A stretch of 64,000 nucleotides of DNA, taken from positions 62,001 to 126,000 of the forward strand of contig CANMZT010000005.1 in assembly GCA_947502405.1 (NCBI GenBank), written 5' to 3'. This stretch comes from an uncultured Algibacter sp. (GTDB lineage Bacteria > Bacteroidota > Bacteroidia > Flavobacteriales > Flavobacteriaceae). The position numbers and the translations under genes are program-made. The notes under the pieces are model-generated. The model did not search any database, was not told the DNA's origin, and worked only from the letters and a program-made list of their open reading frames with translations. The stretch's first letter is position 1. Each line of letters begins with the position of its first letter. Shown here piece by piece: positions 1-64,000 of this stretch.

Positions 1-698
1 TCAGCAAGTTGTTTTATAATTGTAAAAATCATGGCGCGTGTTAGTTGTTTGCCGCGTCTATTTAAAAACAAGGTGTCTTCATGACCTGCTTGTATATTTA
101 AATGAAGTCTTATTTGATTCCTATAAATATTAATGTATTTCTGGGTGACATCTATAATAGGTACAAAACGTTGTTTGTCACCTTTTCCAGTAACCTTAAT
201 AAAACCTTCATCAAAAAACAAATCAGATATTTTAAGGTTTATAAGTTCACTCACTCGGAGTCCACATCCATAAAGAGTTTCTAGCATCGCTCTGTTGCGT
301 TCGCCTTCTGGTTTACTTAAGTCTATGGCTTTAATTAAGGCGTCTATTTCTTCTTCCGAAAGCGTGTCTGGAAGCTTTCTGCCTATTTTTGGCGATTCTA
401 TGAGTTCCAGAGGGTTGTCTGTTCTGTAGTCTTCAAATATCAGGTAGTTAAAAAAGCTTCTTAAGCCTGATATTAGTCTAGATTGAGATCTAGCATTCAC
501 AATTTTAGCCGTTTCATAAATGAATTGCTGAATAGTTTCTGAAGCTATATGAATTGGCGACTTGTTAATATTGTTTTGTTCAAGAAACTTAATAAGTTTT
601 TTTACATCGAGTGCATAATTCTCAATTGAGTTACCTGATAACCCACGCTCAATTTTTAAGTATAGCTGATAGTCTTTTAGTGCATTTTGCCATTTCAT
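1..698 (-). CDS. xerD: Tyrosine recombinase XerD (partial, 3' end beyond window)
   Basis: Reading the minus strand from the ATG at 698 gives 232 uninterrupted codons that run off the left edge. The N-terminal SAM-like core-binding domain (residues about 1-90) is followed by the start of the catalytic domain with the Arg box YGCGLRVSEL and the Lys hairpin VTGKGDKQRFVP. The C-terminal HxLRH and Tyr motifs lie outside the window. XerD-type recombinases resolve chromosome dimers at dif with XerC. The arrangement is a stand-alone housekeeping gene; no phage or integron context is visible. XerC or another single Xer recombinase is possible because the decisive C-terminus is missing. Confidence 0.9.
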   Translation of the reverse strand, partial: MKWQNALKDYQLYLKIERGLSGNSIENYALDVKKLIKFLEQNNINKSPIHIASETIQQFIYETAKIVNARSQSRLISGLRSFFNYLIFEDYRTDNPLELIESPKIGRKLPDTLSEEEIDALIKAIDLSKPEGERNRAMLETLYGCGLRVSELINLKISDLFFDEGFIKVTGKGDKQRFVPIIDVTQKYINIYRNQIRLHLNIQAGHEDTLFLNRRGKQLTRAMIFTIIKQLA

Positions 699-920
699 GA
701 TTGTAAAAATAACTAAATATCCATTGAAAAGATAAATTAACACCTACGTATTTATTCGTATTTTCACTAAAATTTGTTAATAACCAAAAATACAAACATC
801 TAATAATCAGTATTTTAAAATATTTTGTTAATAAAATTGTTAATAACCTAGTTGGTTTTGTAGGATTTTCCAAAAAATTGAACTTAATTTGTGAATATCA
901 AACTAAAAACATTTTAAATT

Positions 921-1448
921 ATGAAAAAATTATTTTTATTATCAATTATTGCAGTATTCGGAATTACAGGTCTAAATGCTCAAGGTGAAGGTGGGCAAAC
1001 TGCTGAGGGTAAAATTTTAATTGAAGCAAATACTGGAAATGCCATGATAGGTTCAACTGGTATAATGTTTTCTTCAAGTGATGGAGATTCTTCTTTTAAT
1101 CTTGGTCTAGATGGTGGTTATTTCATTATGGATGATTTAGCAATCAAAGCTGGTTTAGGTTATGGCTCTCAATCGCAAGGAGATTTTGACACTAATACAA
1201 TATCTTACCGTTTAGGTGGTAAGTACTATGTAAATAGTATGATTCCTGTAACTTTAGATTTAACAGGTGCTTCTATTAAAGATTTAGACGAGAACCCGCT
1301 ATGGTTAGGAATAGGAGCTGGTTATGCTTGGTTTTTAGGTGATAACGTTTCAATTGAACCGGGTATTCGTTATAATCATTCTTTAAATGAAGATTTTACT
1401 GACGAAGGTGTATTTCAAGTGAATATTGGTTTTGCACTATATTTCTAA
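921..1448 (+). CDS. Outer-membrane beta-barrel protein, OmpW/porin-like
   Basis: 175 aa with a clean signal peptide (MKKLFLLSIIAVFG, cleavage after LNA) and then alternating amphipathic strands rich in Gly and aromatic residues (GLGYGSQSQGDF, GIGAGYAWFLG, IEPGIRYNHS) and a terminal Phe (GFALYF), the usual C-terminal signal of outer-membrane barrels. Length fits an eight-stranded barrel of the Bacteroidota outer-membrane beta-barrel domain family. Monocistronic: 220 bp of AT-rich DNA upstream and a strong hairpin terminator directly after the stop. Substrate or function is not predictable from the sequence. Confidence 0.8.
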   Translation: MKKLFLLSIIAVFGITGLNAQGEGGQTAEGKILIEANTGNAMIGSTGIMFSSSDGDSSFNLGLDGGYFIMDDLAIKAGLGYGSQSQGDFDTNTISYRLGGKYYVNSMIPVTLDLTGASIKDLDENPLWLGIGAGYAWFLGDNVSIEPGIRYNHSLNEDFTDEGVFQVNIGFALYF

Positions 1449-1468
1449 ATAACAAAGAAAATCATAAA

Positions 1469-1498
1469 AAAACCGAAGTATGATGCTTCGGTTTTTTT
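1469..1498 (+). terminator. Rho-independent terminator of the barrel gene
   Basis: Stem AACCGAAG (1471-1478) pairs with CTTCGGTT (1486-1493), 7-nt loop, followed by a run of seven T. It lies 20 nt after the stop codon and directly before aroQ, so aroQ must have its own promoter in the next 30 bp or depend on readthrough. Confidence 0.85.
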
Positions 1499-1526
1499 GT
1501 GCCCAATTTTTAAATATATTTACAGC

Positions 1527-1943
1527 ATGAAAAAACTAATTATCATCAACGGACCTAACCTTAATCTTTTAGGAAAAAGAGAGCCTAATATTTATGGTAG
1601 TTTAACCTTTACAGAGTTTCTGGATGAGGTGAAAGGAAAATATCCTAAAGTAGCAATTGATTATTTTCAATCTAACATTGAAGGCGAACTGATTGATAAA
1701 CTACAAGAGGTTGGTTTTAGTTATGATGGTATAATATTAAATGCTGCAGCATATACGCATACTTCTGTTGGTATTGGAGATGCGATAAAAGCTATTGAAA
1801 CACCTGTAATAGAAGTTCATATTTCAAATACATTTGGAAGAGAAGAATTCAGACATCAATCTTATATTTCTCCAAATGCAAAAGGTGTTATTCTTGGTTT
1901 TGGGTTGCAGAGTTATGAGTTGGCTATCCAGAGTTTTTTGTAG
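1527..1943 (+). CDS. aroQ: Type II 3-dehydroquinate dehydratase
   Basis: 138 aa enzyme that converts 3-dehydroquinate to 3-dehydroshikimate in the shikimate pathway. Hallmarks are the N-terminal NGPNLNLLGKREPNIYG with the catalytic Tyr, NAAAYTHTS, the EVHISN motif with the active-site His, and REEFRHQSYIS. The frame is open from 1497 but that ATG lies in the preceding terminator; the ATG at 1527 gives the standard family N-terminus MKKLIIING. Length is normal for the dodecameric type II enzyme. The gene ends at a bidirectional hairpin shared with lpdA. Confidence 0.95.
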   Translation: MKKLIIINGPNLNLLGKREPNIYGSLTFTEFLDEVKGKYPKVAIDYFQSNIEGELIDKLQEVGFSYDGIILNAAAYTHTSVGIGDAIKAIETPVIEVHISNTFGREEFRHQSYISPNAKGVILGFGLQSYELAIQSFL

Positions 1944-2003
1944 AAAAAGCAATATATAGTCTCAAAAAGAAAGTAATAGAAATTCTAACTAGAAATAATT
2001 TAT

Positions 2004-2040
2004 AAAAAAATGCGATTCAATTATGAATCGCATTTTTTTA
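2004..2040. terminator. Bidirectional terminator between aroQ and lpdA
   Basis: TGCGATTCA (2011-2019) and TGAATCGCA (2024-2032) form a 9-bp perfect stem with a 4-nt loop, flanked by A7 on the left and T7 on the right, so it can stop transcription from either convergent gene. Confidence 0.85.
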
Positions 2041-2044
2041 TATT

Positions 2045-2120
2045 TCTAACATCTAACATCTAACATCTAACATCTAACATCTAACATCTAACATCTAACA
2101 TCTAACGTCTAACATCTACA
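2045..2120. repeat. Heptanucleotide tandem repeat (TCTAACA)n abutting lpdA stop
   Basis: Ten head-to-tail copies of TCTAACA from 2045 to 2114; the ninth reads TCTAACG, the others are identical. An eleventh partial copy (TCTACA) contains the lpdA stop codon (TAG on the minus strand, 2118-2116), so the array starts exactly where the coding sequence ends. It lies between the bidirectional terminator and lpdA, i.e. in the 3' UTR of lpdA. A length-variable simple repeat is the simplest reading. Confidence 0.95.
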
Positions 2121-3492
2121 AATGTATCACCTCATCATAAGCATCAGCAACCGCTTCCATAACCGCTTCACTCATAGTTGGGTGTGGGTGTATTGCTTTT
2201 AATACCTCATGACCTGTAGTTTCAAGTTTTCTACCTAAAACTGCTTCAGCAATCATATCCGTTACTCCAGCACCAATCATGTGGCAACCTAACCATTCGC
2301 CATATTTGGCATCAAAAATTACTTTTACAAAGCCTTCTTTGTTTCCACCAGCACTAGCTTTACCAGAAGCTGAGAATGGGAATTTCCCAACTTTAATGTC
2401 TAAGCCTTTATCTTTTGCTTGTTTTTCAGTTAAACCAACCGATGCGATTTCAGGAGAACAATACGTGCATCCTGGAATGTTACCATAATCGATAGGCTCC
2501 ACATCATGACCTGCTAACTTTTCAACACATAAAATACCTTCCGCGGAAGCAACATGTGCTAAAGCTTGACCAGGAGTAACATCTCCAATAGCATAATAAC
2601 CAGGTAAGTTAGTTTGATAATAATCATTTACAATTATTTTGTCTCGATCCACTACAATACCAACATCTTCTAAACCAATATTTTCAATATTTGTTTTAAT
2701 ACCAACAGCGCTTAAAATAACGTCAGCTTCAAGAACTTCTTCGCCTTTTTTAGTTTTTACTGTAGCTTTTACACCTTTACCAGAGGTGTCAACAGAAGTT
2801 ACTTCAGCAGAAGTCATAATATTAATTCCAGACTTCTTAAATGAGCGTTCTAATTGCTTAGAAACTTCCTCATCTTCAACGGGAACAATACCAGGTAAAT
2901 ATTCAACAATAGTAACTTCAGTACCCATAGAGTTGTAGAAGTAAGCAAACTCCACACCAATAGCACCAGAACCAACAACAATCATTTTCTTTGGTTGTTT
3001 CTTTAAAGTCATGGCTTGTCTGTATCCAATCACTTTTTCACCATCTTGAGGTAAGCTAGGTAACTCACGTGAGCGTGCACCAGTAGCTATGATAATATGG
3101 TCTGCGCTATATTCAGTACCGTCTACATCAACCTTTTTTCCAGGTTTAATTTTACCGTACCCTTCAATAACATCAATTTTATTCTTTTTCATCAAAAACT
3201 GAACACCTTTACTCATACCATCAGCAACACCACGGCTACGATTAACTACAGCATCAAAATCATAATCAGCATCCTTAACTTTTAAACCATAATCTTCAGC
3301 ATGCTTCAAATATTCAAAAACTTGAGCAGATTTTAATAAGGCTTTTGTTGGAATACAACCCCAATTTAAGCATACACCACCAAGATTTTCTTTTTCAACA
3401 ATAGCGGTTTTAAAACCTAATTGTGATGCTCTAATAGCCGTTACATAACCACCAGGACCACTTCCAAGAACAATAATATCGTATTTACTCAT
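2116..3492 (-). CDS. lpdA: Dihydrolipoyl dehydrogenase (E3)
   Basis: 458 aa flavoprotein that reoxidises dihydrolipoamide in the pyruvate and 2-oxoglutarate dehydrogenase and glycine cleavage complexes. Visible are the FAD-binding GSGPGGYVTAIRA near the start, the redox-active disulfide GGVCLNWGCIPTKAL, the NAD-binding GSGAIGVEFAY, the second FAD motif YYAIGDVTPGQALAHVA and the C-terminal active-site HPHPTMSEAV. Full length. Monocistronic, divergent from the NADH dehydrogenase gene, with a heptamer repeat array immediately downstream. Confidence 0.96.
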   Translation of the reverse strand: MSKYDIIVLGSGPGGYVTAIRASQLGFKTAIVEKENLGGVCLNWGCIPTKALLKSAQVFEYLKHAEDYGLKVKDADYDFDAVVNRSRGVADGMSKGVQFLMKKNKIDVIEGYGKIKPGKKVDVDGTEYSADHIIIATGARSRELPSLPQDGEKVIGYRQAMTLKKQPKKMIVVGSGAIGVEFAYFYNSMGTEVTIVEYLPGIVPVEDEEVSKQLERSFKKSGINIMTSAEVTSVDTSGKGVKATVKTKKGEEVLEADVILSAVGIKTNIENIGLEDVGIVVDRDKIIVNDYYQTNLPGYYAIGDVTPGQALAHVASAEGILCVEKLAGHDVEPIDYGNIPGCTYCSPEIASVGLTEKQAKDKGLDIKVGKFPFSASGKASAGGNKEGFVKVIFDAKYGEWLGCHMIGAGVTDMIAEAVLGRKLETTGHEVLKAIHPHPTMSEAVMEAVADAYDEVIHL

Positions 3493-3571
3493 TTGTTAAA
3501 GTTTAAGCTGCGAATTTACGAAATCGAATTTGAATAAAGAATTTAGAGCTTATAATTTTACATCTTTATAG

Positions 3572-3579
3572 TACCTTTG
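3572..3579 (+). promoter_or_regulatory. Bacteroidota -7 element for the NADH dehydrogenase gene
   Basis: TACCTTTG fits the Bacteroidota -7 consensus TAnnTTTG. Transcription would begin at about 3585. That is downstream of the in-frame ATG at 3577 and upstream of the ATG at 3598, so the element decides the start. No clear -33 TTTG is seen at the expected distance. Confidence 0.6.
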
Positions 3580-3597
3580 CAATGCAAGTATTTATTT

Positions 3598-4881
3598 ATG
3601 AACATACCCAGAACAAGTTTTCCAAGAATTGTAATTATTGGCGGAGGTTTTGCAGGCGTTGCTTTAGCAAAAAAACTATCAAAACAAGAGGTGCAAGTAG
3701 TGCTTTTAGATAAGAATAACTACCACACATTTCAGCCCTTATTATATCAAGTCTCTACAGGAGGTTTAGAGCCAGATTCTATTGCTTATCCTATCAGGAA
3801 AATTTTAAAAGATTTCCCTAATTTTTATTTTAGGTTAGCAGATGTACAGGAAATAGATGCAAACAAAAACAAGATAAAAACTAATATAGGTAATTTAAAG
3901 TTTGATTATCTGGTTGTTGCCTCAGGCTCAACAACCAACTTTTTTGGAAACACAGAGGTTGAAAAGCATAGTATGGCGATGAAAACCATACCTCAATCTT
4001 TAAACTTAAGAAGCTTAATTCTTGAAAATTTTGAGGAAGCATTGCTAACGTCAGATTTAAACGAGCGTAATGCCTTGATGAATTTTGTTATAGTTGGGGG
4101 AGGACCAACAGGTGTTGAGCTTGCAGGTGCATTGGCAGAAATTAAAAAAGGCATTCTCCCAAAAGATTATCCAGATTTAGATACGCGCTTAGCGCAAATT
4201 CATATTATTCAATCTAGTGATTGTATCCTTAAAGGAATGAGTGAAAAAGCCTCTCAAAAAGCAGAAGACTTTTTAGAAAAATTAGGTGTTAATATTTGGA
4301 AAAACGTTCGCGTAACCAATTATAATGGTAAAACAGTAACTACTAATACCGATTTAACTTTTGAAACCGCCACCGTAGTATGGGCAGCTGGTGTTAAAGG
4401 AGCAACCATAAAGGGGCTTGATGCCGAAGATTTTGTTACTCGCGGTAATCGATTATTGGTTAACGAATTCAACCAAGTAAAAGGTTACGAGCATATTTTT
4501 GCCATAGGAGACATCGCTTGTATGGCATCAGATGAATTTCCTTATGGTCACCCTATGATGGCGCAACCAGCCATACAACAAGGCGATCAATTGGGCGATA
4601 ATATTCTAGAACTTTTAGAAAGCAAACCTATGAAACCTTTTGCTTATAAGGATAAAGGAGCCATGGCAACTATAGGCAGAAATAAAGCAGTTGTAGATTT
4701 AGAAAAATGGAAGTTTCAAGGCGTTTTTGCTTGGTATGTTTGGATGTTTGTCCATCTTTTCTTTCTGATAGGTTTCAGAAACCGCATGGTGGTATTCGTA
4801 AACTGGGTATATAATTATATCCGTTTTGATAGAGAAGCACGCTTAATTATTCGTCCGTTTAAAAACAAATTAAAGCATTAA
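3598..4881 (+). CDS. ndh: Type II NADH:quinone oxidoreductase
   Basis: 427 aa single-subunit, non-proton-pumping NADH dehydrogenase that feeds electrons to menaquinone. It has the N-terminal FAD motif VIIGGGFAGVALAKKL, the second nucleotide-binding motif NFVIVGGGPTGVELAGAL, and the C-terminal IFAIGDIACM. A hydrophobic segment WYVWMFVHLFFLIGF followed by a basic amphipathic tail is the expected membrane anchor. Start chosen at 3598 (MNIPRTS) because the ATG at 3577 sits inside the promoter. Monocistronic, followed by a structured intergenic repeat. Confidence 0.92.
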   Translation: MNIPRTSFPRIVIIGGGFAGVALAKKLSKQEVQVVLLDKNNYHTFQPLLYQVSTGGLEPDSIAYPIRKILKDFPNFYFRLADVQEIDANKNKIKTNIGNLKFDYLVVASGSTTNFFGNTEVEKHSMAMKTIPQSLNLRSLILENFEEALLTSDLNERNALMNFVIVGGGPTGVELAGALAEIKKGILPKDYPDLDTRLAQIHIIQSSDCILKGMSEKASQKAEDFLEKLGVNIWKNVRVTNYNGKTVTTNTDLTFETATVVWAAGVKGATIKGLDAEDFVTRGNRLLVNEFNQVKGYEHIFAIGDIACMASDEFPYGHPMMAQPAIQQGDQLGDNILELLESKPMKPFAYKDKGAMATIGRNKAVVDLEKWKFQGVFAWYVWMFVHLFFLIGFRNRMVVFVNWVYNYIRFDREARLIIRPFKNKLKH

Positions 4882-4888
4882 ATTATTT

Positions 4889-4980
4889 GGGCGAGTTGCC
4901 AAGAAAAATGGCAAACAGGCTTTCACTACTCAATCCCTCCTTCGTCGGGGATTTCAAACATGCCGTTCAATCCTTCTCGC
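4889..4980 (+). repeat. Structured GC-richer intergenic repeat element
   Basis: This stretch differs in composition from the surrounding AT-rich DNA. It folds on paper into a closed multi-branch shape: outer arms GCGAG (4891-4895) and CTCGC (4976-4980), a first hairpin TTGCCA (4896-4901) with TGGCAA (4909-4914), and a second hairpin AATCCC (4932-4937) with GGGATT (4948-4953). The motifs GGGCG, CAATCC and a terminal CTCGC recall a family of short repeated elements I associate with Flavobacteriia intergenic regions; that is memory, not a search. No open frame. Confidence 0.6.
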
Positions 4981-5109
4981 GGGTATACTTGCTAGAGTTA
5001 AGTTGGAATTCTAAATTGTCAGCTTTTTTAAAAATATAAGCATTTAAAATATTGTTTATCAGCTATTTTGGTTAAATTGATAAAATTAATTAACCAAAAT
5101 TAACTCAAA

Positions 5110-6042
5110 ATGAAAAAACATGTCATTATTTTCATGATGCTTTTTACAGTAATCATGTACTCTCAAAAGAAAAAAAACGGAACAGTTTACTCAGAGCACC
5201 CTGCAATCACAGCTGTTGAATCTATGATGCAAGCCTATTTTGATGGAGACGAAGACAAAGTTGCCAGTTATTTAGCTGATGATTTTAAGTCTTATCAAGG
5301 AACCAGTCTTAATAAAGATGCAAAAGGTACAAACAAGGAGAACTTTTTAAAGGGTGTAAAATGGGTAAAGGAAAATTGGTCTTATACTACCTATAAGAGA
5401 ACAAAAGGGGCATATCCTGATGCCATCGATTATAAGGATGATTCCGGAGTGTGGGTACAAACTTGGAATCATTTGAAAGCTCTTGATAATAAAACAGGTG
5501 TTAGGCTAGATATGCCAATACATCGTCTTTATCAAATGACAAGTGATAATAAGATTAAAAACATAATCACTTATGATAATGATTTGCCTTGGGCAGAAAG
5601 AAGAAGAAGTTTTGCGCCTAGAACAAACGGTACAATTTATAATAATCATGATAATATTAATACGGTCAGACTAATGATGGGAGCATTAGAGAACGGTGAT
5701 GCAGACAAAGGGTTTAGCTATTTTACTGAAGATGCTACTTTTAGTAATTTAGATATGGCTCAAGGTGAAAGGGTAACTTTAACAGAAGAAAAAGAAGGGT
5801 TTTTAGGAATGCTTGAAAAATGGACTATAGAAAGTATTGATGTTCAAGGTTATCCAGATTATTTGGAATATGAGCTTGGAAATGGTAAAGTTGTTCAGTC
5901 TTGGTGGATTGTTAGAATGAAAAGAAAATCTGATGGAAAAAAAGTAAAATTACCATTGATGTTAACTCATGATTTTAATGATGAAGGAAAAATAACGGGT
6001 GAAAATGGGTATTATACATTACAAGCATTATCAGCAAAATAA
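5110..6042 (+). CDS. Secreted protein with two NTF2/SnoaL-like domains
   Basis: 310 aa with a signal peptide (cleavage near VIMYSQ). The mature part contains two related halves, each beginning with a helix followed by a short acidic motif and a DDF or EDATF strand: AVESMMQAYFDGDEDKVASY near residue 35 and VRLMMGALENGDADKGFSYF near residue 195. This is the pattern of nuclear-transport-factor-2-like folds, which often bind small ligands, so a tandem duplication is inferred. No catalytic residues can be assigned. Monocistronic, with a strong terminator behind it. Confidence 0.65.
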   Translation: MKKHVIIFMMLFTVIMYSQKKKNGTVYSEHPAITAVESMMQAYFDGDEDKVASYLADDFKSYQGTSLNKDAKGTNKENFLKGVKWVKENWSYTTYKRTKGAYPDAIDYKDDSGVWVQTWNHLKALDNKTGVRLDMPIHRLYQMTSDNKIKNIITYDNDLPWAERRRSFAPRTNGTIYNNHDNINTVRLMMGALENGDADKGFSYFTEDATFSNLDMAQGERVTLTEEKEGFLGMLEKWTIESIDVQGYPDYLEYELGNGKVVQSWWIVRMKRKSDGKKVKLPLMLTHDFNDEGKITGENGYYTLQALSAK

Positions 6043-6062
6043 AAAATTTTAGTTTATTATTT

Positions 6063-6096
6063 AAACCCTCCAAATTTAATTTTGGAGGGTTTTTTA
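6063..6096. terminator. Bidirectional terminator
   Basis: AAACCCTCCAAA (6063-6074) pairs with TTTGGAGGGTTT (6081-6092), giving a 12-bp stem with T run after it and A run before it. It separates the convergent NTF2-like gene and the DinB-like gene. Confidence 0.85.
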
Positions 6097-6109
6097 TTCT
6101 TAAAGAAAA

Positions 6110-6661
6110 TCATAAATCATCTGTAAAATGACGTTTCTCTTTTTCTTTATTAAACTTATCTTTATTATAATTGATAGAATCCCCTTTCGGAATAGATAAA
6201 GACATCCATTTTTCTCCTTTTAAAAGCTTTCCTAAAAACACAATTTGTCCAATGTGGTAGGTATAATGGGCCAATTGCCTATTAATAGCTTCGGTTACTG
6301 TATGCCCACCATTTCTAATATAAATAATGCGCTCTAAATCTTCTGTTTTTAATGGTTTAATAGCTTTAAATAAACAGTGCCAGCCGCTTTCCCATGCAGC
6401 AACAAGTTCTTCCTTAGAGTTAAAACTGTCTATAAACTCATCATCTCTATTGCGCCATTCTTTTTCACCATCCTCAGTTAGAAAATTAGTCCATCTACTT
6501 AGCATGTTACCCACTATGTGCTTTACTATAATAGAAACGCTGTTAGAATCTTCATTACTCTGCCACTTAATCTCATCTAAAGTGAGCTGTTTAAAAGTTT
6601 TATCACCAAGGCTTTTATAATATTCAAATTGTTTAATCACACCATTTAAATAGCTCTCCAT
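6110..6661 (-). CDS. DinB-superfamily protein (DUF1572-like)
   Basis: 183 aa, predicted four-helix DinB/YfiT fold. The metal-binding His set of this superfamily is visible as KHIVGN near residue 47 and HYTYHIGQI near residue 132. The N-terminal MESYLNGVIKQFEYYKSLGDK and LTLDEIKWQSNEDSNSV match the DUF1572 type. Members are presumed thiol-dependent or metal-dependent enzymes of unknown substrate. It is transcribed after msrB on the same strand with a 15-nt gap, so the two probably form one operon. Confidence 0.75.
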   Translation of the reverse strand: MESYLNGVIKQFEYYKSLGDKTFKQLTLDEIKWQSNEDSNSVSIIVKHIVGNMLSRWTNFLTEDGEKEWRNRDDEFIDSFNSKEELVAAWESGWHCLFKAIKPLKTEDLERIIYIRNGGHTVTEAINRQLAHYTYHIGQIVFLGKLLKGEKWMSLSIPKGDSINYNKDKFNKEKEKRHFTDDL

Positions 6662-6676
6662 AAAACATATTTAGTG

Positions 6677-7159
6677 TTATTCGTTTTTTTGAAATTTTAA
6701 AGCAACACCATTTATACAATGACGCTTTCCGGTAGTTTGTCTTGGACCATCATTAAAAACATGCCCTAGGTGGCCACCGCAAGTGGTACAATGTTCTTCA
6801 GTTCTGGCATACCCTAAATTATAATCAGTAGAAAAAGCAACATTACCCTTTATTTCTCTATCAAAACTGGGCCATCCTGTACCAGAATCAAACTTATGTT
6901 TGCTTTTAAAAAGAGGTGTATCACAACCTTTGCAGATATAAATACCGTCTTCATAATTTTTATTTAATGGGCTCGAGAAAGGACGCTCAGTGCCAGCTTG
7001 CCTTAACACATAAAATGCTTCAGGGGATAATTGTGCTTTCCACTCAACTTCAGTTTTTTCTACTTTATAAGATTTAGATTTTTTATCTGACTTTTTTTGA
7101 GCCGAAGAGTTGCAGTTAACAAGAAGTACAAGAATTGCAACAAACAATAATTTATGCAT
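6677..7159 (-). CDS. msrB: Peptide-methionine (R)-S-oxide reductase, exported lipoprotein form
   Basis: 160 aa. It repairs methionine-R-sulfoxide in proteins. The zinc site is formed by CKGCDTPLF and CTTCGGHLGHVF, the catalytic Cys lies in RHCINGVAL, and FDSGTGWPSF is the family signature. The N-terminus (LLFVAILVLLVNCNSSAQ) is a lipoprotein signal with the lipobox Cys in LVNC, so the enzyme acts in the envelope rather than the cytoplasm. First gene of a likely two-gene unit with the DinB-like protein. Confidence 0.93.
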   Translation of the reverse strand: MHKLLFVAILVLLVNCNSSAQKKSDKKSKSYKVEKTEVEWKAQLSPEAFYVLRQAGTERPFSSPLNKNYEDGIYICKGCDTPLFKSKHKFDSGTGWPSFDREIKGNVAFSTDYNLGYARTEEHCTTCGGHLGHVFNDGPRQTTGKRHCINGVALKFQKNE

Positions 7160-7318
7160 AGTTAAAATCTTTTATAGTATTTGAGTCGTTGGCTTCTTTC
7201 AAACTTAACAAAAATACATTTGTTATAAATTTAATAGGTATTATGTTATTTAAAGTATTAGATATTTTTTATTTTTGAATGGATGTGACTTACAAGTGAA
7301 TTTGGTGTCACAATATCA

Positions 7319-7335
7319 AAGGTACAGTTTTTGTA
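7319..7335 (+). promoter_or_regulatory. Sigma-54-like -24/-12 promoter element (M48 protease)
   Basis: AAGGTACAGTTTTTGT has GG and GT separated by exactly ten bases, the spacing of sigma-54 promoters (consensus TGGCAC-N5-TTGC, here with T for C at the -12 position). Expected start of transcription near 7346, 19 nt before the ATG. The same 16 bases occur upstream of clpC. Confidence 0.45.
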
Positions 7336-7364
7336 TTTCTATTAATTAGATAAATTTAAGTGCG

Positions 7365-8183
7365 ATGAAAATAAAGAATACGTTCGTTTTATTAGCTATT
7401 GCTGCTATTGTTGTGGCATGTGCTACAAATCCATTTACGGGAAAAAAGACAATGGCATTAGTGCCCAACTCTCAATTGTTTCCAACAGCCTTTGCTCAGT
7501 ATAATCAGTTTTTAAATGAAAATAAAGTTGTTACTGGTACTAAAGATGCAGAAATGATTACTCGTGTTGGTCAAAAAATTGCTGTTGCAGCGGAGCGTTG
7601 GTTAAATTCTAATGGACATCAAGGGTACTTAAAAGATTATAAATGGGAGTATAACTTAGTTGATGATAAAACAGTAAACGCTTGGTGTATGCCAGGAGGA
7701 AAAATTGTGTTTTATACAGGTATATTACCAATTGCAAAAAATGAGGCAGGTGTAGCAGCAATTATGGGTCACGAGGTGGCTCATGCTTTAGCAAACCACG
7801 GGCAACAAAGAATGAGTGCTGGTATGTTACAACAATTTGGTGCTGTAGCTGGTAATATTGCAATTAAAGATGAGCAAACTAGAAATGCTTTTAATCAATA
7901 TTATGGTATTGGCTCTCAATTGGGAGTTATGTTGCCTTTTAGTAGAAGTCATGAAACAGAGTCAGACCAAATAGGGATATACTTAATGGCTATAGCAGGT
8001 TATAACCCTGATGAAGCTGCAGAACTTTGGAAGCGTATGAAAGCAAATAGTGGAGGACAAGCGCCACCAGAGTTTATGAGTACTCATCCTGCAAATGATA
8101 CAAGAATTGCTAACCTAACTAAGTGGGCGCCAAAGGCTAGAGCTGAGGCTCAAAAATTTGGAGTAACAACATTTAGACAATAG
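7365..8183 (+). CDS. M48-family zinc metalloprotease, lipoprotein
   Basis: 272 aa. A lipoprotein signal ends at the Cys of AIVVACATNP. The catalytic HEVAH (residues 136-140) is preceded by AAIMG and followed by ALANHG, and the third ligand region HETESDQIG lies near residue 199, as in periplasmic Htpx/LoiP/YcaL-type M48 enzymes that degrade misfolded outer-membrane proteins. The gene has a sigma-54-like element upstream, shared with clpC, which fits a role in protein quality control. Ended by a hairpin terminator that directly abuts the next gene. Confidence 0.9.
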   Translation: MKIKNTFVLLAIAAIVVACATNPFTGKKTMALVPNSQLFPTAFAQYNQFLNENKVVTGTKDAEMITRVGQKIAVAAERWLNSNGHQGYLKDYKWEYNLVDDKTVNAWCMPGGKIVFYTGILPIAKNEAGVAAIMGHEVAHALANHGQQRMSAGMLQQFGAVAGNIAIKDEQTRNAFNQYYGIGSQLGVMLPFSRSHETESDQIGIYLMAIAGYNPDEAAELWKRMKANSGGQAPPEFMSTHPANDTRIANLTKWAPKARAEAQKFGVTTFRQ

Positions 8184-8213
8184 GTTTACATATATAAAAT
8201 ATTTGATTACTTT

Positions 8214-8245
8214 AGAAGCTGCTCATAAATGGGCAGCTTTTTTAT
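8214..8245 (+). terminator. Rho-independent terminator
   Basis: AAGCTGC (8216-8222) pairs with GCAGCTT (8233-8239), extended inward by T-G and C-G pairs, loop ATAAAT, then T run. The ATG at 8229 lies in the loop, which argues against it as the start of the next gene. Confidence 0.8.
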
Positions 8246-8246
8246 T

Positions 8247-9590
8247 ATGGCAGTATTGGAAAAAGGAAGTAAAAAACTTTTAAACGCTTGGGCATTTTAC
8301 GATTGGGCAAACTCGGTTTATACATTAACTATTGCATCTTCAATATTCCCTATTTTCTATTCGGCATTATTTATTAATAGTACTTCAGAAATTAAAACGG
8401 TTTGGGCGTTTGGGTTTGAGTTTAAGAGTACTGCGTTAATTACATTTGTAACTGCTTTTACTTTTTTAGTGGTAGCATTAACATCTCCAATTCTTTCTGG
8501 TATTGCAGATTATGTAGGAAATAAAAAGAACTTTCTTAAGTTCTTTTGTTATGTAGGTAGTATAGGGTGTATAGGCCTATATTGGTTTGATATAACTCCA
8601 GATAAAATTCATCTAAGCTTACTTTTTTATTTTATGGGTTTAATAGGGTATTGGGGGAGTTTAGTATTTTACAACTCCTATTTACCTGATATAGCATTTC
8701 CAGAACAGCAAGATAGTATTAGTGCGAAAGGGTTTTCTTTAGGATATATAGGTAGTGTTTTGTTATTGGTTTTGAATTTGGCAATGGTTATGTTTCCTTC
8801 TTTCTTTTTTATTGAAGCTAATGAAAATGAAACTGCCTCTCAAGTTGCTATGAAGATTTCGTTTGTAACAGTTGGTATATGGTGGGCATTGTTTAGTCAG
8901 TATTCTTTTTATTGGTTGCCTAAAGGAGCTTCTACGGGTCATAAAGTTACTAAAGCTATTATTTTTAATGGATTTAAAGAATTAAAGTTAGTTTGGAAAC
9001 AGCTAAAGCAAAACTTACGATTAAAACGCTATTTATATGCTTTCTTTGTGTTTAGTATGGCGGTTCAAACCATCATGTTAATAGCTGTGTATTTTGGAGA
9101 GGAGGAAATAGCCTGGGGAGATGATGAAGCTAAAACTTTCGGTTTAATTGGGAGTATTTTAATCATTCAGCTCGTTGCAGTTCTAGGTGCTTTTTTAACC
9201 TCACGAGCATCTTCAAAATATGGAAATATCAAAACTTTAATAGTTATTAATTTTATATGGATGGCCTTGTGTTTTTATGCATACTTTATGGTGTCTCCTA
9301 TACAATTTTATATAGCAGCTGGGTTTGTGGGTTTGGTTATGGGTGGTGTACAATCTTTAGCGCGTTCTACATATTCAAAATTTCTGCCAGAAACAGAAGA
9401 TACTACCTCATATTTTAGTTTTTATGATGTAGCTGAAAAAATTGGAATTGTAATTGGTATGGTCGTTTTTGCATTTATCGACCAGATAACTGGTAGCATG
9501 CGTAACGGTATTTTGTTTTTATTTGTATTCTTTTTAGCTGGAATTCTTTTGCTGTTAAGAGTACCTAAAAATGCCTCACAAGATGTTTAA
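8247..9590 (+). CDS. MFS transporter, UMF1 (Atg22-like) family
   Basis: 447 aa with about 12 hydrophobic segments. The N-terminal LNAWAFYDWANSVYTLTIAS is the signature of the UMF1/Atg22-like branch of the major facilitator superfamily; SGIADYVGNKKNFLKFF is the loop 2-3 motif and GGVQSLARSTYSKFLPE the equivalent of the second-half motif. Substrate unknown. The start at 8247 (MAVLEKGSK) is preferred to the in-frame ATG at 8229, which is inside the preceding terminator. Confidence 0.88.
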   Translation: MAVLEKGSKKLLNAWAFYDWANSVYTLTIASSIFPIFYSALFINSTSEIKTVWAFGFEFKSTALITFVTAFTFLVVALTSPILSGIADYVGNKKNFLKFFCYVGSIGCIGLYWFDITPDKIHLSLLFYFMGLIGYWGSLVFYNSYLPDIAFPEQQDSISAKGFSLGYIGSVLLLVLNLAMVMFPSFFFIEANENETASQVAMKISFVTVGIWWALFSQYSFYWLPKGASTGHKVTKAIIFNGFKELKLVWKQLKQNLRLKRYLYAFFVFSMAVQTIMLIAVYFGEEEIAWGDDEAKTFGLIGSILIIQLVAVLGAFLTSRASSKYGNIKTLIVINFIWMALCFYAYFMVSPIQFYIAAGFVGLVMGGVQSLARSTYSKFLPETEDTTSYFSFYDVAEKIGIVIGMVVFAFIDQITGSMRNGILFLFVFFLAGILLLLRVPKNASQDV

Positions 9591-9654
9591 GTTTCGTTTA
9601 TCTAAAAAATCTTCATTTAAAAGTTAGAAATGGCAGTTTAATAAATTGAATTCT

Positions 9655-9662
9655 TATGTTTG
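9655..9662 (+). promoter_or_regulatory. -7 promoter element
   Basis: TATGTTTG, a perfect TAnnTTTG. The in-frame ATG at 9656 is part of this element, so translation should begin at the ATG at 9683, about 15 nt after the expected transcription start. Confidence 0.55.
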
Positions 9663-9682
9663 TACAACTTTACAATAAACAA

Positions 9683-10621
9683 ATGAAAACTACTATCAAA
9701 TTCCGTTACTTCTTTTCGATTTTTTTCGCTTTATTATTTATAACCTCTTGTAATATTGAGCCTTTTGAGGGTGAAATTCCAGAAGGAGAAATTTCAGAAG
9801 GTGATGATGATGTTCCAGGGGTTTTTAAAGTAGATTTTGATTCTCAAACTTATATTGCAGATATTGCCACAGCTTCAATATCTGGAGACATAATTAATAT
9901 TACAGGGCTAAGAGGGGCTAATCAAGAAATGGTATCACTTACCATATTTGCAAGCGAAGTGGGTACTTATAGTATAGGTGTTGCTAATGGTATAACTGAA
10001 ATAAACGGTGCTGCATACAATACAAATTCTAAAGATGGAACTGGTGACACATGGATAGGTGTTACAAATTTTGCAGACAGTCAAGGAGAGATTACTATAA
10101 CAGAAATAGATAATCAAAATGAAACTATTTCTGGAACTTTTTTCTTTACGGGTCATCATACTGAATTAGAGTCAAAAGAATTTACAAATGGTGTTTTTGA
10201 TAAAGTCTCGTTTAAATCTGAAGTGGCTCCAACTTCTAGTAATAATGAGTTTTTTGCTAAGGTAGATGGAGTTGAATTTAAAGAAGAAAAAATTAATGCT
10301 ATTGCTGCGAGTGGAGGAGGTATATCTAATTTAGGAATTGTTGCAACCATGAACAATGATTCACGGGTAATTAGTTTGAATTTAGATCCAGATGTAGTTC
10401 CAGGTAGCTATGAGTTGAAGGCTTTTTCTTCTCCAACGGCATTGTATAATAAATCTCGTTCAGAATTCTTTTCTTCAGAATCAGGTGAAGTTATAATTAC
10501 ACTCCATGATAAAGCTAATAAAAGAATAGTTGGTACTTTTGAATTTACAGCATCATCTTTTCTAAACCCAGAAGAGAAATACGAAATTACTGAAGGTAGT
10601 TTTGATGTAACCTATTTTTAA
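9683..10621 (+). CDS. Lipoprotein with two DUF6252-like domains
   Basis: 312 aa. Lipoprotein signal with lipobox Cys in LLFITSCNIEP, then an acidic spacer (EGEIPEGEISEGDDD) typical of Flavobacteriia surface lipoproteins. Two similar domains follow, one starting FKVDFDSQTYIADIATASI and one FFAKVDGVEFKEEKINAIAA; each ends in a GTF-F motif (SGTFFFTG, VGTFEFTA) and then EFTNGVFD or EITEGSFDVTYF. This fits the DUF6252 family as I remember it. Role unknown, probably outer-membrane or surface exposed. Confidence 0.65.
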   Translation: MKTTIKFRYFFSIFFALLFITSCNIEPFEGEIPEGEISEGDDDVPGVFKVDFDSQTYIADIATASISGDIINITGLRGANQEMVSLTIFASEVGTYSIGVANGITEINGAAYNTNSKDGTGDTWIGVTNFADSQGEITITEIDNQNETISGTFFFTGHHTELESKEFTNGVFDKVSFKSEVAPTSSNNEFFAKVDGVEFKEEKINAIAASGGGISNLGIVATMNNDSRVISLNLDPDVVPGSYELKAFSSPTALYNKSRSEFFSSESGEVIITLHDKANKRIVGTFEFTASSFLNPEEKYEITEGSFDVTYF

Positions 10622-10623
10622 TT

Positions 10624-10655
10624 AAAAGCGGTAGTATAGTCCACCGCTTTTTTTA
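10624..10655. terminator. Bidirectional terminator
   Basis: AAAGCGGT (10625-10632) pairs with ACCGCTTT (10643-10650), with A and T runs on the two sides. It lies between the convergent lipoprotein and GIN-domain genes. Confidence 0.8.
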
Positions 10656-10660
10656 TAAGT

Positions 10661-11386
10661 TTATTTTTGCTTTATAGAGCCAGAACCTGAAACCTTTTTA
10701 TCAACTTCTGCATCACCTCGGTAAGTGATGTCTCCAGAGCCAGCTACTCTTGCTTTTAAAGTTTTATTACTAAACACTTCGGCATCTCCTGAACCTGCAA
10801 CAGCCACATCTGTATCATTAGATTGTAAATCAAACCCATGAAAATCTCCAGATCCAGCAACTCTGGCTTCTAGTGTATTAGTTTTCCCTAGAAGAGTCAA
10901 ATCTCCAGAACCAGCAATAGCACCTTTTACAAAATCAGTTTCAACTTCAAGTTTAACATCTCCAGATCCTGCTAGAGAAACACTTAAGTTATCTGATTTA
11001 ACAACGTCTTTGTTATATAAATCTCCAGATCCAGCAAGTGATACAGTGCTTATATCTTTAAATGGGATATAAACTTTTATAGTATTGTTTTTGTAACTCA
11101 TGTTGATTCCTTTTTTAGTTTTAACAACTAAATGGTCGCCTTTTACTTCAGTAATAATATATTCTAAAAGGTTTGAGTCTCCTTCAAGAGTTATTTTCCC
11201 TTCCTCTCCAACTTCAAGAATAAAGTCCATAGATCCGGCACATTTAATACCATCATAATCTCCAGTTGTTCGGGTTTCCTTGATGACATTTCCGTTTCCT
11301 TTAATCTTTTTATTGCCCCATAATTGAGCGTTTGTAATGCTTGCTAGCATTAGTGACATGACTGTTAGTGTAATTGTTTTTCTCAT
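10661..11386 (-). CDS. Secreted GIN-domain protein (DUF2807)
   Basis: 241 aa with a signal peptide (cleavage after SITNA). The mature protein opens with GNGNVIKETRTTGDYDGI and FILEVGEEGKITLEGDSNL, the signature of the putative auto-transporter adhesin head GIN domain, and then repeats a beta-helix-like module of about 20 residues whose landmark is AGSGD; six exact AGSGD copies and a final SGSGS are visible. It is the last gene of a sigma factor / anti-sigma operon, with a 12-nt gap, so it is probably a target or a signalling partner of that pair at the cell surface. Confidence 0.85.
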   Translation of the reverse strand: MRKTITLTVMSLMLASITNAQLWGNKKIKGNGNVIKETRTTGDYDGIKCAGSMDFILEVGEEGKITLEGDSNLLEYIITEVKGDHLVVKTKKGINMSYKNNTIKVYIPFKDISTVSLAGSGDLYNKDVVKSDNLSVSLAGSGDVKLEVETDFVKGAIAGSGDLTLLGKTNTLEARVAGSGDFHGFDLQSNDTDVAVAGSGDAEVFSNKTLKARVAGSGDITYRGDAEVDKKVSGSGSIKQK

Positions 11387-11398
11387 GATGTTTTAAAT

Positions 11399-11941
11399 TT
11401 AAATGATTGTTATTTGAGTATTAGATTTTTTTAATTCTTCTATTTTGTCTTTCGTATCTTGAATAACATTGATTCTACTTTGAAAGTTAAGTATCATGGC
11501 ATCAAGCACTAATTGGTTATTAGGTTGCTCTTTTAAGCCTAAGATTAATTGATTGTAATCTTCTTCTAAAATTTTAATTTGAAATAAGGCATCTACAATT
11601 ATTTCTTGGTATTCTGGCATGTCTTCGCTATTTAAGTTTTCTAATTCCTTTTTAAGGGAAGCCATAAATAGCGTTTCAGTTTTAGCCATTTCAGGAGAAA
11701 TGTCTGCAAGTTTAATAGAGGTGTCTTCTTTAGGTGCAAAAACAAAAAGAGACACTAATAAAGCAATTGATGCAGCAATACCAAGAAATGGTTTCCAAAT
11801 ATTTTTATTTTGATGATTAGCAATTGAATTTTGAGTATTGAGTTTTTGTAAAAAACGTGATTCATGTCCTAATTCTGGATTTTCAGTATCAAAATTGTTT
11901 TCAAGATTTTTGAATAAACTATCTATATTATCTTTGTTCAT
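11399..11941 (-). CDS. Membrane-anchored anti-sigma factor-like protein
   Basis: 180 aa. A short N-terminal cytoplasmic part (about 45 residues) is followed by one transmembrane helix (FLGIAASIALLVSLFVFA) and a helical extracytoplasmic part with coiled-coil character (LKKELENLNSEDMPEYQEI to the end). It follows the ECF sigma gene by 9 nt, which is the usual place for the cognate anti-sigma factor. No zinc-binding anti-sigma motif is present, so assignment rests on topology and position. Confidence 0.65.
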   Translation of the reverse strand: MNKDNIDSLFKNLENNFDTENPELGHESRFLQKLNTQNSIANHQNKNIWKPFLGIAASIALLVSLFVFAPKEDTSIKLADISPEMAKTETLFMASLKKELENLNSEDMPEYQEIIVDALFQIKILEEDYNQLILGLKEQPNNQLVLDAMILNFQSRINVIQDTKDKIEELKKSNTQITII

Positions 11942-11950
11942 AATCTTTTT

Positions 11951-12511
11951 TTAAGAGGTAACTAATTGTAATTTTTGTCTTAAGCTTTCCTTTGCTCTGG
12001 ATATAGTTGTTCTGCAATTGGCATTAGTAATCTTCATAATCTCACTAATTTCTTCATAATCATAGCCTTCAATTAAATTGAGAGTTAATGCTATTCTATA
12101 GTTGTCTTTCAGCTTTTCCATAGTGCTTATAACTTGTTGCGCTTTTAAGTTTGTAAATTCATAGTTGCTGTTAATTCCTTGTGAGTTATCTTCAACTTTA
12201 TAGAGTATGTCATCAATTGATGTTTCATGATTCTTTATGTTTTTTTTGTACTGATATATACTATTGTTCACTACAATGCGCTTTAGCCATGGGCCAAAAG
12301 TAGATGCGTTTTTTAAGTGGTTTAATTTTGTAAATGCTGTTAAAAACGAATCTTGCATTATATCTTCAGCTTCATAGTTGTTTTTTACAATACGTAATGA
12401 AACATTGTACATAGCTTTATAATACCTGTTGTAAATTTCCAATTGCGCAGATTGGTTTTGGTTTTTACAAAGGGTAATAAGTTGTTCTGTGTTTAGTTTG
12501 GTTAGCTTCAC
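11951..12511 (-). CDS. ECF-type RNA polymerase sigma factor
   Basis: 186 aa. Region 2 (residues about 22-95) has LEIYNRYYKAMYNVSLRIV and YEAEDIMQDSFLTAF, and region 4 (about 125-180) has MEKLKDNYRIALTLNLIEG and YEEISEIMKITNANCRTTI with the helix-turn-helix. Regions 1.1 and 3 are absent, as in ECF sigmas. It heads an operon with a membrane anti-sigma-like protein and a secreted GIN-domain protein, so envelope-derived signals are the likely trigger. Confidence 0.9.
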   Translation of the reverse strand: MKLTKLNTEQLITLCKNQNQSAQLEIYNRYYKAMYNVSLRIVKNNYEAEDIMQDSFLTAFTKLNHLKNASTFGPWLKRIVVNNSIYQYKKNIKNHETSIDDILYKVEDNSQGINSNYEFTNLKAQQVISTMEKLKDNYRIALTLNLIEGYDYEEISEIMKITNANCRTTISRAKESLRQKLQLVTS

Positions 12512-12562
12512 AAAAAAATCTTTAAATTATAGATGGCTGTTTATTCTGTTTGTTACAGTTTT

Positions 12563-12603
12563 TTAAAAAAAAATCCCGCTTTAGTTTTTAAAGCAGGATT
12601 TTA
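12563..12603 (-). terminator. Terminator of clpC
   Basis: On the minus strand AATCCTGCTTTA (12600-12589) pairs with TAAAGCGGGATT (12583-12572), with one A-C mismatch, and is followed by a run of nine T. Confidence 0.8.
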
Positions 12604-12625
12604 ATAGTTATCTAATTCAGTGGAA

Positions 12626-15172
12626 TTAAGATTCCGTGGGCTTTTCAGCTTTATCTATGGTAATACTTAATTCTTCTGTCTTTTTATCTAAATCTATTTT
12701 GATATTGTCACCATCTTGAAGGTTCGAAGCAACAATCTCTTCAGCTAGAGCATCTTCTACATATTTCTGAATGGCTCTTTTTAGTGGTCTAGCGCCATAT
12801 TGCTTATCAAAACCTTTTTCAGCAATAAAGTCTTTAGCACTCTCTGTTAAAGTTAAATTATAGCCTAAACCTTTAATTCTGGCTAATAGCTTTTGTAATT
12901 CAATATCAATAATTTTATTAATATCTTCTTTTTCAAGGGCATTAAATACAATAACATCATCTATTCTGTTTAAAAACTCTGGAGCAAATGATTTTTTAAG
13001 TGCGTTTTCTATAACACTTCTTGCATTAGCATCCTCTTGAGCTTTTTGAGAAGCAGTACCAAAACCAATTCCGGTTCCAAAATCTTTAAGTTTACGTGCG
13101 CCAATATTAGATGTCATGATAATAATCGTATTTCTAAAATCAATCTTTCTACCTAAGCTATCAGTTAAGTATCCATCGTCAAGCACTTGAAGCAACATGT
13201 TAAATACATCTGGATGCGCTTTTTCAATTTCATCTAAAAGAATAACGGCATAAGGTTTACGTCTTACTTTCTCAGTAAGTTGCCCGCCTTCTTCATAACC
13301 AACATATCCTGGAGGTGCTCCTATTAATCTAGAAATAGCAAATTTCTCCATGTATTCACTCATATCAATTCTAACTAGTGAATCTTCGCTATCAAATAAC
13401 TCACGAGATAAAACCTTGGCTAACTGAGTTTTACCAACCCCTGTTTGACCTAAAAATATAAACGAGCCAATTGGTTTATTAGGGTCTTTAAGCCCTGCAC
13501 GATTACGCTGAATGGCTTTAACTACTTTAGCTACAGCATCATCTTGACCAATAACTTTTCCTTTAATAAGGTTTGGTAACTCAGCCAATTTATTAATTTC
13601 AGTTTGAGCAATTCTGTTTACAGGAACTCCGGTCATCATGGAAACCACATCAGCAACGTTGTCTTCTGTAACAATTTCGCGATGTTGTTTTGTTTCTTCT
13701 TCCCATTTTTCTTGAGCTACAGCAAGTTCCTTTTCAAGACGTTTTTCGTCATCTCTAAGTTTAGCAGCCTCTTCATATTTTTGCTTTCTAACAACAGCAT
13801 TCTTAGATTCTTTAATGGCCTCTAGCTGTTTTTCAAGCTCAATAACTTGTTTAGGAACATCAATATTAGTGATGTGTACCCTTGACCCGGCTTCATCTAA
13901 AGCATCAATAGCTTTATCTGGTAGAAAACGTTCAGTCATATACCTGTTAGTTAACTTTACACAAGCTTCAATGGCACCTGGAGTATAGTCAACATTATGA
14001 TGGTCTTCGTATTTTCCTTTGATATTATTAAGGATTTCGATGGTTTCTTCAACCGTGGTAGGCTCAACAATTACTTTTTGAAAACGACGTTCTAAAGCAC
14101 CATCTTTTTCTATGTATTGTCTATACTCATCTAAAGTAGTAGCGCCTATACATTGAATTTCACCCCTAGCTAGAGCAGGTTTAAACATATTTGAAGCATC
14201 TAAACTTCCTGTGGCTCCACCAGCACCAACAATGGTATGTATCTCATCAATGAATAAAATAACATCGTCGTTCTTTTCAAGCTCATTCATAACGGCTTTC
14301 ATGCGTTCTTCAAATTGTCCACGATACTTTGTTCCAGCAACTAAGCTTGCTAAGTCTAAAGTAACTACACGTTTATTGAATAAAATACGAGAGACTTTTC
14401 GTTTTACAATTCTAAGCGCTAAACCTTCAGCAATGGCAGATTTACCAACACCTGGTTCGCCTATTAAAAGTGGGTTGTTTTTCTTTCTTCTACTTAAAAC
14501 CTGAGAAACACGCTGAATTTCCTTTTCTCTACCCACAACAGGATCAAGCTTACCTTCTTCAGCTAAAGCTGTTAAATCACGTCCAAAATTATCTAAAACA
14601 GGGGTTTTAGACTTTTTATTGGTCTTTCCAGTTGGGGAGTTAAAAATATCACCTTTTGAAGATTCCTCCTCAGGTGTGTTCTCATCGTCTTGAAATTCAG
14701 ACTTAGGTTCTATGTAATCACTGTCGTTTGTAATCATAAGTTTAAATTGTTCTTTAACATTATCATAGTCAACTTTTAATTTATTTAAAAGCTTAGTAGT
14801 TGGGTCGTTTTCATTTCTTAAAATACACAGTAACAAATGCGCTGTGTTTATAGAAGTGCTTTGAAAAAGCTTAGCTTCTAAAAAAGTAGTTTTTAAAGCG
14901 CGTTCTGCTTGCCTGGTAAGGTGTAGGTTCTTTTTTTGATTAGACGCTACTGTGATGTTGGGGTTAGCAGGACTCAATATTTCAACTTTTCGTCTTAAGT
15001 GGTTTAAATCTATATCTAAAGCGTTTAATATGTTTATTGCCTTTCCGTTTCCATCTCGTAAGAGTCCGAGCATAAGGTGTTCAGTGCCAATAAAATCATG
15101 GCCTAAACGCAAAGCTTCTTCTTTGCTGTAAGCAATAACATCTTTTACTCTTGGTGAAAAATTATCATCCAT
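12626..15172 (-). CDS. clpC: ATP-dependent Clp protease ATP-binding subunit ClpC
   Basis: 848 aa Hsp100 unfoldase that feeds substrates to ClpP. In order: an N-terminal repeat domain (TEHLMLGLLRDGNG, TAHLLLCILRNENDPT), AAA1 with Walker A GEPGVGKSA and Walker B VILFIDEIH, a middle domain with a UVR-type helix pair (RKQKYEEAAKLRDDEKRLE) that distinguishes ClpC from ClpA/B, AAA2 with GQTGVGKTQ and VILLDEIEKAHPDVFN, and a GIGFG tripeptide loop for ClpP docking. The frame is open to 15223 but MDDNFSPRVKDV at 15172 is the family N-terminus. A sigma-54-like element lies 47 bp upstream. Confidence 0.95.
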   Translation of the reverse strand: MDDNFSPRVKDVIAYSKEEALRLGHDFIGTEHLMLGLLRDGNGKAINILNALDIDLNHLRRKVEILSPANPNITVASNQKKNLHLTRQAERALKTTFLEAKLFQSTSINTAHLLLCILRNENDPTTKLLNKLKVDYDNVKEQFKLMITNDSDYIEPKSEFQDDENTPEEESSKGDIFNSPTGKTNKKSKTPVLDNFGRDLTALAEEGKLDPVVGREKEIQRVSQVLSRRKKNNPLLIGEPGVGKSAIAEGLALRIVKRKVSRILFNKRVVTLDLASLVAGTKYRGQFEERMKAVMNELEKNDDVILFIDEIHTIVGAGGATGSLDASNMFKPALARGEIQCIGATTLDEYRQYIEKDGALERRFQKVIVEPTTVEETIEILNNIKGKYEDHHNVDYTPGAIEACVKLTNRYMTERFLPDKAIDALDEAGSRVHITNIDVPKQVIELEKQLEAIKESKNAVVRKQKYEEAAKLRDDEKRLEKELAVAQEKWEEETKQHREIVTEDNVADVVSMMTGVPVNRIAQTEINKLAELPNLIKGKVIGQDDAVAKVVKAIQRNRAGLKDPNKPIGSFIFLGQTGVGKTQLAKVLSRELFDSEDSLVRIDMSEYMEKFAISRLIGAPPGYVGYEEGGQLTEKVRRKPYAVILLDEIEKAHPDVFNMLLQVLDDGYLTDSLGRKIDFRNTIIIMTSNIGARKLKDFGTGIGFGTASQKAQEDANARSVIENALKKSFAPEFLNRIDDVIVFNALEKEDINKIIDIELQKLLARIKGLGYNLTLTESAKDFIAEKGFDKQYGARPLKRAIQKYVEDALAEEIVASNLQDGDNIKIDLDKKTEELSITIDKAEKPTES

Positions 15173-15218
15173 ATTCTTTATCCTTTCTGCATTAAAAATA
15201 CTAAAACATTTTACGTAA

Positions 15219-15235
15219 GACAAAAACTGTACCTT
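15219..15235 (-). promoter_or_regulatory. Sigma-54-like -24/-12 promoter element (clpC)
   Basis: Minus-strand AAGGTACAGTTTTTGT, identical over 16 bases to the element before the M48 protease gene at 7319. GG and GT are separated by ten bases. The predicted transcript start, near 15208, leaves a leader of about 36 nt before the clpC ATG. Confidence 0.45.
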
Positions 15236-15432
15236 AAATTGTCTGTAAAATGCTAATTGACAAAAAAAACTTTATAAAATCAAAATTTTTGATATCATAC
15301 TTATTAACTAAATAAGTCGCTAAAATTGTTAATAAATTACATGAAAAAGGAAAGCTGCTAGTCTTACTATGACTGTCGAAATTCTTATATTAGCATGTTT
15401 TGAAAATCACATAAAACTAAATTAAATTATTT

Positions 15433-17970
15433 ATGGCAGAAGGAGAAAAATTGATCCCTATTAATATTGAGGATGAGATGAAATCGGCCTACATTGATTA
15501 TTCAATGTCAGTCATTGTGTCACGTGCTTTACCAGATGTAAGAGATGGTTTAAAACCAGTACATAGACGTGTATTATATGGTATGCATGAACTGGGTGTT
15601 AGAGCAAATTCAGCACATAAAAAATCCGCAAGAATAGTTGGAGAAGTTTTAGGTAAATACCACCCTCATGGTGATACTTCAGTTTATGATGCAATGGTTC
15701 GTATGGCTCAAGAGTGGAGTTTGCGATACATGCTCGTAGATGGGCAGGGGAATTTTGGTTCTATAGATGGAGATAGTCCTGCAGCAATGCGTTATACAGA
15801 AGCGCGAATGCGAAAGATATCAGAAGACATGTTGGCAGATATCGAAAAAGAAACTGTAGATCATAAACTAAATTTTGATGATACTCTAAAGGAGCCTACT
15901 GTATTGCCTACGCGTATACCAGGGCTTTTGGTTAACGGAGCATCAGGTATAGCTGTAGGTATGGCAACCAATATGCCGCCTCACAACTTAGCTGAAGTAG
16001 TTGATGGAACTATAGCATACATTGAAAATAACGATATTGAGATTGATGAGCTTATTAAACATGTTAAAGCGCCAGATTTCCCAACAGGAGGAACTATTTA
16101 TGGTTATGATGGTGTTAAGGAAGCTTTTCAAACGGGTAGAGGGAGAATCGTTATGCGAGGAAAAGCAAATATTGAAGAGGTTAATGGTCGTGAATGTATT
16201 ATAGTTGATGAGATTCCTTATCAGGTTAATAAAGCAGATATGATTAAGAAAACTGCTGACTTGGTAAACGATAAAAAATTAGAAGGAATTGCTACGATTC
16301 GTGATGAGTCAGACAGAAACGGAATGCGTATTGTATACGTTTTAAAGCGTGATGCTATTCCTAATATAGTATTAAATAAATTATTTAAATACACAGCGCT
16401 ACAATCCTCATTTAGTGTAAATAACATAGCATTAGTTGATGGAAGACCTCAATTATTGAATCTAAAAGATTTGATTCATTATTTTGTTGAGCATAGACAT
16501 GAAGTTGTTGTTAGAAGAACTACTTATGAATTGCGCAAAGCGGAAGAAAGAGCGCATATTCTAGAAGGTTTAATTATAGCTTCAGATAATATTGATGAAG
16601 TTATTGCTTTAATTAGAGCTTCTGCAAATGCTGACGAAGCTAGAGAGAAGTTAATTGAACGCTTCAAACTATCAGAAATTCAAGCTAAAGCAATAGTTGA
16701 AATGCGATTACGTCAGCTTACTGGTTTAGAGCAAGATAAGCTTCGTGCAGAATATGAAGATTTGATGAAAACTATTGAAGACTTGAAAGATATCCTAGAC
16801 AAAAAAGATCGTAGAATGGATATCATTAAAGAAGAGTTAGAAGTAGTCAAGGACAAATATGGGGATGAGCGTCGATCAACTATCGAATATGCTGGAGGTG
16901 ATTTAAGTATAGAGGATATGATTCCTGATGAAAAAGTTGTAATCACAATTTCACATGCTGGATATATTAAGCGTACTTCACTAACAGAATACAAAACCCA
17001 AAATAGAGGTGGTGTTGGTCAAAAAGCATCTACCACGCGTAATGAAGATTTCTTAGAACATTTGTTTGTTGGTACTAACCATCAGTATATGTTGTTCTTT
17101 ACACAAAAAGGTAAATGTTTCTGGATGCGTGTTTATGAAATTCCAGAAGGAAGTAAGACTTCAAAAGGGCGTGCTATTCAAAATCTTATAAATATTGAGC
17201 AAGACGATAAGGTGATGGCTTTCATTTGTACTCAAGATTTAAAAGATGAAGATTACATTAACAGTCACTATGTAATTATGGCTACTAAGAAGGGGCAGGT
17301 TAAGAAAACCTCTCTAGAGCAATATTCTCGTCCAAGAACAAATGGTATAAATGCTATAACTATTAAAGATGATGATGTTTTATTAGAAGCTAAGTTAACT
17401 ACAGGTGAGAGTCAAGTTATGTTAGCATTAAAATCTGGTAAAGCTATTCGTTTTGAAGAAGCTAAAACAAGACCAATGGGACGTGGAGCATCAGGAGTTC
17501 GCGGTATTCGTTTACAGGATGAAAAAACAGATGAGGTTATTGGTATGATTGCAGTTGATGATATGGAAAGCAATGTACTTGTGGTTTCTGAGAATGGATA
17601 TGGTAAACGCTCAAGTTTAGAAGACTATCGTATTACTAATCGAGGAGGAAAAGGTGTGAAAACCATCTCCATAACTGAAAAAACAGGAAACTTAGTTTCT
17701 ATAAAAAATGTAACAGATGATGATGATTTAATGATCATCAACAAATCTGGAATCGCTATCAGAATGGCGGTTAAAGATTTAAGAGTTATGGGAAGAGCTA
17801 CACAAGGCGTTAAACTAATAAATCTAAAAGGTAAAGATTCTATAGCGGCTGTTGCAAAGGTGATGCATGACGAAGACGAAGTAGATGATATTGAAGGTGT
17901 TGAAGATGTTGAAAACACTAATACTTCAGAAGATGGCACAACTCTTGATAACGATACTAACGATAAATAA
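15433..17970 (+). CDS. gyrA: DNA gyrase subunit A
   Basis: 845 aa. The breakage-reunion domain carries the active-site Tyr121 (AMRYTEARM) and the quinolone-pocket helix [10 protein letters not shown] with Thr82 and Asp86. The C-terminal six-bladed wrapping domain contains gyrA-box-like NRGGVGQKA and NRGGKGVKT motifs, which marks gyrase rather than topoisomerase IV. The tail after residue 815 is very acidic ([18 protein letters not shown]). Thr82 is the residue I know as wild type in Flavobacterium, so it is not evidence of resistance. Probably cotranscribed with the TPR gene 32 nt downstream. Confidence 0.96.
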
Positions 17971-18002
17971 CACTAGAAGTTAAACTTAAATATTAATTAA
18001 AA

Positions 18003-19259
18003 ATGAAAAAACAAATTATTATAGCTTTAGCACTATCTATAAGTGCGTTTTCATTTGCTCAAAAGAAAGAGCTGAAAACAGTAGAGAAAGCTATCAAAAG
18101 CAAAAATTATGCTGCTGCTAAAGATGCTTTAAAGAGTGCTGAAGGATTGTTGGGTTCCATGGATGATGACATGAAATCTAAATACTATTATTTAAATGGA
18201 GTAGCGCTTTATGCTGATGGGAAAGGTAGTTTTGAAGAAGTTAGTAAGGCTTTTGAAAATTTTGATAAAGCTAAAGAAGGAAAGTACAAGTCTGAGGTTA
18301 AAAATATTGAATCTACTATGTACAATACTTTTTTAACAAAAGGAAATAAGGCATACAGTGATAAAAATTTTGATGCAGCTTCATTTCACTTTGAGCACGC
18401 TAATAGAGTGAAGCCATCAGATTCTATTTTATTGTACTATGCCGCTTATACAGCAGTCAATTCTAAGAAATATGACAGAGCATTAGTGCTGTATGAAAAG
18501 TTAAAAGATATTGGATATACAGGTATTACAAAAGAATATTTTGCTACTGAAAAAGCAACAGGTAAGGAAGTAGTTGTAGATAAAGCAACTAGAGATCTTT
18601 ATGTTAAAGCTGGAAGTCATATTAAACCTGGAGAACGTTTAACAGAGTCAAAAAAGCCTGAAATAGTTAAAAATATTGCTCTTATTTATGTAACTAATGG
18701 AGATAATGAAAAAGCTTTAACAGCTATTAAAGATGCTAGAGCTGAAAATCCTGATAATGTTGACTTAATTATTAATGAAGCTAATATTTATTTGCAACTT
18801 GATGACAAAGATAAGTTCAAGGAATTGATTGAAGAGGCATTAACCAAAGATCCTAATAACGCGGCTCTACATTACAATGTTGGTGTTGTTAACATGAATA
18901 AAGGTGATATCGATAACGCTAAAACATCTTTCGAAAAAGTGTTAAGTTTAGAACCTGACTATTCTGATGCTGCATTAAATTTATCAAACATATACATTCA
19001 GAAAGGGAATGTAGTAATAGAGGAAATGGGTAAATTAGGTATGAGTAAGGCCGATGATATAAAGTATGAAAAATTTAAAGTTGAGAAAAATGCTTTATTT
19101 GAAAAAGGAGCTAAGGTTTTAACTGATTTTATTGCTGCTAATCCTGAAGCTAACATTGATATTTTGACTCAATTGAAAAATATATATAGTGCTCTTGGAG
19201 AGGTTGAAAAATCTAAAGAAGTAGCAGCTAAGATTGAAGCTATGTCTGGAGGACAATAG
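18003..19259 (+). CDS. Exported tetratricopeptide-repeat protein
   Basis: 418 aa with a signal peptide ending in AFSFAQ. Helical repeats cover most of the mature protein; clear TPR units are seen at NPDNVDLIINEANIYLQL, NNAALHYNVGVVNMNKGD and DYSDAALNLSNIYIQKGN. TPR proteins are scaffolds for protein complexes, and the partner is unknown here. The gene follows gyrA after 32 nt without a terminator and ends at a strong palindromic terminator. Confidence 0.8.
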   Translation: MKKQIIIALALSISAFSFAQKKELKTVEKAIKSKNYAAAKDALKSAEGLLGSMDDDMKSKYYYLNGVALYADGKGSFEEVSKAFENFDKAKEGKYKSEVKNIESTMYNTFLTKGNKAYSDKNFDAASFHFEHANRVKPSDSILLYYAAYTAVNSKKYDRALVLYEKLKDIGYTGITKEYFATEKATGKEVVVDKATRDLYVKAGSHIKPGERLTESKKPEIVKNIALIYVTNGDNEKALTAIKDARAENPDNVDLIINEANIYLQLDDKDKFKELIEEALTKDPNNAALHYNVGVVNMNKGDIDNAKTSFEKVLSLEPDYSDAALNLSNIYIQKGNVVIEEMGKLGMSKADDIKYEKFKVEKNALFEKGAKVLTDFIAANPEANIDILTQLKNIYSALGEVEKSKEVAAKIEAMSGGQ

Positions 19260-19280
19260 TTTTCTTCTAACTTTGTAATA

Positions 19281-19310
19281 AAAAAAGCCACTAATTAGTG
19301 GCTTTTTTTT
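19281..19310. terminator. Bidirectional terminator, perfect palindrome
   Basis: AAAAAAGCCACTAA pairs with TTAGTGGCTTTTTT as one uninterrupted 28-bp palindrome (19281-19308). It serves the convergent TPR and NlpC/P60 genes; the stop codon of the latter lies in its right flank. Confidence 0.9.
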
Positions 19311-20058
19311 ATATAATTTTTTTAATAACCCTTAGTTTATGAGTATGGATGTTTTTGTCTACATTATAAATACCAGAATGGTCTAAACGGTCAATTCGTA
19401 CTTTGCCATGTGCATGGATAATATAATTGTCTTTCATTATAATGCCAACATGAATTATAGCACCTTCGTTATTATCAAAAAATGCTAAATCCCCAGGTTC
19501 ACTTTCCTCAATAAAGCTCAATGCCTCTCCTTGTGTAGCTTGTTGTGATGCATCGCGCAATAGCTTGTAACCATTTAATTTATATACCATTTGTGTAAAA
19601 CCTGAGCAGTCTATACCAAAAGGTGTTTTTCCACCCCATAGATAAGGGGCATTCAAGAAAGTAAAGGCGATTTTAACTATATTTGGTTTGTTTGTTTTTT
19701 TATTAATAAAATTCCCTTCAAAACTATGGTTTAAAAGTGATAAGCCATTTAATTGAGTTCCAATAGTAATTGGGAAAAGTTGATGATTTTCATCTTCAAT
19801 AAATTCAACTAAATCTGTAGATAGTTTTAGAGGTTCTTTAGATAGAGTCTTGTATTCACTCTCATTAATTTCAACATACTGCTTGTTATCTATCCAGCCT
19901 TCATATTTATCAAAAGCTAGCCTTATTTTGCTCCATTTTTTACGTTTATCTAGTATTTTGAAAAAATCACCATAAATCACCTGTGAGACTAATTCACTTG
20001 TGTCTGCAGGCTCATTTCGAAGCGGAACAATACTCAAATTACAAATACCGTATAGCAT
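19309..20058 (-). CDS. NlpC/P60 cell-wall peptidase with SH3 domains
   Basis: 249 aa. N-terminal bacterial SH3 domain (LRNEPADTSELVSQVIYGD, WSKIRLAFDKYEGWID), a linker, and a C-terminal NlpC/P60 domain with nucleophile Cys in FGIDCSGFTQMVY near residue 150 and the His in AIIHVGIIM, followed by YIIHAHG. This is the arrangement of gamma-D-glutamyl-L-diamino acid endopeptidases that cleave peptidoglycan stem peptides. No signal peptide is seen, which favours a cytoplasmic role in muropeptide recycling. It lies 8 nt after the thiolase gene, so the two are probably cotranscribed. Confidence 0.88.
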   Translation of the reverse strand: MLYGICNLSIVPLRNEPADTSELVSQVIYGDFFKILDKRKKWSKIRLAFDKYEGWIDNKQYVEINESEYKTLSKEPLKLSTDLVEFIEDENHQLFPITIGTQLNGLSLLNHSFEGNFINKKTNKPNIVKIAFTFLNAPYLWGGKTPFGIDCSGFTQMVYKLNGYKLLRDASQQATQGEALSFIEESEPGDLAFFDNNEGAIIHVGIIMKDNYIIHAHGKVRIDRLDHSGIYNVDKNIHTHKLRVIKKII

Positions 20059-20066
20059 TAAATTTT

Positions 20067-21245
20067 TTAGTTTCGTTCAATAATTAATGCAGATGCACCA
20101 CCACCGCCATTACAAATAGCTGCGGCTCCAATTTTAGCATTATTTTGTTCTAAAACATTTAATAAGGTAATAAGAATTCTAACACCTGAGCATCCAAGAG
20201 GATGTCCTAATGAAACAGCGCCTCCATTTACATTAACATTACTATCTGTAAGTCCAAGAATCTTCATGTTAGCTAATCCAACAACAGAAAATGCTTCATT
20301 AAATTCAAAATAATCAACGTCATTTATTGAAATTCCAGCTTTATCTAATGCTTTAGGTAAGGCTTTTGCAGGTGCGGTAGTAAACCATTCAGGCTCATGT
20401 GCAGCATCAGCATAACTTTTTATAGTAGCTAAGGGTTTTAAACCCAGCTCGTCTGCTTTTTCTCTACTCATTAAAACCATAGCGCCAGCACCGTCATTAA
20501 TGGTTGATGCATTTGCAGCAGTTACTGTACCTTCTTTGGTAAAAGCAGGACGCAATTGCGGAATTTTTTCCATTCTAACATTGGTATACTCTTCATCTTT
20601 AGATACAACTACAGGTTCACCTCTACGTTGCGGAACTTCTACAGGCACTACTTCATTGTCAAATTTACCTGTTTCCCATGCTTGTTTAGATCGTTTGTAA
20701 GATTGAATGGCGTAAGCATCTTGATCTTCTCTTGAAAACTCATATTTAGTGGCACAAGCATCTGCACATACACCCATAGCATTTTGGTCATATGCGTCTA
20801 CTAAACCATCTTTTTGCATGCCATCAATTAAAGTTGCTGGCCCAAATTTTGTTGCACTTCTTGCATGTAAATAATGCGGAATTTGGCTCATGTTTTCCAT
20901 ACCACCAGCAACGACAATGTTAGTGTCTCCTAAAGCAATCGATTGAGCTGCTTGCATTACGGTTTTCATTCCCGAAGCACAAACTTTGTTAACAGTAGTA
21001 CAAGGAACAGTATTTGGAATACCTGCATATATTGCAGCTTGTCTAGCAGGTGCTTGACCTGTACCAGCTTGAACCACATTACCCATTAAAACTTCCTCAA
21101 CAAGTTCAGGTTTAAGTTTAATCTTATTTAAAGCGCCTTGTATAGCAATAGCACCTAATTTTGGAGCAGGAACAGTTGATAAAGCTCCTAAAAAACTGCC
21201 TATGGGAGTTCTTGCTGCAGAAACAATAACGACTTCTTTATTCAT
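20067..21245 (-). CDS. Acetyl-CoA C-acyltransferase (thiolase)
   Basis: 392 aa thiolase II-type enzyme that condenses two acetyl-CoA or cleaves 3-ketoacyl-CoA. The nucleophilic Cys lies in TVNKVCASGMKTVMQAAQ, and the catalytic base and second Cys in NEAFSVVGLAN, GGAVSLGHPLGCSG and CNGGGGASALI. Length and the N-terminal VVIVSAARTPIGSFLGAL are typical of acetoacetyl-CoA thiolases (AtoB/PhaA type). Substrate chain length cannot be fixed by eye. Confidence 0.92.
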   Translation of the reverse strand: MNKEVVIVSAARTPIGSFLGALSTVPAPKLGAIAIQGALNKIKLKPELVEEVLMGNVVQAGTGQAPARQAAIYAGIPNTVPCTTVNKVCASGMKTVMQAAQSIALGDTNIVVAGGMENMSQIPHYLHARSATKFGPATLIDGMQKDGLVDAYDQNAMGVCADACATKYEFSREDQDAYAIQSYKRSKQAWETGKFDNEVVPVEVPQRRGEPVVVSKDEEYTNVRMEKIPQLRPAFTKEGTVTAANASTINDGAGAMVLMSREKADELGLKPLATIKSYADAAHEPEWFTTAPAKALPKALDKAGISINDVDYFEFNEAFSVVGLANMKILGLTDSNVNVNGGAVSLGHPLGCSGVRILITLLNVLEQNNAKIGAAAICNGGGGASALIIERN

Positions 21246-21348
21246 TATCCTAACGTTTTAGTTTAGTACTTGCGAAAATAACGATTTTTTTGGTAGAATT
21301 TTGAATGATAACAGCATTATAAAATCTGGTATAAGCTTATAATTTTAT

Positions 21349-21356
21349 TACATTTG
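21349..21356 (+). promoter_or_regulatory. -7 element close to the start codon of the HD protein gene
   Basis: TACATTTG fits TAnnTTTG and ends 9 nt before the ATG at 21365, so a transcript from it would have almost no leader. Confidence 0.4.
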
Positions 21357-21364
21357 ATTTCTAG

Positions 21365-23419
21365 ATGAAAGACTTCATAAATAAACTATACAAAAACCAT
21401 TCTTTAATTTATAAAGGGTTGTTATTTATATGTACAACCTTTTTAATCGTGTATTTATTTCCTAAAAGTGGAAAATTTAAATATAATTTTGAAAAAGGTA
21501 AGCCTTGGCAATCTGAAAGCCTTCAAGCACCATTCAATTTTGCGATAAAAAAAACAGATAAGGAAGTAGCTTCTGAAAAAAAGAACATAGTTGATAATGC
21601 TACGCTTTATTTCGATATTGATAATTCAATAAAAGATAAAGTTAAAGCTTCATATGAAACTTCATTTAAAACAGTGTTTTCTGATACTTTACCAAGAGAT
21701 ATAAATGATAAGCTGTTTAATGCAGGTCAAAATATTATTACAGAACTCTATGCTTATGGTGTTTTAAATGAAAATTATGATTTCGCTGAAGATAAATCTA
21801 TTGTTATACTGGATGGACGAGAAAATAAAAAAGAAGGTTTTTATTCAAGCTTAATACAGCAGAATGATGTTAAAAAAATTATCAACAATACCCTAATCAA
21901 AAATAATCTATCAAGTTTTGAAACTGAATTTGTGTCATTGTTTTTTGATGTAGTTGAACCTAATTTGGTATTCAATAAGTCATTTACCGATAAGGTTATT
22001 AAAGATGATTTAAGTCAAATTTCTTTCACCAGAGGAAGTGTTGCTAAAGAAACCTTAATTGTTTCAAAAGGAGAGGTAGTAGAAGGTGATAAATATCAGA
22101 TTTTAAAATCGTTACAAGCTGAATATGAATCTCAAGTTTGGAATGAAGCAAATTACAATTGGGTTTTATTTGCATATACCTTACTAGTTGCCTTGGCATT
22201 ATTGATGTTGCTTTTGTTTTTAAGAAAGTATAGAGTAAAGGTCTTTGAAAATAATACTAAAGTTACTTTTATTTTCTTTAATATTTCTTTGATGATCTTT
22301 ATCACAACTTTGGTTGTTAATTATGATTCAAAGTACATTTATATTGTACCTATCTGTATTTTACCATTGGTATTCAAAGCATTTTTTGATGCTCGATTAG
22401 GCTTATTTGCGCATGTACTTACAGTATTATTGTTAGGTTTTATTGTGCCTAATAGCTACGAGTATATGTTTCTTCAAATAATTGCGGGAATAGTTACTAT
22501 TTTAACAGTTTCTGAGTTGTATAAACGAGCTAATCTTTTTATATCTGTAGGTCAGATTACACTTATTTACATCATAGCTTATTTTGCCTTTTTTGTAATT
22601 CATGAAGGCAGTATTGATACACTTAATTGGGAAACCTTTATATGGTTTATTCTCTGCGGGCTAGCAACGCTATTTGTTCAGCCATTAATCTATGCCTATG
22701 AAAAACTTTTTGGTTTGGTTTCAGATGTTTCATTGTTAGAGCTTTCAGATACGAATACTAAATTATTAAAGGAGTTATCTAATAAAGCTCCAGGAACCTT
22801 TCATCATTCTTTAAACGTTGCTAATTTAGCTGAAGCTTCAGCTAATGAGATTGGAGCTAATGCCATGTTGGTTCGTGTAGGGGCGCTTTACCATGATATT
22901 GGGAAAATGAAAAACCCAACATTTTTTACTGAGAATCAATCTACAGGAATAAACCCGCATGATGAACTGTCTTCAAAAGAAAGCGCAAAAATCATTACAG
23001 ATCATGTTATTGATGGCATTGAAATAGCTAAAAAGAATAATTTACCAGATAGGGTTATTGATTTTATAAGAACACATCATGGCACTAGTGTGGTGTATTA
23101 TTTTTTCATGAAAGCGCAAAAAGATTTTCCTGATGCAGAAATTAGTAAAGTAGATTATAGTTATCCTGGGCCTAAACCTTTTAGTAAAGAAACGGCTATT
23201 TTGATGATGTGTGATAGTGTTGAAGCTGCATCTAAAAGTTTAAAAGAACCAACTTCTACAAAAATTGATGCATTTGTAGAAAATATAATTAACAAACAAA
23301 TTGAAGAAGGGCAGTTTCTTAATGCCAACATTACTTTTAAGGAGATTCAATCCATAAAAAAAGTGTTAAAATACAAGCTTGCAAATATTTATCATTTGCG
23401 AATAGAATACCCAGAATAA
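21365..23419 (+). CDS. 7TM-HD phosphohydrolase (PgpH-like, probable c-di-AMP phosphodiesterase)
   Basis: 684 aa. One N-terminal membrane helix, an extracytoplasmic 7TMR-HDED domain (about residues 45-255), seven membrane helices (about 265-455) and a cytoplasmic HD domain: TFHHSLNVANLAEASANEIG, LYHDIGKMKNP and RTHHGTSVVYYFF supply the metal-binding His and Asp residues. This is the domain order of PgpH, which hydrolyses the second messenger c-di-AMP. The gene is divergent from the thiolase and precedes two tRNA genes. Confidence 0.88.
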   Translation: MKDFINKLYKNHSLIYKGLLFICTTFLIVYLFPKSGKFKYNFEKGKPWQSESLQAPFNFAIKKTDKEVASEKKNIVDNATLYFDIDNSIKDKVKASYETSFKTVFSDTLPRDINDKLFNAGQNIITELYAYGVLNENYDFAEDKSIVILDGRENKKEGFYSSLIQQNDVKKIINNTLIKNNLSSFETEFVSLFFDVVEPNLVFNKSFTDKVIKDDLSQISFTRGSVAKETLIVSKGEVVEGDKYQILKSLQAEYESQVWNEANYNWVLFAYTLLVALALLMLLLFLRKYRVKVFENNTKVTFIFFNISLMIFITTLVVNYDSKYIYIVPICILPLVFKAFFDARLGLFAHVLTVLLLGFIVPNSYEYMFLQIIAGIVTILTVSELYKRANLFISVGQITLIYIIAYFAFFVIHEGSIDTLNWETFIWFILCGLATLFVQPLIYAYEKLFGLVSDVSLLELSDTNTKLLKELSNKAPGTFHHSLNVANLAEASANEIGANAMLVRVGALYHDIGKMKNPTFFTENQSTGINPHDELSSKESAKIITDHVIDGIEIAKKNNLPDRVIDFIRTHHGTSVVYYFFMKAQKDFPDAEISKVDYSYPGPKPFSKETAILMMCDSVEAASKSLKEPTSTKIDAFVENIINKQIEEGQFLNANITFKEIQSIKKVLKYKLANIYHLRIEYPE

Positions 23420-23443
23420 AAACTAAAAAAAAGAAAGAAAATG

Positions 23444-23475
23444 TTTGTGTTCTTTCAGATGAAAAACTAAATTTG
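23444..23475 (+). promoter_or_regulatory. Complete Bacteroidota promoter for the tRNA pair
   Basis: TTTG (23444-23447), 20-bp spacer and TAAATTTG (23468-23475) match the full -33/-7 consensus. Transcription should begin near 23481, about 34 nt before tRNA-Ser. Confidence 0.75.
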
Positions 23476-23514
23476 CATCCGCATTTAAATAAAATGTGAA
23501 GTTCATATAAATTT

Positions 23515-23603
23515 GGAGAGGTGCCTGAGTGGCCGAAAGGAGCGGTTTGCTAAATCGTCGTACCTAGAAATAGGTACCCAGGGTTCGAATCCCTGTCTCT
23601 CCG
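23515..23603 (+). tRNA. tRNA-Ser (anticodon GCU)
   Basis: Acceptor arm GGAGAGG (23515-23521) pairs with TCTCTCC (23596-23602), discriminator G at 23603. The anticodon loop TTGCTAA gives anticodon GCU, which reads AGC/AGU. A long variable arm (GTACCTAGAAATAGGTAC) and the T arm GGGTTCGAATCCC are present, as in class II serine tRNAs. The 3' CCA is not encoded. Confidence 0.96.
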
Positions 23604-23642
23604 CAAATTTTCTTTATATAAAAAGAAAAGTGATAACCATTT

Positions 23643-23717
23643 CGGGGTGTAGCGTAGCCCGGTTATCGCGCCGCGTTTGGGACGCGGAGGTCGCAGGTTC
23701 GAATCCTGCCACCCCGA
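23643..23717 (+). tRNA. tRNA-Pro (anticodon UGG)
   Basis: Acceptor CGGGGTG (23643-23649) pairs with CACCCCG (23710-23716), discriminator A. Anticodon stem CCGCG/CGCGG encloses TTTGGGA, anticodon UGG. T arm GCAGGTTCGAATCCTGC. The gene lies 39 nt after tRNA-Ser and is probably processed from the same transcript. Confidence 0.97.
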
Positions 23718-23741
23718 CAAACCTATAAATAGGTAAATTCA

Positions 23742-23774
23742 AAACACTGTTAATTGTATAATTATCAGTGTTTT
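23742..23774 (+). terminator. Terminator of the tRNA transcript
   Basis: AAACACTG (23742-23749) pairs with CAGTGTTT (23766-23773), with an inner AATT/AATT pairing, followed by a T8 run. Confidence 0.8.
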
Positions 23775-23778
23775 TTTT

Positions 23779-24269
23779 GTTTGATATTATATAATATTAA
23801 ATAAAAGGTGTGCAATTAGGTGTACACTTTCTTCACAGAATTGTCCTGATTTTAAAGAACTTTTAAGAGTAATTGGACTTTTTTTATATCACATTTGTTC
23901 AATTAGAGGCTTATAAAATGTAGAGAAATAGTACGTTTTTAATCATTTTCTTCTCTAGAAAATTTCGAAGCGTTATATAAAGACAAATGATATTTACCTA
24001 AAGCAAATAATATTATCCAATAATGTTGCGATGAAACATTTTGAACAGTTTAAAAAAATGATAAACCTTAGCTGTTAAACCAGAATGAATGATTATTTAC
24101 AGATAATTTTATATAACGTTAAATTTTCTTAACTAACTTTTTTATCAAGGAGAAGCTTTAAGATTGAACAACTAGAATGTCATTTTATTAACAAACAAAT
24201 TTTTAGACTTAAAATACACCTTTATTAAATAAGTCAGTTTTTAACTGTTTAGAATCAAGATTTTTAATC
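23779..24269. other. Intergenic region without recognisable gene
   Basis: About 490 bp of very AT-rich DNA after the tRNA terminator. No frame with coding character is visible on either strand. The only detail seen is an imperfect direct repeat AGGTGTGCA / AGGTGTACA near 23806-23828. It marks the junction between the conserved left part and the accessory block. I found no copy of the tRNA 3' end that would indicate an integration site. Confidence 0.5.
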
Positions 24270-24285
24270 ACAAACCGTAGTTTGT
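24270..24285. promoter_or_regulatory. Inverted repeat before the HD-PycTM gene
   Basis: ACAAAC (24270-24275), CGTA, GTTTGT (24280-24285): perfect 6-bp arms, 16 nt before the ATG. Could be an operator or a leader hairpin. Confidence 0.35.
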
Positions 24286-24301
24286 TATCAAATTTATAAT
24301 C

Positions 24302-25495
24302 ATGATTAAATCTATCAAAAAGGTAAATACATTCGTACTCGATTTTTATAAAACCAAAAATTCGGAGAAAATTACATATCATACGTATCAGCATACCTTA
24401 GAGTTGGTAAAGTCTGCTAATAAGTTGATTAAGAAATCAGATTTCAATACCTCTGAAACTGTAGTTTTACAAATGGCATTACTTTTTTCGAATCTAGGGT
24501 ATAATTTAGACTATAAAAACCCTTTCGAAAAAAACATAGAAATATTAGAGGAGTATTTTGTTAATGAATCTGAGCATAAAGAGTTAAAAGAAGATATAAG
24601 CGGTTGCCTTCAAGTACTTTTGACTAAAACACCTGCAACCGATTTAGAGAAAGCATTTTTAGATATTTATTTTTCTGATTTTGGTAGAAAAAAGTTTCTT
24701 AAAAGAAATAGTTTATTGCGTTATGAAATAAATGCTTTTTCAAATGAGAAATTATCAGAATATGAATGGATAGCATATCAAATAGGACTATTAACAAATC
24801 ATAAGTATTATTCTGATTATGCGATAATGAATTGGCAACCTACCAAGCGCAAAAACCTTGCGTCTCTTTTAAAAGCAAAATCTAAATTAGAAAAAGTAGA
24901 TGAAAAAGAGCGATTGAAAGCTAAGTATAAGACAAAATATAAAAATGAAAGTCCAGAACGTGGTATTCAAACTTTATATCGAGTTGCTTTAAGAAACCAT
25001 ATTAAACTTAGTGATATTGCCGATACTAAGGCTAATATTTTACTCTCAGTTAATGCTATTATTATATCATTAGTACTAGCAAATATTATACCTCAATTAG
25101 ATAATCCTTCAAATAGATTCATGATTTTGCCAACAATAATTTTTGTTACATTTTCTATCATTTCTATGATAATGTCTATCAAAGCAACACAACCTAATGT
25201 AACACGCGGAGAGTTTACCCAAGAAGATTTAAAAAATAAGAATGTTAATCTGGCATTTTTTGGAAACTTTCATAAAATGGAGTTGGAGAAGTACCAATCT
25301 GCTTTTAGTAATTTAATTAAAAAAAAGGAAGACGTCTACGACACTCTAACTAAAGACCTTTATTTTTTGGGTTCAGTGTTAGATTCAAAATATAAATTAT
25401 TACGCTACACGTATCTTGTTTTTATGTCTGGTATTATTATATCAGTATTGGTTTTTGCGATTGCGTTCATATACAGAGATTCTATAACAATTTAA
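24302..25495 (+). CDS. Degenerate HD domain fused to Pycsar-effector-type membrane domain
   Basis: 397 aa. Residues 1-190 align by eye with HD-superfamily phosphohydrolases: His27 and His31 in TYHTYQHTLELV are kept, but the central HD doublet is replaced (LLFSNLGY at 61-67 where relatives have FHDxGY) and the later DAD motif reads IYFSDFG (122-128). Residues 228-392 form the DUF5706 / PycTM domain (RNHIKLSDIADTKANILLSV) with three predicted membrane helices near 243-265, 272-294 and 371-391. PycTM effectors are membrane-disrupting proteins activated by cyclic pyrimidine nucleotides in Pycsar immunity. The loss of HD residues predicts a ligand-binding or structural rather than hydrolytic N-terminus. 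No cyclase gene is adjacent. Confidence 0.8.
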   Translation: MIKSIKKVNTFVLDFYKTKNSEKITYHTYQHTLELVKSANKLIKKSDFNTSETVVLQMALLFSNLGYNLDYKNPFEKNIEILEEYFVNESEHKELKEDISGCLQVLLTKTPATDLEKAFLDIYFSDFGRKKFLKRNSLLRYEINAFSNEKLSEYEWIAYQIGLLTNHKYYSDYAIMNWQPTKRKNLASLLKAKSKLEKVDEKERLKAKYKTKYKNESPERGIQTLYRVALRNHIKLSDIADTKANILLSVNAIIISLVLANIIPQLDNPSNRFMILPTIIFVTFSIISMIMSIKATQPNVTRGEFTQEDLKNKNVNLAFFGNFHKMELEKYQSAFSNLIKKKEDVYDTLTKDLYFLGSVLDSKYKLLRYTYLVFMSGIIISVLVFAIAFIYRDSITI

Positions 25496-25550
25496 TGCTT
25501 ATGGGTTAATGAAAATCTGACTAGCATCAATACAGTTTAATCCCTATACA

Positions 25551-25558
25551 TAACTTTG
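25551..25558 (+). promoter_or_regulatory. -7 element of the Pmp3-like gene
   Basis: TAACTTTG fits TAnnTTTG; expected transcript start near 25564, then AAGGA and the ATG at 25582. The same octamer lies before the gene at 28188. Confidence 0.5.
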
Positions 25559-25581
25559 TGTAAAACAAAAAGGATAAAGTT

Positions 25582-25734
25582 ATGTCAATATTAATTATTA
25601 TTTTAAATATCGTATTTCCACCATTAGCCGTAGGATTAAGACACGGATTTAGTGGAACACTTCTCGTAAATATTTTACTTACATTATTAGCTTGGTTACC
25701 AGGTGTAATTCATGCATTTATAGTAAATAAATAA
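25582..25734 (+). CDS. Pmp3/YqaE-family small membrane protein
   Basis: 50 aa with two hydrophobic helices around a short polar loop. VFPPLAVGLRHGFSGTLLVNILLT and LAWLPGVIHAFIV follow the Pmp3/YqaE/Ric1 pattern (FPPLAVxL...G....xNxLLTLLGxxPGxIHAxxxI). Such proteins respond to salt and cold stress in many organisms. A good -7 element and an AAGGA ribosome site precede it. Confidence 0.88.
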   Translation: MSILIIILNIVFPPLAVGLRHGFSGTLLVNILLTLLAWLPGVIHAFIVNK

Positions 25735-25757
25735 AAGGCAGATATAAACAATAAAGC

Positions 25758-27035
25758 ATGACCGTCAAGAGAATAATTTATAGTATTATTTTAGTGGGTT
25801 TTGCTTTATTGTTTATTACTTACCTTAAATTATCATCAGATACAATCCCGCCTCACAATTGCATAATCCATACAGATACTGATATTAACGCTATAAATTT
25901 TCGAAATTTTGATAGTGTTACCCTTAGCGCAACTTACGCGTACAAAGGCGATCTATTAAAAAACGTCCTACAAGGAAATAATTACAGAAGAAGTTGGGAA
26001 GCTAAAATAAAAGCACCTATTATTTATTTAGATACGCTTTACGGAGGTGTAGAGATTGTTAAAGAGGGCGGAGGTAAACAAACGAATTCATTAAGGTTAC
26101 GGACTAAGGATAGTTTATTACTAACCTTAAGAAGTGTAAATAAAAACCCAAATGCGCTTGTGCCAGACTACCTAAAAAATCTAGGATTAGAAAATATTGT
26201 GATGGATGGTATATCTGGACAACATCCCTATGCTACTCTGGTTGTTTCAAACCTAGCAGAAGCTATAAATATCATGCATACCCACCCAAGGGTTGTATTT
26301 CTACCTAAGCAAAATTCTATGGGTAATTATTTCAATAGCAAATATGGTAATAAGCTATATCTGCTAGAGTATGAAAACAAAGGGCGCTTTAATTGGACTA
26401 CATATGATAAGGTTAGCGAAATTGTAGATACAGACAATTTACAGAAGTTAAAAGGGGAGTTAAAGGATAAATTGGCAGTCGATAAGCATAAACTTATTAG
26501 AGCAAGGTTATTTGATATAGTTATTGGCGATTGGGATAGACACGCGAAACAATGGGGTTGGATTGTGACGAAAACAGATGGTTTATATAAAGCCATTCCT
26601 TTACCGGCAGATAGGGATAACGCTTTTTTTAATGTTGAAGGCATTATAAATAAACTCATATCAGATGAATCAATAACGCCACACTTAAGGTCGTTCGAGA
26701 CAGATGTTAACTATATAGAAGGTTTAGTATATGATTTTGATGTTTATTTTCTTCAGAATACAACGCTAGATGAATTTATAGCTGAAGCTAGATACATTAA
26801 AACACAGTTAACCAACAAAAGTATAGAGAGAGCTTTTAGAGCATGGAATAAAGAAATTTATGATTTAGACGCTGAATCTATAACTGAAAAGATTAAATCA
26901 AGACGCGATAAATTAGAAGAAATTGCCAGAAGATTTAAACAAGCATTAGATAAAAAACCACTATTAAACAAACCATTAAAAGGTTCTGATAGCAATGATA
27001 CTAAGGGTGCTTCAATACAATGTTTTGAGTGTTAA
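25758..27035 (+). CDS. Membrane-anchored protein homologous to the kinase-like middle domain of the 48167-51868 surface protein
   Basis: 425 aa. An N-terminal signal anchor (IIYSIILVGFALLFITYL) is followed by one large domain. It matches the middle domain of the 1233-aa protein at 48167-51868 along its length: LDTLYGGVEIVKEGGGKQT with LDTLYGGLEIVRKGGGHQT, SLRLRTKD with SLRLKTKD, HPYATLVV with HPYAFLAV, IRARLFDIVIGDWDRHAKQW with IRARLFDMLLGDWDRHQDQW, and ADRDNAFF with RDRDQVFS. The DRH (residues 260-262) and later RD pair recall the catalytic and metal-binding residues of Fam20C/HipA-like atypical kinases; that is inference. It sits 23 nt after the Pmp3-like gene and 5 nt before an AI-2E-type transporter, so probably one operon. 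Confidence 0.6.
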   Translation: MTVKRIIYSIILVGFALLFITYLKLSSDTIPPHNCIIHTDTDINAINFRNFDSVTLSATYAYKGDLLKNVLQGNNYRRSWEAKIKAPIIYLDTLYGGVEIVKEGGGKQTNSLRLRTKDSLLLTLRSVNKNPNALVPDYLKNLGLENIVMDGISGQHPYATLVVSNLAEAINIMHTHPRVVFLPKQNSMGNYFNSKYGNKLYLLEYENKGRFNWTTYDKVSEIVDTDNLQKLKGELKDKLAVDKHKLIRARLFDIVIGDWDRHAKQWGWIVTKTDGLYKAIPLPADRDNAFFNVEGIINKLISDESITPHLRSFETDVNYIEGLVYDFDVYFLQNTTLDEFIAEARYIKTQLTNKSIERAFRAWNKEIYDLDAESITEKIKSRRDKLEEIARRFKQALDKKPLLNKPLKGSDSNDTKGASIQCFEC

Positions 27036-27040
27036 GAATT

Positions 27041-28072
27041 ATGACTACACAAGGTTTAGATTATTATAAAAAATTCACAAATTCGGTACTTATCGTTACT
27101 TTAATTGTACTTCTCATTCTTATGCTGCTAAAGGGGTTTAAGGTAATCTTACTTATTTTAGCTAGTGTTTTATTTGCAGCCTATTTTTTGGGTATTGCAA
27201 AATATGTAAATACTAAAATTGGTTTAAAAACCAATATTGCATTAGTATTAACAATTATAATAACATTTAGTTTTATTGGATTGTTAGTTTATAAATTATC
27301 TCCAAATATTTCGCGTCAGGTTATCGAACTTCAACAAACATTACCAGAAGCATTAGAGAAAACTAATGCCGCTATCTCTCGTAATGAAGCTCTAAATTTT
27401 CTCGCTAAACCCATTAGAAAGAGTATTGAAATTGGAAAAAAAGACGAAGGAGGCTATATCAAAACATTTTTTAGTTCAGTTTTTGGCGTTTTTGGCGATG
27501 TGTATATCATTGTGTTTTTAGGTTTTTTCTTTATAGCAAATGCTAAATCTTATACAATAGGTATTACTAAGTTATTCCCTAAACATCGTAGGAAACGTGT
27601 TTTTGAAATTTTAGAATATATAGGTTACACCCTAAGAAATTGGCTTCTGGGTAAGTTAATGTCTATGGTTATCGTTGGCAGTTTAGTAACCATTGGCTTG
27701 TATATTTTAGGTGTCCCAAATGCACTAACTTTGGGTGTTTTAACTGCCATACTAGCCTTTATTCCAAACATTGGTCCGTTAATATCATTAATACCAGCCT
27801 TGTTAATTGCTTTTAGCATCAGTAACGATTTAGCATTATATACCCTTATAGTATATTTGTTAATACAAGCAGTAGAAAGTAATATAATAACACCTTTAAT
27901 TCATAAAAGAATGATTGCTATGCCTATGGCCATGGTACTTATAGCTCAGGTGTTATTGGGAATGTTTACAGGATATTTAGGCTTAATATTGGCTGTTCCG
28001 TTAGTAGCCGTAATTTTGGTTGTTATAAAGAAAGCTTACGTAGAAGATATTCTTAAAGATACTGATACCTAA
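27041..28072 (+). CDS. AI-2E family transporter (PerM/UPF0118)
   Basis: 343 aa with about eight membrane helices. Features of the family are the N-terminal hydrophobic pair, the long amphipathic stretch LSPNISRQVIELQQTLPEAL, and the conserved C-terminal core LGVPNALTLGVLTAILAFIPNIGP and LIQAVESNIITPLIHKRM. Family members move autoinducer-2 or act as Na+/H+ antiporters. The frame extends to a GTG at 27029, but the ATG at 27041 gives the natural start. Probably cotranscribed with the kinase-like gene upstream. Confidence 0.9.
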   Translation: MTTQGLDYYKKFTNSVLIVTLIVLLILMLLKGFKVILLILASVLFAAYFLGIAKYVNTKIGLKTNIALVLTIIITFSFIGLLVYKLSPNISRQVIELQQTLPEALEKTNAAISRNEALNFLAKPIRKSIEIGKKDEGGYIKTFFSSVFGVFGDVYIIVFLGFFFIANAKSYTIGITKLFPKHRRKRVFEILEYIGYTLRNWLLGKLMSMVIVGSLVTIGLYILGVPNALTLGVLTAILAFIPNIGPLISLIPALLIAFSISNDLALYTLIVYLLIQAVESNIITPLIHKRMIAMPMAMVLIAQVLLGMFTGYLGLILAVPLVAVILVVIKKAYVEDILKDTDT

Positions 28073-28159
28073 AAATATTTAAACCTCTTCTAATCTAGAT
28101 TGTCTTCAAATGTATACATCATTTTACTTATAGAGCAAATCAAAAAGGTAATTTAAAAA

Positions 28160-28167
28160 TAACTTTG
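28160..28167 (+). promoter_or_regulatory. -7 element
   Basis: TAACTTTG, fitting TAnnTTTG, 21 nt before the ATG at 28188. Confidence 0.45.
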
Positions 28168-28187
28168 TTATCAAATGGATTTTGGTA

Positions 28188-28838
28188 ATGACTGAAATAA
28201 TAATAGATAGGTTACAAACAGATTATTTAATAAAGCGGTTACGAGAAATTTTTAACCCCTATATTATATCAGATGATACTGAAACGGTATTAAATTTTAA
28301 AAATGAAATAGGCGAAGGTACTTTTAGTATTGTTACGTTAGATAATGATAAACTCAATATTTATTTTAAAGGCATTCTATATGAACCATTGGATATTAAA
28401 TTTTATAATGCTAAACAGCCCGCTTTAAACTTTATTTACTTACAGAATGGTTTTATAAGTGTGAAGCATGATAATGAAAAAACAAATTTGGTTAGAACTA
28501 GCGATCAGCAATTAATATACAGTTCTGTAATAATGCAAGATGAAATTATTTCGTGGCCTCTTGAGGTGTTGGTAGAATTTAACTTTTTAAAAGTTTTCGA
28601 TTTTTCATACTTAAATTCTAACCCCAACGATATTCCAAACAAACATATGATAGATGAGGTGTTTAAGAGTTATAATTCTAAGCCATTTGAGGATATTGTT
28701 GCAAAGAAATCTAAATCCATTTCAGAAGAAGAGCCACTCATAAAATCAGATTTAGTAGGTAGCTCTAGAGTTCGAGATTTAGAAGAAAAAATAAGATATA
28801 TTTTTAAAACTCAAATGAAAGAGGTTTCATACAATTGA
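28188..28838 (+). CDS. Orphan sensor domain of the AraC-paralogue type, no DNA-binding part
   Basis: 216 aa. The N-terminal 130 residues resemble the sensor half of the AraC regulator at 29583: GEGTFSIVTLDNDKLNIYF, then PLDIKFYNAKQPALNFIYL and NGFISVKHD correspond to GFIRGMKLKGGISFIQFD, DIKIVFNTPKQSLVNFTYC and EGKISHTFD. The C-terminal 80 residues are charged and helical, with no helix-turn-helix, and no AraC-like sequence follows in any frame before the next gene. It could sequester the ligand or heterodimerise with the regulators. The ATG at 28188 is preferred to the TTG at 28182. Confidence 0.55.
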   Translation: MTEIIIDRLQTDYLIKRLREIFNPYIISDDTETVLNFKNEIGEGTFSIVTLDNDKLNIYFKGILYEPLDIKFYNAKQPALNFIYLQNGFISVKHDNEKTNLVRTSDQQLIYSSVIMQDEIISWPLEVLVEFNFLKVFDFSYLNSNPNDIPNKHMIDEVFKSYNSKPFEDIVAKKSKSISEEEPLIKSDLVGSSRVRDLEEKIRYIFKTQMKEVSYN

Positions 28839-28893
28839 GCCTAAATGAGTCATTTATAAAAGCTTTAGAGTCAAGGTTTGCAGGCGTTTTTTC

Positions 28894-28901
28894 TATATTT
28901 G
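28894..28901 (+). promoter_or_regulatory. -7 element of the DUF892-like gene
   Basis: TATATTTG fits TAnnTTTG; a TTTG lies upstream at 28877-28880 but only 13 bp away, shorter than usual. Transcript start expected near 28907, just before the ATG at 28915. Confidence 0.4.
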
Positions 28902-28914
28902 GTATAAATTAAAT

Positions 28915-29415
28915 ATGGAAAAGATTATGAAAGAGAACGAATTTAAACCACTCTTGGAAGCACAACTCTCTGATGCTTATTGTATGGAGTGTGAGAGTAA
29001 AAAAATACTTCCCAAATTGCAAGAGGCAGCTACAGATGCAAACCTGGAGCGTACTTTAGAAGCTCAACTTATCACATCAAACTCAAATATAGAACAACTA
29101 GAAAAAGTTTGTTTGTTAGCGGAAATGGATGTCACAATTGATGATTGTGATGATTTAAAAGTTGTAGTAGGCAAAGCAAAACAATATTTAGATAAAGGGC
29201 CAGTAAATGATGCGGGTATTTTAAGTCACATTGAGCGTATCAACAACTATAAATCTGCTATTTATAATAGTGCTGTCAGATTTGCGAAAGAAGTAAATCA
29301 CCCAAGTATACATTCCGAATTACAAATATTGGCTAATCATACGTATAATATAATTGATAGATTAGGTCGTTTAAATAATGATCAATCAGATGAACGTGCG
29401 ATAAGAAATTTATAA
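28915..29415 (+). CDS. DUF892 (YciE/YciF-like) four-helix protein
   Basis: 166 aa, entirely helical. FKPLLEAQLSDAYCMECESKKILPKLQEAA and LEAQLITSNSNIEQLEKVC (cited in part) follow the DUF892 pattern of YciE/YciF, ferritin-like stress proteins. The Glu and His residues for a di-iron site are only partly recognisable (E33, E59, H-containing helix near 105), so ferroxidase activity is uncertain. A second in-frame Met (28927) is possible. Terminated by a strong hairpin. Confidence 0.72.
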   Translation: MEKIMKENEFKPLLEAQLSDAYCMECESKKILPKLQEAATDANLERTLEAQLITSNSNIEQLEKVCLLAEMDVTIDDCDDLKVVVGKAKQYLDKGPVNDAGILSHIERINNYKSAIYNSAVRFAKEVNHPSIHSELQILANHTYNIIDRLGRLNNDQSDERAIRNL

Positions 29416-29440
29416 TATCAATTTTCCCCTAAGACTTGTA

Positions 29441-29475
29441 AAACTCCTTTTAAAATGATTAAAAGGAGTTTTTTC
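29441..29475 (+). terminator. Rho-independent terminator
   Basis: AAACTCCTTTTA (29441-29452) pairs with TAAAAGGAGTTT (29460-29471), followed by T run. Confidence 0.85.
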
Positions 29476-29517
29476 GTTACTTAGGTAAATAGCTTGCTAA
29501 TTTCAATTTAGAGCATA

Positions 29518-29558
29518 ATAAAACCTCTAAAGAAAGTAATTATTCCTAGAGGTTTTAT
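29518..29558 (-). terminator. Terminator of the AraC gene
   Basis: AAAACCTCTA (29520-29529) and TAGAGGTTTT (29547-29556) form a 10-bp stem. On the minus strand it follows the AraC stop at 29583 by 26 nt and ends in a T-rich stretch. Confidence 0.65.
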
Positions 29559-29582
29559 TACGTTTTACTAACGCTATTTATA

Positions 29583-30599
29583 TTATGCTGAAACAGCTAA
29601 CTTATTTTTTGCTTTATACTGACTCGGCGAGCAGTTGTATTTTTCCTTAAATATTTTAGAGAAATAACTTCTACTAGAAAATCCTAAGGTGTAAAGAATT
29701 TGAGAAATATTCATATCCGTGGTAGTAATTAACTCTTCAGATTTTATAACACGTACATCTCTCACAAACTCGTTTACAGTTTTTCCATGCATTAATTTAA
29801 AACCTTCTTGAAGTTTAGATGGTGTTAATCCAATTTTATTAGATAGTTCTGTAACGGTTAATGATGTTTCAGGGAAGTTATTTATAAACTCAGATAAGTC
29901 TTTAATTTTAGACATTTCTTTGCTTGTTAACGAGCCCGTATTATTTTCAATTTTGTATATGTCTTTTTTATGCTGCTCTATTTCTAAAGCTAAAATTACG
30001 TGTACTAAACCTTCTATTAATAAAGTCTTTACAACACCTTCTTGTTTAATAGCTCTTAACTGCTTCATGCGTTGCGCAATTTTTAAATTGGGAGAACTTA
30101 TAAAAGCCACATCTTCTGTTCTATCTAAAATAAAACGTCTTCTTAATTGGGTATTTATTACATATTTCTCAGAATTACCATATAACGTGTTTACGCTAAT
30201 TATAGATGCTGATGTTTGTACATCTCTACTGAAATAAATAGCATTTTGTTCCTGAGTTATATTAGAAAGAATACCTGTTTGAAATGTTTCAAGTTCTACT
30301 CTGTTTTCTCTTTTATCAAAAGTGTGTGAAATCTTACCTTCAGAACAATATGTAAAGTTAACCAATGATTGTTTTGGTGTATTAAATACAATTTTAATGT
30401 CATCATTAAAACAAATATCAAATTGAATGAAAGAAATACCACCTTTAAGTTTCATACCTCTTATAAAACCATAAGCTGTTTCAGAATCAACTTTTAAACA
30501 ATGTTCTTTTACATCAGTATGAATTAATCCACCAATATGGTTTTGTATTTGGTGTAATGATGTTTTTAAATCTGTAGCTGTAATTTGTATTGTTTTCAT
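29583..30599 (-). CDS. AraC-family transcriptional regulator (long paralogue 1)
   Basis: 338 aa. The C-terminal 105 residues carry the two AraC helix-turn-helix units: LTVTELSNKIGLTPSKLQEG and ISQILYTLGFSSRSYFSKIF followed by KEKYNCSPSQYK. The N-terminal 200 residues form a beta-rich sensor domain that is shared with the regulators at 56902, 58873 and 60134 and with the orphan domain at 28188. Ligand unknown. A 7-bp inverted repeat sits 63 bp upstream of the start and may be an autoregulatory site. Confidence 0.85.
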   Translation of the reverse strand: MKTIQITATDLKTSLHQIQNHIGGLIHTDVKEHCLKVDSETAYGFIRGMKLKGGISFIQFDICFNDDIKIVFNTPKQSLVNFTYCSEGKISHTFDKRENRVELETFQTGILSNITQEQNAIYFSRDVQTSASIISVNTLYGNSEKYVINTQLRRRFILDRTEDVAFISSPNLKIAQRMKQLRAIKQEGVVKTLLIEGLVHVILALEIEQHKKDIYKIENNTGSLTSKEMSKIKDLSEFINNFPETSLTVTELSNKIGLTPSKLQEGFKLMHGKTVNEFVRDVRVIKSEELITTTDMNISQILYTLGFSSRSYFSKIFKEKYNCSPSQYKAKNKLAVSA

Positions 30600-30661
30600 G
30601 TATCTTTCTATTGGTTAAACTTGATGATGCAAAGTTCTAATACAAGTGCATGTTTTGCGTT

Positions 30662-30681
30662 ACACAATTTTTGGATTGTGT
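30662..30681. promoter_or_regulatory. Inverted repeat upstream of the AraC gene
   Basis: ACACAAT (30662-30668), six bases, ATTGTGT (30675-30681). The flanks GCGT on the left and TGC on the right extend the symmetry partly. The position between the regulator and the histidine kinase gene suggests an operator. Confidence 0.4.
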
Positions 30682-30745
30682 TGCATAGTTTTATGAAAAC
30701 CATAAAAAGAATGTAACTATAATAGTAATCTAGTCTTTGGAAAAC

Positions 30746-32878
30746 CTATATTTTGGGCAGCATTTTTAACTTTCCACTAGGTAAATAAATCGTAAAAATA
30801 GAGCCTTTATCAGGGATACTTGTTGCGTAGATGTGCCCGTGATGTTTTAAAACAATTTTTTGGCAAATGGCTAATCCTAAACCTGTCCCAGAATATTCGC
30901 CTTTACCATGAAGACGTTGAAAAAGCTGAAAGATCTTTTCAACTTCATCTTGGTTAAACCCAATGCCGTTATCCATAACTTTTATAATATGATAGTAAGC
31001 ATGTGTTTTTATAAACTCTTGTGGAATTTGTTTGCTATGGATTTTTGAACTTTCTATAACAACTCTAGTAACTCTGTCTTTTGCACTATACTTAAGAGCG
31101 TTACCTATTATGTTGGTAAAAAGTTGTTCCATTAAAAATGGAATAGCGTTTATTGTTGGTAGGGTATCCACTTTAATTTCTGCCTTTAGTTGGGAGATGG
31201 ATTCTGAGAATGTATCTAAAACATCATTAAATGTATCGTTTAGATCTACAGTTTCAAAATCGTAATCCTTACTATCAATTCTGGAAAAAGCAAGCAAATT
31301 ATCAATAAGGCGGCGCATACGTGTAGCGGCCGTCTCAATTTTATTGAAATACGTTGTGCTGCGTTCGCTTAATGTATCTTCTTCCAAATCACTAATTCTA
31401 GAAATAAACATCTGTATTTTACGAAGTGGTTCTTGTAAATCATGACTTACTGCATGGTTAAAAGAATCTAGCTCGGTGTTTCTACTTATCAATTCAATGT
31501 TTTGTTCTTTAAGCTGATTTTGGTCTGCCATTAGCTTGCTTACATCTTGTATAATACCTACCATTATTTGTTCGCCATCACGCTCTCCAAAGTTACCTTT
31601 CGTATAAATGTATTTTATCTTCTTGTTTTTATCTATAATTCTAAATGTAAACTCTATAGGTGTATTATTTTCATAAGCTAATCTAATGGCGTTATCATAA
31701 GCTTCAAGGTCACTTGGATGTGTGAAATCTCTAAATTTTGAGGCAGACATGGGGAACGATTGCGGCTCAAAACCTAAAATTCTAAACACATTATCAGACA
31801 TCTCAGAGCGGTCCTCTCGCATGTACCAAACATAGCTTCCCAGTAACGCTACTTCTTCAGCCTCCTGGAATAATCTATTTTGAAGCGAGAGCGCTAAATT
31901 TGATTCTTCTAACTCTTCTTGTTTGTCATAGAGTTTGGTAAGCTCGGTTACCATAACCTGTAAACCTGTTTTTACTGGTATGTACCTTGCTTTAAAATAA
32001 CGTGTATCATTTTCTATTGGAATCTCTAAAGTTTTTTCAAAATATTCCTGGTTTACATAAGCGTTTACTAATTGTTTAAATAATCCAGAGGCTTTTAAAA
32101 AGGGAAAGGTTGTACTTACCAGTTCTCCAACTAAATTATCATAAGGTACATCTGTTAGAGAGATGTTGGCTTTACTTGCATACGTAATTTTAAAATCTAT
32201 TACTTCTTTTTTATTATTATAAACAGGTTCATAAAAATTTGCAATATCGTTGGTGTTTTCTAAAATTGAATCCAAGATACTAGACTTTTCATCTATCTCT
32301 TTTTGAGCTCCAAAAATTTTGTTGAGCGATATAATGAGTATAATAAATCCTATTAGTGTAGAGATTACAAACAGTTTAGGGTATAATGAATTTTTTTCTG
32401 CAAAAATGCTCGAATTGGCTTCAATCTCTTCATTATGCCAAGACATGAGCTGTTTTTTTAGAGTCCTCCCTTCATTAATTAAATTTTTAATTTTAGAGAT
32501 ATTATTACGCGTAGTATCTGCTTGTGCTATAAGCTGCCCTAAATCTTGATAGAGTTTGTTATGTCGAACTTTAAAAGTTTTAAAATTTGGTTGTTGTACA
32601 TCGAATCGAGCTATAATTTTTTGATTTTTATTTTCTATGGAATCTAAAAACCTAACGGACAAACTGCCCATTTCTAATTTTTCTTCAATAGAATCAAGAT
32701 GTAATACCGAAGAATTTAAATCTTTCGATTCCTTTAAATTTGAAACTATCAAGTTACCTGAAGATTGTAATCTTAAAATTTGAAAGATGATTATAGCAAA
32801 AATCACGAACAATACAGTTGCCGATAAGATTAACGAAACCTTATAGTTCTTTTTATTATTCGGCTGTTTAGGATTCAT
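30746..32878 (-). CDS. Hybrid-sensor-less histidine kinase with CHASE3 and PAS domains
   Basis: 710 aa. Two membrane helices (VSLILSATVLFVIFAIIIF and LFVISTLIGFIILIISL) flank an extracytoplasmic CHASE3-like helical domain (about 35-165). Then come two PAS regions (about 195-320 and 345-450, the latter with YVWYMREDRSEMSDNVFRI), the phospho-acceptor helix FNHAVSHDLQEPLRKIQ, and the ATPase with N box NIIGNALKYSAKD, DNGIGFNQDEVEKIFQ and GTGLGLAI. It is cotranscribed with a single-domain response regulator (6-nt gap) and an AraC-type gene upstream, so a phosphorelay with no classical output regulator is inferred. Confidence 0.9.
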   Translation of the reverse strand: MNPKQPNNKKNYKVSLILSATVLFVIFAIIIFQILRLQSSGNLIVSNLKESKDLNSSVLHLDSIEEKLEMGSLSVRFLDSIENKNQKIIARFDVQQPNFKTFKVRHNKLYQDLGQLIAQADTTRNNISKIKNLINEGRTLKKQLMSWHNEEIEANSSIFAEKNSLYPKLFVISTLIGFIILIISLNKIFGAQKEIDEKSSILDSILENTNDIANFYEPVYNNKKEVIDFKITYASKANISLTDVPYDNLVGELVSTTFPFLKASGLFKQLVNAYVNQEYFEKTLEIPIENDTRYFKARYIPVKTGLQVMVTELTKLYDKQEELEESNLALSLQNRLFQEAEEVALLGSYVWYMREDRSEMSDNVFRILGFEPQSFPMSASKFRDFTHPSDLEAYDNAIRLAYENNTPIEFTFRIIDKNKKIKYIYTKGNFGERDGEQIMVGIIQDVSKLMADQNQLKEQNIELISRNTELDSFNHAVSHDLQEPLRKIQMFISRISDLEEDTLSERSTTYFNKIETAATRMRRLIDNLLAFSRIDSKDYDFETVDLNDTFNDVLDTFSESISQLKAEIKVDTLPTINAIPFLMEQLFTNIIGNALKYSAKDRVTRVVIESSKIHSKQIPQEFIKTHAYYHIIKVMDNGIGFNQDEVEKIFQLFQRLHGKGEYSGTGLGLAICQKIVLKHHGHIYATSIPDKGSIFTIYLPSGKLKMLPKI

Positions 32879-32884
32879 AAATAA

Positions 32885-33319
32885 TTAAATTCTTAACAAA
32901 AAAGTAGAACGATTAAGATTTGATGTATGATACTGCCAGTTAATTTTGATCACTTTTTTGATGGCTTTTTTTAGTGCTTTAAAGTTATTTGGTTTATTAA
33001 TGTAGATGTTTGCTCCATTTATAAACGTGTTTTCTACATCTTCATCTGATGATGATGTAGAATAAATAGCAACGACAATATCCTTTAACTTTTCTGAAGC
33101 CTTAATTTCGGCTAAGCATTCCATACCATTTTTTATGGGCATATTCAAGTCCAGAAATATAAGATGAGGTAATTTTGCATTGGGCGCATTAAGATAGTCC
33201 ATTAGCTGCGCGCCATCATTAAACAAAGTGAGTTTGGTATCAATATCGATATCCTCAATCGCTTCTTGAAAAAACAAGCGGTCGTCTTCATCGTCATCGG
33301 TTAAAAATACATTAAGCAT
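32885..33319 (-). CDS. Single-domain response regulator (receiver only)
   Basis: 144 aa CheY-like receiver. The acidic pocket DDDEDD, the phospho-acceptor Asp in LIFLDLNMPIKNG, the Ser/Thr switch in IYSTSSSDED and the Lys in INKPNNFKALKK are all in place. No output domain, which is typical of the receivers paired with Flavobacteriia PAS kinases. It lies between the AraC-type gene and the histidine kinase in a tight operon. Confidence 0.92.
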   Translation of the reverse strand: MLNVFLTDDDEDDRLFFQEAIEDIDIDTKLTLFNDGAQLMDYLNAPNAKLPHLIFLDLNMPIKNGMECLAEIKASEKLKDIVVAIYSTSSSDEDVENTFINGANIYINKPNNFKALKKAIKKVIKINWQYHTSNLNRSTFLLRI

Positions 33320-33334
33320 ATTCTAAAGCTACAA

Positions 33335-33883
33335 TTATTTTAGTTGTTTTCGTTTTTGTATGATGTTTTGAAACATCGAAGGTGTTAATCCCGTAGTTTT
33401 TTTAAATTGGCGCGATAAGTGGGCAACACTACTATAATGCAATTTAAAAGCAATCTCTGTAAGGGTTAAATCTGTTTGCAATAATAACTCTTTAGCTTTG
33501 TCTACTTTACAAAGTATAATATAGTTTTCTATAGAGGTATATGTAGTTTCAGAAAATAAATTAGAGAGATAGGAGTACGAGTAATTGAGTTTTTCAGAAA
33601 GAAAATCTGAAGTATTTACAATTTGAGCATCTTCACTTGTCAACATATCATTAATAGCAGATTTTATGCGATCTACAATTGCCAGATTTTGCTGTTCTGT
33701 TACCTCAATGCCATAAGGGTTTAAAAGCTGAGATATTTGGTTTTGAAGTTCAGTAGATAAGTCATCTTCAAAAACTATTTCATTGTTACCCATTATTTTG
33801 TAGTCTACATCTAAGAGATCTAGCTTTTCTTTTAACAGGGTTTCAAATAACCTTCTTTGATCGTATGTAACAAGTAATTTCAA
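33335..33883 (-). CDS. Short AraC-type transcriptional regulator
   Basis: 182 aa. About 75 N-terminal residues without a recognised fold precede a complete AraC DNA-binding domain: SYSYLSNLFSETTYTSIENYI and LTEIAFKLHYSSVAHLSRQF followed by KKTTGLTPSMFQ. First gene of an operon with a receiver protein (15-nt gap) and a histidine kinase, so it is the best candidate for the transcriptional output of that signalling unit, by protein contact rather than fusion. Confidence 0.85.
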   Translation of the reverse strand: MKLLVTYDQRRLFETLLKEKLDLLDVDYKIMGNNEIVFEDDLSTELQNQISQLLNPYGIEVTEQQNLAIVDRIKSAINDMLTSEDAQIVNTSDFLSEKLNYSYSYLSNLFSETTYTSIENYIILCKVDKAKELLLQTDLTLTEIAFKLHYSSVAHLSRQFKKTTGLTPSMFQNIIQKRKQLK

Positions 33884-33904
33884 TAGTGGTTGTTATGTAA
33901 TTAA

Positions 33905-33912
33905 CAAATTTA
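33905..33912 (-). promoter_or_regulatory. -7 element of the AraC/receiver/kinase operon
   Basis: Minus-strand TAAATTTG fits TAnnTTTG; expected start of transcription about 15 nt before the ATG at 33883. Confidence 0.45.
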
Positions 33913-34057
33913 AGTATTTGTTATTTTAAAGTGTCGTTTTGTTTAATTATTATTCTAACTTAAATGGCTATCTAACCATATAAGAACATAATAATAGCTT
34001 TTGCGTTAAACTGATGCCTTTACTGGTTTTAATTTAATCGCATATTATAATTTTAAA

Positions 34058-35800
34058 ATGAATCGTACAAATAAAAAAACAGTTGCAATTATTGGCTGTG
34101 GCCCAAGAGGGTTACATGCTCTGGAAAACTTATGTTTAGCCTATTCAAAATCTAGTAAAAATTTTAATCTTAAAATTATAGTTTTTGAACGTACTGGATT
34201 ATTTGGTTCAGGGCAGGTATATGCACCACATCAAAACTTATGTAATTGGATGAATATTAGCGAACGGAGTTTAACGATTTCTGAGCGTAAGCCTATTAGG
34301 GTAGGAGAGTTGCTTCTAGAGGGGTTTCCTTCGTATCACGACTGGGCATCATATACTTCTACAGAAGCCATTCATACTGATGTGTTTCCTACAAGGGGCT
34401 ATGTTGGAACCTATTTGGAAGAACGTTTTAAAAGTATAGCAAATACCTTGATGGCTCATACTATTTTGGAGTTACATCAGGAGCTGGTTACCGCATTGGA
34501 TTATAACGATACGCAATTTAAACTTTCTACAAAAAGTGGTTTGCATCTAAACGCAGATGAGGTGTTACTAACAGTAGGGCACCAGCCAACTTATACATCG
34601 CAACAAATTAAGAAGTGGAAGACGTTTAGTAATACGGTTGAAGAAGCTCAACTTATAGAAAATCCTTATCCTATAGAGCGATTATTAAGCAAGCTTCAAA
34701 CCAGTTCATCTAAGAATGTAGCCATAAGAGGTTTTGGTTTGGCCGCCATAGATATCATTAGAGCTATTGCGGTAGCTACAAATAGCAAATTTGAAATTAT
34801 AGATGAAGCCACTCAAAGCATGGTGTTTCATCCGGGAAACACATTTCCTAAAAAAATTATGCCGTTTTCTTTAGACGGTTTGCCTATGCATCCAAAACCA
34901 CTAAATAAGCAAATTGATGATTATTTTACACCATCAAGTAACGATTTAAAACATATAGAAACTACTATTTCTAATACGCTTAAGAATCCAGAAAATGTAA
35001 CCTCTATGGATTTTTTAATTGAAACGATGGCTCAATTAATCGCTAAGCAATTTTTACTAATAAAAGACAAAACGGTTTCTCATAATTTAAGTGAATATCA
35101 AATTAAGCAACTGGTAATATTGTGGATAAATGGCGAAGCTGAGGATAATCCGTTATTTACATCTGATAAATTAACAGCAGATGATTCGCTACAGTTATAT
35201 ATTAATATGGCCTCTGGAGTTAGTGCAATTCGTTTGGATTATTGTATTGGTCAGGTATGGAGGCATTGTCATCCTACGCTTTACAAAATATTGTCTTATT
35301 CTAATTTAAATTCTGAAGTTGTTTTGGAAATGATAACTTTAGATGAACGTTTAAAACGCCTTACCTTCGGACCGCCATTAGCGAGCCTTCAGCAAATGCT
35401 TGCTATACTAAAATCTGGCAGAATGACGGTAAAAGTTATTGATGATCCAGATATAGAATGTACGGATAGCGGATGGACGCTAGAAGAAGGTAATGATGAA
35501 TTTACGGCTTCCATTATGATAAATTCGGTACTAGATGCATCAAAAATATTAGAGGTTGATACACCTTTAATTAAAACGCTTTTACAAAAGGGTTTTGTTT
35601 TACCTATTCATGATAACCTCGGTATTGCAACCTGTGAAAATGGTTTAGCAAAAACTAATGCAATCGATAGGCAAATACCTATTGCTTTATTAGGGAGATT
35701 AGCTCAAGGTACACTAGTAGGTGTAGATGCTATTTTAGAATGTTTTGGGAATCGATCACAAGTATGGGCAAAAGCAGCTATAGAAAGACTCAATGCATAA
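34058..35800 (+). CDS. FAD/NAD(P)-binding protein of the PF13454 type
   Basis: 580 aa. The N-terminal dinucleotide motif VAIIGCGPRGLHALENL is followed by FGSGQVYAPHQNLCNWMNIS, typical of the FAD-NAD(P)-binding family whose members include lysine/ornithine-monooxygenase-like and uncharacterised oxidoreductases. A second region around DEVLLTVGHQPTYTS matches the end of the first nucleotide-binding fold. Substrate unknown. Single gene, terminated by a hairpin convergent with the YtxH operon. Confidence 0.8.
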   Translation: MNRTNKKTVAIIGCGPRGLHALENLCLAYSKSSKNFNLKIIVFERTGLFGSGQVYAPHQNLCNWMNISERSLTISERKPIRVGELLLEGFPSYHDWASYTSTEAIHTDVFPTRGYVGTYLEERFKSIANTLMAHTILELHQELVTALDYNDTQFKLSTKSGLHLNADEVLLTVGHQPTYTSQQIKKWKTFSNTVEEAQLIENPYPIERLLSKLQTSSSKNVAIRGFGLAAIDIIRAIAVATNSKFEIIDEATQSMVFHPGNTFPKKIMPFSLDGLPMHPKPLNKQIDDYFTPSSNDLKHIETTISNTLKNPENVTSMDFLIETMAQLIAKQFLLIKDKTVSHNLSEYQIKQLVILWINGEAEDNPLFTSDKLTADDSLQLYINMASGVSAIRLDYCIGQVWRHCHPTLYKILSYSNLNSEVVLEMITLDERLKRLTFGPPLASLQQMLAILKSGRMTVKVIDDPDIECTDSGWTLEEGNDEFTASIMINSVLDASKILEVDTPLIKTLLQKGFVLPIHDNLGIATCENGLAKTNAIDRQIPIALLGRLAQGTLVGVDAILECFGNRSQVWAKAAIERLNA

Positions 35801-35833
35801 AAAAAGAGAACCTTCAAGGACTCTCTTTTTTTA
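35801..35833. terminator. Bidirectional terminator
   Basis: AAAAAGAGA (35801-35809) pairs with TCTCTTTTT (35822-35830), with inner pairing CCTT/AAGG, then a T run. It separates the flavoprotein gene from the convergent YtxH operon. Confidence 0.85.
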
Positions 35834-35853
35834 TTTTGTAATATTATTAGCTA

Positions 35854-36069
35854 CTAATCTGCTCTATCAACTTCACTTTCTAGCTTTAAGACATTGCAGC
35901 CGTCATCTTGTTCAATAAATAACACTTTATTGTTTTGTTTTCCATGTCGTGTTACGGAGTTTCCTTTCAATTCTTTAGTAACGGACGATGTATAAGTTTC
36001 AACTACTTTGCCTTGGGCAGTTCCATTTGCCCAGTTCCATTTCACTGTTGTACCCTCTCTTATCATCAT
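35854..36069 (-). CDS. DUF2945 (HVA1/TUDOR-like) small protein
   Basis: 71 aa. GTTVKWNWANGTAQGKVVE and the ending VLKLESEVDRAD match the DUF2945 / hypervirulence-associated TUDOR family, a small SH3-like barrel. Last gene of the YtxH operon; its ATG overlaps the preceding stop codon as TAATG, which implies translational coupling. The protein at 45462 is related by eye (VLKLENEI). Confidence 0.75.
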   Translation of the reverse strand: MMIREGTTVKWNWANGTAQGKVVETYTSSVTKELKGNSVTRHGKQNNKVLFIEQDDGCNVLKLESEVDRAD

Positions 36070-36266
36070 TAAATAATTTTTCGAGCAACTCTAAATAAAC
36101 CTACTTTGGCAACTGTTTTTAATGCTGCTTGCATCCAACTAGACATAGATAAATCTTCCTTAAAGTCTTCTTTTACTAGCTTTAATTCTTCAATAGAAAT
36201 ATCGCGTTTAAGTTTAAGGAGTTCTAAGTCGCGCTTTATTTGCTGCGGATTTTCATAAATTCTCAT
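36069..36266 (-). CDS. Small helical protein, DUF6327-like
   Basis: 65 aa from the ATG at 36266: MRIYENPQQIKRDLELLKLKR and EELKLVKEDFKEDLS resemble DUF6327 proteins that accompany YtxH genes in Flavobacteriia; this family name is from memory. The frame is open back to 36320, but that start would overlap the holin-like gene by 47 nt, while 36266 leaves an 8-nt gap. Function unknown; a weakly hydrophobic C-terminal helix may sit at the membrane. Confidence 0.6.
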   Translation of the reverse strand: MRIYENPQQIKRDLELLKLKRDISIEELKLVKEDFKEDLSMSSWMQAALKTVAKVGLFRVARKII

Positions 36267-36273
36267 AGCTTGC

Positions 36274-36621
36274 TTATTTAAATATTGTTGTAGAAAGTGT
36301 TTTAATAATTTTGTTTTCAATTTTACTTCTTACAGCATATACTAAAGCTCCCAAAACAAAAAAAAGGGAAGCCGTTATAACATAGCCTAGTATATCACTA
36401 TCTAAAACATTACCAATACTAGTAGCTAATGCAATAGCTAGTAATACCAACGCAATAAGGCTTAAAGCACCTATTAGCGTAGCTTTGATAAGAAGTGAAA
36501 GCGAAGAAGATAGCATTTGAAATAGTTTAAGCTCATAATATGCTTCCGTATTTCTAACAAATTCTTCACTCTTACTTATTGCTGTATCAGTAGTTTGATC
36601 TAAAGAATCTAATATTGCCAT
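36274..36621 (-). CDS. Phage-holin-like (holin superfamily III) membrane protein
   Basis: 115 aa with two strong membrane helices (LIKATLIGALSLIALVLLAIALA and LGYVITASLFFVLGALVYAV, both quoted in part) after an amphipathic N-terminus. This matches the Actinobacterial holin-X / phage-holin-like family that travels with YtxH genes in many genomes; here it is a stress-type membrane protein, not a sign of prophage. Its ATG overlaps the ytxH stop as TAATG. Confidence 0.7.
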   Translation of the reverse strand: MAILDSLDQTTDTAISKSEEFVRNTEAYYELKLFQMLSSSLSLLIKATLIGALSLIALVLLAIALATSIGNVLDSDILGYVITASLFFVLGALVYAVRSKIENKIIKTLSTTIFK

Positions 36622-37013
36622 TATTTTGAGGTTTCTACATGACCATTCATAGCTGCTTTAGCCTGATACTTTTTGTTTTTAGCTTTTAAAGTTTTTAATC
36701 TATGCTCTAATGAAGAAATTACATCATCAGCTTTATAAGAAGCATCAGTTACTATAGCGTCTAATTGATTATCTAAGGTTGCCTTCTTAGAAGCAAGCGT
36801 GTCAGCTACAGAGTTTCGTATTTGATCTGCACTTGTAGATGCTTTCACTTTTAGTTTTTCGGCTTCTGTTAAAATAGTATCCTTAGCGTCATTTGCGTTT
36901 TTTGCTATTTTTTTTCTGGTTTCACTACCTTTATCTGGGGCAAATAACATGCCTATTCCAACACCTACTGCAGTACCTAGAATAATTCCTAATGTATTGT
37001 TTCCTTGACTCAT
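36621..37013 (-). CDS. YtxH-domain protein
   Basis: 130 aa. N-terminal Gly-rich helix LGIILGTAVGVGIGMLFAP followed by DKGSETRKKIAKNANDAKD is the YtxH signature; the rest is a long amphipathic Ala/Lys-rich helix. General-stress protein family. First gene of a four-gene operon (YtxH, holin-like, DUF6327-like, DUF2945) with overlapping stop/start codons. Promoter -7 element at 37051-37058. Confidence 0.85.
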   Translation of the reverse strand: MSQGNNTLGIILGTAVGVGIGMLFAPDKGSETRKKIAKNANDAKDTILTEAEKLKVKASTSADQIRNSVADTLASKKATLDNQLDAIVTDASYKADDVISSLEHRLKTLKAKNKKYQAKAAMNGHVETSK

Positions 37014-37050
37014 TTTCTATATGTTTTTATAATTAATAATTTACTTGATA

Positions 37051-37058
37051 CAAATATA
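37051..37058 (-). promoter_or_regulatory. -7 element of the YtxH operon
   Basis: Minus-strand TATATTTG, a perfect TAnnTTTG, 38 nt before the ytxH ATG. No -33 TTTG at the usual distance; instead a pair of GATTGACT repeats lies upstream, consistent with an activator-dependent promoter. Confidence 0.55.
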
Positions 37059-37076
37059 AAATGGATGTAGCGTTTG

Positions 37077-37107
37077 GATTGACTAGATTCCTTTTTTGAT
37101 TGACTCA
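37077..37107 (+). promoter_or_regulatory. Two GATTGACT direct repeats 21 bp apart
   Basis: GATTGACTAG at 37077 and GATTGACTCA at 37098. The 21-bp period equals two helical turns, the spacing of AraC-family half-sites. They lie between the divergent promoters of the YtxH operon and the GH3-family gene. GATTGACTCA recurs at 43120, and the reverse complement AGTCAATC at 54683. Confidence 0.45.
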
Positions 37108-37125
37108 TAACCCTTTAGTAGCGCA

Positions 37126-37152
37126 TTGGTGTTCAAGTTTCGTTTATATTTG
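37126..37152 (+). promoter_or_regulatory. Promoter of the GH3-family gene
   Basis: TTG (37126-37128), 16 bp, then TATATTTG (37145-37152). Transcript start near 37158, 12 nt before the ATG. Confidence 0.5.
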
Positions 37153-37169
37153 AGTAAATAATAAAGTAC

Positions 37170-38705
37170 ATGGCAATTATAGGACACGCAATAAAAGGGG
37201 CTATTAATTTAGCTGACAAGTTAAAATCAGATAGTAATCATATTGAAGACCAAACTAGGGTTTTAAATGATTTACTGGAAACAGCAAAAACTACTCAATT
37301 TGGTAAACATTACAAGTTTGAAACGATTTTAAAGTCAGGAAATATTAAGAAAGCTTTTTCAAAAGAAGTCCCTTACCACGATTATAGCAAGATTCACGAA
37401 ATGTGGTGGTCTAAAATTCAACAGGGTGAAAGAGATGTAACATGGCCTGGTGAACCCGATTATTTTGCTTTAAGCTCTGGTACAACGGGAAAAACAAGCA
37501 AGCGTATCCCTGTAACAAATGATATGTTAACCGCCATTAAAAGTGCTGGAATTAAACAGGTGTTATCCTTAAATAATTTTGATTTATCCCCTGAGTTTTT
37601 TGAGAAAGATATTATGATGCTCGGTAGTTCTACAGATTTAAACGAACGTGTGGATGAAAAACTAGAAGGCGAAATCTCAGGAATTAGTGCAAGCAATATA
37701 CCATTTTGGTTTAGGCCTTACTATAAACCAGGGAAGGAAATTGCAGAAATAGACGATTGGGATAAACGCGTAAAGCGTATTGCCAAAAATGCCAAAAACT
37801 GGGATGTTGGCGCTTTAAGTGGTATTCCATCGTGGATTGAACTCATGCTAGAAGAAGTTATAGCATACAATAATCTAAATACAATTCATGATATTTGGCC
37901 AAACCTTGAAGTCTATACCTCTGGAGGTGTTGCATTTGGTCCTTACGAAAAAAGTTTTAATGCTTTAATGGGTAAACCCGTAACCGTAATAGACACTTAT
38001 TTGGCATCTGAAGGTTACATAGCCACACAAACAAGACCAGAAACTGATGCAATGCAATTAAATACCAATCATGGCATCTATTTTGAATTTGTACCGTTTC
38101 AACCAGAATATATCAATGAGGATGGTTCTTTAAAACACAGCGCTCCAACTTTAACGTTAGAGCAAGTAGAATTAGGAGTAGATTACGCTTTAATAATAAG
38201 TACAGTAAGCGGCGCATGGCGTTATTTAATAGGAGATACTATTGAATTTACGGATATAGAACGTGCCGAAATTAAAATTACGGGGCGTACCAAATTTTTC
38301 TTGAATACTGTTGGTTCTCAATTATCTGTAAACAAAATGGACGATGCTATGCGTCATTTAGAAGCTGAATTTGATACAAAAATAAAAGAATATACTATAG
38401 CAGCAGTTAGGGGAGAGGATGATGAATTTTACCACCATTGGTACTTAGGCACAGATTTGAATACGGATGCTGATAACGTAACTAAAACACTAGATAGTTT
38501 TCTTAAGGATGCCAATAAAAATTACGCTGTAGCAAGGGGTAAGGCACTTAAGGGTATAAAGGTAGATTGTATAGATGCAGACTATTTTTATGAGTGGAAC
38601 GCTTCAAATAAAAAGAAGGGCGGACAAGTAAAAATGGAACGCGTAATGAGTGAAGAGAAATTTAAAGAGTGGCGTAAATTTATTGAAACATCTAAAATTG
38701 ATTAG
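37170..38705 (+). CDS. GH3 auxin-responsive-promoter-family adenylating enzyme
   Basis: 511 aa. Members activate carboxylic acids with ATP and transfer them to amino acids or other amines. Visible are TTQFGKHYKFE near residue 40, the ATP-binding ALSSGTTGKTSKRIPVT, SEGYIATQ, YALIISTVSGAWRYLIGDTI and the C-terminal TGRTKFFLNTVGSQLS hinge. Full-length relative of bacterial GH3 proteins; bacterial substrates are largely unknown. Monocistronic, divergent from the YtxH operon across a region with paired GATTGACT repeats. Confidence 0.88.
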   Translation: MAIIGHAIKGAINLADKLKSDSNHIEDQTRVLNDLLETAKTTQFGKHYKFETILKSGNIKKAFSKEVPYHDYSKIHEMWWSKIQQGERDVTWPGEPDYFALSSGTTGKTSKRIPVTNDMLTAIKSAGIKQVLSLNNFDLSPEFFEKDIMMLGSSTDLNERVDEKLEGEISGISASNIPFWFRPYYKPGKEIAEIDDWDKRVKRIAKNAKNWDVGALSGIPSWIELMLEEVIAYNNLNTIHDIWPNLEVYTSGGVAFGPYEKSFNALMGKPVTVIDTYLASEGYIATQTRPETDAMQLNTNHGIYFEFVPFQPEYINEDGSLKHSAPTLTLEQVELGVDYALIISTVSGAWRYLIGDTIEFTDIERAEIKITGRTKFFLNTVGSQLSVNKMDDAMRHLEAEFDTKIKEYTIAAVRGEDDEFYHHWYLGTDLNTDADNVTKTLDSFLKDANKNYAVARGKALKGIKVDCIDADYFYEWNASNKKKGGQVKMERVMSEEKFKEWRKFIETSKID

Positions 38706-38761
38706 TAATTAAGTACTTTTGTTAAATAGAACTTACTACTTGTATACTTTAGATTAATTTA

Positions 38762-39580
38762 ATGAAAGCAGAAAAAAAGCTTAGAGTTAGAAATTTTGTT
38801 TGGCTTGCCATAGCCCTATTGATCTTATTGGGATTGATAGGGATTTCATTTTTTAAACAATCCAGATCTACAAGGGCATTAACCCATACATGGGAGGTTA
38901 AAAATGTGATTTCAAATTTAATAAGCTCAATTAAAGATGCTGAAACAGGCCAAAGAGGATATGTCATCACCTCGGAAACGGATTATTTAGCACCCTATCA
39001 CTTAGCTTTAACACAGTCCGATTTAGGTATCGAAAACTTAAAAGAATTAACTAAAGAGGATACTATTCAGCAAGAAAATATTAAGCGTATAGATAAGTTT
39101 ATTAACCTAAAATTCAATCAACTTGAAGAGAACATTGATTTGGTTGAAGAGGGAAATGATATGGATGTGGTTGCCCTTATTAAAACAGACCTTGGTAAAA
39201 AATACATGGATAGTATCCGGAAGGTAAGTGTGGAAATGTTTGAGCGAGAGGAACAGCAGTTAGAGAATAGAATTCAAAATTACAAAAATTGGCGTCTAAC
39301 ATCTATTATCTTAGCTATATTATCGGCCTTACTTGTGGTGTATTGCCTTATTAAAATTTACAGAGAGGTATACCCTGTATTTTCTGAAATAATTGAAACC
39401 CGTAAAGAGCTTCATAATGCCAGTGCTAATTTAGCTGAAACCATTAATAAACTTAAAGAATCTCAAAACGAGAAGCTCGAAGAAATAAAGGAGAAAGATA
39501 TAAAGTTGCAAGCTCAAACTATTAAAATTGAAAGACTTGAGGAAGAGGTAAATTCACTAAAAAATAAGCATAATACATAG
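38762..39580 (+). CDS. CHASE3-domain membrane sensor without output domain
   Basis: 272 aa. Membrane helix 1 (VWLAIALLILLGLIGISFF), extracytoplasmic CHASE3 domain with the diagnostic IKDAETGQRGYVITSETDYL, membrane helix 2 (LTSIILAILSALLVVYCLI) and a cytoplasmic coiled coil of about 75 residues (NKLKESQNEKLEEIKEKDIK to the end). There is no kinase, cyclase or GGDEF domain. The DUF3095 gene starts 2 nt after the stop codon, so the two proteins are made together and the coiled coil probably contacts the DUF3095 protein. Confidence 0.85.
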   Translation: MKAEKKLRVRNFVWLAIALLILLGLIGISFFKQSRSTRALTHTWEVKNVISNLISSIKDAETGQRGYVITSETDYLAPYHLALTQSDLGIENLKELTKEDTIQQENIKRIDKFINLKFNQLEENIDLVEEGNDMDVVALIKTDLGKKYMDSIRKVSVEMFEREEQQLENRIQNYKNWRLTSIILAILSALLVVYCLIKIYREVYPVFSEIIETRKELHNASANLAETINKLKESQNEKLEEIKEKDIKLQAQTIKIERLEEEVNSLKNKHNT

Positions 39581-39581
39581 T

Positions 39582-40745
39582 ATGTCTAGTGATGAATATT
39601 TCTATACTGAGCTACCTATACACAAACTTAATCTCACTGAACTTTTAAGCTCTAAGACGCATTTTAAAACCGTACCTAAAGACTGGTATATTGTTGTTAT
39701 TGATATTGAAAGTTCTACACAAGCGGTAAAACATAAATTACACCATCCAGTAAACTACGCGGCATCAATAAGTATTGTGGCAATTTTAAATGAGTTACAA
39801 AGCATTGATCCTAAAATTGAAATACCTTATTTTTTTGGTGGGGATGGCACAACGTTTTTAGTACCTCATTCATGCGTGCAGCGTTTAATGCTAATTTTAG
39901 AAAACGTAAAAGATGATGTGTATAAGAATAACTTTCTTACACTAAGAGTTGGTACTATACAAATTGCAGAATTAAATAAGGTAGAGCCAGCTTCACTTCA
40001 AATTTCCAAACTACAACTTACAGACACACTAATTGTTCCTATAGTCACAGGGAATGGGTTGCAAAATGCAGAAAAGATTATAAAGAAGAAATTAACTAAT
40101 GATGTTTCTGAAGCAAGACAAAACATGTATGTAACTACTAAAGGCTGCAAATGCAGATGGGATCGTATTGCGCCTGTAGAAGCATCTAACAAAGTGTTAT
40201 GTTTTATAGCAAATATTACAGATGATGCCAAAAACTTAGAGGTTTTGCATGCGATTAGTAAGACACTTGATACCATTTTTGGTAATTATACTAAACGTTT
40301 GCCATTACAATTTGAGGCCTTAAAAAATTATGATGCAATTCAAGATATACATGAAGAGCTAAGCGATGTATTTGATGATTCATCTATGCTAGATGCTTTG
40401 ATATTAAACGTAAGTAGTATATCAAATTCAATTTATAATAGTACAGATATGGGAAAAGCGTTTATTGCCGAGTTTAGGGCATCTGCATTAGCTATGTTAA
40501 TAGATGGGGCATACAGTGATATTATTACAGGATCGAAACAGCAGATTGAGGAATTCATAAAATTTATGGATGCTTTAGAAGTAAGTGGTGCTATAACTTA
40601 CGGATACCATGTTACAGATAGTACTGTTTTAAGCTGTTACGTTGCAGCACCTAAAGGTGGTTTCGTGCAACTTCTTGACGGTAATGAAGGTGGGTATAGT
40701 ACAGCCGCTAAAATGCTTAAAGTAAAATCTAAAATTATAGACTAA
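39582..40745 (+). CDS. DUF3095 class III nucleotidyl-cyclase-like protein
   Basis: 387 aa, soluble. The N-terminal YTELPIHKLNLTELLS and VPKDWYIVVIDIESSTQAV fit DUF3095. The pattern DIESST for the first metal-binding Asp and YFFGGDGTTFLVP for the second resembles class III adenylate/guanylate cyclases. A Cys pair (KGCKCRWDRI) is conserved-looking in the middle, and a helical C-terminal half follows. Directly coupled to a CHASE3 sensor gene, which makes a two-part receptor cyclase plausible. The 3' end overlaps the convergent metalloprotease-like gene by 4 nt. Confidence 0.78.
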   Translation: MSSDEYFYTELPIHKLNLTELLSSKTHFKTVPKDWYIVVIDIESSTQAVKHKLHHPVNYAASISIVAILNELQSIDPKIEIPYFFGGDGTTFLVPHSCVQRLMLILENVKDDVYKNNFLTLRVGTIQIAELNKVEPASLQISKLQLTDTLIVPIVTGNGLQNAEKIIKKKLTNDVSEARQNMYVTTKGCKCRWDRIAPVEASNKVLCFIANITDDAKNLEVLHAISKTLDTIFGNYTKRLPLQFEALKNYDAIQDIHEELSDVFDDSSMLDALILNVSSISNSIYNSTDMGKAFIAEFRASALAMLIDGAYSDIITGSKQQIEEFIKFMDALEVSGAITYGYHVTDSTVLSCYVAAPKGGFVQLLDGNEGGYSTAAKMLKVKSKIID

Positions 40746-41311
40746 TCTACCAATTCCATAACCTCTTCTGGGGACAAATAAAACTTTTTAATACGCGCTT
40801 TATAGGTTTCTGGAATATCTGCATGGTTAAGAATAAAATTTTTAGTTTTTAAAATATATGATCTCATGCCATTTTGTACCGCGTAACTATCTGCTGCACG
40901 TTCTGCAGTTTTAATAGATGTTTCATTAAAAAGATACTTAATACCAAAACGCATAAGTTGTATATTGGTCATAGTTTCATAATCCATAATGTGTCCAAGC
41001 TCATGACCTAACCATCCTATTAAAACATCTGATGGTAAATCTTCTATTGCCATTGATGTTTCTCCTACATTAAACTGTCTGTTTATATAAATGAAGTATT
41101 CTCTTTTAGACTTTGGCCTTAATAATGTTTTAAATTTTGGCTGTGCTTGCATTGTAGATTTTTTTATTTTTTCCTTAAATGCGAAGTGTATCGGTGTGTA
41201 TTTTAGTTTAGGAAAGTGAGAGAGCGCTACAACAATTTCATCTTCAATACTATTAGGTATTGTTTTATTATATATGGTTTTCTTTATTGTCTTGTTGTAT
41301 GTTTGACTCAT
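40742..41311 (-). CDS. Predicted zinc metalloprotease-like protein with HELGH motif
   Basis: 189 aa from the ATG at 41311. The HELGHIMDYE motif near residue 104 supplies the zinc-binding HExxH, and KTAERAADSYAVQNG about 35 residues later gives a gluzincin-like third ligand (ERAAD), so a small M48/M56-like catalytic core is inferred. I do not recognise a named family. The frame is open to an ATG at 41395, which would add a short, weakly hydrophobic N-terminus; the choice between the two starts is uncertain. Confidence 0.6.
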   Translation of the reverse strand: MSQTYNKTIKKTIYNKTIPNSIEDEIVVALSHFPKLKYTPIHFAFKEKIKKSTMQAQPKFKTLLRPKSKREYFIYINRQFNVGETSMAIEDLPSDVLIGWLGHELGHIMDYETMTNIQLMRFGIKYLFNETSIKTAERAADSYAVQNGMRSYILKTKNFILNHADIPETYKARIKKFYLSPEEVMELVD

Positions 41312-41432
41312 GTTACGATTACTAGTGTAGTTTTTTAAAAATATAATAAAAAACAAACACATTAATGATGATTTAGAGTGCCATGTTTTTTTCATTTTAT
41401 TTTGGAAACCAATTTTTAGATAAGCTTAAAAC

Positions 41433-41465
41433 ATCTAAGTACTGAATGCCATTCAGTACTTAGAT
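41433..41465. repeat. Perfect 15-bp inverted repeat
   Basis: ATCTAAGTACTGAAT (41433-41447), GCC, ATTCAGTACTTAGAT (41451-41465). It lies 8 nt after the stop of the PfpI-like gene on the minus strand. No good T run follows on either side, so it is a stable hairpin or an operator more than a standard terminator. Confidence 0.8.
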
Positions 41466-41473
41466 AGTTGTTA

Positions 41474-42016
41474 TTAGTGCTGTCCTTCATAAATTTCTTC
41501 AATAAGTTTAGCATTAAAATCTGGTAAATCGTCGGGATTTCTACTTGTTACCAATCCTTGATCTACAACAACGCTCTGGTCTTTCCATTTTGCGCCTGCG
41601 TTTATCATGTCTTTTTTAATACTGTTGTAAGATGTAATCTCTCGGTCTTTAACCACATCGGCACTTGCTAGTAGCCAAGGTGCGTGACATATAGCTCCTA
41701 TAGGTTTCTTCGCTTCTGCGAAAGATTTTACAAAATCTACAGCAGTTTCATTTGCGCGTAACAGATCAGGGTTAATAACACCTCCAGGTAACATTAAGGC
41801 ATTATAATCGGATACATTTACTTGATCTAAAGTTTTATCTACAGCTATAGATTTTCCCCAGTTACCATCTTTCCATCCTTTTATTTCGCCAGACTCTAAT
41901 GATACAATATCTACAGTAGCACCTTCATTTTTTAATGCTTGTAGAGGTTCAAATAATTCTGATTGTTCAAATCCGTTGGTAGCCAAAATAGCTACATTTT
42001 TTGTGTTCAATTTCAT
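41474..42016 (-). CDS. DJ-1/PfpI-family protein (YhbO/YraA type)
   Basis: 180 aa. NVAILATNGFEQSELFEPLQ at the N-terminus, the nucleophile elbow Cys in IGAICHAPWLLA, and LVTSRNPDDLPDFNAKLI match the PfpI/YhbO branch of class I glutamine amidotransferase-like proteins. Relatives act as chaperones, deglycases or glyoxalases and respond to stress. The gene follows a VOC-family gene on the same strand with a 44-nt gap. Confidence 0.9.
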   Translation of the reverse strand: MKLNTKNVAILATNGFEQSELFEPLQALKNEGATVDIVSLESGEIKGWKDGNWGKSIAVDKTLDQVNVSDYNALMLPGGVINPDLLRANETAVDFVKSFAEAKKPIGAICHAPWLLASADVVKDREITSYNSIKKDMINAGAKWKDQSVVVDQGLVTSRNPDDLPDFNAKLIEEIYEGQH

Positions 42017-42060
42017 AGTTTATATTTTGTATTAATAAAAATTTTAAGGTATTTATAAGT

Positions 42061-42465
42061 TTAGTTTAAAGGGCAGTTTACCATCCATTGGATGTTAAAT
42101 TGGTCGGTACATCTTCCAAATAGCGCATCCCATTCGCGTTCCCTAAATTCATGATGTACAATACCGTTTTCAGACAGTTTATTAAAGATAGTTTGCGCTT
42201 GGTCTTTATCATTAATTTCAACACTCATTTGTATATTATTACCACTAGTAAGTGGCGTGTCTGGTGCTGCATCATAGGCCATAATATGTATGCCATTGCC
42301 CTTTAACTCTGCATGTTGTAAATTATGTCTGTAGTTTTCGGGAATATCGCGCTTGGAGTCCTTATAGGTTTGCTTGTTTTCAATTGTAGCATCAAACAGT
42401 TTTGAATAAAAATTTAATGCGTTTTCACAGTTGCCTTTAAAGGCTAAATATGCTTGTGCTTTCAT
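42061..42465 (-). CDS. VOC-family (PhnB/glyoxalase-like) protein
   Basis: 134 aa. AYLAFKGNCENALNFYSKLF is the typical PhnB-type opening, and GRCTDQFNIQWMVNCP is the matching end; HAELKGNGIHIMAYD carries metal-ligand candidates. Metal-dependent vicinal-oxygen-chelate fold; substrate unknown. The start at 42465 (MKAQAYLAF) is preferred because the open frame to 42519 runs through the terminator of the upstream gene. Confidence 0.85.
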   Translation of the reverse strand: MKAQAYLAFKGNCENALNFYSKLFDATIENKQTYKDSKRDIPENYRHNLQHAELKGNGIHIMAYDAAPDTPLTSGNNIQMSVEINDKDQAQTIFNKLSENGIVHHEFREREWDALFGRCTDQFNIQWMVNCPLN

Positions 42466-42503
42466 GTGTTTAAATTTTATAGAATTAATACTTAGTTTTA
42501 TAG

Positions 42504-42530
42504 AAAAAGGGCACGTCAAATAGTGCCCTT
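42504..42530 (-). terminator. Terminator of the four-helix protein gene
   Basis: On the minus strand AAGGGCAC (42530-42523) pairs with GTGCCCTT (42514-42507), followed by T5. Confidence 0.7.
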
Positions 42531-42554
42531 CTTATCAAATCAACCAAAAACAAA

Positions 42555-43007
42555 TTATAGAACTTCTTCTAAATAATCTGCTTTATTGTAGCTACTTTCA
42601 ATAGCATTTCGTTGTAATTTTAAAATGTTCTCAGTTGTTGGAGGTAGCTGGTTATCTTCTAAAACATCATTGTAATCGTTTAATGCTGCTTTTTCTCCGT
42701 TTCTAACTTCTTCTAACATAGATTCTTCATCATCTGAAGAGAACAACGCTTTAGTATCCATCCAAGTTCTGTGTATGGCACCTTTTATGCTTCCGCTATC
42801 TTCATTAATTTCACAACCATTATCTAATAGTTCTTTTCTTAATTCCGTTCTAAACTTACGACGTTCTTCAGCTTTCTCTTTAAAAAAGCTTTTTATTGCA
42901 GAAGACTCTACGTTTTCGCATGCTTTTTCGAAACCTTTCTCGGCATCGTATGATTTTTCTAGTAGACTATTTAACTTACTCTCTGTATTTTCTGAAAAAA
43001 TTCCCAT
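42555..43007 (-). CDS. DUF2383 / PA2169-family four-helix-bundle protein
   Basis: 150 aa helical protein. The N-terminus (SKLNSLLEKSYDAEKGFEKA) and the later segment IKGAIHRTWMDTKALFSS plus GEKAALNDYNDVLED with LPPTTENILKLQ follow the DUF2383 pattern, a ferritin-like stress protein family. Start at 43007 (MGIFSENTESK) fits the family better than the upstream in-frame ATG at 43073. Related by eye to the protein at 55892. Confidence 0.78.
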   Translation of the reverse strand: MGIFSENTESKLNSLLEKSYDAEKGFEKACENVESSAIKSFFKEKAEERRKFRTELRKELLDNGCEINEDSGSIKGAIHRTWMDTKALFSSDDEESMLEEVRNGEKAALNDYNDVLEDNQLPPTTENILKLQRNAIESSYNKADYLEEVL

Positions 43008-43239
43008 AGTAAATATTTTATTTAAGTGCAGTAAAAAATGATGCTTACTGCTCTGCATCTTCTTATATATCACAAATTTACAGGTAAACTATTGTTTTAA
43101 TTAGTGCTATTAAAATTGAGATTGACTCAAAGGAAATCTCAAAAAAAAGAATCTTGATATAAGCTAAAAAGCATAGTTAATTGAGTTAATGTTTTATCAA
43201 TTGATTGTTTATTTTAACAGAAATAACATAACAGAGAAC

Positions 43240-43761
43240 ATGAGTGATTTTATTTATAATAGCCAAGATACCATAGCAAAATCTTTAATATCATTAGTAG
43301 TGATTTTTAGTTGCATCATACTAATTACCCGATTATTTGGGCTGCGAACCTTTGCAAAAATGTCTAGTATAGATTTTGCGTCTACCATCGCCATTGGTTC
43401 TGTACTTGCGAGTGTAATACTTAATTCTAATCAATCGTTAGTAAAGGGAGGCTTGGTTTTATTATGCATTGTAGGGTTTCAATTTTTGTTTTCTTACGGA
43501 ACTAGAAAATCTAAACTAATACAATCCGTTTTTGTAAATACTCCAAAGTTACTAATGAAGGATGGAGAGATACTTTATGATAATCTCAAAAAGACAAACC
43601 TGAGCAAAAGTGATTTGATTGCTAAATTGCGAGAAGCTAATGTGTTTAGTTTTAATGAAGTAAAAGCGGTTGTTCTTGAATCTACTGGAGATGTATCCGT
43701 ATTACACTGTGATGATGAAAAAGATATTGACGATGTTATATTAAACGACGTAGAGGGTTAA
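43240..43761 (+). CDS. DUF421 (YetF-like) membrane protein
   Basis: 173 aa. Three membrane helices (LISLVVIFSCIILITRLFG, FASTIAIGSVLASVILN, LVLLCIVGFQFLFSYG) and a cytoplasmic YetF domain with PKLLMKDGEILYDNLKK and LREANVFSFNEVKAVVLES, which is the DUF421 signature. Start chosen at 43240 (MSDFIYNSQ); the frame is open to 43189. A GATTGACTCA motif lies 120 bp upstream in the region divergent to the DUF2383 gene. Confidence 0.82.
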   Translation: MSDFIYNSQDTIAKSLISLVVIFSCIILITRLFGLRTFAKMSSIDFASTIAIGSVLASVILNSNQSLVKGGLVLLCIVGFQFLFSYGTRKSKLIQSVFVNTPKLLMKDGEILYDNLKKTNLSKSDLIAKLREANVFSFNEVKAVVLESTGDVSVLHCDDEKDIDDVILNDVEG

Positions 43762-43861
43762 CCATCACATAATTAGCATTAGCTAATTGTTCTATTTTTA
43801 AAATGGATAGCGTCAATGAAGTAATAACAGCATTATTAATTTTACAGTAAAATAAAATATT

Positions 43862-43966
43862 ATGGAAAAAGAAGAAGACAAAACAAAAGGTAAAGAGGAA
43901 GAAAACATGGACGGAAAATCATGGAGAATTAATGAAGATCCTGAAGATAAAGAAAAAGAAAAATAA
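43862..43966 (+). CDS. Very small, highly charged protein
   Basis: 34 aa, about two thirds Lys, Glu or Asp, with one aromatic motif DGKSWRINED. No hydrophobic segment and no known family. The frame begins about 100 nt after the DUF421 stop and ends at a strong terminator, so the transcript boundary supports it as a real small gene of the stress block. Low-complexity composition makes this uncertain. Confidence 0.45.
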   Translation: MEKEEDKTKGKEEENMDGKSWRINEDPEDKEKEK

Positions 43967-43971
43967 TTTTT

Positions 43972-44004
43972 AAAAAGGATTAGTTCTAAATACTAATCCT
44001 TTTT
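43972..44004. terminator. Bidirectional terminator
   Basis: AAAAAGGATTAGT (43972-43984) pairs with ACTAATCCTTTTT (43992-44004), 7-nt loop. It includes the stop codon of the convergent membrane protein gene. Confidence 0.85.
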
Positions 44005-44535
44005 TTTATCGCTATCACAATCATCAGTTTCGGCAAAAATTTTATCATTACCCAAACCTATGGATTTAATCATATTTACCACAGTGTTATATAACATTAA
44101 AACAACAACTGTTAATGAAGCACCTAATATGCTGGTAATGCCTAGAGTTATGTAATAAATTATGCTATACCAGCGCTCTGGTACATTATCCCCTTCTGCA
44201 ATTGGTAAATTAAGTAAAATAAAACTCAAAATTGCTGAAATTAAAACTACCGTATCAAATTTGGCTACTAGTAAGATATTCTTATAATAGTCATCATTTA
44301 ATTTATTATTCAAATCGTTACTAATACCAAGTACAGTTAATAATAGAGCTAGTATGGTGGTAGATGCCAGTATTATGGTATTAGATAGCATATTAATACC
44401 TGATATAGACTTTTTAAACAACTCTTTAGCTTCATAACCACTTAAATCTCCTATGGCGTAAGCGCCAGCTGCTAAAATTATAAGCGCTATGAAACCTGCT
44501 AGAATTATTCGCTTTACATAAACTTTAAGCTTCAT
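43993..44535 (-). CDS. Four-helix membrane protein, unrecognised family
   Basis: 180 aa with four predicted membrane helices (IILAGFIALIILAAGAYAIG, TIILASTTILALLLTVLGI, FDTVVLISAILSFILLNLP, YYITLGITSILGASLTVVV) and an acidic cytoplasmic tail (AETDDCDSDKKKD). I do not recognise the family. It follows the hibernation factor gene by 3 nt on the same strand, so the two are probably cotranscribed. Confidence 0.65.
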   Translation of the reverse strand: MKLKVYVKRIILAGFIALIILAAGAYAIGDLSGYEAKELFKKSISGINMLSNTIILASTTILALLLTVLGISNDLNNKLNDDYYKNILLVAKFDTVVLISAILSFILLNLPIAEGDNVPERWYSIIYYITLGITSILGASLTVVVLMLYNTVVNMIKSIGLGNDKIFAETDDCDSDKKKD

Positions 44536-44538
44536 GGT

Positions 44539-44847
44539 TTAGTAGTTTGACATTTTTGCTTTTCGCTTTTCTAATTGGTCTTTTAAGTCTCTTATAGTTT
44601 CACTAATAGCTTGCTCAAAATCAGATTCGTCAGATGAAGCATAAATTCGAGGTCCAGGAGCACTCAGCCTGATACCACAGTGGTGCTGAGAGCCAATATC
44701 CTTATTGTCTAACTTCAAAAACACATCTGCTCTTATTACAAAATCATATCTGTTTTTTATGGTAGCTAGTTTGTCTTTAATAAAGGTTTCTAGTGCATCG
44801 CTTGCACTAACGTTAACGTATTCATAAACTATTTCAAAGTCTTTCAT
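44539..44847 (-). CDS. hpf: Ribosome hibernation promoting factor, short form
   Basis: 102 aa RaiA/HPF-type protein. FEIVYEYVNVSASDALETFIKD, ADVFLKLDN and RLSAPGPRIYASSDESDFEQA with the closing IRDLKDQLEKRKAKM follow the S30AE domain. The length is that of short HPF/YfiA, without the long-HPF dimerisation tail. It blocks the decoding channel of resting or stressed ribosomes. Placed in the stress block and cotranscribed with a membrane protein. Confidence 0.85.
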   Translation of the reverse strand: MKDFEIVYEYVNVSASDALETFIKDKLATIKNRYDFVIRADVFLKLDNKDIGSQHHCGIRLSAPGPRIYASSDESDFEQAISETIRDLKDQLEKRKAKMSNY

Positions 44848-45006
44848 AAAATAAAATTTTCATCTAATGTACCATCTGTTTTAAGGTGTTTTTAACTCTA
44901 AAAACATTAGTATTAACGCTTTAGCTGTTATGTAAAAGAGTTAAACCTTTAATTATATGCATCAATCTCGCTCAAATTCTTAGTCTAATTTTAACAAAAA
45001 AACAAC

Positions 45007-45462
45007 ATGGGACAATTAGCTACAGATAATAAGCAACTAATATTTATTTATTCAGAAGAATCAAACTTAGGTAAGCGCCTTTTACCTTATGTGCAAAATG
45101 CAGATAAAGCAGTAAGACTTATTAATATAAATAAAGAGCGTATTGCAGATACTATTTGGCTAGAAATAGCCGCTATGCTTAATAAAGATATTGGAGATTT
45201 ATTTGATACAGATTATCTAAATAGTAGTAGCATGAATAGTAATAGCGAATTTAATGTAGCCGATTGGTTGAAGATTATAGATAAAACGCCATCAATACTT
45301 CAAAACCCAATTGCTATAAACGGTACTACAGCAAAGATAATTAAAGAAAAACGAGAAATATTTTCAGTATACAACACCACAGGTGCAAATTTTGATAAGA
45401 GTCCTACTGCAATTAAGTATGCTAATCATAAAGATACAACTGGATTAAAAAGAGCAATGTAA
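45007..45462 (+). CDS. ArsC/Spx-like thioredoxin-fold protein lacking the catalytic Cys
   Basis: 151 aa. LIFIYSEESNLGKRLLPYV takes the place of the ArsC motif CxxS/CxxxxxL, but no Cys occurs anywhere in the protein. The second half KIIDKTPSILQNPIAINGTTAKII matches the ArsC/Spx pattern PxLLxRPIxxxxxxAxxG. A non-enzymatic regulator or binding protein is therefore more likely than an arsenate reductase. Its stop overlaps the start of the next small gene (TAATG). Confidence 0.65.
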   Translation: MGQLATDNKQLIFIYSEESNLGKRLLPYVQNADKAVRLININKERIADTIWLEIAAMLNKDIGDLFDTDYLNSSSMNSNSEFNVADWLKIIDKTPSILQNPIAINGTTAKIIKEKREIFSVYNTTGANFDKSPTAIKYANHKDTTGLKRAM

Positions 45463-45647
45463 TGTTAGATGTAGGAATGCATGTGGCATGGATAGAAGAT
45501 AGTAATCATAATGAGGGTTTGATTATAGACTTCTACCAGTTTAAAACAAAAAAGTATTATAAGAAACATAAGCACGCCGTACTTATTAAATGTAATAATG
45601 GAAAGCATGTTTTAAAATTAGAGAACGAAATAATTACACTTAATTAA
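45462..45647 (+). CDS. Small SH3-like protein related to DUF2945
   Basis: 61 aa. GMHVAWIEDSNHNEGLIIDFY and AVLIKCNNGKHVLKLENEI parallel GTTVKWNWANGTAQGKVVETY and KVLFIEQDDGCNVLKLESEV of the DUF2945 protein at 35854, so a divergent member of that small-barrel family is inferred. Translationally coupled to the ArsC-like gene upstream by a TAATG overlap. Confidence 0.6.
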   Translation: MLDVGMHVAWIEDSNHNEGLIIDFYQFKTKKYYKKHKHAVLIKCNNGKHVLKLENEIITLN

Positions 45648-45648
45648 T

Positions 45649-45816
45649 ATGAAACAAGGAAAAGAAGATTTTGAATTTGTAAAAGACAATAATGAAAGTA
45701 AAGGCAACTATATTTTTCAGAAAGATGGTATAACCAAAAAAGGATTTGTATTTGTAGCAATAGTTCTTGTTGTATTAATTTTAGCTGTCATATTTATGCC
45801 TAAACTAGTTGGTTAG
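45649..45816 (+). CDS. Small single-helix membrane protein
   Basis: 55 aa: a charged N-terminal half (KEDFEFVKDNNESKGNYIFQ) and one C-terminal membrane helix (FVFVAIVLVVLILAVIFM). It starts 1 nt after the previous stop codon, so it belongs to the same operon as the ArsC-like and SH3-like genes. No known family. Confidence 0.6.
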   Translation: MKQGKEDFEFVKDNNESKGNYIFQKDGITKKGFVFVAIVLVVLILAVIFMPKLVG

Positions 45817-45862
45817 TTTTCTTGGAATCAATCTTATTAACGTTTAAAACCCCTCTCAAAAA

Positions 45863-46021
45863 ATGAAAACCCCTCAAATTAACAGAGTAAACAATAATAA
45901 TGCCTACAAAAAAAACAGAACACTAAAAAAACCAAATTTTTATTTCTTATTGGGTGTGCTTACGGCATCGGTAATTTTTATTATTATTTTAAACCTACTC
46001 ATCATAAAACTTAACGCTTAA
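45863..46021 (+). CDS. Small single-helix membrane protein
   Basis: 52 aa: basic, Asn-rich N-terminus (NRVNNNNAYKKNRTLKKPN) and one membrane helix (FLLGVLTASVIFIIILNLL). The frame lies 46 nt behind the preceding small membrane protein on the same strand and shows the same charged-then-hydrophobic design. Hypothetical. Confidence 0.5.
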   Translation: MKTPQINRVNNNNAYKKNRTLKKPNFYFLLGVLTASVIFIIILNLLIIKLNA

Positions 46022-46048
46022 TTTAAGTGTCTTAATATTCAGTTTAAT

Positions 46049-46072
46049 AGCTTGATGATATCTCATCAGGCT
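46049..46072. promoter_or_regulatory. Hairpin between the small-gene operon and the beta-propeller gene
   Basis: AGCTTGATGA (46049-46058), TATC, TCATCAGGCT (46063-46072): 10-bp stem with one G-T pair and no T run. Either a weak terminator for the small genes or a leader structure for the next gene, 20 nt downstream. Confidence 0.4.
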
Positions 46073-46091
46073 ACAATTTATACTATCATTT

Positions 46092-46889
46092 ATGAAATAT
46101 ATAATTATTTTATTTTTCAGTTTAATTTTAAATGCGCAGTCTCAAGAGTTACAGAAAATAACTCCAATAGATGAAGATTTGGATGAAGTATCTGCTGTAG
46201 AACAAATATCCAATGATTCTAAATTCTGGGTAATCCAGGATTCTGGAAATGATAATATTTTATATCGCATTAATGGAAATGGAAACATAGTAAATACAAT
46301 AGAAGTTGTAAACGCTACAAATGATGATTGGGAAGATTTAACTTCAGATGAAAATGGTAATATCTATATTGGTGATTTTGGAAACAACTCCAAAAAACGT
46401 AAAACCTTTTTAATTTATAAGATTAATAATTCAGATTTAAATTCAGAAAAAGCGACATCTCAGAAAATTGAGTTTAAGCTGCCTAAAAAGAATAAATCTA
46501 AAGACTTTGAAGCTTTCTTCTTATTTAATAATAATTTTTACATGTTTAGTAAAGAAAACAATAGAACAGTAGTTTACAAAGTGCCTAATAAAATAGGTTC
46601 GCATACCGCAAGTTTTGAAAAAAAAATTAAGCTTAAAGGTAAGCATAATAAAGTTACTTCAGCAGATATAAGCCCTAATGGAAAGCGAGTAGTTTTATTA
46701 AACCATGATAAAATTTGGCTTTTAACCGACTATAAAAATGATGATTTTTTTGAAGGAAGTGTTAAAAAAATGGATTTAAATCATGATTCTCAAAAAGAAG
46801 GTGTTTATTTTAAATTAGATGATACGCTTATATTATCTGATGAGCAAAATGATGATGAAGGTAGCAACCTGTATGTTTTTAAGCTATAG
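46092..46889 (+). CDS. Secreted beta-propeller-like protein
   Basis: 265 aa with a signal peptide (cleavage near NAQSQ). Repeating strand motifs with Asp/Gly turns (FWVIQDSGNDNILYRING, DWEDLTSDENGNIYIGDFGNN, VTSADISPNGKRVVLLNHD) suggest a propeller of the phytase/SMP-30/NHL kind. The motif DWEDLTSDENGNIYIGDFGNN, quoted in part, is common in Flavobacteriia secreted proteins. No catalytic set can be assigned. Confidence 0.6.
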   Translation: MKYIIILFFSLILNAQSQELQKITPIDEDLDEVSAVEQISNDSKFWVIQDSGNDNILYRINGNGNIVNTIEVVNATNDDWEDLTSDENGNIYIGDFGNNSKKRKTFLIYKINNSDLNSEKATSQKIEFKLPKKNKSKDFEAFFLFNNNFYMFSKENNRTVVYKVPNKIGSHTASFEKKIKLKGKHNKVTSADISPNGKRVVLLNHDKIWLLTDYKNDDFFEGSVKKMDLNHDSQKEGVYFKLDDTLILSDEQNDDEGSNLYVFKL

Positions 46890-46909
46890 CAATATGCAAT
46901 AAGCAAGCG

Positions 46910-48145
46910 TTACATTTTTTTATTGAAATATGCTACGGCGCGAATACTAAACATGCCGTGAATAATAATGCTAAATAGAACAGTGTAAGATACAATGCCA
47001 AAAAGTGATTCATATCCTTTAAAATGTCCATTTATAATAGCAAAGCTTAAGTAGAAAAAAGATCCTATTCCTTTAATTCCAAAAAACGAAATAGCAAGCC
47101 TCTTCTTCCATTGTAATTTAGTTTTTAAAAGTGCTAGCATGCCTGTAAGTGGTCTTACCAATAATACAAAAACTAAGCTAAACAGTATACCTTTCCAATC
47201 TGTATAACTCAGAATACCAGAGACTATAGCACCACCAAAGAAGATAATCCATAATAAAGATGTTAGCTTTTCGGTGCTTTCTATAAAATTAAGCAAGGAA
47301 CTTTTAGGTTTTGTATGCGCATGACGCTCAAAATATTGTAAAGCTACACCAGTAGCAAAAACAGAAAGAAAACCATATGATGATGCTAATTCTGCCAAAC
47401 CATAACTAAAAAAAGTTAATGCTAAAGCTAAGAATCCATTAGTAATTTGTTTTTGTTGGTGCTTGGTGTGTTTAGATAATATGTAGCTTATTAATAGCCC
47501 TAAACATCCACCAATTAAAATACCCACTATAATTTTATACATAAAATAATAGCTCAAAATTTTTACGAAATCTAAGTTTTGAAAATGTGATGATTGTGAC
47601 CAAAGTATAGCTACATAAACAAAAGGAAACGCTAACCCATCATTTATTCCTGCCTCTCCAGTTAGTGCAAAACGTAAACTTGTTTCTTTTTCTTTATTGA
47701 TGTTTTGATGATTTTCTAACTGAAGTTCAGAAGCTAGCACTGGATCAGTAGGCGCTAAAACTGATGCTAATAGTAGACTAACCGCCCCATTTAAATTAAG
47801 CCAATAAAATGCTATTAAATAAACGGATACCATAGATAATAACATGGTAACGCTAACGAGCCTAAATGGGATTTTCCAATGTTTAAAAGTAAAGCGTGTA
47901 CCTACTTTTAAGCCAGCAACCATTAAGCTTATAATTACAATAATCTCGGTAATTATTTTGGCAGACTGGAAATTCCATAAAGGATCTGGCCACGGTAGGG
48001 GAGCTTTAAAAAGGTATAGTAACATACCAAAAAACAGCATAGGTATAACATGGCTAATTTTTAATTTATCTGCATAAATAGGTATAAATGACATTAATGA
48101 AATTGCCAAACCTAGACTAACCAGAAGTAGAAAATATGTATTCAA
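46910..48145 (-). CDS. Cation:proton antiporter (NhaP/CPA1-like)
   Basis: 411 aa with about 12 membrane helices. LLASVLAPTDPVLASELQ holds the Asp-containing discontinuous helix and LTGEAGINDGLAFPFVYVA the second signature with the transport Asp, as in CPA1-family Na+/H+ exchangers; LAISFFGIKGIGSFFYL is the late conserved Arg/Lys helix. Last gene of an operon with topoisomerase IB and the surface phosphoesterase fusion, 21 nt after the latter. Confidence 0.9.
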   Translation of the reverse strand: MNTYFLLLVSLGLAISLMSFIPIYADKLKISHVIPMLFFGMLLYLFKAPLPWPDPLWNFQSAKIITEIIVIISLMVAGLKVGTRFTFKHWKIPFRLVSVTMLLSMVSVYLIAFYWLNLNGAVSLLLASVLAPTDPVLASELQLENHQNINKEKETSLRFALTGEAGINDGLAFPFVYVAILWSQSSHFQNLDFVKILSYYFMYKIIVGILIGGCLGLLISYILSKHTKHQQKQITNGFLALALTFFSYGLAELASSYGFLSVFATGVALQYFERHAHTKPKSSLLNFIESTEKLTSLLWIIFFGGAIVSGILSYTDWKGILFSLVFVLLVRPLTGMLALLKTKLQWKKRLAISFFGIKGIGSFFYLSFAIINGHFKGYESLFGIVSYTVLFSIIIHGMFSIRAVAYFNKKM

Positions 48146-48166
48146 TGCTATTAAAAAATCACTTTG

Positions 48167-51100
48167 TTATAAATTGAAATTAAAACCAAACGAAAATCTT
48201 AATCCATCTACGCTATTAAATAAATTAAAAGTACCCGAAATAGACTCTGCTGATGATACCCAAAAACCACCTCCGTACGATTGATGCCATGTGTTTGAGG
48301 TCTCATCATTAACCCAAACTCGCCCAATATCATAACCTCCAAAAATTCCAATTTGTAGTGGTAAGGTTTTGGTTTTAAATGAGTTAAAGCTATACCTTAA
48401 ATCAGCATTTCCAACTAAGGCATTTTGTCCTGTAAAACGCTGTAGTCTATAGCCTCTTAAACCTGTACTGCCACCAATGTTTGCAGCTTGATAAAAAACA
48501 ATATCATTGCCAAATCTAAGTTGTGTGCGCATATCAGTTTTTAAAACTAGTTTTCTGTTTTTAGAGATACTATTGTAGAACCCTAAATGGGAATTTAAGT
48601 AACCAAATGTTTGTTTACTATTATCAATTTCTGTTTTAGCTCCTAAATCGATATTAAATAGCATACCTCTAGTTGGGTTAATGGCCTCATCATAACTTTG
48701 ATATTTAAAGATACCTTCAAGACCAGCAAAATAGCGTCGCTCATAAAAATCTGTATTGGTTTCATCTATTAAATCTGTAATAAATCTATTATCGGTATCG
48801 TCTATTTCAATACCTTCAAAAATGCCTCTAAATCCGAAATCGCTTCCAAAAGCCCCCTTTTTTAAAACACCAACTTTAAATCTATAAATACTAGTCCTAA
48901 CACGATTATAATCAAAGTCTAAATCGTCATCATTATTTAGACTTTCATTGCCAAATCCAAAAAAGTTCTGAGCAAAATTATTGGAAGTAAAAAGGCCTTC
49001 TACATGCATATTCCATTGCTCAACAACATTATATTCGCCATTGTAACGTAAATCAAATCCTTCAGTCGCAAAATAATAGCCTATTTTAAAATTATGTTTA
49101 GACGTAAAAGGGTTACGTTCAAATCCATAATTTGTTTTTGTTACAGATAACCCTGTAAGTAAACCATCATCAGGGTTGAATCCTAATATTGGCGAAAAGA
49201 TTCCAGAGGAAGAGTTATATTTCTTATAATCAAAAACATTGAAATTGTAAAAGTTTGTAAAATGTACATCTGCACCATTTTTTTGTAAAACAGTATTTGG
49301 TTTTGTTTTATGATCGTAGATTTTAATACGATTTCCTTTTGCAACTGAATAGGTGTCGTTTTCCTGTCCACCAATTAACCTTATTTTAATGGGGTTTTTT
49401 ACCCTGCCAGTTACGGTAAAGGTATCTTTGTCATCCAAACCATAAATCCACAATTCCTTTGTGAGATTGCGATTAAAAGTTTTATCAACAAGTACATCAG
49501 CACGTTTTCCGTCTTTATTTCGTGTAATAACTATTCGAGTTTTGTTGTTTTTTTGTCTTTCAATATCGATAAAGTCATCTTTGTCAGTTCCAGTTAGAAT
49601 TACAAGGTTATTTAAAAACTTGTAATAGCGTTCTGCAATTTTTACAAGGTTTTGTTTTCTGTTTGTAAAATGCGTTTTAATGTCTTTAAGGCTTTCATCT
49701 TTTACTTCGTCTGGTAATGCTGAAAAAGCACTATTAACTACCGTTTCGTTTATATTATTTTGAATGTATTTGGCTTCAGCAATCCAATCTTCTAGATTAG
49801 CTTGTTGAATTAATATTCGATCTAATTTAACACCAGCGTTATTCATCCATGCTATATCGCCTTCATCTACATCATCATCATAAACTTGTAATTGTTTTGA
49901 GGAGCTAGAAATAAAGCGCATAACATCTAGCAAACCACCATCAAAATTAGAAAATACTTGGTCGCGGTCTCTGGGGATAGGCTTATAGAGCTTATCGCCA
50001 TTAGGTTGATCAAATTGTGCCCAACGCCATTGATCTTGGTGTCTGTCCCAATCTCCTAGAAGCATGTCAAATAAACGAGCTCTAATAAAAGCATTCTCAT
50101 CAATTTTATATTTTTCGTCTTTTCTTATTTTTTGAATAATATCGTGTGTACTTTCAATGTCGTCAGGATTGTTAAAAGTATTGCCTTCATAATTATCTTC
50201 TGGACGTTCTTCTATCATGTAAAGTTCGTTACCATACTCATCATTGTATTTACCTAGATGTTTGTGTTTAGGAATGTAGTATAGTTTAGGGTTTGTGTGT
50301 AATACGTTGATAGCATCTGAGAGTTTTGGAACTGCTAAAAATGCATAAGGATGCGCAGAGGTATAAAAGTCTAAAATTAAACCTTCAACTTTAGTACGCT
50401 CAAAATCATCCTCAATATATTTGTCTTTAAAAAGCACAGTTTGTAAATATTGTGTAGCGCTCTTTTTTAGAGCTCGCATATTTAATTCTCTGCCATCTTT
50501 AGTTTTTAAACGTAAAGATCGAGTTTGGTGCCCACCACCTTTACGTACAATCTCTAACCCTCCATACAACGTGTCTAATGTAGCTACTTTAACATTTATA
50601 TCTGTACTGTATAGTTGACGATAATGCTTGCCCCAAACTGTTTCAAAAAAACCTGTACGATCTGTTTGTTCATCAGTATATATGGATGTTCGAATTTCTT
50701 TAGGAAAAGTGTCTGGTAGCGTTGAAACATCATACACTTTTTTAGGTGGAAATACTTCTTTTTGATATAATAGTTTAGGTGCTTCATTCTCATAGCCAAA
50801 AAATTGTACCCAAGAACTGCCGTCTTCATAAATTATAAATTCAGCAAAACCTTCTTTCCCATAAGAAAATAGCCCGTTGTTGCTTAAACTTGCATTGGAA
50901 TGTTTAGAGGCAGATCCAGAAACAATTTGTTTTATGTACTCATCTTCAATGTATTGTAAAGAGTGTTCATGACCAGATACTACAATTACATTATTATAAT
51001 CTACCAATAGAGGTTCTAACCTGCTCATTAATTCGTTGTATCTTTCGTTGTATCTATCTTGAATAGAAACACCGCCTTGAGTGCGAATTTGTGTAATTAA

Positions 51101-51868
51101 AGTGGCTAGTCCAGGCATTGGTATTTTCCCTTGAAACGGATATAAATGTTTTGAAGCACCATAAAAACCACCGTGAGTACCGTTTGTGTACATAGGGTGA
51201 TGCATGGCGAATACCACGGTTTTATTTTGTGCTTTTTTTAAAGCACCTTCAACTTCCATAAAAAAGCGTTCTCGTGTTTTTATTTCACACTCATCATTAA
51301 TAGTAGGATGTCGGTTCCAATTTTCTAAATACCATTGTGTATCAATAATAATAAGCTCTACAGTATCGCTAATTTCCACGCGTTCTAATGGGCATCCATT
51401 TTCTGGTAAAAAAGAATTTTTACCAAGCGCTTCCTCAACATATTTTTCTTGATTTTTTAAACCTTTTACACCTTTGGAATACCAATCATGATTTCCAGGA
51501 ATAAAAACAGTTTGACCTTTAAAATTTGCAACAGCGTTAATTTGAAGATTTAAATCAATCTTGGCTTGGGCTCGCTTAGGGGAATCTTTGTCTGGCAATC
51601 CAGAAGGATAAATATTGTCTCCTAAATAAATTACAAAATCGTCTTTAGTGTCTTTTCCTTGTATATAAGCTTTAAAGGCTTTAAGACCATTTGCCTCTAG
51701 ATTATTATAAGATTTTCCTGCATCTCCTACTAAATAAAACTTATTTTCAACCGGTTTATTAGGTAATTGCATTGGTGTAAATCCACCGTTACTATACTGC
51801 GATTTTACTGTAGCGCATGAAAATATTACTAAGATTGTTAATAGATATAATATATATTTAAGCTTCAT
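48167..51868 (-). CDS. Lipoprotein fusion: metallophosphoesterase, kinase-like domain, BamA-like barrel
   Basis: 1233 aa. Lipobox Cys18 (LVIFSCATV). Residues about 42-370 form a calcineurin-like phosphoesterase: LVGDAG, YLGDNIY, FIPGNHDWY, MHHPMYTNGTHG, VSGHEHS. Residues about 415-760 are a second domain with LYGGLEIVRKGGGHQTRSLRL, LLGDWDRHQDQWRW (605-618) and PIPRDRDQVF (630-639); its DRH and RD pairs recall Fam20C/HipA-like kinases (inference). From about 780 a short beta region leads into a 16-strand-type barrel of the BamA/TamA/surface-antigen family with GGSTGLRGYRLQRFTGQ and a terminal Leu. The order implies a phosphoesterase held at the cell surface. The gene overlaps topoisomerase IB by 11 nt. 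Confidence 0.75.
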   Translation of the reverse strand: MKLKYILYLLTILVIFSCATVKSQYSNGGFTPMQLPNKPVENKFYLVGDAGKSYNNLEANGLKAFKAYIQGKDTKDDFVIYLGDNIYPSGLPDKDSPKRAQAKIDLNLQINAVANFKGQTVFIPGNHDWYSKGVKGLKNQEKYVEEALGKNSFLPENGCPLERVEISDTVELIIIDTQWYLENWNRHPTINDECEIKTRERFFMEVEGALKKAQNKTVVFAMHHPMYTNGTHGGFYGASKHLYPFQGKIPMPGLATLITQIRTQGGVSIQDRYNERYNELMSRLEPLLVDYNNVIVVSGHEHSLQYIEDEYIKQIVSGSASKHSNASLSNNGLFSYGKEGFAEFIIYEDGSSWVQFFGYENEAPKLLYQKEVFPPKKVYDVSTLPDTFPKEIRTSIYTDEQTDRTGFFETVWGKHYRQLYSTDINVKVATLDTLYGGLEIVRKGGGHQTRSLRLKTKDGRELNMRALKKSATQYLQTVLFKDKYIEDDFERTKVEGLILDFYTSAHPYAFLAVPKLSDAINVLHTNPKLYYIPKHKHLGKYNDEYGNELYMIEERPEDNYEGNTFNNPDDIESTHDIIQKIRKDEKYKIDENAFIRARLFDMLLGDWDRHQDQWRWAQFDQPNGDKLYKPIPRDRDQVFSNFDGGLLDVMRFISSSSKQLQVYDDDVDEGDIAWMNNAGVKLDRILIQQANLEDWIAEAKYIQNNINETVVNSAFSALPDEVKDESLKDIKTHFTNRKQNLVKIAERYYKFLNNLVILTGTDKDDFIDIERQKNNKTRIVITRNKDGKRADVLVDKTFNRNLTKELWIYGLDDKDTFTVTGRVKNPIKIRLIGGQENDTYSVAKGNRIKIYDHKTKPNTVLQKNGADVHFTNFYNFNVFDYKKYNSSSGIFSPILGFNPDDGLLTGLSVTKTNYGFERNPFTSKHNFKIGYYFATEGFDLRYNGEYNVVEQWNMHVEGLFTSNNFAQNFFGFGNESLNNDDDLDFDYNRVRTSIYRFKVGVLKKGAFGSDFGFRGIFEGIEIDDTDNRFITDLIDETNTDFYERRYFAGLEGIFKYQSYDEAINPTRGMLFNIDLGAKTEIDNSKQTFGYLNSHLGFYNSISKNRKLVLKTDMRTQLRFGNDIVFYQAANIGGSTGLRGYRLQRFTGQNALVGNADLRYSFNSFKTKTLPLQIGIFGGYDIGRVWVNDETSNTWHQSYGGGFWVSSAESISGTFNLFNSVDGLRFSFGFNFNL

Positions 51869-52949
51869 AAAATGTTGTGTTAATGTTGGGTTGATACGTT
51901 TTTATTAATGCCTTTAATGCTTTTTCGTTAGGCTGCAAATCTTGTTCTGAAGTTTCGGTTATACGCTCTACCATTTCAAAATACGGTTTAATTTTATCTT
52001 TTCTATAGCTTTCAATAATTTGAGGATGAACGTAATAGGTTCTACAAACAGATCTAGTATTATTTAATGCTTTAGATGCTTCGTCAATAGCTTTGATAAT
52101 GTTTTTTTCTTTTTGCTTAGAACTTTTAATGTTGTTAAAATTTAATAAGGTTTCAAAAGTAATTAAAGAAGCTGCCCATGTTCTAAAGTCTTTGGCAGAA
52201 TAAATATCGCCACAGGTTTCATGTATATAATCATTTATCATCGTACTATCTATGGAATGCTTGTAACCATTATCATCAAAATATTGAAATAGCTCCCAGC
52301 CAGGGATTTCTTCACATTTATTTATAAGCCTTAATAGCTTTTTGTTTTTGATGGTAATCTTATGTGTTTTACCTCTTTTACCCGTAAACTCCAATTTGAA
52401 TTTATTTTTAAAAAGCTCTACATGTCGAGTTCTTAAGGTAGATAATCCATAAGTTTTATTTCGCCTTTCATAATAGGTGTTTCCTATACGAATATGAGAT
52501 TCTTCTAAAAGCCTAATTACTATAGCTAGAACTTTAGATTTTGTAAACTTTTCTTGCTGTAAATCTTTAAGCACTCGTGTTCTTAATTTTGGTAAAGCGT
52601 TTGCAAAGCCTAACATTTTATAGAACTTAGTTTGGTTTTTAATTTTGGACCATTTGGGGTTGTAAATGTATTGTTTTCGTTTTTTTTCATCATAACCCGT
52701 AGCAAGTATATGGGCATTATCTACATAGGAGATTTTGACATTAGACCAAGCCGGCGGTATTTTTAAATCGTTTAAAGCCTGTACTTTTTTCTTATTTTTA
52801 ATCTTTTTGTAATTTAAGAAGTATTCAAAAGTTTTAGACGAATTTTTTCTTGAAATTAAAAGTATATTGGGAGTAGTGTATACCAAATCAAAAGCAGAAA
52901 TTATTTCACTGGGATTGTTTTTTAATATGCGCAATACTTGATTGTCCAT
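51858..52949 (-). CDS. DNA topoisomerase IB (poxvirus type)
   Basis: 363 aa. It relaxes supercoils through a 3'-phosphotyrosyl intermediate. LKIPPAWSNVKISYVDNAH and YERRNKTYGLSTLRTRHV belong to the N-terminal part and core; KDFRTWAASLITFETL contains the catalytic Arg and SVCRTYYVHPQIIESY the nucleophilic Tyr. Bacterial enzymes of this kind are accessory and patchily distributed. First gene of an operon with the phosphoesterase fusion and an antiporter; a terminator-like hairpin lies in its leader. Confidence 0.92.
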   Translation of the reverse strand: MDNQVLRILKNNPSEIISAFDLVYTTPNILLISRKNSSKTFEYFLNYKKIKNKKKVQALNDLKIPPAWSNVKISYVDNAHILATGYDEKKRKQYIYNPKWSKIKNQTKFYKMLGFANALPKLRTRVLKDLQQEKFTKSKVLAIVIRLLEESHIRIGNTYYERRNKTYGLSTLRTRHVELFKNKFKLEFTGKRGKTHKITIKNKKLLRLINKCEEIPGWELFQYFDDNGYKHSIDSTMINDYIHETCGDIYSAKDFRTWAASLITFETLLNFNNIKSSKQKEKNIIKAIDEASKALNNTRSVCRTYYVHPQIIESYRKDKIKPYFEMVERITETSEQDLQPNEKALKALIKTYQPNINTTFYEA

Positions 52950-52968
52950 TTACTTGAAAATGCTTAGG

Positions 52969-53003
52969 AAAAAAGAAGGATAAAATTTTTACCCTTCTTT
53001 TTT
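52969..53003 (-). terminator. Terminator-like hairpin in the topoisomerase IB leader
   Basis: AAAAAAGAAGG (52969-52979) pairs with CCTTCTTTTTT (52993-53003). Read on the minus strand it ends in T6 only 20 nt before the topoisomerase ATG. No gene upstream on that strand needs it, so it may attenuate the operon or end a short leader transcript. Confidence 0.55.
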
Positions 53004-53226
53004 TGTTCCTATTTAAAACTTTACTATTCATAAAACTAATTGCGTCTAGACTTACTTTTGCTCTTCTATTTTTTAGATTCAATGAGTTTACAAATAATAT
53101 TATTTACAAAGATATAGAGGAGGAGGTTTTGGCTCTTGCTCTAATGGAAAAGTCATTAACTCTAAACCTTGATTAGTAATTGAGTTAAATAAAATTTGTA
53201 ATAAGTAAGGTTATGTTGTGCACTTA

Positions 53227-54669
53227 ATGTTTATTGTAATTATGATTTATTTTGTATTAAGTATATATGTATTGGCGAGTCTATGGGCTGTATTAAGTAT
53301 TTTTCTTTATGGAAACAGACCATCGAGATCAATTGCATGGTTATTTGTTGTAGTAATAATTCCAATTTTTGGGGTTTTACTATATATGATTTTTGGAATT
53401 AATAGAAAACGATTTAAATTTTTTACACTTAATAACTTAGCTAAAAGGCGACTTTATGATATTAACAATAAGAATGAAATTGTAAGTGAGTTCAGGTACA
53501 ATTTTGATGGGCATCAATTTGAAGATCTTGGGAAGCTAATTCTTGAAAGTTGTGGTTTTCCAGCTATAGATGGTAATAGAGTTAATGTTTTAAAAAGCGG
53601 AGATGAAACTTTTAATGAAATTTTTGATGCTATAAATGAAGCTAAATCTTTTATACACCTTCAATATTATATTATTTCAGGAGGAAAGATTTTAGATAAA
53701 CTTTGTAAATTACTATATGCAAAATTAGAAGAGGGTGTTGAGGTAAGAATAATTTATGATGCACTTGGTAGCTTTGGTTGGAAAACCGAAACCATTAAGG
53801 ATTTAAGTTCAAAAGGCGCAAAGTTATACCCCATCTTACCGTTTAAAATTAGAAACATATTGTCTACTATAAATTATCGTAATCACAGGAAATTAATAAT
53901 AATAGATGGTCATGTTGCTTTTACAGGAGGTGTAAATATAACAGATAAATATATTTGTGAGGAAAAATCTAATTTAGGTATATGGGGAGATTTGCATCTT
54001 AAGATTGAAGGGGGGAGTGTAGATCATTTACACAGAATATTTATTAAAGATTACTTCTTTGCAAGTAACGAAACGTTATTAGAAGACCCTAAATATTTAC
54101 CAGAACAAAAAAGTACTGGCAATCATGTAGTGCAAATAGTATCAGGTGGGCCAGATTTAAATCATTTGTCTATTCTACATCAATATGTTAAAATGATTCA
54201 TAGTGCTAAAACATCAATTAGTATACAAAACCCATATTTTATTCCTAATAAGATGTTACTTGAGGCACTTAAAATGGCTTCTTTAAGAGGTGTTGATGTT
54301 AGAGTAATGGTTCCAAAAGAGATTGATAGTAACGTTGCAAAATACAGTATGCAATCAAATTTTGAAGAACTTTTAAAAGACGGTGTACAAATATGTATTG
54401 TAAAGGATAATTTTTTTCATAGTAAATTAATTATTGTAGATGGGAGTATTGCTTCCATAGGCTCAGGTAATTTTGATTATAGGAGTTTCGAGCACAATTA
54501 CGAACTAAATACATTAATTTATGATGAAAGTTTATCAAAAGAATTAGCAGATGATTATAACAAACTTTGTGAGTCATCAGAACATTTAAACTACAAGTCT
54601 TTTAAAGAGAGAGCATTAAAGGAAAAATTACTAGAAGGTATGGCAAGAATATTTAGTCCGTTGCTCTAA
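53227..54669 (+). CDS. cls: Cardiolipin synthase (phospholipase D family)
   Basis: 480 aa. Two N-terminal membrane helices (FIVIMIYFVLSIYVLASLWA, IAWLFVVVIIPIFGVLLYMIF, in part) precede two HKD motifs: NHRKLIIIDGHVAFTGG and FHSKLIIVDGSIASIGSGNFD. Joins two phosphatidylglycerol molecules into cardiolipin. Typical length. The frame begins with a GTG at 53218, but the ATG at 53227, or 53242, is more likely. Membrane-lipid remodelling fits the stress context. Confidence 0.92.
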   Translation: MFIVIMIYFVLSIYVLASLWAVLSIFLYGNRPSRSIAWLFVVVIIPIFGVLLYMIFGINRKRFKFFTLNNLAKRRLYDINNKNEIVSEFRYNFDGHQFEDLGKLILESCGFPAIDGNRVNVLKSGDETFNEIFDAINEAKSFIHLQYYIISGGKILDKLCKLLYAKLEEGVEVRIIYDALGSFGWKTETIKDLSSKGAKLYPILPFKIRNILSTINYRNHRKLIIIDGHVAFTGGVNITDKYICEEKSNLGIWGDLHLKIEGGSVDHLHRIFIKDYFFASNETLLEDPKYLPEQKSTGNHVVQIVSGGPDLNHLSILHQYVKMIHSAKTSISIQNPYFIPNKMLLEALKMASLRGVDVRVMVPKEIDSNVAKYSMQSNFEELLKDGVQICIVKDNFFHSKLIIVDGSIASIGSGNFDYRSFEHNYELNTLIYDESLSKELADDYNKLCESSEHLNYKSFKERALKEKLLEGMARIFSPLL

Positions 54670-54791
54670 GCTCCTTTTATCCAGTCAATCTTAGTTTTTA
54701 TAGAGCAAACAGCATCCATATGTTTAAATTAATTTTGTCATAACTGATCGAAAAACGATTAGAATAACAAAATTTAAATAAAATATATATT

Positions 54792-55382
54792 ATGAGGAAA
54801 ATATTCATGACAGCTTTAGCATTCACTTTATTATTGGCTACAAGTTGTAAGTTAGATCAAACTAAAGAAACAAAATTACCAGATTTAGATATTGATGTTG
54901 ATGCTAGTGTAGAAGAGGGGCAATTACCTGCATTTGATGTAGATTGGGCAGATATTAATGTAGGAACAAAAACTGAAACGGTTAAGATACCAAAGGTTGT
55001 TGTTGTAATGGAAGAAGTAGATGTAGAGGTGCCTTATCTTGATGTTGATATGCCAGAAGAATATGGAGATAAAGAAGAACGTACTATAATGGTTGAGGCT
55101 GAAATTGATGGTGTAGAGCATAATATTGAAATTGATAAAGTATATGCTAATGGTACAAACTTAGTAGTAGTATCAGAACTGGTTAAAGGATCAAAATCTC
55201 TTGGAGATCAAAAAATGAGAGTTTCTGACCAAATTAAGATGAATGCACCAGATTTGAATATAAAACATTATGTTATTGGAGAGAAACCAAACAGAGTTTT
55301 TAATGATTCTTATAAATATATTGCCAATGAGGCTGATTTAAAAGATAAGTTAGAAGGCTATAGAGTAATTTACTCAGACTAA
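54792..55382 (+). CDS. Lipoprotein of unknown function, Val/Asp-rich
   Basis: 196 aa. Lipoprotein signal with Cys in LLATSCKLDQT. The next 75 residues are rich in alternating Asp and Val (LPDLDIDVDASVEEG, KIPKVVVVMEEVDVEVPYLDVD), suggesting extended acidic strands; the rest (IEIDKVYANGTNLVVVSEL and KYIANEADLKDKLEGYRVIYS) looks like a small folded domain. No family recognised. A 12-base sequence TTATAGAGCAAA upstream (54698) is also found before the orphan sensor gene. Confidence 0.6.
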   Translation: MRKIFMTALAFTLLLATSCKLDQTKETKLPDLDIDVDASVEEGQLPAFDVDWADINVGTKTETVKIPKVVVVMEEVDVEVPYLDVDMPEEYGDKEERTIMVEAEIDGVEHNIEIDKVYANGTNLVVVSELVKGSKSLGDQKMRVSDQIKMNAPDLNIKHYVIGEKPNRVFNDSYKYIANEADLKDKLEGYRVIYSD

Positions 55383-55399
55383 TAATTAGTAAATTTTAC

Positions 55400-55434
55400 A
55401 AAAAGGTTTTAGCATTATGCTAAAACCTTTTTTT
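55400..55434 (+). terminator. Rho-independent terminator
   Basis: AAAAGGTTTTAGCAT (55401-55415) pairs with ATGCTAAAACCTTTT (55417-55431) with a minimal loop, then T run. One of the most stable hairpins in the window. Confidence 0.9.
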
Positions 55435-55455
55435 CATTATAAAAATATATAAGTT

Positions 55456-55920
55456 ATGAACATATTTGAAGCCTTACGAAAAGATCACGATATACAAAGA
55501 AAGTTGTTAGAAGTTTTGGTAGATACCTCTGGTAACACTAAAAAACGAGAAGAAACTTTTAAAGCACTTAAGCATGAGTTAAAGATTCATGAAGATGGAG
55601 AGGAACGTCATTTTTATAGCCCATTGATTGATATTGATAAAACTCAAGATCATGCGAGACATGGTATCGCAGAGCATCATGAAATTGATGAGATTATAGC
55701 GCAGTTAGAAGAAACAGAGATGGATTCTTCAGCATGGTTAAAATATGCAAAAAAATTAAAAGAAAAAGTAGAGCATCATTTAGAGGATGAAGAACATACA
55801 TTTTTTCAGCTTGCAGGAAAAGTTTTGAACGATAAGGAAAAAATTAATTTGGGAGCAGAATACAATCAATACATAGAAACTTCTAGGGAACATGAAATTG
55901 AAAAAGCAATGGACATTTGA
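55456..55920 (+). CDS. Hemerythrin-domain protein
   Basis: 154 aa four-helix protein with the di-iron ligand pattern of HHE domains: LRKDHDIQRKLLEVL, HEDGEERHFYSPLID, ARHGIAEHHEIDEII and VEHHLEDEEHTFF. Such proteins bind oxygen or protect iron centres from oxidative and nitrosative damage. The next gene overlaps its end by 29 nt in another frame. Confidence 0.9.
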   Translation: MNIFEALRKDHDIQRKLLEVLVDTSGNTKKREETFKALKHELKIHEDGEERHFYSPLIDIDKTQDHARHGIAEHHEIDEIIAQLEETEMDSSAWLKYAKKLKEKVEHHLEDEEHTFFQLAGKVLNDKEKINLGAEYNQYIETSREHEIEKAMDI

Positions 55921-56359
55921 TGATATATTAAGTCTTAAACTAAAAGAATTAGAAAAGGAATTAGGCGATGCTACTAAACGATTTTTGTTATTATCTAAAG
56001 TTGCTAAATCTTACCAGTTGGTTTCGTTTTATAAACAAAGGTTTTACGATAGGAGGCAATACCAATTAAATCTCACAGAGTATTTTAATGATTTAAATAT
56101 TAAAAAGAATAAAAAAGGCACTGTCTCAGGTGCCTTTTCATTGTTACACACTAAAGTAAAAACCATTTTTGAAAATGATGACGACCAGGTAGCCCTTACA
56201 AAAGCAACATATTTTGAAGAATCCCTATTGCTATCATATGCTTCAGTGTTAAAACATCAAGTAAATATGCCACCAGAGTTATACCAACTGCTCATCCACC
56301 AACACATGAATATTGAAAGAGATATCAATAGGATGGAATATCTTAAAACATATTGTTAA
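55892..56359 (+). CDS. DUF2383-like four-helix protein overlapping the hemerythrin gene
   Basis: 155 aa, helical. The second half (VSGAFSLLHTKVKTIFEN, then FEESLLLSYASVLKHQ and MPPELYQLLIHQHMNIERDI) follows the same pattern as the DUF2383-family protein at 42555 (IKGAIHRTWMDTKALFSS, GEKAALNDYNDVLED, LPPTTENILKLQRNAIESS). The first helix pair is more divergent. Its ATG at 55892 lies inside the hemerythrin gene (29-nt overlap) and no later in-frame ATG would keep the domain, so coupled translation is inferred. Confidence 0.65.
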   Translation: MKLKKQWTFDDILSLKLKELEKELGDATKRFLLLSKVAKSYQLVSFYKQRFYDRRQYQLNLTEYFNDLNIKKNKKGTVSGAFSLLHTKVKTIFENDDDQVALTKATYFEESLLLSYASVLKHQVNMPPELYQLLIHQHMNIERDINRMEYLKTYC

Positions 56360-56475
56360 TCTATGGTGTATGAGCTAATTATAAAATTGATTCAATTAAT
56401 AAATCACCTCATTTGTGACGATATTTACAATGTAAAAAGTTTACAAAATTAGTATTAATTAAAAACCAAAATATT

Positions 56476-56640
56476 ATGTTACGTTGGACAATCACATTTG
56501 TAGTATTAGCACTTATAGCTGCTGTTTTAGGATTCGGAGGAATTGCAGGAGCTGCCGCAGGAATAGCAAAAATCTTATTTTTTGTATTTCTTGTTCTATT
56601 TATAATTTCATTAATTAGAAAAGGTAGTGCTAAGATTTAG
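56476..56640 (+). CDS. DUF1328 (YtjA-like) small membrane protein
   Basis: 54 aa with two membrane helices. [38 protein letters not shown] and FIISLIRKG are the DUF1328 pattern almost throughout. Small stress-associated inner-membrane proteins of unknown mechanism. Followed after about 35 nt by a strong hairpin. Confidence 0.88.
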
Positions 56641-56674
56641 TATGGACTAAGTTGATAAATATTAAAAAATAAAC

Positions 56675-56705
56675 GGCACCATCCTATTAGGGTGGTGCCT
56701 TTTAT
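56675..56705 (+). terminator. Rho-independent terminator
   Basis: GGCACCATCCT (56675-56685) pairs with AGGGTGGTGCC (56689-56699) with one G-T pair, followed by TTTTATTT. Confidence 0.8.
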
Positions 56706-56767
56706 TTAAACCATATTTAGCAATCTAAGTAATGATATATAGGTGCTGATGCTTAAGATTATATATA

Positions 56768-56800
56768 AAAAAAGACAGGTGAGGGACCCTGTCTTTTTCG
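56768..56800 (-). terminator. Terminator facing the AraC gene
   Basis: AAAAAGACAGG (56769-56779) pairs with CCTGTCTTTTT (56788-56798). On the minus strand it ends in T7 about 130 nt after the AraC stop at 56902. It can also work on the plus strand. Confidence 0.7.
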
Positions 56801-56901
56801 CCTTAAAAGAAAAGAATACTAGTTTGGAGCTACGTTATCAATTCTCTTTGGCTAATTCTACTTTGCTATTAATTGTTACTTTTATATTATATAGAATAGA
56901 G

Positions 56902-57957
56902 TTAGGCTTTCTCTAAGCTAACGTACTTATTCTTAAACTTGCTGCGATACGCTGTAGCATTGCTGCCATATTTTTCCTTAAATATCTTACAGAAATAGCT
57001 TCTACTTGTAAATCCAACCATATATGCAATTTCAGAAACATTATAGTCTGAATACATTAGTAATTCTCTTGACTTTTCTACCCTCACATTTTTAATGTAG
57101 TTAGATACGGTAGTACCATGCATACACCTGAAACCCTCTTGAAGTTTAACCGGCGATAAGATTGCTTTTTCGCACAAGCTTTTTATACTATGTTGAAGCA
57201 TAGGCTTGTCTATAATAAATTCAGTAATCTTTCTTATTTTCTGAAGTTCAGTTTTTGATAAGTTAGTTTGTACCCGTTCCTCAAATACTTCTTTATAGAA
57301 TTGCTCAATGTGAATAGATAATATAATTTGAAAATGACTTTCTAAATGTACTAAACTAGTAATACCAAATTCATGACTTGTACTTTTTAAAATTCTTAAT
57401 TGTTTAGCTATCTTAAGATTGTGCGAGCATTGATACACATAGCTATTTAAAACTTTAAAAGCTTTATTTAAACTTTTAATACTTTCTAATGGCGTATTAT
57501 AGTAGTCTTTAAGGGTTTGTAAGTATTTACTTTTGTCAATACTTATTATACTAAATGAAAACGGCATTCCTTTTTTTATAGTAATTTCACTCGTTTGATG
57601 TTTTGATGCTCCAACAATTGCAGTTCTTAACTCTTCAATAATTGTTATTTTCTCTTTATTTAAAAAGTTATGATAACACGTGCCCTCTAAACCATAAAAA
57701 AATAATAAATGATCCTCATTTGAATGGAATAATTTTAAAGTACAGTCATTAAATAACAGTAAATCGTATTGTGTTACAGATATACCATTTTTAAAATTAA
57801 TATTTTCTACGGTACCTTTACCACACTTCGTCCCGACAACTAATGTTTCAACTCCAGAATCGGTTCTAACCGATGCATCTAGTAGCATTTTTATCTCTAT
57901 CATTTGAGGAGACATTCCTACAGTGCTTAAAATGTTATTTTTATTTGAAGTAATCAT
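56902..57957 (-). CDS. AraC-family transcriptional regulator (long paralogue 2)
   Basis: 351 aa. DNA-binding domain at the C-terminus: LCEKAILSPVKLQEGFRCMH and VSEIAYMVGFTSRSYFCKIF with KEKYGSNATAYR. The N-terminal 220-residue sensor domain shares layout with the paralogues at 29583, 58873 and 60134 (NGISVTQYDLLLFNDCTLK corresponds to GGISFIQFDICFNDDIK). Single gene, divergent from the SRAP-like gene; an 8-bp inverted repeat lies in the shared region. Confidence 0.85.
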   Translation of the reverse strand: MITSNKNNILSTVGMSPQMIEIKMLLDASVRTDSGVETLVVGTKCGKGTVENINFKNGISVTQYDLLLFNDCTLKLFHSNEDHLLFFYGLEGTCYHNFLNKEKITIIEELRTAIVGASKHQTSEITIKKGMPFSFSIISIDKSKYLQTLKDYYNTPLESIKSLNKAFKVLNSYVYQCSHNLKIAKQLRILKSTSHEFGITSLVHLESHFQIILSIHIEQFYKEVFEERVQTNLSKTELQKIRKITEFIIDKPMLQHSIKSLCEKAILSPVKLQEGFRCMHGTTVSNYIKNVRVEKSRELLMYSDYNVSEIAYMVGFTSRSYFCKIFKEKYGSNATAYRSKFKNKYVSLEKA

Positions 57958-58034
57958 AGTTAGGGGTTCAGAATTAATTTAAATTTCTGATATTTTGTTT
58001 AGTAAATGTACTTATATATCATACATGCGATTAA

Positions 58035-58065
58035 CACTATAAGGTTTTTGTGTGCCATTATAGTG
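58035..58065. promoter_or_regulatory. Inverted repeat in the AraC/SRAP divergent region
   Basis: CACTATAA (58035-58042) and TTATAGTG (58058-58065), perfect 8-bp arms, 15-bp spacer, centre about 93 bp from the AraC start. Candidate operator. Confidence 0.45.
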
Positions 58066-58193
58066 GCTAATTAGCAATTTCACTTTTTTTTTGTTCTATT
58101 TAACACAAAATGAATGATTTGAGTTATGTTTATGATGTTTTAAAGCATAAGATTTCAATAAAAATTCCGTACTTGCATTAACAAAAAAGAGTT

Positions 58194-58892
58194 ATGTTTT
58201 ATAAATTATCAAATACCGCAAATGTGGATGATATGGAAAGCGTATTTGGTCTAACTTTCAAGTACCCAGACATCTATTCGAGAAATCCACTTATAAATGG
58301 ATTAGATGAAGAAATACTTCCTATTATTACAGATACCAATTTAGAGCAAATTCAATATGGTATATGGGGAATTTTACCAGAAGGCTATAAGGAAGATTGG
58401 AAAGTTTTTCAGAAAACGCAGAATACATTAAATACTTCTGTGAGTGATCTAAAACACTCCAACAAATTTTCTCTGGATAGAAGGTGCGCCATTCTGGTAT
58501 CTGGTTTTTTTCTAACTTATATCTATAAAGGAGAGATATATCCATTTTATGCATATCCTAAATCTAGAAAACCTTTTGCTATTGCCGGGATATATAATAT
58601 TACTCACGATGGCTTTATAACCTTTACGATGTTATTGACAAATATTAGCCCTGAGGTGGCCAAATATCATAATGTCAGCAAAAGAATGCCCATAGTTTTA
58701 CCTACTGAAAGTTATGACACTTGGTTAGGTAATGATTATTACTTATGTCTTAACAAACCTGGTGAAATTTATGATCAGCAAGGGTTTAAAACACATCCAA
58801 TTGCAAGAGAATTTTACAAAAATGAAATTCTTTTTGAATCTTTTTTAGATCCAGCTGACTACGAATCTTTGGCTATTCCGTTTTCGACTTAA
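58194..58892 (+). CDS. SRAP (HMCES/YedK)-family protein without catalytic Cys2
   Basis: 232 aa. The fold is recognisable from IQYGIWGILPEGYKEDW, QNTLNTSVSDLKH (in place of NARSET), FSLDRRCAILVSGFF (in place of RRCLVPxxGFYEW), YPFYAYPKSRKPFAIAGIY, FTMLLTNISPEVAKYHN and KRMPIVLPTESYDTWL. Active SRAP proteins start with Met-Cys and crosslink to abasic sites through Cys2; here residue 2 is Phe (MFYKLSN). The catalytic Glu of FYEW is Leu (GFFLTY), while the His before RMP is kept. A non-catalytic DNA-binding protein is inferred. The 3' end overlaps the convergent AraC gene by 20 nt. Confidence 0.78.
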   Translation: MFYKLSNTANVDDMESVFGLTFKYPDIYSRNPLINGLDEEILPIITDTNLEQIQYGIWGILPEGYKEDWKVFQKTQNTLNTSVSDLKHSNKFSLDRRCAILVSGFFLTYIYKGEIYPFYAYPKSRKPFAIAGIYNITHDGFITFTMLLTNISPEVAKYHNVSKRMPIVLPTESYDTWLGNDYYLCLNKPGEIYDQQGFKTHPIAREFYKNEILFESFLDPADYESLAIPFST

Positions 58893-59910
58893 GACTTCTC
58901 CTTAAAGATTCCCTGTAATCTGTTGGTAGAATATCATATTTTTCATAAAATATTTTAGAGAAGTAACTTCTACTTCTATAACCAATACTGTAAACTATCT
59001 CAGAAATTGATAGTTCGGTATTCTTTATAAGATCCCTACCAATCTCTAGTTTTATTTGTCTTATGTATTCATTTACAGATTTAGAGTATAACAACTTAAA
59101 GCCAGATTGTAGTTTCTTAGGTGATATACCAAATATTTGTGATAGTGTTTTTATCGAAACATCTTTAGAAACATTATCTACAATATAATTAGAGGCCTCA
59201 TGTATTTTCTTGATATCTATTTTTGACAAAGAATCAGGTAATACCTCCTTATTAATAAACTTTTTGTGCTCAGCGATTTGCATAGCCAAAATTAAGTTTA
59301 ACTGTCCTTCAATCGAAAGTGATTTTAAAATCCCTGAACCTTCAGTAGAATTTAAGTCGTTTATTACACTAGCAATCTTTAAGTTGAAACCTCCTAAATG
59401 CTTATAAGGTAACTCGTCGGATTGCCCTCTAAATATAGATAAAAGGGTGTCTTGTAAACTACCTATATTATTATTTTTCTTTTTCCTGTATTCGTCAGTA
59501 ATTACTTGAATAACATTGAGTTGTACATTAACCTTGCTAGGAAAAAAATACACATTTTTAGAATCGATTTCATTTGAGATAATCACATTTTGAAAACGCT
59601 CCAATTCTACATAATTACCATCATCTGAATTTGAATATTTCAAGTTACCTTTTGAAACAAAAAGAAACTCAATCGGGGTTTCCTTGGTTATCTTATATAC
59701 AATTTTTAAATCTTCATTAAAGTATACGTTATAATCCAAAAGAGAAATTCCCCAATCGAAAGATATGTTCCTGATACTTCCGTACCCTAAACTATTATTA
59801 AACTCTAAAATTTCCTCTCCATATGTTTTAGTAACAGTTCCGTTCAAGCTCATATTAAGCTGCTCTATAACGGAGAGATGTTTTTTGTTTTCAATTTCTA
59901 TTATTGTCAT
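58873..59910 (-). CDS. AraC-family transcriptional regulator (long paralogue 3)
   Basis: 345 aa. LSQIFGISPKKLQSGFKLLY and ISEIVYSIGYRSRSYFSKIF with YEKYDILPTDYR form the DNA-binding domain. Sensor domain as in the other paralogues (GYGSIRNISFDWGISLLDY, DLKIVYKITKETPIEFLFV). No partner gene on the strand; its 3' end overlaps the SRAP-like gene, so transcription of the two converges. Confidence 0.85.
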   Translation of the reverse strand: MTIIEIENKKHLSVIEQLNMSLNGTVTKTYGEEILEFNNSLGYGSIRNISFDWGISLLDYNVYFNEDLKIVYKITKETPIEFLFVSKGNLKYSNSDDGNYVELERFQNVIISNEIDSKNVYFFPSKVNVQLNVIQVITDEYRKKKNNNIGSLQDTLLSIFRGQSDELPYKHLGGFNLKIASVINDLNSTEGSGILKSLSIEGQLNLILAMQIAEHKKFINKEVLPDSLSKIDIKKIHEASNYIVDNVSKDVSIKTLSQIFGISPKKLQSGFKLLYSKSVNEYIRQIKLEIGRDLIKNTELSISEIVYSIGYRSRSYFSKIFYEKYDILPTDYRESLRRSLKSKTE

Positions 59911-60133
59911 TTTTGCTACTAATTAAAATTCAACTTGTACTTTGATTTGATCAAAAAGTTGGTTGGCTAGAAGATTAATTAACACTTTGGTGGTACAAAA
60001 AAAGAGAATAAACATCCTCTTATTTAACAGAATTGAAACTTTAATTAACAATATTAGTCTATTTAACTAAATTTTAAGACACTTTTTTTAATACAAATAA
60101 CTGAAAATCAATCAATTATATGTGAATTTGGAA

Positions 60134-61171
60134 TTAAGCAGATTTGGTTTTGCGTATTTGAGTAAGATACTCTTTAGGTGAAATACCATAACGCTCTTTA
60201 AACAGTTTTGAGAAGTAACTTCTACTATTAATGCCTATTTTGTAGGTGATTTCGGTAACATTTAAATCGGATTTTTCAAGTAGTGTTTTGGCTAATTCTA
60301 ACCTGTTGTCTCTAATGTAATCGTTTACTGAAGTTTTAAATAGTGTTTGAAAACCAGATTGTAGTGTATTCTGATTGAGGCCTACGCGCTTCGCTAGTTT
60401 GTGCACATTTATTCTTAACTCTAGTTCATCTTTAATAATATCTACTGCTTTTTCTATTTTTTCTATAGTAGATCTGCGCAAAATTTTATCATCATGCTTT
60501 TCTTTATGATGATCTGAGTAACTTTGAATTTGTAAGGTTAAAATTTCATAGGTTTTACCTTCTAAAAACACGGGTTTCATAAATTCTTCAAGTTCACATG
60601 CTTTATATTCTTCTATTATTTTAGAAATATCTAACGAAAAATAGTCTTGTTCATATACATGATTTACACCATTCAAGTCCTTGAAGATAATTGCTAGCTC
60701 CTCAGAAATATCATTAGAAAACATATCAATTTTCTCTTCAAAATCTTTGCGGTTGATGTTTATTATAAAGACGTTGATATGTTTACGCTTGTCAAATCTT
60801 ATGCTGTGTGTTGTAGATACACCATTACAAAATATAATGCGTTGGAGTTTATTAACGGTGTTGGATTCTTGATTGTTAGTAGGATCGCTAGTATGCCTTA
60901 TTTTAGAATCGGAATTGAATAATAAGCGAAGTGGATTGATGTCATCTTTTTCAAAAGATATATAAAGTGGTTTATGTAAAAACACATCAAACTCCATTAC
61001 AAATATGCCATGTGAAAATTGTCTGCCCTTAAAATAGCCTGAACCGTAAGCTTCAGGAATATCACAACAATATTCTGCATCTTCGGTAGTATATTCCGTA
61101 TTTAAACATTCTGCTAAGTTTTCAATAGAACTCTTAGCAGTATATCCAGACACACTGCAAATATTATTCAT
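60134..61171 (-). CDS. AraC-family transcriptional regulator (long paralogue 4)
   Basis: 345 aa. LAKRVGLNQNTLQSGFQTLF and VTEITYKIGINSRSYFSKLF with KERYGISPKEYL form the DNA-binding domain; the sensor half (GSGYFKGRQFSHGIFVMEF, PLYISFEKDDINPLRLLFN) again matches the group. A possible -7 element (TACCTTTA, minus strand 61200-61193) lies 22 nt upstream. Monocistronic. Confidence 0.85.
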   Translation of the reverse strand: MNNICSVSGYTAKSSIENLAECLNTEYTTEDAEYCCDIPEAYGSGYFKGRQFSHGIFVMEFDVFLHKPLYISFEKDDINPLRLLFNSDSKIRHTSDPTNNQESNTVNKLQRIIFCNGVSTTHSIRFDKRKHINVFIININRKDFEEKIDMFSNDISEELAIIFKDLNGVNHVYEQDYFSLDISKIIEEYKACELEEFMKPVFLEGKTYEILTLQIQSYSDHHKEKHDDKILRRSTIEKIEKAVDIIKDELELRINVHKLAKRVGLNQNTLQSGFQTLFKTSVNDYIRDNRLELAKTLLEKSDLNVTEITYKIGINSRSYFSKLFKERYGISPKEYLTQIRKTKSA

Positions 61172-61200
61172 AACAGGTATTATTTGAGTTATAAAGGTAC

Positions 61201-61785
61201 GTATTATTAAATGTTCTACCTCATTATATACGATGAGATTTTAGAGTTAAAGAAATAATGGATTGCGCTAAACTAGCTTGGTTTCTTAACTTAAATTTAT
61301 CCAATTCTTAACAAGTTATACAATTCTAGAGTCATTTTTTTAGAAAATTTTGGTTGGTTAGTTTTTTACATAAAGTGCTTGTTTTGTTTGGTTAGTGAGC
61401 GGGCAACAATTTGGGTATACTGAGTTGTTGCTTTGTTTGTTTCTGAGAAAGTATGCTTGTTTCAGGAAGTAAAAGTCAATAATATTTTCGTTTGTCACCT
61501 TGAATATAGTCGAAAGACTTCAAAGTTTAGATGTTTTTATAGGTTTTCAACTAAGTACAAACAAACACATGTTTTATCAAATAAAGAATCAACATACTAC
61601 CGTTTTTATTATATCGAACTTAGTTTGAACAGTATTTTAAAATAAGTGCATTTATCTTATTAAAACAATAACTAACTCATTAAGGAAATAACTAAGTAAA
61701 TAATGGTTTTATTTGTGTCTTTATGACACTAAAAACGGTTAATTATGTTTAATAAGCCATTTTTTAATTATAATACTAAGTAGTG
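61201..61785. other. Intergenic region without convincing gene
   Basis: About 580 bp of AT-rich DNA. A 7-bp hairpin GCAACAA/TTGTTGC (61403-61431) and the stretch TTTGTCACCTTGAATATAG with GTCGAAAGA (61492-61517), which resembles decayed copies of a Bacteroidota intergenic repeat, are the only structure seen. A 70-codon open frame across it (61433-61645) has no ribosome site and low-quality composition and is not called. Confidence 0.5.
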
Positions 61786-62628
61786 CTAACTACGCTTCCT
61801 AACAAAGGAAGGAATGTGTCCTTTTACCTTTTTGTACTGTCTGTTAAAATTCGATAAATTATTAAATCCAGATAATTCAGCTATTGCAATAATAGGTAAA
61901 TCTACCTGTTGTTCTAAAAGTCTTGTGGCATGCTCAACTCGTATTTCATTTAAAAAGGTAACGTACGTTTTGTTAGTTCGTTTTTTAAAATATTTACAAA
62001 ATGCATTTTTAGTCATATTCGCCTCATTTGCAATAGTTTTTAATGAAATGTCTTTTTGATAGTTAGTCATCGTGTATTCAAAAACATGACGCATACGATT
62101 ACCCTCGTTATCAGAATATTTTTTTTCATATATAAAAGTGGAAAGTGTTTCAGATTTAGCAGTAGCAATGCGTTTTAAAATTTCTAAAAACAAAATGAAT
62201 CGTTCTAATTTAGAGGCTTTTTTTAGTTTTTTAAAGCATTCAATAATGTCACTTTTATTACTTTTTACAACCAACCCTTTTGTAGATTTCACGAAAAAAC
62301 GGTTAAGCTCTTTAAATTCACTCAATTCAAAAAACGTATCACCAAAAGAAGATTCAGTAAAAAACAAACTCAGCATTTTAGATTCAGTTACACCTTGTTT
62401 ATCACTTTTAAAAGCGTGTGGTAAATTGCTGCCAATAATAAAAATATCATTTTCTATATAACTAGAAATATGATCGCCTACCAATAGCGTTCCGTTTCCT
62501 TTTTCTATAAAACTAATCTGAATTTCATTATGTTGATGCAACTTATCATAAAAAACAGCTTCAATATCTTCTTGATAAATTAATGCGCTATTTTCTGGCT
62601 TTGGTATTTTAAAAGGGTGCACTTTCAT
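61786..62628 (-). CDS. Cupin-AraC transcriptional regulator
   Basis: 280 aa. N-terminal cupin sensor (HQHNEIQISFIEKGNGTLLVG, IFIIGSNLPHAFKSD, both typical of AraC cupins) and C-terminal DNA-binding domain (LKTIANEANMTKNAFCKYFK, IIAIAELSGFNNLSNFNRQY). It differs from the four long paralogues. It is divergent from the dihydrodipicolinate-synthase-family gene and therefore probably controls that catabolic operon. A TATTTTTG (-7 type, minus strand 62641-62634) lies so close to the ATG at 62628 that the mRNA would be nearly leaderless; the frame is open to 62646. Confidence 0.88.
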   Translation of the reverse strand: MKVHPFKIPKPENSALIYQEDIEAVFYDKLHQHNEIQISFIEKGNGTLLVGDHISSYIENDIFIIGSNLPHAFKSDKQGVTESKMLSLFFTESSFGDTFFELSEFKELNRFFVKSTKGLVVKSNKSDIIECFKKLKKASKLERFILFLEILKRIATAKSETLSTFIYEKKYSDNEGNRMRHVFEYTMTNYQKDISLKTIANEANMTKNAFCKYFKKRTNKTYVTFLNEIRVEHATRLLEQQVDLPIIAIAELSGFNNLSNFNRQYKKVKGHIPSFVRKRS

Positions 62629-62760
62629 TAATACAAAAATACTCAAAATATAAGCGTAATTTAAATAAATGGATAATATAATATTAAAACAGAATAATTT
62701 AGTAGCATTGTTGATGGTAGTATTTATATAGTTTTATATCTCATTAAAAAGAATAAAAAA

Positions 62761-63717
62761 ATGAAATCCAATTGGGATGGTGTCATGCCTGCAGTGTTTA
62801 CCTGGTTGAAAGAGTCAAAATCTGGTACTCTTGAAATTGACTTTGATACAACACAAAAACAGGCCGCAGGTATTTTAAACGCTCAAGGAAAGGGCGGAAG
62901 CAGAATGAGCGGACTTGTTGGTTCTGGTACTCTGGGTGAGAATAGCTACTTGAGTAACACACAGCGCCTTTCTTTATTGAAATCTCTTTCTGAGGTTGCT
63001 AAAGAATACAATGTTCCGTTAATCAGCGGAGCTTCAGCAGAAACTAAGGAGGAACTTACTGAAATTATTGAAGGGCTTGCCTCAGTAGGAGTTGATACAG
63101 TTATGGTTATGCCGCCAAAAACTAAGGCGGTTCCTTCTGAAAAAGAAATGTATGACTATTATGCGCTTTCGGAAGCAACTGCAACGGAAATGGGTATAAC
63201 AATGATGCCTTATAATAATCCTGATGCAGCTGGTTATCATTCGCTTTCAACTGATCTTCTTTTAAGACTTTCTCTGCTTCCTAAAGTAACTGCGCTTAAA
63301 ATATCGACTATAGATGTTTCAATTATTGAAACGCTGATGTTAGAGAACAAAGATTTAAAAGTTTTGGCAGGAGTAGACACAGTTACTGTTCATGCAGGAC
63401 TTGCTGGAGCATGTGGTGGGATTACAGGTGTAGGTTGTATCTTCCCAAAAGCAAGTGTTACCATGCAGGAGTATGTTTCAAATGGGGAATGGGCTAAAGC
63501 TAACAAAATTTCTCAGGCTTTAAATTCCATATCGTATTTGGATGCTCAACCGCTGCTTTTGGAATATCTTAAACTTGCTATGGGGATTCACCATAATGAT
63601 GTTGCAGGAGGGCTGCGTACCTTTGGTAAGAAATTAACTAAACAGCAAATTGATGATGTACATGCGAGATATATTCTGACAAAAGAAAGACTTGAAGTTC
63701 TGGACTTAGTAACTTGA
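62761..63717 (+). CDS. Dihydrodipicolinate synthase-family lyase/dehydratase
   Basis: 318 aa class I aldolase-type barrel. GLVGSGTLGENSYLS contains the usual substrate-carboxylate motif, MMPYNNPDAAGYH the catalytic Tyr, and VTALKISTIDV the Schiff-base Lys. It is not standard DapA: the start MKSNWDGVMPAVFTWL and the next gene (a 2-oxoglutarate-semialdehyde-type dehydrogenase) fit 1-pyrroline-4-hydroxy-2-carboxylate deaminase of hydroxyproline breakdown or a sugar-acid dehydratase. Divergent from a cupin-AraC regulator. Confidence 0.8.
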   Translation: MKSNWDGVMPAVFTWLKESKSGTLEIDFDTTQKQAAGILNAQGKGGSRMSGLVGSGTLGENSYLSNTQRLSLLKSLSEVAKEYNVPLISGASAETKEELTEIIEGLASVGVDTVMVMPPKTKAVPSEKEMYDYYALSEATATEMGITMMPYNNPDAAGYHSLSTDLLLRLSLLPKVTALKISTIDVSIIETLMLENKDLKVLAGVDTVTVHAGLAGACGGITGVGCIFPKASVTMQEYVSNGEWAKANKISQALNSISYLDAQPLLLEYLKLAMGIHHNDVAGGLRTFGKKLTKQQIDDVHARYILTKERLEVLDLVT

Positions 63718-63916
63718 TGCTTTCAAACATTCAAAAATGAGAAAGCTTCGTTTTTACAAAAGGTAAAATGAATACTTTATAACACGTTTCTCATAATTCT
63801 AGAAATGGTTGTGAGAAAAAGTTTTTATCTTAAGGTGTTGATGGCAAAAACACCTAGTATCAAAAAAGTAGCTTACAAACGAGTAAATTAAAAAAACATT
63901 TAAAAAATAAGTAACG

Positions 63917-64000
63917 ATGACTACAGGAAAAAACTATATCGGGCAAACGCTTAAAGCCGCAGGAAATAGTACTTATAAAACCGTAAACCCAAAACTAAAT
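63917..64000 (+). CDS. Aldehyde dehydrogenase (NADP+), N-terminal fragment
   Basis: 28 codons before the right edge: NYIGQTLKAAGNSTYKTVNP resembles the N-terminus of 2,5-dioxovalerate (2-oxoglutarate semialdehyde) dehydrogenases (NYIGxxxxxxGxxTFxxxNP). The catalytic region lies outside the window. It follows the lyase gene by 199 nt on the same strand, consistent with one catabolic pathway. Confidence 0.65.
   Translation, partial: MTTGKNYIGQTLKAAGNSTYKTVNPKLN

Follow-up and report, generated by a model that had tools for sequence, protein, structure and literature searches.

Results

The window, the whole 64,000-nucleotide stretch of DNA from an uncultured Algibacter sp. that was analysed here, carries on its minus strand (48167..51868) a single open reading frame of 1233 amino acids, in which a purple acid phosphatase (PAP)-like phosphoesterase, a kinase-fold domain, a beta-solenoid and an Omp85 barrel are joined. 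The original prediction had placed the gene correctly at these coordinates and had left out the strand. All the motifs that it named were found: FSC with Cys-18 in the lipobox, GDAG (residues 48-51), GDNIY (83-87), GNHD (125-128) and GHEH (299-302) in the phosphoesterase, LLGDWDRHQDQW (603-614) and PIPRDRDQVF (630-639) in the central domain, and GLRGYR (1136-1141) in the barrel. Its numbering of Asp-608 and Asp-634 was also right. Another motif, AMHHP, lies at residues 221-225. Because the Pfam Metallophos model matched above its cut-off, the barrel matched the Omp85 model and the central motifs recur in 133 domains from the phylum sample (the window's own domain included), these motifs go beyond chance. 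A full-length paralogue in the same genome (L002) is 46% identical.

The N-terminal signal peptide (51815..51868, minus strand) has a lipobox with Cys-18, after which ATVKSQYS follows without an acidic export motif. Surface-exported lipoproteins of Bacteroidota have such a motif after the lipobox cysteine. With a crude lipobox pattern, which found 96 of 221 proteins and for which some start codons will be wrong, none of the 96 had at least two acidic residues at positions +2 to +6, and 26 had one. Since the enzyme-like domains precede an Omp85-type barrel and the acidic export motif is missing, the surface exposure assumed in the original prediction is unsupported.

The phosphoesterase (residues ~41-380; 50729..51748, minus strand) matched Pfam Metallophos (PF00149) with an E value of 7e-10 (40 bits against a cut-off of 21.5), and phmmer matched residues 280-354 only to a purple acid phosphatase (E 3e-4). 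Fold-search matches of the domain, by Foldseek, included GAP50. Like purple acid phosphatases, the domain has the full set of seven metal ligands, the tyrosine among them, which we take to be the signature of these enzymes; unlike them, it shares its chain with a kinase-fold domain and a barrel. Among 84 domains of the phylum sample, the ligands were kept in 78 (Asp-49), 82 (Asp-84), 77 (Tyr-87), 78 (Asn-126), 84 (His-223), 82 (His-300) and 79 (His-302), and each of the seven was kept in 74 to 80 of the 83 domains of a Flavobacteriales set.

At the other end of the protein, the full-length model has a 16-strand C-terminal barrel of the Omp85/BamA type (residues 886-1231; 48176..49213, minus strand), and the sequence has the RGF/Y-type loop motif, here GLRGYR. 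The barrel matched the Omp85 model with an E value of 5.7e-23 (82 bits, below the cut-off of 200), and its best Foldseek E value was 2.9e-10. In the barrel and the R-G-Y loop the protein resembles BamA and TamA. Omp85 proteins usually carry POTRA domains; here, instead, a linker of short regular strands that looks like a beta-solenoid in the full-length model (residues ~755-870; 49259..49606, minus strand) stands in that place, together with the kinase-fold and phosphatase domains. Searches of Pfam (to E 10) and NCBIfam (to E 1) gave no POTRA match.

The central domain (residues 410-771; 49556..50641, minus strand) belongs to no Pfam family. Its AF2 model (pLDDT 83.6, pTM 0.85) was compared with known structures by Foldseek, and 41 of the 50 matches listed are named kinases, such as PI4KIIalpha (probability 1.00) and a Golgi casein kinase (0.99). 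The other nine are seven structures of Rv3197/MSMEG_1954, which we take to be kinase-like, and two pre-40S ribosome chains, probably a RIO kinase. The match is distant: the best E value is about 1e-3, only two of the 459 hits reach 0.001 or lower, and the TM-scores are 0.19-0.40. Relative to Fam20C (PF06702) and PI4KIIalpha, to which these fold probabilities point, the identity is 10-12% and the TM-score 0.30-0.40, and the protein here is bacterial and predicted to be anchored in the outer membrane.

Profiles led to related families. The top of 13 PDB profile hits with the central domain as query was CtkA (E 0.027), presumably a HipA-like protein. In hhalign, CotH (P 4.2e-4) and HipA (P 0.003), the two families compared, scored better than the best of 48 control alignments, some of which share members (P 0.049); the HH-suite probabilities are low (34% for CotH and 10% for HipA), and the aligned region is confined to the domain's second half. 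CotH kinases (PF08757), the better of the two, share a D-W-D loop, an I-P-x-D motif and C-terminal helices with the central domain, which differs from them in its fusion to the PAP-like domain and the Omp85 barrel. With HipA/CtkA (PF07804), an R-L-F-D ... D-R-H stretch aligns; unlike in these proteins, the domain has Gln-613 at the position where kinases usually have Asn. Pfam searches up to E 10 gave no CotH, Fam20C or HipA_C match for the 1233-residue protein, and the window proteins stayed below the cut-off of every Pfam kinase model. Among 44 relatives, the best matches were to Fam20C (E 6.7e-4, one member) and HipA_C (E 0.027, one member). PADLOC matched the domain weakly (E 2e-4 to 3e-3) to the candidate defence family PDC-M03A; these matches span 30-60 residues at the DRH motif, and we read them as motif similarity.

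The domain is marked by a Gly-rich turn (443-449), Arg-465, Lys-469, Glu-553, DWDRH (606-610), PRDRD (632-636) and Arg-737. In the predicted fold, DSSP places the catalytic loop, two strands and the metal-binding Asp in this order; in kinases a Lys on the third strand anchors the nucleotide, and Arg-465 and Lys-469 lie within the third strand of the model or directly after it, as judged from strand order. The residues were counted in 133 of the 137 phylum-sample domains, four short ones being left out: Asp-606 is kept in 131, Asp-608 in 125, Arg-609 in 130, Asp-634 in 126, Asp-636 in 125, Arg-465 in 125, Lys-469 in 130, Glu-553 in 128 and Arg-737 in all 133. Asp-608 and Asp-634 are kept together in 120, and the 13 that lack one or both indicate that some lineages hold the domain without that chemistry.

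The original prediction had suggested an atypical kinase, and had named beforehand an unrelated fold, or DRH and RD residues that are not conserved, as findings that would speak against it. The AF2 model agrees, distantly, with the two-lobed fold of kinase-type structures, the profiles favour CotH and HipA, and both aspartates are widely conserved. Since the predicted fold, the loop-strands-Asp order, the CotH/HipA profile similarity and the conservation of Asp-608 and Asp-634 agree, we regard an atypical kinase-fold domain on the CotH/HipA/Fam20C/PI4K side as the most likely identity of the central domain.

Among the Bacteroidota genomes sampled, 111 of 296 have this domain. The 137 proteins recovered comprise 81 with the phosphatase, kinase-fold domain and barrel, 42 with the kinase-fold domain and barrel, and 14 with the kinase-fold domain alone or with a short linker; an outer-membrane barrel is thus present on 123. 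In one locus (L051) the modules are split over three consecutive genes. The fusion in most proteins and these adjacent genes indicate that the modules belong together. The locus set, taken from genome contigs, comprises 79 loci from the best 80 of 594 confirmed places, and Flavobacterium johnsoniae strain CI04 carries the gene (L126). A phage origin was considered and set aside, as a scan of viral contigs gave 27 pattern matches and no confirmed relative.

The window holds a second copy of the domain, a stand-alone protein of 425 amino acids (25758..27035, plus strand) with an N-terminal hydrophobic anchor, in which the GDWDRH and DRD motifs are retained. It is 36% identical to the central domain of the 1233-residue protein and scores 13.9 bits against HipA_C (cut-off 30.5). 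Adjoining it is a gene for an HD-PycTM-type protein of 397 amino acids (24302..25495, plus strand; PF18967, E 1.5e-30), in which four of the seven HD positions checked are lost. The PycTM membrane domain is known from phage defence.

The linkage of the domain to PycTM extends well beyond the window. PycTM matches were divided, after the scores had been seen, into 106 high-scoring and 26 low-scoring ones at a gap between 8e-20 and 4e-18. A high-scoring PycTM lies within 5 kb of the domain in 70 genomes, which represent 37 of the 61 genera and 17 of the 24 families having the domain; 71 matches were observed where 0.73 were expected at random. None of the 26 low-scoring matches is within 10 kb. 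Without the division, 71 of 132 PycTM matches are within 5 kb. Because the genomes are related, the Fisher value of 4e-49 is not a true probability, which is why we also report counts by genus and family. A high-scoring PycTM is missing from 18 of the 111 genomes that carry the domain, and the domain is missing from 7 of the 100 that carry a high-scoring PycTM. Most high-scoring matches (72/106) are in long frames typical of an HD fusion, and the others (34/106) in frames of 190-301 amino acids, too short for an HD domain. Gene orders and orientations vary among the linked loci.

Other neighbours, whose family names each rest on one or two scanned examples, are less widely spread. Polyphosphate kinase genes were found at 18 of 106 loci in 10 families. 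Distances to polyphosphate kinase genes, taken from 30 of the matches listed, on contigs judged relevant, are lower bounds. A GAF-type match was found in 61 genomes, two of them with fragments only. Both neighbours are confined to some lineages. PAP2-type phosphatase genes are at 8 of 106 loci in five families (one example scanned). A propeller protein of the SdiA-regulated/NHL type, which recurs beside genes of the kinase-fold family, is encoded in the window at 46092..46889 (plus strand); propellers of the SdiA type, His_Phos_1 and PAP2 phosphatase genes adjoin some loci.

Discussion

We propose, with about even confidence, that the 1233-residue protein is a kinase/phosphatase of the periplasm, anchored in the outer membrane and coupled to a PycTM protein of the inner membrane. 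The BamA-like barrel and the beta-solenoid would hold both enzyme-like domains at the inner face of the outer membrane, from which we infer the periplasmic location. There, the kinase-fold domain would most likely transfer a phosphoryl group, with Asp-608 as the catalytic base and Asp-634 (perhaps Asp-636) as a metal ligand, and the phosphatase domain would dephosphorylate the same periplasmic target or a related one. That one protein may combine opposing phosphorylation and dephosphorylation activities is plausible. The partner would be the inner-membrane PycTM protein, which usually has an HD hydrolase domain in the cytoplasm; a GAF-type protein or polyphosphate kinase may be a further partner in some lineages. 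Given these partners, the system as a whole probably serves envelope signalling linked to phosphate or nucleotides, and the neighbouring PycTM and polyphosphate kinase genes suggest that it is an undescribed one. A more specific version, in which an outer-membrane module of reversible phosphorylation uses a donor such as exported polyphosphate, not ATP, and reports to the HD-PycTM protein, is doubtful; if it is true, Bacteroidota would have a trans-envelope phospho-signalling system with one component in common with Pycsar immunity.

Few kinases are located outside the cytoplasm (the spore-coat CotH is extracytoplasmic), and for each the phosphate donor must be explained. The periplasm is presumed to contain no ATP, which favours the view that the domain is a pseudokinase that binds or senses a nucleotide or phosphate compound and controls the phosphatase or the barrel without phosphate transfer. 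The 13 domains that lost one or both aspartates and kept the rest indicate that the scaffold could be useful without catalysis. However, both aspartates and their surroundings are kept in 120 of 133 domains across the phylum, more than a pure binding scaffold predicts, and we regard a pseudokinase as a possible but somewhat unlikely explanation. It is more doubtful that the domain is a lipid kinase acting on inositol or another outer-membrane lipid, and that the PAP-like domain is the phosphatase for the corresponding lipid or its head group. The highest TM-scores among the 50 matches listed are those of PI4KIIalpha (0.36/0.40), the barrel anchor would put the domain beside lipid, and PAP2-type genes are among the neighbours; nevertheless, the PAP2 linkage is weak, and of the two profiles compared, which did not include PI4K, CotH fits better.

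An ordinary outer-membrane phosphatase for phosphate scavenging, with the central domain as a structural or substrate-binding spacer, would accommodate the Metallophos match, the conserved PAP-type ligands, and the propeller, His_Phos_1 and PAP2 genes that adjoin some loci. We consider it improbable, since in 42 of the 137 proteins the reading frame encodes the kinase-fold domain and the barrel but no phosphatase. In addition, a table of phosphate-starvation loci in an F. johnsoniae strain other than CI04 (PMC8115612), compared by architecture with locus tags unmatched, has no entry of this kind.

In the open-licence literature, no earlier description of the phosphatase-kinase-barrel architecture or of its PycTM link was found, and the portions of PMC10013915, PMC10797578 and PMC5742166 consulted hold nothing on the architecture. 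A Riemerella metallophosphoesterase (Niu 2021), which the table of a review lists as a type IX effector, is probably a different protein, and OMP76, with 710 amino acids, is too short to be the protein described here.

The kinase-fold family is of interest as one that is widespread in Bacteroidota, mostly on barrel proteins, and has no Pfam model. Its link to a distinct group of PycTM proteins suggests that this membrane domain, apart from phage defence, serves a conserved function of its own in the envelope. The loci resemble the Pycsar anti-phage system, which has a pyrimidine cyclase (PycC) next to PycTM, in that the neighbour has a PycTM above the cut-off, and differ in that PycTM here is mostly in long HD-type frames. 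Filing them under Pycsar was rejected because a class III cyclase is found at only 23 of 106 loci and because of the distance of the low-scoring PycTM matches; these cyclases are limited to three families, and the one example scanned matched PycC with an E value of 5e-7.

Predicted structure and family of the central domain

The 1233-aa protein is encoded by a single intact open reading frame on the minus strand (48167-51868), and the motifs named in the original prediction, including Asp608 and Asp634, were all found in place. Its sole Pfam match over cut-off is a metallophosphoesterase; the barrel matched the ShlB and Omp85 models with scores below their cut-offs, and residues 410-771 (the kinase-fold domain) have no Pfam family. 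The structure of this domain was predicted from 72 sequences (A2), with a mean pLDDT of 83.6 and a pTM of 0.85. When the model was compared by Foldseek, named kinases made up 41 of the 50 rows listed, among them BRAF, p38, Golgi casein kinase/Fam20, PI4KIIalpha, RIO2 and COQ8; seven others were Rv3197/MSMEG_1954, presumably kinase-like, and two were pre-40S ribosome chains, which we take to be probably RIO kinase. The match to kinase-type folds is distant, with E values of about 1e-3 (0.001 or less in 2 of 459 matches) and TM scores of 0.19-0.40. The model starts with three strands, the first two joined by a Gly-rich turn, then has helices and two more strands that end at the conserved Glu553. 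Beyond some further short elements, a helix leads to the DWDRH loop, and two strands separate this loop from the PRDRD motif. This predicted order agrees with the known topology of kinases. In the model of residues 34-1233, predicted from 68 sequences (A3; pLDDT 87.2, pTM 0.83), the phosphatase and the kinase-fold domain are followed by short strands in a solenoid-like run and by a barrel of 16 long strands. Foldseek ranked BamA and TamA first for this model and GAP50, presumably a phosphoesterase-fold protein, sixth.

A profile of 44 diverse kinase-fold domains had CtkA, which we take to be a HipA-like kinase, as the best of 13 PDB matches (E 0.027); the DRH motif is part of this alignment. 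In profile-profile comparison, CotH reached a P value of 4.2e-4 and HipA one of 0.003. Three control domains gave 0.08, 0.14 and 0.52, and the lowest value in 48 control alignments of families encoded nearby was 0.049; the HH-suite probabilities were low (CotH 34%, HipA 10%), and the aligned region was the second half of the domain. Among the 44 members, Pfam matched Fam20C in one (6.7e-4) and HipA_C in one (0.027). No kinase Pfam model scored over cut-off in the window's own proteins. We interpret the domain as a separate family within the kinase-like superfamily, on its CotH/HipA/Fam20C side, and not as a member of any of these three families. The Legionella kinome has four novel families placed near Fam20/CotH, and the available part of that article describes none with the phosphatase-kinase-barrel architecture (PMC9758233).

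Distribution and conservation

The kinase-fold domain is present at 139 places in 111 of 296 Bacteroidota genomes. Counting the window's protein, 137 distinct proteins comprise 81 with phosphatase, kinase and barrel, 42 with kinase and barrel, and 14 in which the kinase has at most a short linker attached. In the 133 domains of sufficient length, Asp601 and Arg737 are kept in all, Asp606 in 131, Arg609 and Lys469 in 130, Glu553 in 128, Gly445 in 127, and Arg465 and Asp636 in 125. The DRH and RD residues, expected to be conserved across homologues, are so: Asp608 in 125 and Asp634 in 126. The main rival explanation is that the domain is a pseudokinase, and the 13 members that have lost Asp608 and/or Asp634 may be such. 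Two clusters lacking a full barrel, one of three kinase-fold genes (L049, 7126-12151) and one of two (L050, 7433-10778), each have one gene in which Asp608 is replaced by Ser.

In the phosphatase, the seven purple acid phosphatase ligand positions, tyrosine included, are each kept in 77-84 of 84 domains of the phylum sample and in 74-80 of 83 domains of a Flavobacteriales set. At one locus (L051, 7551-11597) the kinase-fold domain, phosphatase and barrel are three consecutive same-strand genes, which argues that the modules act together.

Linkage with PycTM and other genes

PycTM (PF18967) genes recurrently adjoin the kinase-fold gene. PycTM matches were divided, after the scores were seen, into 106 high-scoring and 26 low-scoring. 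High-scoring matches occur in 100 genomes, 93 of which have the kinase-fold domain, and 98 of the 106 matches lie in such genomes. Within 5 kb of the domain we found 71 of the 106, whereas random placement, with genome size set conservatively, would give 0.73 pairs; the 26 low-scoring matches all lay more than 10 kb away or in other genomes. The pairs span 70 genomes and include 37 of the 61 genera and 17 of the 24 families, with gene orders and orientations of several kinds, which argues against one passively inherited stretch. Against the linkage, a high-scoring PycTM is missing from 18 genomes that have the domain, and seven genomes show the reverse. Frames of at least 381 aa (72 of 106) could accommodate an HD domain at the N terminus; the other 34 have 190-301 aa. 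In 92 long PycTM proteins, seven checked HD positions are each kept in 89-92. We found no earlier description of the architecture or of the PycTM linkage in open-licence literature, and the phosphate-starvation table of F. johnsoniae, whose locus tags are unmatched to the sequences here, has no entry with this architecture (PMC8115612).

A second recurrent neighbour, about 790 aa long and only weakly similar to GAF, matched in 61 of 296 genomes (fragments only in two), 60 of which also have the kinase-fold domain; its gene lies within 5 kb of the domain in 38 genomes of six families. This gene, as in F. johnsoniae CI04 (L126, 1926-4349), adjoins the HD-PycTM gene. One genome with the kinase-fold gene (G218, contig C2) lacks a PycTM match, and the GAF-type matches near the gene are all short and interrupted by stops; in another (G128, contig C39) the domain is absent and only short PycTM and GAF-type matches lie side by side. 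These cases hint at joint decay.

Neighbours were counted in 106 stretches around the domain, with families named from one or two scanned examples each. SdiA-type propellers occur in 25 stretches (12 families), class III cyclases in 23 (three families), polyphosphate kinase in 18 (10 families), His_Phos_1 phosphatases in 11 (six families) and PAP2 phosphatases in eight (five families). The cyclase gene (L238, 1903-3861, and 22 other loci) comes immediately downstream, with the same orientation, in 21 cases; its product, as scanned in one example, has TPR repeats and weak PycC similarity. A DUF2254 membrane protein gene, also named from one scanned example, lies directly downstream on the same strand at 12 loci (L059, 9759-11096, and 11 others). 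Since almost every genome (273 of 296) has polyphosphate kinase, only its position is informative; in five families it lies between the PycTM and kinase-fold genes, in a total of at least seven genomes (G294, G140, G224, G070, G271, G280 and G269).

Cellular location and a possible mechanism

The original prediction of a surface lipoprotein was not borne out. The signature for surface export is a pair or more of acidic residues at +2 to +6 after the lipobox Cys, and the Omp85 topology places N-terminal domains on the periplasmic side. Of 221 proteins, 96 have a lipobox by a crude pattern; 26 of the 96 carry a single acidic residue in that interval, and no protein carries more. Therefore, we read the domains of the barrel protein as periplasmic.

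Computation shows the fold, the motif conservation, the barrel and the linkage, and we infer the location, the activities, their opposition and their coupling. Most likely, an active periplasmic kinase and a phosphatase would be held at the outer membrane, both working on a single target or in a single pathway, and an inner-membrane protein would be their partner. The phosphate donor is the largest gap in this mechanism, as the periplasm is presumed to lack ATP. Because of the polyphosphate kinase linkage, which is seen in some lineages only, polyphosphate is a putative donor worth considering.

Copies in the same genome

A full-length paralogue, 46% identical, lies on another contig of the genome, where the GAF-type gene, HD-PycTM and the phosphatase-kinase-barrel gene form their usual block at one locus (L002). 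Sequence comparison within the genome also found a stand-alone copy of the domain in the window (25758-27035, plus strand), preceded by an HD-PycTM-type gene (24302-25495, plus strand) identified by its PycTM match and the HD census. The latter has lost four of seven checked HD positions: His62, Asp63, His73 and Asp123 (F. johnsoniae L126 numbering) are Ser, Asn, Pro and Tyr. A further PycTM match, the only other one in this genome, lies on contig C10. The pairing of the stand-alone domain with an HD-PycTM-type gene may be local, because PycTM was not found in the five other examined stretches with a stand-alone copy of 423-425 aa (L054-L058). In PADLOC, residues 216-276 of the window's stand-alone protein, around the DRH motif, show weak similarity to models of the candidate defence family PDC-M03A (E 2e-4).
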